Of a DNA stretch of 25,858 bases, positions 1 through 25,858 are shown one piece after another (the stretch's first letter is position 1; each line of letters begins with the position of its first letter). Below the pieces are notes generated by a model that saw only the letters and a program-made list of their open reading frames with translations, was not told where the DNA came from and searched no databases. The DNA is from a virus. Position numbers and translations under genes: made by a program. The stretch covers positions 1 through 25,858 of the IMG/VR virus record IMGVR_UViG_3300020385_000051; one strand, given 5' to 3'.

Positions 1-143
1 GTCTGTAGGGCGTTAATAATTAACATCCATGCAGCTAGTCGGGACTTCCCTGTCCGTCTTCCAGCAGCTACTACCTTAAATCGTGTAGAATCAGAGTAGA
101 CATCCTGCTGCCACGGCAACAACTGAACATTAAGATCAGTCAC
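1..143 (-). CDS. terL: Terminase large subunit, N-terminal part (runs off left edge)
   Basis: Reading leftward from a GTG at 143-141 gives 47 codons open to the window edge. The protein has PWQQDVY (residues 11-17), typical of the adenine-binding Q region of terminase ATPases, then VVAAGRRTGKS (about residues 24-34), a Walker A variant of large terminases. The family packages DNA into proheads using an N-terminal ATPase and a C-terminal nuclease; only the start of the ATPase is here. It lies next to a lysis-type cluster, as in T7 (genes 17.5-19). The GTG start is supported by immediate adjacency to the preceding gene, which stops at 147. A GGAG lies 11 nt upstream, rather far, so translational coupling is likely. 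Identity is confident despite the short fragment. Confidence 0.88.
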   Translation of the reverse strand, partial: MTDLNVQLLPWQQDVYSDSTRFKVVAAGRRTGKSRLAAWMLIINALQ

Positions 144-146
144 TCT

Positions 147-251
147 TTAGACCGCTCCTACGTACCAAGTAAACGCCCCTACCATACACACAACAAAAAT
201 GACGGTTACTAGGAAAAAGACCTCTAAAGGATCGTTAGGAAACTTTTCCAT
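147..251 (-). CDS. Small single-span membrane protein (34 aa), possible holin-like lysis protein
   Basis: An ATG at 251 lies one base after the stop of the lipoprotein gene, and the frame ends three bases before the terL start, so it fills the gap exactly. The 34-residue product has a polar acidic start (MEKFPNDPLE), then one long hydrophobic stretch (VFFLVTVIFVVCMVG, about residues 11-25) and a short WYVGAV tail. This is seen in the sequence; function is inferred. In T7 the block before terL encodes holin and spanins, so a lysis or membrane role fits. There is no clear Shine-Dalgarno, so expression may rely on coupling to the upstream gene. Confidence 0.6.
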   Translation of the reverse strand: MEKFPNDPLEVFFLVTVIFVVCMVGAFTWYVGAV

Positions 252-252
252 A

Positions 253-1050
253 TTAGTTACAGGTCACTACGATTTTGTTGTTTGAGTCTGTAGTAATCGT
301 ACAGCCGCTGTTTTTTAGTATGTCTTGCATAATTACATCGTTCTTATTGAGGTAAGAAAGCCAATCTTCGTTAGTCTCATGGATGCCTAGCATTCCTTGA
401 ATACCTAAAGTCTCAGCAGTATCAAGACCATTGGTGCCAAGAGTAACAAGGTTCGTCATGCCAGCAAGGCCAACATTAGCCGTTGCGTTAAGCCCGTCTT
501 CAGCAGTAGCCCCAACTTGAGTAATACCAGCAGTACCCATATTAACAATTCCGTCCATCCCTGTGACACCAAGCGTTACCATGCCGTCAATAAACTGTCC
601 ATAATCTACGTTGCTTACAGCATTAAACCCAGAAGTAGAAATGTCAGTGAAACTACCGTACAAGGCTTGTTGGGTTTCAGCGTCAGCTTTAATAGAAGCT
701 AAGTCTACCCGTGCGTTCATACGCGCCATAGTCTTTGACGAATCTGCCTGCATCCACATCATACCAAGAGAAGTAACAGGAGAAGCAAGAATAGATGCCC
801 ACTGAATAGCTTCTGATTGTTGAGGAATAGGCGTTACTGAAGGAGTCTGTGTAAGAGCCAAAGCCATTACAGCAGCACTAGCGGCTTGTCCATCTCCTGC
901 AGTAGCAATAGCAGATAAGGCGTCAAACTTAGCTTGTGCCGCTCTTGAGTTAGCCTCTGCTGCTTTTTGTACTGCTTCATAGTATTGAGTTGAGCTAGTT
1001 GCACAACCCACGAGTAAAAGTACCGCTAACATTGTTGTAATGAATTTCAT
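253..1050 (-). CDS. Phage lipoprotein with 11-residue repeats
   Basis: A 265-residue protein with a lipoprotein signal: MKFITTMLAVLLLVGC, lipobox L-V-G-C with Cys16 as the predicted acylated residue. After an Ala-rich helical region (residues 24-65) and a Pro-rich linker (70-76), residues 161-226 form six consecutive 11-residue units beginning GxxG-hydrophobic (for example GLAGMTNLVTL, GTNGLDTAETL). Two C-terminal cysteines (C250, C264) could form a disulfide. It lies between the transglycosylase and a small membrane protein, in the lysis/packaging block. Outer-membrane attachment is expected if the host is Gram-negative. It might act as an outer spanin, but it is much longer than most and has no second membrane segment, so the role is open. 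Confidence 0.75.
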   Translation of the reverse strand: MKFITTMLAVLLLVGCATSSTQYYEAVQKAAEANSRAAQAKFDALSAIATAGDGQAASAAVMALALTQTPSVTPIPQQSEAIQWASILASPVTSLGMMWMQADSSKTMARMNARVDLASIKADAETQQALYGSFTDISTSGFNAVSNVDYGQFIDGMVTLGVTGMDGIVNMGTAGITQVGATAEDGLNATANVGLAGMTNLVTLGTNGLDTAETLGIQGMLGIHETNEDWLSYLNKNDVIMQDILKNSGCTITTDSNNKIVVTCN

Positions 1051-1076
1051 TTAAAGTTCTCCAATAAGGGCTTCAT

Positions 1077-1661
1077 TTATACAAGCCTATCTTGCATCGC
1101 TTCTGGAAACGTACCTGCAGTTTTAGCTCTTTCAATTATTTCATCTTCAGTAGGTTTTTGTTCACCTACTTTTATATCCATTTCGGTTGGAGCAGGAGGA
1201 GACAGCTCAAAAATTCTAAAAATTCTAGGATCGTTGTGGATATCTTCTACAGTATGATGAAACTTGCTATAAGCTTCAGCCATTGCTTGCTTATTTCCTT
1301 GCGCTATCTTTAAGAAGAAAGGGTCTGATCCTTTTTGTTGATACACATTAGCAAGGAATAAAGCTCGTTGTTGATCTTCTGTAAGCTTATTAGGATCGTT
1401 ATGTTTTCTAGCTTCATCAATCCATTCAGTATCGTCACCTAAATGTCTTTCTAGTCGATTAAGTCCTGTCTGAAAAGCATTACCTTTGCCTTTAGTTAAA
1501 AACTGAAAAATACCACGCGCACTACTAATCGTACTAACAGTGTTCTTACCACTAGTAGATTCAATTTCAGCTACTTTATCTGTGAAAACATCAAAATTGT
1601 CTGTATTGTCTAGTCCTAATCTATTTCCGATATCTTCTCTTACTTTTTTGTAATCACTCAA
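1077..1661 (-). CDS. SLT-like lytic transglycosylase (candidate endolysin)
   Basis: A 194-residue protein. Residues 23-55 resemble the catalytic core of SLT/goose-lysozyme-type transglycosylases: AEIESTSGKN (E34 best placed as the catalytic acid), then SSARGIFQF (46-54), equivalent to the family's GAxGLMQ-like motif. These enzymes cleave the MurNAc-GlcNAc bond of peptidoglycan. No signal peptide is visible, so it is either a cytoplasmic endolysin needing a holin or a virion-associated enzyme. It overlaps the upstream gene by 4 bases (1658-1661). The Pro/Glu-rich C-terminus (150-180) has no recognised domain. Family fold is fairly secure; endolysin versus entry role is inferred from position. 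Confidence 0.65.
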   Translation of the reverse strand: MSDYKKVREDIGNRLGLDNTDNFDVFTDKVAEIESTSGKNTVSTISSARGIFQFLTKGKGNAFQTGLNRLERHLGDDTEWIDEARKHNDPNKLTEDQQRALFLANVYQQKGSDPFFLKIAQGNKQAMAEAYSKFHHTVEDIHNDPRIFRIFELSPPAPTEMDIKVGEQKPTEDEIIERAKTAGTFPEAMQDRLV

Positions 1662-2077
1662 AAGTTATTCCTCTTTGTAGTTTGAACTGCAACCACTGAA
1701 TCTTCGCTTTCACTGTCTTCTTCAGCTTCTCCAGTAATAGTCGTAGTCCCAACACCAGTGATGTTAATCTGTATTGCACTTCTTCCCGCATCTTTGACAA
1801 TATCTTTTTCAAATGCAGCAACAGGAAGAATACGATCCATAACTAACTTCCACGCTGCTGCCTGATTCTTGTGATCTGGGTCTGTAGCAGCTTCAAAGAT
1901 AGCATCCATGACTGCCCGTGACCGTGGTGAGTTTAACATCCGAGCCTTGTACTCGTTTATAATCGCTGCATCACCTTTAGGACGACCAACTGCTCCTCTA
2001 GAACCTTTCTTTTTACTAGAAACAGAAGACTTCTTAGGGCGACCAACAGGATTACTAGAATCTGTGTCGTTGTCCAT
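1658..2077 (-). CDS. Candidate terminase small subunit with two AT-hook motifs
   Basis: A 139-residue, strongly charged protein, first gene of the leftward operon. The Lys/Ser-rich N-terminus carries two AT-hook-like cores, VGRPKK (11-16) and VGRPKGD (30-36). The middle (about 50-95, including ATDPDHKNQAAAWKLVMDRILP) resembles a helical segment seen in phage DNA-binding packaging proteins. The C-terminus is acidic, then basic (EEDSESED ... TTKRNNF). Position ahead of lysis genes and terL matches T7 gene 18, which supports a small terminase recognising DNA, but sequence evidence is weak. It could instead be a DNA-binding regulator. Start ATG at 2077 has TAAGGA about 10 nt upstream. Confidence 0.5.
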   Translation of the reverse strand: MDNDTDSSNPVGRPKKSSVSSKKKGSRGAVGRPKGDAAIINEYKARMLNSPRSRAVMDAIFEAATDPDHKNQAAAWKLVMDRILPVAAFEKDIVKDAGRSAIQINITGVGTTTITGEAEEDSESEDSVVAVQTTKRNNF

Positions 2078-2139
2078 ACTGTATAGTTCCTTACCTAGAA
2101 GGTTTTTAGGTTTAATCCTTATACTTGTTTTTTGTTGTT

Positions 2140-2151
2140 TACTATATAGTA
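2140..2151. repeat. 12-bp perfect palindrome at the late promoter start site
   Basis: TACTATATAGTA is a perfect palindrome just downstream of the leftward -10 element (2160-2155), covering the expected transcription start (about 2148). It may be an operator for a dimeric regulator, but it is AT-rich and could be chance. Confidence 0.35.
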
Positions 2152-2154
2152 TAT

Positions 2155-2183
2155 ATTATAACATACTTTTCTATGAAAGTCAA
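2155..2183 (-). promoter_or_regulatory. Leftward sigma70-type promoter (late operon)
   Basis: On the minus strand, TTGACT (2183-2178) is followed by a 17-bp spacer and TATAAT (2160-2155), preceded by TG one base upstream (extended -10). Expected start is about 2148, giving a leader of about 70 nt before the ATG at 2077. It is the only strong promoter seen facing left in the window. Confidence 0.75.
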
Positions 2184-2207
2184 GATAAATCTATAAAGAG
2201 AGGCAAT

Positions 2208-2276
2208 ATTTACAGTTTCTGTGGGGAAACCTACGGATTTACAGTGCAGATTGTCTGTGTATTTACAGAACAGATT
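2208..2276. repeat. Three ATTTACAG direct repeats
   Basis: ATTTACAG occurs at 2208-2215, 2237-2244 and 2261-2268. The last two extend to ATTTACAGTGCAGATT and ATTTACAGAACAGATT. They lie behind the late promoter and before the early one. They could be iterons or regulator sites. Confidence 0.5.
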
Positions 2277-2277
2277 A

Positions 2278-2331
2278 GTTCTATATAACTTTTTGATATA
2301 TAAGAACAATCAACAAGAACTACTATGTTCT
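2278..2331. repeat. Cluster of GTTCT/AGAAC inverted words
   Basis: GTTCTATATA (2278-2287) pairs with TATATAAGAAC (2297-2307) with one bulge. A second pair, AGAAC (2316-2320) and GTTCT (2327-2331), follows at once. Four copies of the same half-site within 54 bp suggest operator half-sites or cruciform-prone DNA. Confidence 0.4.
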
Positions 2332-2386
2332 AATTTGACTCTTTTTTGTGTCTAGGTAGGATCTTTTACGTTCGCTGTAACGTGTA

Positions 2387-2399
2387 GGGGGGGCGGGGG
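2387..2399 (+). other. G-run (G7-C-G5)
   Basis: Seven Gs, one C and five Gs mark an abrupt change from AT-rich to G-rich composition. The run could form G-rich secondary structure on the plus strand and lies upstream of the early promoter. Confidence 0.4.
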
Positions 2400-2455
2400 T
2401 GTTTCTGTGCTGGCGGCGGTGCAGATCAGGGCAGAGTGTGAGGCGGAGAGGGTGC

Positions 2456-2483
2456 TTGACAGCCATCAATTAGGGCTTATACT
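2456..2483 (+). promoter_or_regulatory. Rightward sigma70-type promoter (early operon)
   Basis: TTGACA (2456-2461), a 16-bp spacer and TATACT (2478-2483) form a near-consensus sigma70 promoter. The expected start is about 2490, giving a leader of about 57 nt that contains the TTAACTGGAGTTAA palindrome before the ATG at 2547. Confidence 0.78.
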
Positions 2484-2527
2484 GGTGGACAGGTCGGGGC
2501 AATACCGCGCCGATTTGAAAAGCAAAA

Positions 2528-2541
2528 TTAACTGGAGTTAA
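2528..2541 (+). promoter_or_regulatory. Palindrome copy 1 (TTAACTGGAGTTAA), includes RBS
   Basis: Perfect 6-bp arms flank GG. The central GGAG (2534-2537) is 9 nt from the ATG at 2547 and so serves as Shine-Dalgarno. It is copy 1 of a seven-member family, about 38 nt after the predicted early start site. Confidence 0.8.
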
Positions 2542-2546
2542 AAATC

Positions 2547-3140
2547 ATGACCACACTGAAAACACAAACCACCGCACTCGTTAACGCATTGCACAAAGTG
2601 AAGCAAGCCGAGGCAAAGCCATTGCAGGTACTGCTCGATTCAGCGGCAGTTATTGAAACGTCCGACGATCTCAAGGAATTTGGGAACGCGGTACAAGCCG
2701 GGCTGATCGCCAAAGGTTGGGTCGAGGGTAGCGCCAATGCCCAGCGGAGCAAAGTAAAGCGCATCGTCGGAACCATGAGCGCGACTGACAAAAAGATGGT
2801 CGAGGCTCATGGCATCGGGAGTCGGGAGCAAGGAACGCAGTTGGTTCACCAGCTCGCCGCAGAGATGACAAATATCAGCGATCTTTACACGGCGCTGGCA
2901 CCGAACAAAGTCGAGGAACCAACCGAGGCAGACAGCGCAGACGCGGAACCAACCGGAGACGAGCCGCTTGAGCGCAACGCGAAGACGCCTACTGAACTGC
3001 TCGATATTTACGAGGAGAACGGGAAGCTTCACGGCTTGACTCGGACGGAGTTGGCGATGGCCGCGCTGGATCGCTATATGGATGTAGCCGACCGAGTCGA
3101 ACTGGGACGGTCATTGGCAGTCACCGAGCATGCCGCGTGA
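2547..3140 (+). CDS. Hypothetical early protein, G+C-rich
   Basis: A 197-residue protein of unknown function and the first early gene, read from a strong promoter through the palindromic leader. The sequence is mostly predicted helix (VNALHKVKQAEAKPLQVLLDSAAVIE, about residues 12-37), with a Glu/Asp/Pro/Thr-rich linker (about 122-140) and a second helical part (LARs-like NGKLHGLTRTELAMAALDRYMD, about 157-178). The base composition is clearly richer in G+C than most of the window, suggesting a separate origin. No cysteines, membrane segments or catalytic motifs are visible. As a first-expressed gene it may act on host takeover or defence, but that is only positional inference. Confidence 0.75.
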   Translation: MTTLKTQTTALVNALHKVKQAEAKPLQVLLDSAAVIETSDDLKEFGNAVQAGLIAKGWVEGSANAQRSKVKRIVGTMSATDKKMVEAHGIGSREQGTQLVHQLAAEMTNISDLYTALAPNKVEEPTEADSADAEPTGDEPLERNAKTPTELLDIYEENGKLHGLTRTELAMAALDRYMDVADRVELGRSLAVTEHAA

Positions 3141-3214
3141 TCGATCCAGATATAGCATGGCCGCTGATCATTGGCGGCCTTATCCTAATCGCCTATTTTG
3201 AGATCACTGAGTGA
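3137..3214 (+). CDS. Possible 25-residue membrane microprotein
   Basis: A GTG at 3137 overlaps the preceding TGA stop (GTGA), and the frame runs 25 codons to a TGA at 3212. The product starts VIDPDIAW, then has a hydrophobic stretch WPLIIGGLILIAYF (about residues 8-21) and ends EITE. It looks like a single membrane span. There is no strong Shine-Dalgarno, so translation would depend on coupling. It ends just before the terminator at 3221. Real expression is uncertain. Confidence 0.4.
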   Translation: MIDPDIAWPLIIGGLILIAYFEITE

Positions 3215-3220
3215 TCACCC

Positions 3221-3245
3221 AGCCTCGCCATCGCGGGGCTTTTTT
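3221..3245 (+). terminator. Intrinsic terminator after the first early unit
   Basis: An 8-bp stem AGCCTCGC / GCGGGGCT (one G-U pair) with a CATC tetraloop is followed by a run of T (3240-3245). It ends the transcript from the 2456-2483 promoter before a second promoter at 3300. A separate perfect inverted repeat, GATCACT-G-AGTGATC, lies just upstream at 3202-3216. Confidence 0.8.
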
Positions 3246-3251
3246 ATGCCC

Positions 3252-3281
3252 ACGAAACGCCCACGAAACGCTACGAAACGC
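3252..3281 (+). repeat. Three ACGAAACGC repeats in helical phase
   Basis: ACGAAACGC occurs at 3252, 3263 and 3273, at 11- and 10-bp intervals, so all face the same side of the helix. The set ends 18 bp before the -35 of the next promoter, a usual place for an activator or repressor site. Confidence 0.6.
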
Positions 3282-3299
3282 TTGCGTGTGGTGCGGCGC

Positions 3300-3326
3300 T
3301 TGACACCAGAATATGCATGGTATAAT
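3300..3326 (+). promoter_or_regulatory. Second early promoter, extended -10
   Basis: TTGACA (3300-3305), a 15-bp spacer and TATAAT (3321-3326), with TGG directly before the -10 (extended -10). Both hexamers are perfect; the short spacer may be offset by the TG element. Expected start is about 3333, putting the palindrome at 3367 about 34 nt downstream. Confidence 0.75.
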
Positions 3327-3366
3327 GGTACTAGTTGGGCGGTGTTGTGCCTGACGTTACGTAAAC

Positions 3367-3382
3367 TTTAACTGGAGTTAAA
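3367..3382 (+). promoter_or_regulatory. Palindrome copy 2 (TTTAACTGGAGTTAAA), includes RBS
   Basis: Arms of 7 bp flank GG; GGAG (3374-3377) is 8 nt from the ATG at 3386. The flank GTAAAC directly before it is shared with copy 4 at 5091. Confidence 0.82.
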
Positions 3383-3385
3383 ACT

Positions 3386-3676
3386 ATGTCTGAACGCAGA
3401 GCAATACTTGAGATCGGTTATCATCAGTTTTTGACTGACGTTTCAACCGCTATATTCATCGAAGAAAAACTTCAGGGTATGGTGCAGGTGACTACCAAAT
3501 ACCTCGACCCTGACACGTACAATGTGGAGCCTAATGGTCTTTTACTTGTACGCTCTGAACACGCTGTGGCCGTCGAAGCTAAACTGGTCGAGAGTCACTA
3601 CACGTACATGGGCGACAGCCAATGGTATAACCGTGTCATCGAAGATCACAACGAGCGAGCGGAGGATGCGGCATGA
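3386..3676 (+). CDS. Hypothetical small early protein
   Basis: A 96-residue acidic protein, not recognised. Predicted mixed alpha/beta: an N-terminal helix (RRAILEIGYHQFLTDVSTAIFIEEK, about 4-28), then strands around VQVTTKYL and GLLLVRS. No Cys, no membrane span. It opens an early operon controlled by the 3300-3326 promoter. It overlaps the next gene by 4 bases (ATGA), so the two are probably translated together. Confidence 0.7.
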   Translation: MSERRAILEIGYHQFLTDVSTAIFIEEKLQGMVQVTTKYLDPDTYNVEPNGLLLVRSEHAVAVEAKLVESHYTYMGDSQWYNRVIEDHNERAEDAA

Positions 3677-3906
3677 TTGGCGAACGTCCTCTGTTTGTTA
3701 TCGCGCAGGAAATCGAAGAGACATGGGGCAACGTATCGCCCTATGCTCGACCATACCTCGACGCTATGAAATCCCTCGTCACACCAGCACAAAACTATTA
3801 CGAAGATTCAGGTACTAGTGTTGTGCTGTACTTCCTATCTAATGCCTCACATTGGCGCGGCGATGACGCCCGTCGAATTAAAACTGAATTGAAGGAGATG
3901 GTGTAA
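3673..3906 (+). CDS. Hypothetical small phage protein
   Basis: A 77-residue protein of a type I recall from phage early regions without known function: IAQEIEETWGNVSPYARPYLDAM at the start and SVVLYFLSNASHWRGDDARRIK near the end. The motif WRGxxARRIKxELK suggests a basic helix that might contact nucleic acid, which is inference. ATG overlaps the previous stop (ATGA), with GGAGG 8 nt upstream, and its stop shares a base with the next ATG (TAATG). Confidence 0.72.
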   Translation: MIGERPLFVIAQEIEETWGNVSPYARPYLDAMKSLVTPAQNYYEDSGTSVVLYFLSNASHWRGDDARRIKTELKEMV

Positions 3907-4133
3907 TGTATACAATCAATAAAAGCGAAGCGCCTCAACCTCTAAACTTCAGGAATCGCGGCAGTTACTGGCGAGACTTGTTCGAAAAGATGGGTAGAAA
4001 TGATTGGGTACGTATACCAAAAGATGACCGAGCGAAAGCGGGAGCAGCCTGTAGCTCATACCTAAAAGGTCGCTATTCCTTGTATCGCATAGACGATGCA
4101 TCAGGTGACTACTGCCTGTTAAAACTACGCTAA
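3906..4133 (+). CDS. Hypothetical small basic phage protein
   Basis: A 75-residue basic protein with AAGGAG 8 nt before its ATG. The pattern NDWVRIPKDDRAKAGAACSSYLKGRYSLYRI (about residues 32-62) is typical of small phage proteins of unknown role with an alpha helix followed by beta strands. One Cys and no metal motif. It is the last gene before the terminator at 4142-4167, so 3386-4133 forms a three-gene unit. Confidence 0.7.
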   Translation: MYTINKSEAPQPLNFRNRGSYWRDLFEKMGRNDWVRIPKDDRAKAGAACSSYLKGRYSLYRIDDASGDYCLLKLR

Positions 4134-4141
4134 CCAATGAT

Positions 4142-4167
4142 GGGGTCAGAGATGGCCCCTATTTTTT
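4142..4167 (+). terminator. Intrinsic terminator with GAGA tetraloop
   Basis: GGGGTCA and TGGCCCC pair (7 bp, one G-U) around a GAGA (GNRA-type) loop, followed by TATTTTTT (4160-4167). It lies 8 bases after the stop at 4133. The last four Ts are also the left end of palindrome copy 3, so termination and the palindrome are physically fused. Confidence 0.85.
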
Positions 4168-4181
4168 AACTGGAGTTAAAA
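4164..4181 (+). promoter_or_regulatory. Palindrome copy 3 (TTTTAACTGGAGTTAAAA), includes RBS
   Basis: Full 8-bp arms flank GG; GGAG (4172-4175) lies 8 nt before the ATG at 4184. Identity with copy 2 extends through the start codon (AACTGGAGTTAAAACTATG). It overlaps the terminator U-tract. Confidence 0.85.
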
Positions 4182-4183
4182 CT

Positions 4184-4483
4184 ATGAAATTAAATGACTG
4201 GGGTTTTAACGCGGTTGCTACTTGTTCGTGTTGTGACAAGACTGACCGTGTAGTTGTAACGTGTGGTGAAATCAAACGATTTATCTGCGGCCTAGAGCAC
4301 GTACAAAACATTTGGCCTGACCTATCACCTGACGAACGGGAGACACTGATTGGCTGGCGTTCCCAACGCTACAACAATGAGCGCGGTGGACAAGGAGGCC
4401 CGACTGTAGGTAAAACTATGGGTTCAGTAGGTTTCCATATGTGTGGTGACTGCTGGGATAAACAGCTTGGTGAAGAAATATAA
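4184..4483 (+). CDS. Small Cys-rich, probable zinc-binding protein
   Basis: A 99-residue protein with cysteines at 14, 16, 17, 27, 35 and a C-terminal CGDC pair (87, 90). The spacing suggests one zinc ribbon built from N- and C-terminal knuckles around a variable, polar middle (residues 45-80). No recognised family. Expression depends on palindrome copy 3 as ribosome site and on read-through of the 4142 terminator or a promoter I did not find. A DNA- or protein-binding regulator is plausible. Confidence 0.7.
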   Translation: MKLNDWGFNAVATCSCCDKTDRVVVTCGEIKRFICGLEHVQNIWPDLSPDERETLIGWRSQRYNNERGGQGGPTVGKTMGSVGFHMCGDCWDKQLGEEI

Positions 4484-4494
4484 AGGGGTGTATT

Positions 4495-5088
4495 GTGAAT
4501 AAGCCTACCGTATCCAAGATGAGTGGTAAGTTAGAGGGTATTCCTGCTATCAATACCAACACAGCGACCAATGAGTATTGTGTAAAGCAGTACAATAGTG
4601 GTAAAGACGATGACATATGCACTGAATGTTACAGTGTACGTATGTTAAGCACCTATCGCAAGAATTGTCAACCATCATTTCAGCGTAATAGTGACATACT
4701 TAGCAGTGATAGGGAGGTTGACATTCCAAAAATCAACGCCGCCTTTGCTCGTTTTCATGGTCACGGTGAGTTGATTAACGATACTCACTTCCTTAATTTT
4801 TGTGACATAGCGGCAAGCAACAGTCACTGCACGTTTGCACTGTGGACTAAGCGAGTTGACATCGTGCGTCCGAACAGGCATCATGTGCCTGAGAATATGA
4901 TTCTTGTTTTTAGTAATAAAAAGATTGATCGCGTGATGACTAAACCACCAAGGGGCTTTCATCGCGTGTTCAACAACGTCACCAATAAGTATCGTGGTGA
5001 TGCCAACTGCACAGGGCAGAAGTGTATTGACTGCCAACTGTGCTACAAGTTCGACACGACATCTGTCATTGTCGAGCACGTTAAGTAA
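4495..5088 (+). CDS. Cys-rich phage protein resembling the Gp88 family
   Basis: A 197-residue protein starting at GTG (AAAGGGG upstream). It has ten cysteines in clusters: C29, C42-x2-C45 (ICTECYS), C58, C103, C112, and C172-x4-C177-x2-C180-x2-C183 near the end. Motifs SKMSGKLEGIPAIN (7-20), CTECYS, FALWTKRVDIV (114-124) and CTGQKCIDCQLCY recall phage Gp88-like proteins, whose cysteines are thought likely to hold a metal or Fe-S cluster. That family link is from memory and unverified. Function unknown; the C-terminal C-x4-C-x2-C-x2-C is ferredoxin-like in spacing. It follows the zinc protein by 11 bases, probably in one operon. Confidence 0.7.
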   Translation: MNKPTVSKMSGKLEGIPAINTNTATNEYCVKQYNSGKDDDICTECYSVRMLSTYRKNCQPSFQRNSDILSSDREVDIPKINAAFARFHGHGELINDTHFLNFCDIAASNSHCTFALWTKRVDIVRPNRHHVPENMILVFSNKKIDRVMTKPPRGFHRVFNNVTNKYRGDANCTGQKCIDCQLCYKFDTTSVIVEHVK

Positions 5089-5090
5089 AC

Positions 5091-5106
5091 TTTAACTGGA
5101 GTTAAA
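5091..5106 (+). promoter_or_regulatory. Palindrome copy 4 (TTTAACTGGAGTTAAA), includes RBS
   Basis: It starts 2 bases after the stop at 5088. GGAG (5098-5101) lies 8 nt before the ATG at 5110. The GTAAAC flank matches copy 2. No obvious promoter precedes this copy, so here it acts within an operon. Confidence 0.82.
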
Positions 5107-5109
5107 ATC

Positions 5110-5502
5110 ATGGGTTGGAGAAACAGCTACATTGAGATAAGCACAGAGATTGATCTGAATAATTACGACGATGAGATCATGGAGTACATGGAGCCTGACA
5201 ACATCAACGATGCACTTGAGCTACTGGAGCGGTGGGGTTATAGTGATAGTGACGTAATAAAGCATCTGCTTGAAGAACCTGATGCATTCTATCGTATGGT
5301 AGAGGAATCACTCACGGTGGAGACTGCACTGGCACTGGTCAAGGATGTGTACGAGTTGGGTCAAGGTATCCAACAGCGTAACCTGACTGCCAAGGACAAC
5401 CAGATCACTGAGCTGAAGCAGAGAGTTGACGCGTTGTTCGCGTTGAACCATACTGTAATAACTGAGAAGGGGGAACCTACACATGAAACGGAGGACGTTT
5501 GA
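5110..5502 (+). CDS. Hypothetical acidic helical protein
   Basis: A 130-residue acidic protein, not recognised. Seen: MGWRNSYIEISTEIDLNNYDDEIMEYME at the start (possible beta then helix), a central helical part (NDALELLERWGYSDSDVIKHLL, about 33-54), and a C-terminal heptad-like helix (NLTAKDNQITELKQRVDALFALNH, about 91-114) that may form a coiled coil. No Cys or membrane span. It is translated from palindrome copy 4 and overlaps the next gene by 20 bases. Confidence 0.7.
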   Translation: MGWRNSYIEISTEIDLNNYDDEIMEYMEPDNINDALELLERWGYSDSDVIKHLLEEPDAFYRMVEESLTVETALALVKDVYELGQGIQQRNLTAKDNQITELKQRVDALFALNHTVITEKGEPTHETEDV

Positions 5503-5710
5503 TACGGAGCTTGACTGTCCGTGGATGACCATTGATGTACGTATCACCTACCAGTGGTACGAGGAGATGGGTCTGATTGAGCTTGAGTCTGTGGAGGTAA
5601 TTGGCTTTATGGGCTTGTTGCCTTCAACCAAGAAGGTGAACATGACTGAGTGGTTTAACTACAATTACATTATGGATCTTATTGAAGATGATATGGAGGA
5701 AAGAGCATGA
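5483..5710 (+). CDS. Hypothetical small protein
   Basis: A 75-residue acidic protein, not recognised, with alternating residues suggesting beta strands (WMTIDVRITYQWYEEM; LIELESVEVIGFMGLL). It overlaps the upstream gene by 20 bases and has a G-rich site (AGAAGGGGGAA) before the ATG at 5483. ATGA overlap links it to the next gene. Part of the chain of small early genes 5110-6477. Confidence 0.65.
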   Translation: MKRRTFDTELDCPWMTIDVRITYQWYEEMGLIELESVEVIGFMGLLPSTKKVNMTEWFNYNYIMDLIEDDMEERA

Positions 5711-6063
5711 GTATTGTTACGTTTGATACCAAGTTACCTAAGTATGCAGCACCGTGTGAGCGGCCTGTTATTCAGAGGATGATAGACCTGCTATTAAAAG
5801 AAGGAGGTACGGTGTCTGTCTATGATGAGGAGGAAGCCGCTATAGAAAAATCTAACGACAAGACTGAGATACTAGAGTCTATGTCACAAACAGGGTGGGA
5901 CACTGTAGAGAGTTATCACCATGACGGTGAGCTACGTGGGTGGTTCTCTTTGATATACAACAACGGGTCAGAGCAGGAGCCTATGGTTGTGATCTCTGAC
6001 TATGGCGTGAGCGAGTGGGCAGACAATGTATACTACAGACTAAATGAGGAGTTTGGAGAATGA
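5707..6063 (+). CDS. Hypothetical acidic protein
   Basis: A 118-residue acidic protein of unknown function. Features: PVIQRMIDLLLKEGGTVSVYDEEE (about 20-43), QTGWDTVESYHHDGELRGWFSLIYNNGSEQEPMVVISDYGVSEWAD (61-106), which looks like a compact alpha/beta fold with paired strands. Similar unknown proteins occur in phage early regions. Overlaps neighbours on both sides by 4 bases (ATGA), a strong sign of translational coupling. Confidence 0.7.
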   Translation: MSIVTFDTKLPKYAAPCERPVIQRMIDLLLKEGGTVSVYDEEEAAIEKSNDKTEILESMSQTGWDTVESYHHDGELRGWFSLIYNNGSEQEPMVVISDYGVSEWADNVYYRLNEEFGE

Positions 6064-6278
6064 GCTATTACATTAAACCAGTTACTGAGTTGAAGCCGGG
6101 ACGTATGGCTGTGTACCGTGTGGTAAAACGACTGCGTGACTTCAAGCCAGATGACGGCGTGGAGTACATGGTGTTCAAGAGCAGGCAGGCAATGAAGAAT
6201 GATTTCTTTGTTGACCTGTACTGTGCTAAGAACGGCAAGCTAGTCAAGATGAAAGACAAATCAATGATGAGGTTTTAA
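6060..6278 (+). CDS. Hypothetical small basic protein
   Basis: A 72-residue basic protein, not recognised. Likely strands (RMAVYRVVKRL, EYMVFKSRQ) and a Lys-rich end (KNGKLVKMKDKSMMRF). The charge fits nucleic-acid binding but no motif supports it. ATGA overlap with the upstream gene; ends one base before the ATG of the sigma4-like gene, so both are probably co-expressed. Confidence 0.65.
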   Translation: MSYYIKPVTELKPGRMAVYRVVKRLRDFKPDDGVEYMVFKSRQAMKNDFFVDLYCAKNGKLVKMKDKSMMRF

Positions 6279-6279
6279 T

Positions 6280-6477
6280 ATGCGGTACGGTATGTCACAG
6301 CGGGAGGTTGCTAAAGAACTAGGCATCTCCCGCCAACGTGTAGTGCAGATCGAACACAAGGCGCTGTGGAAAATCAGGAAGTCAGGGTTGATGGACAAGT
6401 TCATTGACCTACTTGATGCGCCTGTCGAGGAATATTATGGTGAATCGTTTACAAATATAAAGTACAGAAAGGACTAG
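6280..6477 (+). CDS. Stand-alone sigma70 region-4-like HTH protein
   Basis: A 65-residue protein. Residues 5-34 (MSQREVAKELGISRQRVVQI... then EHKALWKIR) match sigma70 region 4.2, the helix-turn-helix that reads the -35 element: compare E. coli RpoD TLEEVGKQF-VTRERIRQIEAKALRKLR. The tail (LMDKFIDLLDAP) also parallels the RpoD end. All other sigma regions are missing, so it cannot act as a full sigma factor. It may bind core RNA polymerase or DNA and alter -35 recognition, or act alone as a regulator. GAGG lies 7 nt upstream of the ATG. Two promoters with an odd -35 follow downstream (6475, 10250). Family match is strong; role is inferred. Confidence 0.82.
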   Translation: MRYGMSQREVAKELGISRQRVVQIEHKALWKIRKSGLMDKFIDLLDAPVEEYYGESFTNIKYRKD

Positions 6478-6503
6478 CACATTTTAAATGAGTGTGATAT
6501 AAT
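6475..6503 (+). promoter_or_regulatory. Middle promoter with TAGCAC -35
   Basis: TAGCAC (6475-6480), a 17-bp spacer and TATAAT (6498-6503), with TGTGA before the -10 (extended -10). The TAG is also the stop codon of the upstream gene. The same arrangement recurs at 10250-10278. It would drive the replication module. Confidence 0.7.
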
Positions 6504-6531
6504 CTCTATATAGATAACTAAGTATTAATAT

Positions 6532-6555
6532 TATTACTAATACTATTACTAATAC
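6532..6555 (+). repeat. Tandem 12-bp repeat in leader
   Basis: TATTACTAATAC is repeated perfectly twice, within the AT-rich leader between the promoter at 6475-6503 and the ATG at 6569. It partly mirrors the adjacent GTATTAATATTA, so a weak hairpin is possible. Confidence 0.55.
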
Positions 6556-6568
6556 ATAGGAACTACAT

Positions 6569-6748
6569 ATGACTAAAGACCAGATGATCGAAGAACTAGT
6601 GGAGTACGAGGTGCATAATGTTTCTGCTTATGACTTGATGCGCATGTACGTCGAGCTACAACGTGCGCTGTTACAATCAGAGTACGACGAAGATGAGATA
6701 ACCAAGAAGTACAATTCACTTATGAATACTGAAGGAGTAGTACACTGA
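6569..6748 (+). CDS. Small acidic protein ahead of primase-helicase
   Basis: A 59-residue protein from ATG 6569, with TAGGA 8 nt upstream, ending in a TGA that shares its last base with the primase ATG (TGATG). The sequence begins MTKDQMIEELVEYEVHNVSA and continues YDLMRMYVELQRALLQSEYDEDE; mostly acidic helices. I recall similar small proteins next to replication genes in marine phages, function unknown. Tight coupling suggests a partner or regulator of the replisome. Confidence 0.75.
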   Translation: MTKDQMIEELVEYEVHNVSAYDLMRMYVELQRALLQSEYDEDEITKKYNSLMNTEGVVH

Positions 6749-8331
6749 TGGCATTCGTTAAGTTACACCAAGAGTGTGGTGACTGTGGATCTAGTGATGC
6801 ACTATCATACAACGAGGATGGATCTAGTTACTGCTTTGCCTGTGGCACATATACCCCTTCAGAGTCCACAGGAGCCTCTGTGAGCGACATAAAGGAACGG
6901 GTTGTGCCCGGACAAGGGTTCGACAAAGCGGCCTTTACAGAGCCATACAGAGGCTATCAGGACAGGGGTATTACCGCGACAACCATGTCAGCTTACTCTG
7001 CACAGCAGAAGGCTGGCAACATTCTATTCGGATACCACACCCCACAGGGTGAATTAACTGCAGTTAAAACACGGTATCCAGACAAACAATTTAAAATATC
7101 AGGAGATTGGAAGAAGGCTGGTCTGTATGGTCAGCATATGTTTCCTTCTGGTGGTCAATACATAACCGTAGTGGAAGGAGAGTTCGATGCACTGGCAGGA
7201 TATCAAATGTTTGGTGGTAAGTATCCTGTTGTGTCTATTCGTAATGGTGCCCAAGGTGCTGCTGCTGACTGCCGCAGGTCATATGAGTTTCTGGATCAGT
7301 ACGATCATATTATCTTTTGCTTTGACAACGACGATGCTGGCCGCTCTGCTGCTTTAGAATGTGCCGACATCTTTGGTGGCAAGTCTAGGATCTACCAGCA
7401 TGGTGAACACAAGGATGCGTGTGACTACCTGTTGAACGGTGACAAGGATGAGTTTGTCAAGAGGTGGTGGGCGGCTAAGACTTACACACCTGATGGTATG
7501 GTGATGCTGGGCTCTCTACGTGATGCGTTGAAGAATCCTTTGCAGGAAGCAGAGGTGCGCTACCCTTACAAGGGACTAGATGACATGACGTTTGGTGTAC
7601 GTCCGACTGAGCTTGTTACCATCTGTGCTGGCTCTGGTCTGGGTAAGTCTACGTTCATGCGTGAGTTAGTTTTCTCTATCCTTTCTCAGACCAATGAACG
7701 TATTGGTTTAGCCTTTCTTGAAGAGACACCGGACAGGACAGCGCGTGGACTAGTAGGTCTACAGATCAACAAGCCTATCCACCTTCCGGGCTGTGACTAT
7801 TCCCCAACAGAAGTAGACCATGTCTTTGACACTCTTGACCTTGATGATCGTGTAGTGTTGTGGGACACATGGGGTTCCAACAAGATTGAAAATGTACTGG
7901 CTAGATTCCGTTACCAAGTTAAGGTTCTTGGTGTAAAATATGTGGTGCTAGATCACATATCAATACTGGTGTCGGATCAAGACAACGGTGATGAGCGAAG
8001 AGCCATAGACGAAATAATGACCAAGCTAAGAATGTTCTGTCAGGAGATGCATATATGTATGTTTGTGGTGTCGCACTTGAAACGTCCAGATGGAAAAGGA
8101 CATGAGGATGGAGCCTATACTAGTCTGGGCCAGTTGCGCGGCAGTGCAGCTATTGCTCAATTGTCTGATATTGTACTTGGACTAGAACGTAACGCTCAAG
8201 CTGAAGATATTATGGTGCGAAACACTACCAATGTTCGTGTGTTGAAGAACAGGTTTAGTGGTATGACGGGGCCAGCTACGTCATTAATGTACAACAAAGA
8301 AACAGGCAGGCTCACTGAGGTAATAGAATGA
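6748..8331 (+). CDS. T7 gp4-type DNA primase-helicase
   Basis: A 527-residue bifunctional enzyme. Order: N-terminal zinc-binding domain (C10-x2-C13 and C29-x2-C32), TOPRIM primase domain with VEGEFDAL (E143) and FDNDDAG (D193, D195), then a RecA-like hexameric helicase with Walker A AGSGLGKST (294-302), Walker B YVVLDH (398-403), H443 and the arginine-bearing QLRGSAAIAQLSD (462-474). It matches T7 gp4 throughout (566 aa) but lacks the acidic C-terminal tail with a terminal Phe that T7 gp4 uses to contact its polymerase; it ends EVIE. It unwinds the fork and makes primers. A palindrome copy (7054-7067) lies in its coding region. Confidence 0.95.
   Translation: MAFVKLHQECGDCGSSDALSYNEDGSSYCFACGTYTPSESTGASVSDIKERVVPGQGFDKAAFTEPYRGYQDRGITATTMSAYSAQQKAGNILFGYHTPQGELTAVKTRYPDKQFKISGDWKKAGLYGQHMFPSGGQYITVVEGEFDALAGYQMFGGKYPVVSIRNGAQGAAADCRRSYEFLDQYDHIIFCFDNDDAGRSAALECADIFGGKSRIYQHGEHKDACDYLLNGDKDEFVKRWWAAKTYTPDGMVMLGSLRDALKNPLQEAEVRYPYKGLDDMTFGVRPTELVTICAGSGLGKSTFMRELVFSILSQTNERIGLAFLEETPDRTARGLVGLQINKPIHLPGCDYSPTEVDHVFDTLDLDDRVVLWDTWGSNKIENVLARFRYQVKVLGVKYVVLDHISILVSDQDNGDERRAIDEIMTKLRMFCQEMHICMFVVSHLKRPDGKGHEDGAYTSLGQLRGSAAIAQLSDIVLGLERNAQAEDIMVRNTTNVRVLKNRFSGMTGPATSLMYNKETGRLTEVIE
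7054..7067 (+). promoter_or_regulatory. Palindrome copy 5, inside primase gene (GC centre)
   Basis: TTAACTGCAGTTAA is a perfect 14-bp palindrome encoding part of E-LTAV-K in the primase. The centre is GC instead of GG, so the Shine-Dalgarno is lost while the arms stay intact. No start codon follows in a useful frame. Confidence 0.65.
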
Positions 8332-8573
8332 GATGTAAAGCCTGTGATAAGATCATGAGCAACTATGAACTGACTAAAAAGTTTGATGGCAGTGGTGAGT
8401 TTGTAGACTTATGCAACGAGTGCAGTAGGTTCCTTGCTGATGATGACTTGACAGCGATAGGCAACCTAGACTATGCTGACCTATATGATTTAGAGGAGAT
8501 TAAAGATGTCGAGTATGAGTCGTTGGATAGTTACACAAGAGGAGAGCAAACAGATGAAGGAGAATGGCTATGA
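8328..8573 (+). CDS. Small zinc-finger protein
   Basis: An 81-residue acidic protein with two knuckles, C3-x2-C6 and C29-x2-C32, a likely four-Cys zinc site, followed by an acidic helical tail (ADDDLTAIGNLDYADLYDLEEIKDVEYES). It overlaps the primase-helicase stop (ATGA) and the polymerase start (ATGA), so all three are coupled. Not a known family to me; the position between helicase and polymerase suggests an accessory replication protein. Confidence 0.75.
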   Translation: MRCKACDKIMSNYELTKKFDGSGEFVDLCNECSRFLADDDLTAIGNLDYADLYDLEEIKDVEYESLDSYTRGEQTDEGEWL

Positions 8574-10252
8574 TCTTACAACCAGAGAAGAGCGTGATCT
8601 TGCCTACTATGAATACTGTGTTCTTAGACATAGAGGCAGACGGGCTGAACCCTACGAAGATACACTGCGTGGTTACAAAGAGATCGAACGAAGCTCACTT
8701 GACCCACTTATCTAAAAGGAGTTTGATTGATGAACTGGCAAAAGGTGGCAAAGTATGTGGACACAATCTTATTGGTTACGATCTGCCTGTTATGCGTAAA
8801 CTGTGGGGCATCAATGTATCTAGCGAGCGAGTTCTTGATACGCTAGTACTGTCTCGTTTGTTTCACCCAGACAGAGAAGGAGGACATAGCCTAGCTGTGT
8901 GGGGTATGCATCTTGGTTTCCCCAAGGGTGACCACAGTGAGTGGGATGTGTTGTCTGATGAAATGATTGAGTACTGTAAGCGTGACGTTGATGTGACTGA
9001 GAAGTTGCACAATGCGCTCATGGTACAGATGCAGATGCGAGAGTTTAGTCAGCAGTGTGTTGACCTAGAACACAGTATCGCTTTCATATGTAAGGATCAG
9101 GAAGAGAACGGCTTTGAGTTTGACAGGGACGGTGCAGTAAAACTGTACGAAGAACTGACTACTCGTATGCACAGGATTGAAACTGATTTACAACAAGTGT
9201 TCCCACCCATAGTAGAGGAGAGATACAGTGACAAGACAGGTAAGAAACTCAAGGACAAAGTTACGGTATTCAATGTCGGTAGTAGACAACAAATTGCAGA
9301 GCGGCTTGCTGGCAAGGGCGCTGTGTGGAAGGAACTCACTCCCGCAGGAAAACCGAAAGTCGATGAGGCGACTCTTAAAAAGCAGACTGATATTCCCGAA
9401 GCAAAGATTATTCTCCGTTACCTGCTCTGCCAAAAACGCGCCTCTCATGTTGACTCGTGGATTAAAGCAGTGGGCGAAGGTAACAGAATACACGGCAGAG
9501 TCAGGCACATCGGCGCTGTCACCGGACGGATGGCACACTCCTCTCCGAACATGGCTCAGATACCTGCTGTAAGGGCTGAGTATGGGAAGCAATGTCGAGA
9601 GTTGTTTACTGTTCCTAAAGATCGTGTCCTTGTGGGTGCTGATGCTAGTGGGCTTGAGCTACGTATGCTTGCACACTACATGGATGATGCCGACTACACC
9701 CACGAGATCCTTACAGGTGATATCCACACCGCCAACCAGAAAGCAGCAGGACTAGCAACAAGAGATCAAGCTAAGACATTCATCTATGCTTTCTTGTACG
9801 GTGCAGGTGACGCCAAGATAGGCAGTGTCGTAGGCTCTACTAGTGGTGCAGGCAGGGCGCTGAAGCAGAGGTTCTTAGAGAACACACCAGCACTGGCAGT
9901 GCTACGGCAGAAGGTGTCAAAGGATTGTGAGTCTGGTTTCTTAGAGGGGCTAGACGGTAGGAAGATACGAGTACGATCAGCACACGCCGCACTGAACACG
10001 CTACTCCAAGGTGCAGGTGCTATCGTTATGAAGCAGGCGATCATTATTCTTTATGACTTACTGGCTCGCGTAGACTTTAAGTTAGTAGCGCAGGTACATG
10101 ATGAGTGGCAGATAGAGTGTCGCCCAGAGGACGCAGATTTTATAGGCAAGTCATGTGTTAACTCAATGGTATTCGCAGGCGAAGTCCTGCAACTGAACTG
10201 TCCGTTGGACGGAGAGTATAGAGTTGGTAATAGTTGGGCAGATACCCACTAG
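8570..10252 (+). CDS. Family A DNA polymerase, T7 gp5 type
   Basis: A 560-residue replicative polymerase from ATG 8570, chosen over the in-frame ATG at 8564 because AGGAG lies at a proper 7 nt and the start overlaps the previous stop as ATGA. The 3'-5' exonuclease is intact: FLDIEADGL (D20, E22), GHNLIGYD (N66, D71), YCKRDVD (Y135, D139). Polymerase motifs: A, ADASGLELR (D358); B, RDQAKTFIYAFLYG (R398, K402, Y410); C, VHDEW (H510-E512). It follows T7 gp5 closely to the end, but the thioredoxin-binding insertion (about 75 residues in T7) is absent, leaving only a short loop near residues 215-235. Processivity must come from something else. Confidence 0.95.
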   Translation: MILQPEKSVILPTMNTVFLDIEADGLNPTKIHCVVTKRSNEAHLTHLSKRSLIDELAKGGKVCGHNLIGYDLPVMRKLWGINVSSERVLDTLVLSRLFHPDREGGHSLAVWGMHLGFPKGDHSEWDVLSDEMIEYCKRDVDVTEKLHNALMVQMQMREFSQQCVDLEHSIAFICKDQEENGFEFDRDGAVKLYEELTTRMHRIETDLQQVFPPIVEERYSDKTGKKLKDKVTVFNVGSRQQIAERLAGKGAVWKELTPAGKPKVDEATLKKQTDIPEAKIILRYLLCQKRASHVDSWIKAVGEGNRIHGRVRHIGAVTGRMAHSSPNMAQIPAVRAEYGKQCRELFTVPKDRVLVGADASGLELRMLAHYMDDADYTHEILTGDIHTANQKAAGLATRDQAKTFIYAFLYGAGDAKIGSVVGSTSGAGRALKQRFLENTPALAVLRQKVSKDCESGFLEGLDGRKIRVRSAHAALNTLLQGAGAIVMKQAIIILYDLLARVDFKLVAQVHDEWQIECRPEDADFIGKSCVNSMVFAGEVLQLNCPLDGEYRVGNSWADTH

Positions 10253-10278
10253 CACAATTCTATTTTATGTGGTATAAT
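10250..10278 (+). promoter_or_regulatory. Middle promoter with TAGCAC -35 (second copy)
   Basis: TAGCAC (10250-10255), 17-bp spacer, TATAAT (10273-10278), with TGTGG before the -10. Same hexamers, spacer and extended -10 as at 6475-6503, and again the TAG is the stop codon of the gene before. It drives the SSB and nuclease genes. Confidence 0.72.
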
Positions 10279-10313
10279 ATTAGTGTAAGTTTAACTAGCA
10301 GGAGAAATGCTAT

Positions 10314-10760
10314 ATGTCTGACCAAGCACCCAATGTAATGGTTAACTGTGATTTGTATTGGCCTAGCCTCACTCACAAGAATGAGTTAGCAGGTAAGTAC
10401 ACAGTTGATCTTGCCAATCTATCTGACGCTGCTATTACTGCGTTGGAAGATATGGGACTTAACATTCACAACAAGGGAGATGATCGTGGTAGCTACATCA
10501 CCTGTAAATCCAACAACAAGTACCGAGCCTTCAACCCAGAAGGATCAGAGCTGCTCATCAAAGGACGCACTCCAAGAGATGAAACAGACGATCCAGAATC
10601 AGGAGTCGTGGTGGGTAATGGTTCCAAAGCTAAGTGCCTCATCGGTTACTACGATTGGGAATACCTCAAGAAGAAAGGTCGTAGTGCCACGCTCAAGCGA
10701 CTTGTGATTAGTGATGTAGTAGAGTACGCACCTGAGATCGAAGAGATGGACGCTCTGTGA
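10314..10760 (+). CDS. Phage ssDNA-binding protein (gp2.5-like)
   Basis: A 148-residue protein between polymerase and exonuclease. It resembles phage OB-fold SSBs: an N-terminal strand region (NVMVNCDLYWPSLTHKNELAGKYTVDLANL, residues 6-35), a basic/polar middle (NNKYRAFNPEGSELLIKGRTPRD) and an acidic tail EIEEMDAL, the usual contact for replisome partners. It would coat single strands and recruit polymerase and helicase. GGAG lies 9 nt before the ATG. It has its own promoter at 10250, fitting a need for high dose. Fold assignment is from pattern and position rather than a strict motif. Confidence 0.78.
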   Translation: MSDQAPNVMVNCDLYWPSLTHKNELAGKYTVDLANLSDAAITALEDMGLNIHNKGDDRGSYITCKSNNKYRAFNPEGSELLIKGRTPRDETDDPESGVVVGNGSKAKCLIGYYDWEYLKKKGRSATLKRLVISDVVEYAPEIEEMDAL

Positions 10761-11449
10761 TACTGATTGATGGTGATATGCTGGTGTATCGTGTAGGGTT
10801 TGCCTGTGACGAAGAAACTGAAGATGTTGCAGTGCGAACCCTAGACAACTACCTGTCCGAGATGGTCATGGATTTGTCTGAGCACTATACATCTAGCATT
10901 GTTTACTTAACGGGTAAGGGCAACTTCAGGGACGAGGTTGCTGTTACTTTACCCTACAAAGGTAATCGTTCTGAAAAGCGTGTACCTGTACATAAGAATC
11001 TGCTACGTGATTATATGGTCAGTGATTGGAATGCACAGGTTGTTGATGGAATGGAAGCTGATGACGCTATCGCAATGAAGGCAACTGAGCTAGATCACGA
11101 TGCTATCATCTGTTCGCTGGACAAAGACTTCAAGCAGGTTCCTTGTCCTATGTACGATTACACCAAGAAGGTTTTAACTGCAGTTAAAAAAGATGATGCT
11201 ATGCGTTGGCTGTACAAGCAGGCATTAATGGGTGACCGCGTTGATAACATACCGGGAATACGCGGCATCGGCCCTAAGAAAGCTGACAAGATCATTGACC
11301 CGTGTACAACAGAGTGGGAGTGTTACAGCACCTGTCTTACTCACTATTGGGACAATGAACTAGATGAGGATAGGCTGCTAGAAAGTCTTAATCTTCTTTA
11401 CTTGTTACGCTCACAAGAAGACAAGTACGAGAAGCCTAGTGAAGTATGA
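10757..11449 (+). CDS. 5'-3' exonuclease / flap endonuclease (T7 gp6-like)
   Basis: A 230-residue PIN-like nuclease. Acidic metal-binding motifs: LIDGDML (D5, D7), YKGNR (67-71), GMEADDAIA (E100, D102, D103), SLDKDFKQVP (D122, D124) and GDRVDNIPGIRGIGPKKA (D160, D163 plus the helix-hairpin-helix that grips DNA, about 165-177). It removes primers or degrades host DNA to nucleotides for phage synthesis. Coupled upstream and downstream by overlaps. A perfect 18-bp palindrome copy lies inside the gene. Confidence 0.93.
   Translation: MILIDGDMLVYRVGFACDEETEDVAVRTLDNYLSEMVMDLSEHYTSSIVYLTGKGNFRDEVAVTLPYKGNRSEKRVPVHKNLLRDYMVSDWNAQVVDGMEADDAIAMKATELDHDAIICSLDKDFKQVPCPMYDYTKKVLTAVKKDDAMRWLYKQALMGDRVDNIPGIRGIGPKKADKIIDPCTTEWECYSTCLTHYWDNELDEDRLLESLNLLYLLRSQEDKYEKPSEV
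11172..11189 (+). promoter_or_regulatory. Palindrome copy 6, inside exonuclease gene (GC centre)
   Basis: TTTTAACTGCAGTTAAAA is a perfect 18-bp palindrome, encoding part of V-LTAV-K. It shares TTAACTGCAGTTAAAA (16 nt) with the copy in the primase gene. Confidence 0.68.
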
Positions 11450-11816
11450 CTCCAAGTTTGAGAAAACAGCCCATGAGATTATGCAAGGCTGTGAGTACCA
11501 CCCAGAACAGCGTATCTTTTACATTGTTCCTAAGCACTACGAGCCTGACTTTGTTTACACTACACAAAGCAAGACCGTGTACATAGAAGCTAAGGGTAGG
11601 TTCCGTACATCAGAGGAGGCACGTAAGTATGTCATCATCGCGCAGGGCTTTAGCCCAACGGAGGAGTTGGTATTTCTCTTCCAACGAGCCAACACCCCAA
11701 TGCCGGGATCACGAAGAAGAAAAGATGGTACACGCTACACAATGGAAGAGTGGGCAGACAAGCATGGATTCCGTTGGTACACTCTTGATACGATACCTAG
11801 AGGATGGAAAGGATGA
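11439..11816 (+). CDS. Endonuclease I, Holliday junction resolvase (T7 gp3-like)
   Basis: A 125-residue PD-(D/E)xK nuclease from a GTG at 11439, overlapping the exonuclease by 11 bases. Catalytic residues line up with T7 endonuclease I: E8 or E13 in the first helix, D37 in YEPDFVY, E50 and K52 in YIEAKGR. The C-terminal part (GTRYTMEEWADKHGFRWYTLDTIPRGW) matches the T7 tail (SYGEFCEKHGIKF...IPAEW). It resolves branched DNA during replication and packaging and helps break down host DNA. Confidence 0.93.
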   Translation: MKYDSKFEKTAHEIMQGCEYHPEQRIFYIVPKHYEPDFVYTTQSKTVYIEAKGRFRTSEEARKYVIIAQGFSPTEELVFLFQRANTPMPGSRRRKDGTRYTMEEWADKHGFRWYTLDTIPRGWKG

Positions 11817-12577
11817 GACACCTAGTAATACCTGATACACAAATAAAACCAGATCATTCAATAGACCATATGGTTTGGGCAGGACGTTACGCAGCGGCAG
11901 TTAAACCTAACACCATCATACATCTAGGGGATCATTGGGACTTTCCCTCGTTATCCTCATACGATGTAGGTAAAAAGTCTTTTGAAGGTAGGCGTTACTC
12001 TGCTGACGTAGAGGCTGGCAACGAGGCTATGCAGGTGTTCATGGACTGCATTAGATCAGAGCAGTCACGTATGCGTAGGATGAAGAAGAAGGTATGGAAA
12101 CCACGCTTGATCTTTACTCTTGGTAACCATGAATACAGAGTGGAACGTGCTGTAGAAAACGATGCCAAGTTAGAAGGGCTAATGAGTTATGAGGATCTTA
12201 ATCTCAGAGGTTGGGAAGTATATCCGTATCTTCAGCCAGTTATTGTGGACGGCATTGCTTATTGTCACTTTTTCACTAGCGGTGTCATGGGCAGGCCAGT
12301 CACTAATGCAAAACTACTGCTCCAAAAGAAACATATGTCATGCGTCATGGGACACGTACAAGACAGAGACATTGCCTTTGACAGAAACGCAGCAGGACAA
12401 CGGATGACATCTTTGTTTGCAGGTATCTACTACCAACATGACGAGGAGTACCTGAACCCTCAGACTAACGGGTCATGGTCTGGACTGTGGGTATTCAACG
12501 AGGTAGACAACGGCACGTTTGATGAGATGCCTGTGTCTATGTCTTACCTGCGGAGGAAGTACGGTGCTAACTCTTGA
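11813..12577 (+). CDS. Phage calcineurin-like metallophosphoesterase
   Basis: A 254-residue protein from ATG 11813 (GAGG at 9 nt, ATGA overlap); an ATG at 11804 would add three residues but has no spacing for a ribosome site. Metal motifs: PDTQ (D8, with Gln where many relatives have His), HLGDHWD (G39-D43), LGNHE (103-107), H152 and MGHVQDRD (G180, H181). This is the phage branch of the binuclear metallophosphoesterases, common in marine podoviruses. Substrate is unknown; candidates are nucleotides, cyclic nucleotides or nucleic acid ends. Confidence 0.88.
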   Translation: MRHLVIPDTQIKPDHSIDHMVWAGRYAAAVKPNTIIHLGDHWDFPSLSSYDVGKKSFEGRRYSADVEAGNEAMQVFMDCIRSEQSRMRRMKKKVWKPRLIFTLGNHEYRVERAVENDAKLEGLMSYEDLNLRGWEVYPYLQPVIVDGIAYCHFFTSGVMGRPVTNAKLLLQKKHMSCVMGHVQDRDIAFDRNAAGQRMTSLFAGIYYQHDEEYLNPQTNGSWSGLWVFNEVDNGTFDEMPVSMSYLRRKYGANS

Positions 12578-12728
12578 TGAGATACTAGAACGTGTTGCTG
12601 CAAGGTACGATGAGATAACAATCATGGAAGCCTTAGAGATAACATCAGAAGAGCTAGTCGAACGCTTCTCTGACAAAGTAAACACTAACAGTTGGAAGTT
12701 TGATTTGGAGGAAAGGCATGAGTCTTAA
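12564..12728 (+). CDS. Small acidic phage protein
   Basis: A 54-residue protein from GTG 12564 (GGAGG at 7 nt), rather than an in-frame ATG at 12519 deep inside the phosphoesterase gene. Sequence LTLDEILERVAARYDEITIMEALEITSEELVERFSDKV is two or three amphipathic acidic helices; the IMEALEIT-SEELVERF pattern hints at a small helical DNA- or protein-binding fold. Similar short proteins sit at this place in other marine phages, function unknown. Overlaps both neighbours. Confidence 0.72.
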   Translation: MLTLDEILERVAARYDEITIMEALEITSEELVERFSDKVNTNSWKFDLEERHES

Positions 12729-13002
12729 CGATGCAACACCAGAAGAATGGAACACAGCCAGCAAGACAGCCTACGGCAAACTGTACCACCCTAACGACAC
12801 AGCTATCAAACGTCAGGTAGGGGGCGACCATTACAACAGGTACGAGATACAGCCAGTTGATTTTATTCTTGCGAACAATCTGGATTGGTGCGAGGCCAAC
12901 GCAGTCAAATACATCACTCGCTGGAAGGACAAGAACGGAGTAGAAGACTTACGCAAAGCTATTCACTACATTGAGATGCTTATTCAGCGAGAGATACAGT
13001 GA
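12718..13002 (+). CDS. DUF3310 protein (gp1.7-type nucleotide kinase family)
   Basis: A 94-residue protein from ATG 12718 (GGAGGAAAGG upstream). The core KRQVGGDHYNRYEIQPVDFILANNLDWCEANAVKYITRWKDKNGVEDLRKAIHYIEMLI is the DUF3310 signature: GGDHY, QP-(V/I)-(D/E), a helical ANAVKYI-x-RW-x-xK segment and LxKAxHYI. T7 gp1.7, in this family, phosphorylates dTMP/dGMP; whether this short form is active is unknown. It sits just before the ribonucleotide reductase, matching a nucleotide supply role. Confidence 0.9.
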   Translation: MSLNDATPEEWNTASKTAYGKLYHPNDTAIKRQVGGDHYNRYEIQPVDFILANNLDWCEANAVKYITRWKDKNGVEDLRKAIHYIEMLIQREIQ

Positions 13003-13250
13003 AGATAGTAGAAGGTAAGTTTGGAAAGAAAGAAGACACAAGTATTAAAACATCTGAGTTTCTTGCAGCCCTAGCTATAAGAAGCTCTGAGTATGAGGAA
13101 GAAGAAAGACCAGTTAAGTGTGTTGTTATTATGTACGAAGACGGAGAAGTATTTGAAGTCACCGCTACAGAGCAATACCCAGATGGTGTATACTTACTTC
13201 TTGGATTAGCACAGGCCGCAATAGTACACGAAACTTTAGGGATAACTTAA
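12999..13250 (+). CDS. Hypothetical protein
   Basis: An 83-residue acidic protein from GTG 12999 overlapping the previous stop. N-terminal basic part (KIVEGKFGKKEDTSIK), central helix (TSEFLAALAIRSSEYEEEE, about 18-36), a likely strand pair (KCVVIMYEDGEVFEVTA) and a hydrophobic helix near the end (LLLGLAQAAIV). Not recognised. Its stop TAA shares an A with the reductase ATG, so it is coupled to nucleotide metabolism genes. Confidence 0.7.
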   Translation: MKIVEGKFGKKEDTSIKTSEFLAALAIRSSEYEEEERPVKCVVIMYEDGEVFEVTATEQYPDGVYLLLGLAQAAIVHETLGIT

Positions 13251-15121
13251 TGGACGCATATCAACAGTACATACACAAGTCACGCTACGCACGCTACCTA
13301 CCAGAAGAACAACGACGAGAGACATGGGAAGAAACAGTCAATCGTTACATTAACTATTGGGTAGACAAAGGACACCTCAACGACTTTGAAGTAACAGAAA
13401 TCTTTGATGCTATTAGTAAGCTGGATGTCATGCCTTCTATGCGGGCCTTGATGACAGCAGGAGAAGCACTGACGCGTGACAACGTAGCAGGGTTTAACTG
13501 TAGCTACCTACCCATAGACCACCCTAAAGCATTCGATGAGATGATGTACGTCCTCATGTGCGGTACAGGCGTAGGCTTCAGCGTTGAACGGCAGTACATA
13601 GCTAAACTACCAGACGTAGCGGAGACATTCCATGCAACCGACACAGTTATTAATGTTGACGATTCGAAGATCGGATGGGCGAAATCGTTTAGGGAGTTGG
13701 TATCATTGTTGTATTCAGGTCAAGTTCCCCGATGGGACGTTAGCGGAGTACGACCTGCAGGCTCCACGCTCAAGACTTTCGGAGGTCGTGCAAGTGGCCC
13801 TGAACCACTCGTCGATCTATTCAAGTTCACGATTGAACTCTTTCAAGGATCTGCTGGTAGAAAGCTTAGCTCCCTTGAATGCCACGATCTTTGCTGTAAG
13901 ATTGCTCAAATCGTCGTCGTTGGAGGGGTCAGGAGAAGTGCTCTCATCAGTCTCTCTAACCTCACAGACGATAGAATCAGACGAGCCAAGTCAGGACAAT
14001 GGTGGGTAGATAACCCTCAACGTGGGCTGTCTAACAACTCAGCCTGTTACACAGAGAAGCCTGACTTTGAGGCGTTCCTAAACGAATGGACTAGCTTATA
14101 TGAATCACGATCTGGTGAACGAGGTGTCTTTAGTAGAGTGGCAAGTCAAAAGCAAGCTGCACTCAACGAGCGAAGAGATGCTACCTATGATTTTGGAACT
14201 AATCCATGTAGTGAAATCATCCTCAGACCCTACCAATTCTGTAATCTGTCAGAAGTTGTGGTCAGGCCATCCGATACGCTCGCTAGTCTCAAACGAAAAG
14301 TACGCGTTGCGACTATCCTTGGAACTTTACAGGCTACCCTCACAGATTTCAGATACCTCCGAAGAATCTGGAGACTAAACACAGAGGAAGAGGCTCTGTT
14401 AGGTGTGTCACTGACAGGTATCATGGATCACCCAATGTTGTCTGGGCGTAAAGACAAAGCAAAACTCAAGAAGTGGCTAACGGAGATGCGTAATGAGGCT
14501 ATTGTTACTAATGAACAGTGGGCTAAGAAGCTGGGTATCAACCCTTCTACAGCAATTACTGCGATTAAGCCTAGCGGTACTGTTAGTCAGTTGGTCGATA
14601 GTGCTAGTGGGATCCATCCTCGGTATAGCGATCAATATATTCGGAGGGTTAGGGCAGACGCTCGTGACCCACTTTGCTCTGTCTTAGAGGACGCTGGTGT
14701 CCCTGTGGAGGACGATCTAATGTCCCCTAGTACAAGGGTATTCTCCTTCCCTATCGCATCTCCAGAGGGCGCTGTGACAGCCTCAGACATGGGTGCTATG
14801 GAGCAGCTAGACTTGTGGGAGATATATCAGGACTATTGGTGTGAGCATAAGCCGTCTATGACCTGCTACTACCGTGATGATGAGTTCCTTGAGGTAGGAC
14901 AATGGCTGTACAACAAGTTTGATAAGGTGTCAGGTGTTAGCTTCCTACCTTATTCAGATCACACGTACCAACAAGCACCATATGAACCTGTGGATAAGGC
15001 TACCTTGAAAGAACTTAAGAAGGGGTTCCCTACAGAGATATCGTGGGATATAGAAGAGGCCAGCGACATGACCGAAGGGTCACAACAACTGGCCTGTACA
15101 GGTAATAACTGCGAGTTGTAA
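13250..15121 (+). CDS. nrdJ: B12-dependent (class II) ribonucleotide reductase
   Basis: A 623-residue monomeric RTPR-type reductase that makes deoxyribonucleotides using adenosylcobalamin. Evidence: NCSYLPID (C84, first redox Cys), MCGTGVGFSVE (103-113), GGVRRSALISL (225-235), NPCSEI (318-323, with the thiyl-radical Cys at 320), FCNLSE with second redox Cys 331, and a C-terminal CTGNNCEL pair (C616, C621) for re-reduction by thioredoxin. Shorter than the Lactobacillus enzyme (739 aa), as usual in phages. Such genes are frequent in marine phages and tie infection to host or environmental B12. It ends the early operon, 8 bases before the convergent hairpin. Confidence 0.93.
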   Translation: MDAYQQYIHKSRYARYLPEEQRRETWEETVNRYINYWVDKGHLNDFEVTEIFDAISKLDVMPSMRALMTAGEALTRDNVAGFNCSYLPIDHPKAFDEMMYVLMCGTGVGFSVERQYIAKLPDVAETFHATDTVINVDDSKIGWAKSFRELVSLLYSGQVPRWDVSGVRPAGSTLKTFGGRASGPEPLVDLFKFTIELFQGSAGRKLSSLECHDLCCKIAQIVVVGGVRRSALISLSNLTDDRIRRAKSGQWWVDNPQRGLSNNSACYTEKPDFEAFLNEWTSLYESRSGERGVFSRVASQKQAALNERRDATYDFGTNPCSEIILRPYQFCNLSEVVVRPSDTLASLKRKVRVATILGTLQATLTDFRYLRRIWRLNTEEEALLGVSLTGIMDHPMLSGRKDKAKLKKWLTEMRNEAIVTNEQWAKKLGINPSTAITAIKPSGTVSQLVDSASGIHPRYSDQYIRRVRADARDPLCSVLEDAGVPVEDDLMSPSTRVFSFPIASPEGAVTASDMGAMEQLDLWEIYQDYWCEHKPSMTCYYRDDEFLEVGQWLYNKFDKVSGVSFLPYSDHTYQQAPYEPVDKATLKELKKGFPTEISWDIEEASDMTEGSQQLACTGNNCEL

Positions 15122-15129
15122 ATATTCAG

Positions 15130-15176
15130 GGACGTAGGAGAGTTTATTTAACTCCAGTTAAAACTCTTCTACGTCC
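15130..15176. terminator. Long convergent hairpin, probable bidirectional terminator
   Basis: GGACGTAGGAGAGTTT (15130-15145) pairs with AAACTCTTCTACGTCC (15161-15176): 16 pairs, one G-U on the plus RNA. The 15-nt loop holds most of palindrome copy 7. It sits between the reductase stop (15121) and covers the last codons (DVEEF) and stop of the opposing gene. There is no clear T-run on either side, so termination or RNA 3'-end protection is inferred. Confidence 0.65.
15147..15163 (-). promoter_or_regulatory. Palindrome copy 7, in hairpin loop
   Basis: On the plus strand TTTAACTCCAGTTAAA (15147-15162); read on the minus strand it is the GG form, preceded by one more T. It lies in the loop of the convergent hairpin at the joint end of both operons and includes the stop codon of the minus-strand gene. 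No start codon follows. Confidence 0.75.
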
Positions 15177-17500
15177 TTGAATCCTACCATTAAGTTAAGA
15201 CCTTTTTCTCTTACCTTTTGATTCCATTTCCTGTTATCTAACGACTGTAGCCAAGAAGCACCAAACCTTTTGTTACCCTCTTGGATAAACTCAGCTAACA
15301 ACCCTTCATTTACACCGGGGTGAGAAGCTCTAGACGCTTCGCGCTCTAGTAACCTTTTCTGCACAAAAGCGTCTTCGTTTTGAAACATTTGTGAAGCTAC
15401 TAACGCACCTAGCTGACGATCAACGTAAGGTAAAGTTATTTCTCTTAGCAAAGAAGTTTCTGCTGTGTTTAGTTTAATACCCATAAACTTAGAGTCAACA
15501 ACAGGAATATTAGCTTGTGTTCGGTAAATATAACGCTGTACTTCTGTTTGATTAGTAATAGGAGTTGCTTTAAGTTTAAGTATAATCTCCGCCCAATTAG
15601 ATTCTTTAGTGGACACCCCACTAACACGACTAGTATCTAAAGGTAGCTGTTCCCTGAGAAAAGGAATACGCTGTTGTACCTGCTCCATAGGAGTACGTGC
15701 TAGTCTTTCTTGTCCATCAATAATACGGGCCAAGTCTGATACACCAGTAGGTATAAAACCTTTAGAAACGTCAGTACCTAATTGTTTTAAACCGCCAGAA
15801 AGCCCTTGATTATTGTATCTAAAGTAATCTAAAAAACTAACTGCACTTTCTAAAACAGTTTTGTTTGCGGTGGCGTTTAGAAGCATTATGGCTGCTTCAT
15901 CTAATGCTACAGCCGCTTTGTTGTACTCTGGATCGTTTGGTTCATAATCCTTAAAACGCATAACCCCTTCCCAATAATCAGTGTACATACCAAGATAAGT
16001 ACCCATAGGCTCCAACCTATCGTAAGAAACGTAAGTACCGTCTATAAGAACTGATTTTTCAGGAATACCTGATTGTTGCCACAGCTTTCTTTCTTCAGCG
16101 TCTTTTGATGTTCCAGTTATAAAAGGCATACCATCTTCATTAGCGGTCATAAATAACACACCTAAAGGAAGCATAATAGAAGTACCTATAGCAACACGAA
16201 CTAAGTAGTCATCATAGTCTTGTATCTCATACACGACTTTACCTTCTTTCATTTTTTTCTTTAACTGTTTAGGACGCATAAAAGGAATCATAGCTATAGG
16301 AGTATATGACATTCCATCAACAGCAATGTTGTAAGGGGTTTTAGTAAAGGGCGTTTGGCTGGTTATTGTAGCAGCAGTAAGTTCTTCCCCGAGTGTAAAA
16401 CCTTTTCCTAATTTAGACTTTTCTCTATTAATACCGGCAATTATATTTGGGAGTCTTCTATGAAGAGGTGCATTAGGGTCTACTGGCAAACGCCGTTGGA
16501 AAGTCATGTTTAAAGCAAACTCACGTATGTCTTCATAAGGTATGTCTTCTTCAGAAAACAGATCCTTAAACATTTTGTTGCTCTTTTTTTCTAAAGCAAG
16601 TGAAGCCTGACGCACTGCCCTAAACCTTGCACCTTTTGTTTGCTCTGCAGCAAGTCCGTATTCACCTTGATACCTAGCATTATGCACATCCATAATTTCT
16701 TTAAAGTATTTAGCGTGTAATTCATCAACATATTTTTTCTCAGAAGAATCTGCAACAACAGAAGAGGCATCTTTAATAGCAAGCTTTCTAGCTGTTTCAG
16801 ACAGTTTAATTAGTCGAAAATATACTTTGGCTGATTCGTCAACAGCCACTGCAATTTTTTGTGGGATAGTTGTCCATCCCAAACCATAAGGAACTTTTTG
16901 ATTAGTCATAAACTCTATGTCAGTAAATATTCTTGACACTTCTTCATCTGTTAAATTAATAGAGTCTATAAACTTTTCAACATCAATGTCTTTTAAACTA
17001 GAGTCATTAGCGATCCAAGACTGTACGTAAATTTGTTTAGCTTGTTTTACAATTTCTTCTTTAGATACACCTCTTTGTCTAGCAATAAGATTAATGTCAG
17101 CAACATCAGAAGCTAATCCAGATTTTAAAGCCGCTGAAAAATATCTAGCCATGTTTGTCATAAGTTGAGCGTCTTTACCAAGCAAGGCGTAGTGAGCCGC
17201 CATAGTATTGACCACACCGTTTCTAATCATAGAATTGGGAACATACATACCTGCTTGACCCATTGCACTAAAAACATTAGCGACAAACATACCACTAGAA
17301 CCTAACATACTATTAGAATACAGACTAGTTAATGTTGACAAAACAGTCCATTCTCTAGTACCACCATTGTTTAAAATTGACCTTATAATATCAGGACGCA
17401 TTTCAACAAACTCGTCGGGTACAGAGTCAATAGCAGCTAACATTCTATCTACCGCTTCTTCGCATTCTTTTGATATAACTTTTCTAGCTTTTTTAGCCAC
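15158..17500 (-). CDS. Large internal virion / DNA-ejection protein candidate
   Basis: A 780-residue, mostly helical, Lys-rich protein and the last gene of the late operon. Position after two further virion-type proteins corresponds to T7 gp16. Residues about 375-405 (TSQTPFTKTPYNIAVDGMSYTP) recall an LPD38-like segment found in large phage polyvalent proteins; this is tentative. One hydrophobic stretch (434-452, VRVAIGTSIMLPLGVLFMT) might cross a membrane, as ejection proteins do. Start GTG at 17500 overlaps the preceding gene by 8 bases with GGGG just upstream. No lytic domain seen. Confidence 0.6.
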   Translation of the reverse strand: MAKKARKVISKECEEAVDRMLAAIDSVPDEFVEMRPDIIRSILNNGGTREWTVLSTLTSLYSNSMLGSSGMFVANVFSAMGQAGMYVPNSMIRNGVVNTMAAHYALLGKDAQLMTNMARYFSAALKSGLASDVADINLIARQRGVSKEEIVKQAKQIYVQSWIANDSSLKDIDVEKFIDSINLTDEEVSRIFTDIEFMTNQKVPYGLGWTTIPQKIAVAVDESAKVYFRLIKLSETARKLAIKDASSVVADSSEKKYVDELHAKYFKEIMDVHNARYQGEYGLAAEQTKGARFRAVRQASLALEKKSNKMFKDLFSEEDIPYEDIREFALNMTFQRRLPVDPNAPLHRRLPNIIAGINREKSKLGKGFTLGEELTAATITSQTPFTKTPYNIAVDGMSYTPIAMIPFMRPKQLKKKMKEGKVVYEIQDYDDYLVRVAIGTSIMLPLGVLFMTANEDGMPFITGTSKDAEERKLWQQSGIPEKSVLIDGTYVSYDRLEPMGTYLGMYTDYWEGVMRFKDYEPNDPEYNKAAVALDEAAIMLLNATANKTVLESAVSFLDYFRYNNQGLSGGLKQLGTDVSKGFIPTGVSDLARIIDGQERLARTPMEQVQQRIPFLREQLPLDTSRVSGVSTKESNWAEIILKLKATPITNQTEVQRYIYRTQANIPVVDSKFMGIKLNTAETSLLREITLPYVDRQLGALVASQMFQNEDAFVQKRLLEREASRASHPGVNEGLLAEFIQEGNKRFGASWLQSLDNRKWNQKVREKGLNLMVGFKDVEEF

Positions 17501-19667
17501 AATCTACCCCAAATAAATTCGTAATTAATTGACCTTTATTTATACGTCTTGTGTTTTCAGCGGTAAACTGCTTGGTTTTTTTAGCTTGCGTTAATACATG
17601 AGAAGCTGCAGTTCCATTAGTTCTACGCAATTCAGCAACATATGTATTTAAATATAAATCTCGCAGTAAATCAACCATATCCTCACTATCAGTAAGACCT
17701 TCTCTTTTTAGTTTGCTAATTTGACGAACTATTTTATCTATTCTATTTTCAGCTTCAAGAAATAAAGGCCGTAGTGCCTCCATTACTTCTGCACTAAGAA
17801 TCGTTCCTTTCTGCTCCATTAATAAGTCAAGAAGAGTATCATACTCTCTAGCAATAAAACCTTCTTGCTTTAATAAACGAGCGGATTCTTCTAGATTTTC
17901 AAAACTAAAATTGTCAATACTTGGTAGGTTTTCATAAGCCCATAGAGCGTCTTCTTCATCTCCCCCTACTGCTTTAGCAGATAAATTTAACTGACGCCGT
18001 TGTTCTGTAGCTTCAGCCAAAACTGCTCTACGACCTTTTTCTTCTGCAGTCATTGGCTCGTCACGGCCTACGTCAACACCTCTAGGATCTTTTGATCTTT
18101 TACGTGCAGTAGACTCAGCCATTGTTCCTGCTTTAATGGCTTGTGCCTCGTCAACTCCCATAGCCGCTTCATCAGCATATTGAACAGAAGGACGAACACC
18201 AGCAGAAGACAAAGCAGGTGGAGCATCTAAACCAAGACGAGGGCTAGAGTGACTAGATAACTGAATGTAATTCATTTTGTTTGCTGCATCAGTAACAGGA
18301 TCACCAGTAGGTTTAGGAGGAGGGAGAATAAACTCAATGTCTGCTCCTGTGGTGTTGTGAAACTCTATTCTATTTTTTATAGCTGCTAACTGCCGTGGAT
18401 TGTTGTAAAGTTCACCGTTAACCTGAACGCGGTAGCCACCGTTAGGAGAAAAGTCAAAACCAGTAAGAGTATCAACTTCTGTTTCTAGCTCTCCTATACG
18501 TCTTTCTGCTCTTTCTATACGAGCTTTAGCGCCTGCCTGTCCCGGTTGCAACTCAGCAGAACGAGAAGCTAGTCTATTGATCTGGTTCTCAAGCTGTACT
18601 ACTTGTTCGTCTACTTCCCTAGACTTTTTGTTAGCACGATTAAGTTCATTTTTCTTAGCTTGCTCTAACTTTTTAATTTGAGCTTCAATTGGCTTACGCT
18701 TCTTACGTCCTACAGTAGCAGCTTTGGTTTTAAGGTCTGCTAGCTGCGTATCAATGTTTTGAATCTTTAAAGTAGAAGGAGTAGATTGAGTAACCTGCGG
18801 CTCAATATCAAAAGTAACTTTTGTTACAGGAGTTTCTTTAGGCTGTACACGCCCACCAGATAGAGTCTGTGGCACAGGCTGTGGTGCAAGTTTAGGAGGA
18901 ACAACTGGAGCAGGTTTAGTCAACCTAGAAGCTACTTGAGCGCCTTTTACAACACCTGCAGGAACAGCAGTAATACCCGTACCAAAAGCAGCACCTATCC
19001 CAATGTTACGTGTACGGCTGTCACCAAACTCTTCGTAAGTAGGGATTAAACCTCCAGTAATGCCTCCTGTAAAAGTGCCTCCAAGAACACTACCAGCGAC
19101 AGGCATACCACGCGCCACGAGCATACCTGCTTTAACAGCGGGTACTGCCGCTCCAGCAGTAACAGGATCTGTAAACCCACCTGCGGCTAGACCACCAAAA
19201 TAATCAGGTAATGCACCCTCTCGGGATACTTCCACACGATTACGAAACTCTTCAGCAAAAGTGTTTTTGTCTAAGAATCCTAAAGTTTTTAAGGAGTCTA
19301 ATGATCCTTCTTCTGCTCCAATTTGCATAGCCCTAGAAGGACGAGTAATAGGAATAGCAGGCACACCACCACGCCCAGAAGCTTCGACATTGTACTGAGT
19401 CTTTTCAGCTTCTGTTCTAGGGCCACGGCGCTGTGCTTCAAGAGAAACAGCAGCGTTAACTACGCGAGAACGTATTTGCTCTGGTATAGATTCAACAGGT
19501 GTATCACTAAATAAAATAACTAACGCCTGTTCAGGTATTTCCTCAATAGGCGTATTTTTGTATTGTTTAGCTAATTTCTGTTTAGTTTGCTCTTTATTAG
19601 AGTAGTTGTCTATAGTCTCATCAATAACGTCAAGGTAGTCTGTGTACTTTTTAACTACTGAGGGCAT
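17493..19667 (-). CDS. Large internal virion protein candidate with Gly/Ala-rich segment
   Basis: A 724-residue protein. Order: charged N-terminus with two similar helices (TPIEEIPEQALVILFSD and TPVESIPEQIRSRVV, residues 39-70), a Gly/Ala-rich hydrophobic region (157-245) that could insert in a membrane, a Pro/Gln linker, a long coiled-coil-like Lys/Glu/Gln region (about 300-400), and a helical C-terminus. The make-up is typical of podoviral internal core or ejection proteins (T7 gp15/gp16 position), but no enzyme motif is visible. Overlap with the 780-residue gene suggests the two work, or were once joined, as one protein. Confidence 0.58.
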   Translation of the reverse strand: MPSVVKKYTDYLDVIDETIDNYSNKEQTKQKLAKQYKNTPIEEIPEQALVILFSDTPVESIPEQIRSRVVNAAVSLEAQRRGPRTEAEKTQYNVEASGRGGVPAIPITRPSRAMQIGAEEGSLDSLKTLGFLDKNTFAEEFRNRVEVSREGALPDYFGGLAAGGFTDPVTAGAAVPAVKAGMLVARGMPVAGSVLGGTFTGGITGGLIPTYEEFGDSRTRNIGIGAAFGTGITAVPAGVVKGAQVASRLTKPAPVVPPKLAPQPVPQTLSGGRVQPKETPVTKVTFDIEPQVTQSTPSTLKIQNIDTQLADLKTKAATVGRKKRKPIEAQIKKLEQAKKNELNRANKKSREVDEQVVQLENQINRLASRSAELQPGQAGAKARIERAERRIGELETEVDTLTGFDFSPNGGYRVQVNGELYNNPRQLAAIKNRIEFHNTTGADIEFILPPPKPTGDPVTDAANKMNYIQLSSHSSPRLGLDAPPALSSAGVRPSVQYADEAAMGVDEAQAIKAGTMAESTARKRSKDPRGVDVGRDEPMTAEEKGRRAVLAEATEQRRQLNLSAKAVGGDEEDALWAYENLPSIDNFSFENLEESARLLKQEGFIAREYDTLLDLLMEQKGTILSAEVMEALRPLFLEAENRIDKIVRQISKLKREGLTDSEDMVDLLRDLYLNTYVAELRRTNGTAASHVLTQAKKTKQFTAENTRRINKGQLITNLFGVDCG

Positions 19668-19672
19668 TAAAA

Positions 19673-20677
19673 TTATTCCTTCATTTGAGCGTTAACTAAA
19701 TTCTCTACCAATCCCGGAGCAAGCTGACCCAGTGTGCCTTCAGCAGGAGGTGGAGGAGGAGGTGGTTCAGGAGCTGGACTCCATGTTTCATTTGTGTCAG
19801 AAACAATAGCTGTTGTTGCATGATCTTGTAACCAATCTTTAGCTTCTTGGGTAAGTTGCCCGTCATCACCTACTGGTAAATTTCGCGCTTGAATTTTACT
19901 ACCAGAACCGCCCATTCCCGGCACTTCAAATAACGCAGCGTCTTTTTTCATGGTAATAATAACCGACATGGATTTCTTACCTTCTCTTTTAGCTCTAATA
20001 TCTAGTTGCTTTGCTTCTAAATCAGCAACTTTTTTAGGCGCTTCAGCACCAAATGCAGCTACAGCCGCTGCTATTGCTTCTTGTCTGTTGCTATTATTTA
20101 TTTCAGAATTGTTTTCTATCCATGAAGTCCAAGCTTGCACACCGCCTTTTTCTTTTCTACTTTCGTATAATTCCATTAAATCTTTAGAAGTCATCTGTGC
20201 TGCTAACTCTGCACTAAGAGTAGGATCAAGCTCTTGTGCAAGAGAAACAATACTATCTTGTTGAGCATTTTTTAAATATGCAGAGTGTACCTCTTTTAAA
20301 GAAAAACCAGCATTAAACTGAGCTTGGTATTCTTCCCCTAAAGAGCTAACAAAATTTTCTGTTTTATTTTGTTGAGAAGCTTTAGCATTAAGCTGTCGTA
20401 GTTGTCCTGTTTGTTGTAAAATTTGATTAGGATCAACACCAAATTGGTACATCTTATCAGCAAAAGCATGTGTTTCTTCTGGAGTAAACATACCCTGACT
20501 AGCCATTTGTTGAGCAGCTAAAGTACCACCTAAAATGCCTTTGTCTTTACGCTCTTGTTCTTCGCGTCCTCTTATAACACCCGGAGCAGCACCTGCTTTA
20601 TAAGCTACTCCCTGAACGCTTTGAGTCAACATAGAATTGTTCATTGACCTAAGAAACTCGTCTGAAAATTTAGGCAT
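19673..20677 (-). CDS. Probable internal virion protein
   Basis: A 334-residue Gln/Ala/Glu-rich, mainly helical protein. Seen: N-terminus MPKFSDEFLRSMNNSMLTQSVQGV, long helices with little hydrophobic core, and a proline run (PEPPPPPPP) near residue 305, then a short helix (LAPGLVENLVNAQMKE). AAGGAG sits before the ATG. It lies between the gp14-like and the two large proteins, the T7 gp15 slot, so an internal core role is likely by position. No sequence motif confirms it. Confidence 0.55.
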   Translation of the reverse strand: MPKFSDEFLRSMNNSMLTQSVQGVAYKAGAAPGVIRGREEQERKDKGILGGTLAAQQMASQGMFTPEETHAFADKMYQFGVDPNQILQQTGQLRQLNAKASQQNKTENFVSSLGEEYQAQFNAGFSLKEVHSAYLKNAQQDSIVSLAQELDPTLSAELAAQMTSKDLMELYESRKEKGGVQAWTSWIENNSEINNSNRQEAIAAAVAAFGAEAPKKVADLEAKQLDIRAKREGKKSMSVIITMKKDAALFEVPGMGGSGSKIQARNLPVGDDGQLTQEAKDWLQDHATTAIVSDTNETWSPAPEPPPPPPPAEGTLGQLAPGLVENLVNAQMKE

Positions 20678-20688
20678 TAGTCAACTCC

Positions 20689-21606
20689 TTATGATGTAAA
20701 AGAATCAATAGAACCGCCAAGCAACCCAGTGCCTGCCGCGCCTAAAAGATCCGCTGCTTTTTGCTCTGCAATTAATTGAGCTTCAATAGCAGACATTAGT
20801 GTTTCACCATATGTACCAGTACCGTACATTTGTGCTTGTTGTTGCATTTGTGGGAACATTTGAGTACCCGATTGAACATTAAGAAGTTGAGCTTGCGGTA
20901 AATATGCAGAACCTAGCGCAGACATACCAAGCTGCTGTTGCTGTGCTTGTTCAGCTTGGGCTTGTTGAATAGACATTAGAGATGCTCTGTTACGGGCTTC
21001 TGCTTGTGCTTGTTCCATTGCAAACGCTTCAGGAGTTCCACCAAACATACTAGTACGTACACCCAGCCTACCTTGATTCATCAGCCGTTCTTCTAACATT
21101 AAACGCTGACGTTCTTCTTCTGGACGCTGTGTAGCACGAATACGATCATATACATCAGCTTCTCTCATTGCTGTTGGCATAGCAGATTGATCGAAAAATT
21201 GATTAGACTGTCCCATTAACATACCTTGCAAGGCTTGTTCTTGAGGAGATAAACCAAGAGTAGCTTCAGTGCCTGATACCTGCATTTTAGGTTGTCCCGT
21301 TAAAGGATCTATAACAGGCTGTCCCGTTATAGGATCTGTAACAGGAGACATCTGAGGGCCAGTATTAAATTGACCTCCAGTAGCAGAAGTAACAGTAAAA
21401 GGTTTAAACTGAGTCATAGGCAAAAGCGTTTCTGCAATGCCTTCAGCTTCAAGTTTTGCGGTATCACCTACGTCAAGTAAACGATCATAAGCAGCTTTAG
21501 TTAGCAAGCCACCTGCAGCACCCATGCCCAAACCCATAGCATTGTCTTTGGCAAAGCCATAAACGGATTGGGCCGCATTAATTAAATCTTGTGCCGTAAT
21601 TGCCAT
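20689..21606 (-). CDS. gp14-like internal virion protein
   Basis: A 305-residue protein with a Gly/Ala-rich N-terminus (NAMGLGMGAAGGLLTKAAYDRL, about 21-42) that could insert into membrane, a doubled TDPITGQPVIDPLTGQPKM segment, and a Gln/Ala-rich helical part (EQAQAEARNRASLMSIQQAQAEQAQQQQLG). T7 gp14 is similar in size class, Gln-rich, and forms the outer-membrane end of the ejection channel. Assignment is by composition and gene order. The ATG shares a base with the previous stop (TGATG). Confidence 0.58.
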   Translation of the reverse strand: MAITAQDLINAAQSVYGFAKDNAMGLGMGAAGGLLTKAAYDRLLDVGDTAKLEAEGIAETLLPMTQFKPFTVTSATGGQFNTGPQMSPVTDPITGQPVIDPLTGQPKMQVSGTEATLGLSPQEQALQGMLMGQSNQFFDQSAMPTAMREADVYDRIRATQRPEEERQRLMLEERLMNQGRLGVRTSMFGGTPEAFAMEQAQAEARNRASLMSIQQAQAEQAQQQQLGMSALGSAYLPQAQLLNVQSGTQMFPQMQQQAQMYGTGTYGETLMSAIEAQLIAEQKAADLLGAAGTGLLGGSIDSFTS

Positions 21607-21839
21607 CAGTAAGTACCTCCATCAATCGTTCCTGTTGACAGAGTTCCCGTAAAGGTTAACGCAGGGATCGTCACAGTTCCTGTAAAAGTAGGAGATGCTA
21701 TGTTAGCCTTAGTTGCATTGGCTGTAGCAATAGCGTTGAACTCAGTGTCAAACTCACTACCGCGAATTACTTTGCCACTATCTCCAGAAGGTAAACTGTC
21801 CTTAGCGGTAAAGTTTGTTGTCTTTGTATAATTGCTCAT
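21606..21839 (-). CDS. Short tail-fibre N-terminal-like protein
   Basis: A 77-residue protein. NYTKTTNFTAKDSLPSGDSGKVIRGSEFDTEF and the following FNAIATANATKANIASPTFTGTVTIP match the start of many phage fibre proteins: the virion-anchoring piece and the first beta repeats. Here the gene stops after two such repeats (FTGTVTIP, FTGTLSTG) where fibres usually continue for hundreds of residues. It may be an adaptor or remnant. It overlaps both neighbours by 1-4 bases, so it is a maintained part of the operon. Confidence 0.7.
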   Translation of the reverse strand: MSNYTKTTNFTAKDSLPSGDSGKVIRGSEFDTEFNAIATANATKANIASPTFTGTVTIPALTFTGTLSTGTIDGGTY

Positions 21840-23353
21840 ACTGTTTTACCCATTAATGCTAATACGTTAATTTCTTGGAGAGACAGTGCAAAGCCGTTTA
21901 TGTCGGCCTCCATGCCAATAGTTATCACACTTCCGTTTCCTGTGCCTGACACAGAACTTTTAGTGGTTAATTCTCCACCTGTATACTCACCTACACTAAA
22001 CTCATCTACGCCAAAAAACGCTGGTGTTCCGCTTCCTACAGTAAAGTTGTAGGTTTTAAAGGACGTTGAAAAGTCGTATGCCCACTTCATAAACACTGTA
22101 GCGCCAGAAGCACCAAAAATAGTAGGTCTGACTTTCTTTAGTAGTTTAATTTTTGAGGGATCACCAAACGTCAAGCCGGGGCTGTAGTACCTAAAGCGAT
22201 AAGTCGCTGCGTTGTCTAGGTAGCCCGCATAAGTACCAACACCGTCAGAAGTACCAACGTGCAACGTACCGTCTGTTTTACGCTCAAAACATTTATGACC
22301 AACAGAAGGCCAACGAGTAACCCTATAGGCTCCGTTTTCTAATGCACCTTTAAGATCAAAACAATAAACAGTTGATTGACCGGGAAAAGCAATTAGATAA
22401 AAAGAGTTTTCAGGGCTGTACACAGAAGCCGTAGGTTCACTTCTTACCTCAATTACTGCAATTAACTCTGTCTTAATATTTAAACTAAGATCAGACATAG
22501 GAAGAGATTTTTCTTGGATAGTACGCCCAAGACTTCTCAAACCTGAATTAGACATAAACAATACATCTGTACCAATGTGTTGTACAGAGTTTCTACAGAT
22601 GCAACCAACGCCTGCTATAGTGTCTTCTATTACCATACTAGCAGGACTAGAAGCTCCTGAATAAACAATAATACTGTGCTTACCAAAAACAATAAGTAAA
22701 TCGTTGTGAGCAGCTAATGCTCTTACTTCGTCGTATCCATCAGGCCATGCTTTAGCCACATCTATAGAACCACTGGAGCCACCAGTAAAATCTGCGCCGT
22801 CTAAAAGATCCGACCAGTAAATAGTTTGTGTGTCAGTTGCGTTGTCTACAATCCATAAACGACCATAAGCTGCTAGAGCTTCGTGACACTTTAAAGTTGC
22901 AGACGTAGCGTTACCTTTTACTGTACTAAATGTTCTTAATCCTGTAGCGTTGTCGTACACCAGAGGATCGTAGCCACGCTGAAAAAAGTACGCCTTGTCG
23001 TTAAAGTTTACAATCTTCCAGTTGTTAGCTGTAATCGTATATGATCCGGGCGTAGCATCAGTCAGGGTAGTAGTCCCTGTCATAATCTTGTTGTTACCTG
23101 CAGTAAATACTACCTCGTTACCTGCGTCATCATAAAAATAATGAACCTTGTGTACATGGTCAGAACCGAGAGCAGTCTTGTTTGTAGTAATTACAGAAAT
23201 ACCTTTACGCGCAGCAATACGACCACGCTTGTCAATAACAGCGTTATCCGCGATGTCTGCAAATGAATGGTCTTGTGCAATCGGAGAGTCTTCCGTATTG
23301 ACACCTTTAAATGCAGGAGCAACTAAATTAATACTTGTCAGGGGCTGTGCCAT
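21836..23353 (-). CDS. Tail tubular protein B-like / nozzle
   Basis: A 505-residue beta-rich protein, directly after the gp11-like gene. The N-terminal part SFADIADNAVIDKRGRIAARKGISVI (about 29-54) is the sort of start seen in podoviral nozzle proteins (T7 gp12, P22 gp10 type), followed by blade-like repeats (GRLWIVDNATDTQTIYWSDLLDG; NDLLIVFGKHSIIVYSG; LFMSNSGLRSLG). Shorter than T7 gp12 (794 aa), so some inserted domains are absent. It would form the lower tail tube. Confidence 0.78.
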   Translation of the reverse strand: MAQPLTSINLVAPAFKGVNTEDSPIAQDHSFADIADNAVIDKRGRIAARKGISVITTNKTALGSDHVHKVHYFYDDAGNEVVFTAGNNKIMTGTTTLTDATPGSYTITANNWKIVNFNDKAYFFQRGYDPLVYDNATGLRTFSTVKGNATSATLKCHEALAAYGRLWIVDNATDTQTIYWSDLLDGADFTGGSSGSIDVAKAWPDGYDEVRALAAHNDLLIVFGKHSIIVYSGASSPASMVIEDTIAGVGCICRNSVQHIGTDVLFMSNSGLRSLGRTIQEKSLPMSDLSLNIKTELIAVIEVRSEPTASVYSPENSFYLIAFPGQSTVYCFDLKGALENGAYRVTRWPSVGHKCFERKTDGTLHVGTSDGVGTYAGYLDNAATYRFRYYSPGLTFGDPSKIKLLKKVRPTIFGASGATVFMKWAYDFSTSFKTYNFTVGSGTPAFFGVDEFSVGEYTGGELTTKSSVSGTGNGSVITIGMEADINGFALSLQEINVLALMGKTV

Positions 23354-23362
23354 ACGTAGTCC

Positions 23363-24010
23363 TTACGGAGTGTACCAAATAGTTTCTTCTGGGTGCTTTT
23401 GAGCGTCCAAAGCAACTGCATCAGATAAATACTTGTCAGCAATAACAAAATATTCAGCCGCTGTTGTACCGCCTGTTTCGCCCCGTTCACGCGCCAGTAG
23501 AGCTATTGCCATGTGGATTACTGGTTCACTGGGTATAGCCAAGGTGTCTGTGTCAGCACTTAAAAGGTCATTACGCAACGTACACTTAAACTTTAAACTA
23601 TAAGAAGCATCTGGTGTTGGGTACACATCAATCTGTGTGTCACCATTGGAGTCTACACCGTTAAACGTGTAGTACTCAGGAGCGCCAGAAACAGGAGTAT
23701 TAATTAAGTACTGTTCATTAAACCATACTTGAGTCTGGTACTGCATTGTAATATTAGATGTATCGTTAATTGCGTTTAGTACTTTAACTTTATTTTGTGA
23801 TCCTGTTAATAAATAAGTGTAATCATCAGCAGCCGTTGTAATTGTAAGTGTAGTTCTTAACGCTGACCAATCCCACGCAGACTCTACAAGTTTTTTAGAA
23901 TCATTAACAAAATCACCTACCATTTTGCTATAGGTGTTAGCTGTTACGTTATCTACCTCATCTTCACGTAGGCGTCTAAGTACATTGTTTACTAAATTTA
24001 AATAAGTCAT
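23363..24010 (-). CDS. Tail tubular protein A-like / head-tail adaptor
   Basis: A 215-residue protein starting MTYLNLVNNVLRRLREDEV, with helices then a beta part (LRTTLTITTAADDYTYLLTG; YYTFNGVDSNGDTQIDVYPTPDASYSLKF) and helical end (EPVIHMAIALLARERGETGGTTAAEYFVIADKYLSDAVALD). This is the usual pattern of T7 gp11-type adaptors (196 aa in T7), which sit between portal and nozzle. The order adaptor then nozzle supports it. Confidence 0.8.
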   Translation of the reverse strand: MTYLNLVNNVLRRLREDEVDNVTANTYSKMVGDFVNDSKKLVESAWDWSALRTTLTITTAADDYTYLLTGSQNKVKVLNAINDTSNITMQYQTQVWFNEQYLINTPVSGAPEYYTFNGVDSNGDTQIDVYPTPDASYSLKFKCTLRNDLLSADTDTLAIPSEPVIHMAIALLARERGETGGTTAAEYFVIADKYLSDAVALDAQKHPEETIWYTP

Positions 24011-24690
24011 ACTTTGCTACCTGTCATCATTCCACCAATAACATCTGTTATAAGAAGGTTATTAAGTACTTTAACGTAATCTATTTGAGGAGCTTGAGGA
24101 ATTTGTGAAAATTGAGGCGCTGCATAATTAAGACTCATAGGAGTAGAAGGAGAAAAGTTATTTGTCCCCATGTTATTACCGCCCATCATTCCAGAAGAAC
24201 TTAAATTTTGGTCAACGCTTCCTAAACTTTCTTGGGTAGTAATAGGGGTGTTATCAGCTGTTACTACGTTATCAAATTCTCCAGTAGGCCCGCCGTAATA
24301 ATTATCAAAACTAGGAGCACCTTCAGGTAGAGGCTCTTGAGGGTCACCTTTAGTATTAACAAATCCCATAGTTCCGAGGTAAATCCAATCACCTTCTTCT
24401 CCAGTGTTAGGATTAAAAGTATACCTAACTCCCGGTTCACCTTGATAAATACCGTGACGGTTACGGGTTGTTCCTTCGTACTGAGGAGACTCGTCTACAA
24501 AACCCATTGTTCCAAGAAAACGAAATGTTCCTCGTTGTCCAGTGTTAGGGTTTACGTCATAAGTAACTCCGGGTTGTCCTGAGTAAAGCCCATTAGGAAG
24601 TTGAGTAACGCCCGGAATATTTGCGGGGTTGCCACCATACTTTTCATTTATATATAAAGGGCTATATGCCTTTTGTTCTTCAGGTGTCAT
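24007..24690 (-). CDS. Virion-region protein with internal 34-residue duplication
   Basis: A 227-residue protein, not recognised. Residues 33-66 and 79-112 are a clear repeat (20 of 34 identical) around YxGxPGVxYxxNPNTG and LGTMGFV. The rest is Asn/Ser/Met/Pro-rich and low in complexity, ending in a possible membrane-like helix (VKVLNNLLITDVIGGMM). It lies between the Thr/Asp-rich protein and the adaptor, with ATGA overlap to the adaptor. A virion decoration, or appendage role would fit the position, but this is a guess. Confidence 0.65.
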   Translation of the reverse strand: MTPEEQKAYSPLYINEKYGGNPANIPGVTQLPNGLYSGQPGVTYDVNPNTGQRGTFRFLGTMGFVDESPQYEGTTRNRHGIYQGEPGVRYTFNPNTGEEGDWIYLGTMGFVNTKGDPQEPLPEGAPSFDNYYGGPTGEFDNVVTADNTPITTQESLGSVDQNLSSSGMMGGNNMGTNNFSPSTPMSLNYAAPQFSQIPQAPQIDYVKVLNNLLITDVIGGMMTGSKV

Positions 24691-24692
24691 AA

Positions 24693-25858
24693 TTAAACAA
24701 TCCCGTCAAATAAATTTGTTTTTTGTGGAGGAGGGCTAAGACGGTCTTCAAGATTTAATAAACCTTGCGTCCAATCGCCTTGAAAAATTTCCAAAAGAGG
24801 AGGCACTGGTGGAGCATCATAACTAAGTAATTTTATGCTTCCTTTATAAGGGGAACGAGAAAGCATCCCTTCTTTTCCACTACCATCGCCGCTGCCTGTA
24901 CCATCACCGCCCTCGCCTTCTCCTGTACCGTCATCACCTTTACCGTCGCCATTTTCACCAGACTCACCCGACCCATCATTGCCGTCACCAGTTGTGTTCG
25001 GATCATCGCAATATTTATCGTAATAAATTTGACCAAACCCATATTCTTCTGGACGGCCTTCTGAACAAAGTTGATCTACAGAATCAGTTGGCGTTGTGTC
25101 TGAAGGAGTGTCAGTTGTATCTGTTGTTGCATCTGTTGTTGCATCTGTTGTTGCATCTGTTGTTGCATCTGTTGTTGCATCTGTTGTTGCATCTGTAGTT
25201 CCATCTGTAGTTGTATCTGTTGTTCCATCTGTTGTTGGAAGTGTTATGTTAGGCCAGCCAATAATATCTCTAGCGGGGTTATTAGTAACAATACACTCAC
25301 CGTCTTTTTTAACTCCTACATCTCCATTAGGCAGGCGGCAGGCGCTTCCATTGTCAGGATAATCTACAGTAGGTTCCTGAGTAGGGGTTGTTTCAGTTGT
25401 CGGGCCAGTTGCAGTACCATCCGCTGTGCTTTCAGTATCATCCCCTTGACCTTCGCCCTGATTATCACCACTAGTATCAGCATCATTGTTATTAGGGTTG
25501 TTTTCCCAAGGGTTAGAGTAAGTCCCATTATCCCAATCAATCTCTTGAGTTTGTCCGGTAGCAGAATTTTTAATAACCCAAACACCACTCTGGCCCCATA
25601 CCCCTGTACCAGAAACAACCACCCAGCCACCATACCCGTCTTCATCGTTCCATATGTCAGGGTTATTGTTAATCGGTACATCACCAGAGGGGCCAGTAAG
25701 AACAGGCCAGTTATTAGGATTTGAACCAGTGGGGCTACCACCTGAACTGCCAGAAGTATTAGATGGGGCGTCTGTTGTTGAGCTTGTGCTAGTTGAGGTA
25801 TCAGTAGAACTTGTATCGCTTGAAGTATCTGCGCTACTAGCACCACCACCACCCGCTT
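24693..25858 (-). CDS. Thr/Asp/Gly-rich low-complexity protein (5' end beyond window)
   Basis: The frame is open from the right edge to a stop at 24693, so the true start lies outside; a GTG at 25622 is in frame but not needed. At least 388 residues. From the edge: a Ser/Thr-rich stretch, a small domain with WNDEDGYGGWVVVSG and VWVIKNSATGQTQEIDWDNG, acid-rich linker, two cysteines (ACRLPNGDVGVKKDGECIV), TTDx repeats coded by a 12-bp tandem repeat, two more Cys (DQLCSEG, DKYCDD), a Gly/Asp/Glu-rich linker, and a Pro-rich end (SYDAPPVPPLLEIF). Not recognised; likely a virion surface or appendage protein with flexible linkers. Its place is upstream of the adaptor, where T7 has its capsid. Confidence 0.65.
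   Translation of the reverse strand, partial: AGGGGASSADTSSDTSSTDTSTSTSSTTDAPSNTSGSSGGSPTGSNPNNWPVLTGPSGDVPINNNPDIWNDEDGYGGWVVVSGTGVWGQSGVWVIKNSATGQTQEIDWDNGTYSNPWENNPNNNDADTSGDNQGEGQGDDTESTADGTATGPTTETTPTQEPTVDYPDNGSACRLPNGDVGVKKDGECIVTNNPARDIIGWPNITLPTTDGTTDTTTDGTTDATTDATTDATTDATTDATTDATTDTTDTPSDTTPTDSVDQLCSEGRPEEYGFGQIYYDKYCDDPNTTGDGNDGSGESGENGDGKGDDGTGEGEGGDGTGSGDGSGKEGMLSRSPYKGSIKLLSYDAPPVPPLLEIFQGDWTQGLLNLEDRLSPPPQKTNLFDGIV
25120..25239. repeat. 12-bp tandem repeat, ten units
   Basis: TCTGTTGTTGCA is repeated six times perfectly (25120-25191), followed by four units with one to three changes. On the minus strand it encodes T-T-D-A/G/T. The unit is a multiple of three, so copy-number change keeps the frame. 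Confidence 0.9.

Follow-up and report, generated by a model that had tools for sequence, protein, structure and literature searches.

How two converging operons end when almost no space separates them is the question raised by the junction described here. The window, a 25,858-base stretch of DNA, is a fragment from an uncultured phage. In a search of named phages, the DNA polymerases nearest to that of the window belong to marine Pelagibacter and Roseobacter phages and share 42–47% identity with it. Named phages, searched at both the DNA and the protein level, gave distant matches only, to the reductase and the DNA polymerase; neither the virion protein at the junction nor the small protein of its relatives had a match there, which left no cultured phage for the comparison. 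An open reading frame far from the junction, at 24693-25622, includes 12-nt tandem repeats at 25078-25269 that encode a TDAT-type repeat. A rightward operon ending with a ribonucleotide reductase gene meets a leftward operon ending with a virion protein gene, and 36 bases separate the two stop codons. The end of the virion protein was used as a search query, and its matches are referred to as L001-L007. The junction is composed of the following features:

13250-15121, + strand: gene of the B12-dependent (class II) ribonucleotide reductase (Pfam PF02867, PF21995), the final gene of the rightward operon, with its stop codon at 15119-15121.
15124-15145, + strand: 5' arm of the hairpin; it starts 3 nt past the reductase stop and repeats the virion gene end in inverted form; 22 of its 22 bases are paired.
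15148-15161, either strand: copy 7 of a palindrome, TTAACTCCAGTTAA, in the hairpin loop; a small gene, since lost from the window, uses this site for ribosome binding in L002-L007.
15161-15182, + strand: 3' arm of the hairpin; its opposite strand encodes, in frame, the last virion residues (FKDVEEF); the ancestral arm, homologous in L002-L007.
15158-17500, - strand: gene of an internal virion protein (PHROG 6651), with which the leftward operon ends in the window; its stop codon is at 15158-15160.

RNA of the + strand is predicted to fold into a hairpin just past the reductase stop, in which 15124-15145 form 22 consecutive pairs with 15161-15182, including two G.U pairs and no mismatches. This stem is the longest uninterrupted one in the window; the runner-up has 16 pairs, eight of which are G.U. 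The segment 15124-15182 also ranks first in local stability on each strand of the whole window, with a folding energy of -33.6 kcal/mol on the + strand (z -9.5, 0 of 200 shuffles) and of -25.7 (z -7.9) on the - strand, where two of the pairs become A.C mismatches. An earlier note on this DNA described a nearly perfect stem of 16 bp; the stem is real, however its length was underestimated. The placement of the stem where the two operons meet, the copy of the palindrome in its loop, and the origin of one arm from virion coding sequence and of the other as an inverted copy have all been borne out. The claim that a T-run is absent also stands: the + strand tail after the stem, CCTACCAT, has two U in eight positions. 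The hairpin is thus a stable stem-loop located immediately after a coding region, as is characteristic of intrinsic terminators; however, it lacks the U-tract. It is absent from the matches of a terminator scan, and an Rfam covariance-model search gave no match at the site, even at E <= 1.

The feature is best read, with a probability of about 0.68, as a 3'-end element of the rightward reductase operon, either a terminator or a 3'-end stabiliser. It can be inferred that the hairpin would define where the reductase message ends and limit antisense transcription into the virion operon. The very strong hairpin might stop RNA polymerase without a U-tract; alternatively, a Rho-dependent stop downstream might be followed by exonuclease trimming back to the protective stem. 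The choice between termination and 3'-end protection is the least certain part of the proposal, because the hairpin of the window has no U-run. Hairpin-protected 3' ends of transcripts that are Rho-terminated or lack the U-tract have been described in E. coli and Streptomyces (PMC8269248, PMC7815308). The element in the window resembles them in its stable stem, in the scarcity of U after it (fewer than three within 8 nt), and in the unstructured, pyrimidine-rich stretch downstream of the stem (+ strand, 15183-15260). A stable RNA 3' end, which the earlier note had listed among the options, is the best-supported role, and paired changes in relatives speak in its favor.

The relatives reveal what the junction looked like before the present hairpin. 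L001 shares 97% DNA identity with the window here and has the same hairpin. The window-type hairpin is absent from L002-L007, and a pattern search for further derived junctions found L001 alone; the derived form is known from these two sequences only. In L002-L007, a gene of 59–62 codons (MKDKDHTVSYTSIDYHSMCQRSK...) comes next after the virion stop, in the order stop TAA, CTGGAG, TTAAAA, ATG; in this clade, to which the window belongs, the palindrome serves the small gene as its ribosome-binding site. The small gene is missing in the window and L001. The + strand of L002-L007 has a separate strong hairpin just past the reductase stop, antisense to the small gene (for example TGCCTACGTCCTCTGGCTTATCCTTTGGGTCATGGGGCGTAGGTA). 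The small protein of 59–62 amino acids (HTVSYTSIDYHSMCQRSK...) is conserved, with no assigned function, and is encoded at L002:8573-8752 and 75 other loci; it was confirmed in 294 IMG/VR stretches, and had no match in a PHROG scan or among cultured phages. Two queries, the small protein and the end of the reductase, were used to gather further loci, and 131 distinct reductase 3' ends were obtained, 125 of them long enough for scoring. The small gene is the convergent neighbor in 76 of the 125 scored ends, and a 12+6-bp hairpin antisense to it is found in 76 of the 125; the loci are related by descent, and such counts do not represent independent events.

The mean best energy of the small-gene hairpin is -28.1 on the reductase strand versus -17.1 on the other strand. 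In 39 distinct hairpin sequences, 98.9% of the pair cells are occupied by standard pairs, and both sides have changed at three pairs, in eight cells. The covariation score is matched by 0 of 500 shuffles, and sliding the partners along reduces pairing to 29–48%. Within a set of 27 sequences, pairs are held in 501 of 513 cells on the reductase strand versus 367 of 513 on the opposite strand. Residues D34 and K38, which face each other in the stem, change jointly, C-G to U-A and the reverse. The codons of the small gene are restricted by position: mapped on the reductase-gene tree, synonymous changes per codon amount to 1.5 in the stem and tail versus 7.9 elsewhere (p = 1.5e-6), and the three loop codons, with 14, 6, and 10 changes, are freely variable. 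The codons of I29, P30, T31, P39, E40, D41, and V42 show zero synonymous variation in 60–68 sequences. Tail codons are biased as well, with E27 encoded by GAA in 49 of 51 sequences, G28 by GGA in 66 of 68, and I29 by ATA in 65 of 65; in the background of the reductase gene, GAA, GGA, and ATA account for 0.32, 0.26, and 0.49 of the codons of their own amino acids. In effect, a moderately U-rich antisense tail, UAUUCCUUC, suited to a terminator, appears to be kept. The sequence after the last pair is mostly UUCCUUC, which is not a classical U-run. Judged from these patterns, selection acts on the predicted hairpin at the junction of the relatives as reductase-strand RNA.

The location of the hairpin follows the end of the operon. 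Three cousins (L079, L081, and L134) have an extra rightward gene of about 380–420 codons between the reductase and the small gene, and their hairpin is positioned ~30 nt past the stop of the extra gene, not at the reductase end. As the hairpin follows the extra gene, it is a mark of the operon end and not of the reductase gene. The start of the extra gene overlaps the reductase stop. Eighteen cousins with an intergenic gap have a canonical GC hairpin with a T-tract, starting 5–7 nt past the reductase stop, and the hairpin of the cousins reads plainly as a predicted terminator. Some cousins have a four-base overlap between the opposing gene and the reductase stop (L093-L098, L107, L145, L158, L162, L166, L171, and L178), and in these, other strong hairpins of the reductase strand are located in the opposing coding end. 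The hairpin of L093-L097, in the opposing virion coding end within the first 100 nt past the reductase stop, is followed by TTTTT or TTTTTA, and that of L098 contains a double change from a C-G to a U-A pair. The recurrent element is a predicted hairpin of the reductase strand at the convergent end, formed by several unrelated sequences; judged across the cousins, the hairpin is dispensable in its sequence, not in its position.

The element resembles an intrinsic (Rho-independent) terminator in that a stable hairpin directly follows the last stop of the operon, at the same position as the canonical terminators of the 18 cousins. However, the form in the window has no U-tract and a 22-bp stem in place of the usual shorter GC stem, and the ancestral hairpin has a weak U-rich tail only and is embedded in the opposing gene. 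Terminators inside coding regions are known from arfA and brfA (PMC8012679). The E. coli genes mscL and arfA are convergent with overlapping 3' ends (PMC10070815), and the phage junction shares with them a 3' UTR that is the complement of the end of the opposing coding sequence. By contrast, the hairpin of arfA acts in the sense message and gives rise to a non-stop mRNA (PMC8012679), whereas the pairing in the phages is selected in the antisense, reductase strand.

It remains to be explained how the window came to have its own hairpin. Its 3' arm is homologous to the virion coding end in L002, and its 5' arm has no counterpart in L002-L007; one arm is an inverted copy of adjacent ancestral sequence, as expected from a template switch. 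The R1 covariance model, built from 39 relatives, matches L002, L079, L081, and L134 at 76–80 bits and has no match in the window or L001. Because the ancestral model misses the window, functional replacement is suggested by position, not by homology. The inverted copy probably arose through a replication template switch, with fold-back at the self-priming palindrome, together with the loss of the small gene. The core of the 5' arm, GGGACGTAGG, is common to the window and the corresponding arm of the older hairpin of L002, and it may be speculated that a remnant of the older hairpin served as the switch point. The idea that the arm is a mere leftover of the older hairpin was not adopted, as only an inverted copy would account for 22 nt of pairing with the virion end, and no homology is found by the covariance model. 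Template switching is documented as a one-step source of RNA hairpins (PMC8794818), and the case described here shares with the documented ones an inverted copy of adjacent sequence and a perfect stem formed in one event. It differs in involving a phage, a palindromic ribosome-binding site, and gene loss, and its direction is deduced from relatives, with the intermediates not seen.

The same origin would also be compatible with a mutational by-product, in which template switching at the palindrome left two very closely related phages with an inverted copy that has no function. The near-perfect inverted copy, the documented precedent for one-step creation of hairpins, and the restriction of the derived form to the window and L001 are all in line with this explanation. 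It is nevertheless unlikely, since a hairpin is kept at the same place in essentially all cousins with a convergent neighbor, and since pairing of the RNA survived divergence of the arm: the window and L001 differ at 3 of 22 arm positions (14%), compared with 33 of 624 third positions of the reductase gene (5.3%), and all three arm changes keep the + strand pairs. Because 10 of the 22 possible transitions in the arm would keep a pair, the chance of three out of three is about 0.09, which makes this observation weak on its own; it agrees with the strand bias seen in the relatives. The check for paired changes that the earlier note had proposed thus came out in favor of the stem, both in L001 and in the hairpin of more distant relatives, which has compensatory changes.

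A 3'-end element of the reductase operon leaves the end of the virion operon to be accounted for. The virion strand has a hairpin of its own:

15052-15096, - strand: reciprocal hairpin in the 3' coding end of the reductase gene, a candidate terminator of the virion operon (-22.3 kcal/mol, z -5.1).

On the virion strand, this hairpin is followed by the U-rich sequence UCUUCUAUAU, and the terminator scan has a match at 15073-15058. Among the codons that form it, GGCC at -20 and -9 from the stop is strongly biased in the relatives and others are not, a pattern that tracks phylogeny. If the virion strand uses the element at 15052-15096, the two operons would seem to end inside each other. Ju et al. 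are said to have reported in 2019 that bidirectional terminators are pervasive, and a single hairpin could in principle end both operons, as the - strand of the junction hairpin folds well, at the energy given above, and its tail begins with AUUUAC. Such a truly bidirectional terminator is improbable here: the - strand stem has two A.C mismatches, relatives keep the pairing on the + strand only, and the virion strand has the separate hairpin with its U-rich tail. The proposal that the site sits at the end of both transcripts is therefore doubtful.

The palindrome in the loop, TTAACTSSAGTTAA, has seven exact copies in the window:

2528, 3368, 4166, 5092, 7054, 11174, and 15148: start positions of the 14-bp copies.

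With up to two mismatches allowed, the motif has 19 matches compared with 2.65 expected, and no shuffle reached 19. Four genes of the window have the palindrome TTAACTGGAGTTAA as their ribosome-binding site. The sequence TTAACTGCAGTTAA is part of the reading frame of the primase-helicase gene and of that of the exonuclease gene and encodes LTAVK in each of them, and in five distinct exonuclease gene sequences the motif is invariant, with variable synonymous sites in its flanks. A third coding copy is present in a virion gene of L003. In a scan of IMG/VR contigs L180-L254, TTAACTGGAGTTAA followed by ATG was found in at least 119 stretches, with two to four copies in several of them (L185, L202, L228, and L248), so the palindromic ribosome-binding site is widely used in the phage group.

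The repeated motif could point to a protein road-block, in which a phage or host protein bound to the palindrome in the loop, as at the six other copies, halts both polymerases, with the stem being secondary. The seven exact copies and the preservation of the nucleotide motif in coding genes despite the variability of flanking synonymous sites would fit a binding site, as would the presence of a gene for a small helix-turn-helix protein at 6280-6477. This 65-residue protein, encoded on the + strand, is similar to sigma-70 region 4 and is a candidate palindrome binder. However, in L002-L007 the junction palindrome serves as ribosome-binding site for the small gene, the palindrome is missing from the junction in most relatives that keep the hairpin, and selection for pairing on a single strand would not be expected of a DNA site. 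The road-block mechanism put forward in the earlier note is thus quite improbable, and the hairpin can be accounted for without it. It is very unlikely, though conceivable, that the 3' end is regulated, with a phage protein that also controls the other six copies of the palindrome binding the loop and, whenever it is made, switching read-through between the reductase and virion operons on or off; the ancestral junction would have achieved this through two separate elements, the palindromic ribosome-binding site and the antisense hairpin, which were then fused in one template switch. A DNA-level palindrome or cruciform was rejected as the main explanation, as the asymmetry between G.U and A.C favors one RNA strand.

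A 3'-end element of the reductase operon is the reading that the relatives favor, and its history seems to include two new aspects: an antisense hairpin that fixes codons of an opposing small gene throughout a phage group, and the replacement of this hairpin by template switching after gene loss. The junction is a clear natural example of a terminator-like hairpin that is encoded antisense to an opposing gene and constrains its codons, and the example extends across a large group of uncultured marine phages. After the loss of the small gene, the place of the old hairpin appears to have been taken by a new one, copied from the neighboring gene. The case makes it possible to test how converging operons are insulated in compact phage genomes and whether template switching supplies new functional RNA hairpins. 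It also calls for caution, as the conservation of codons in small phage genes may reflect RNA encoded by the opposite strand.
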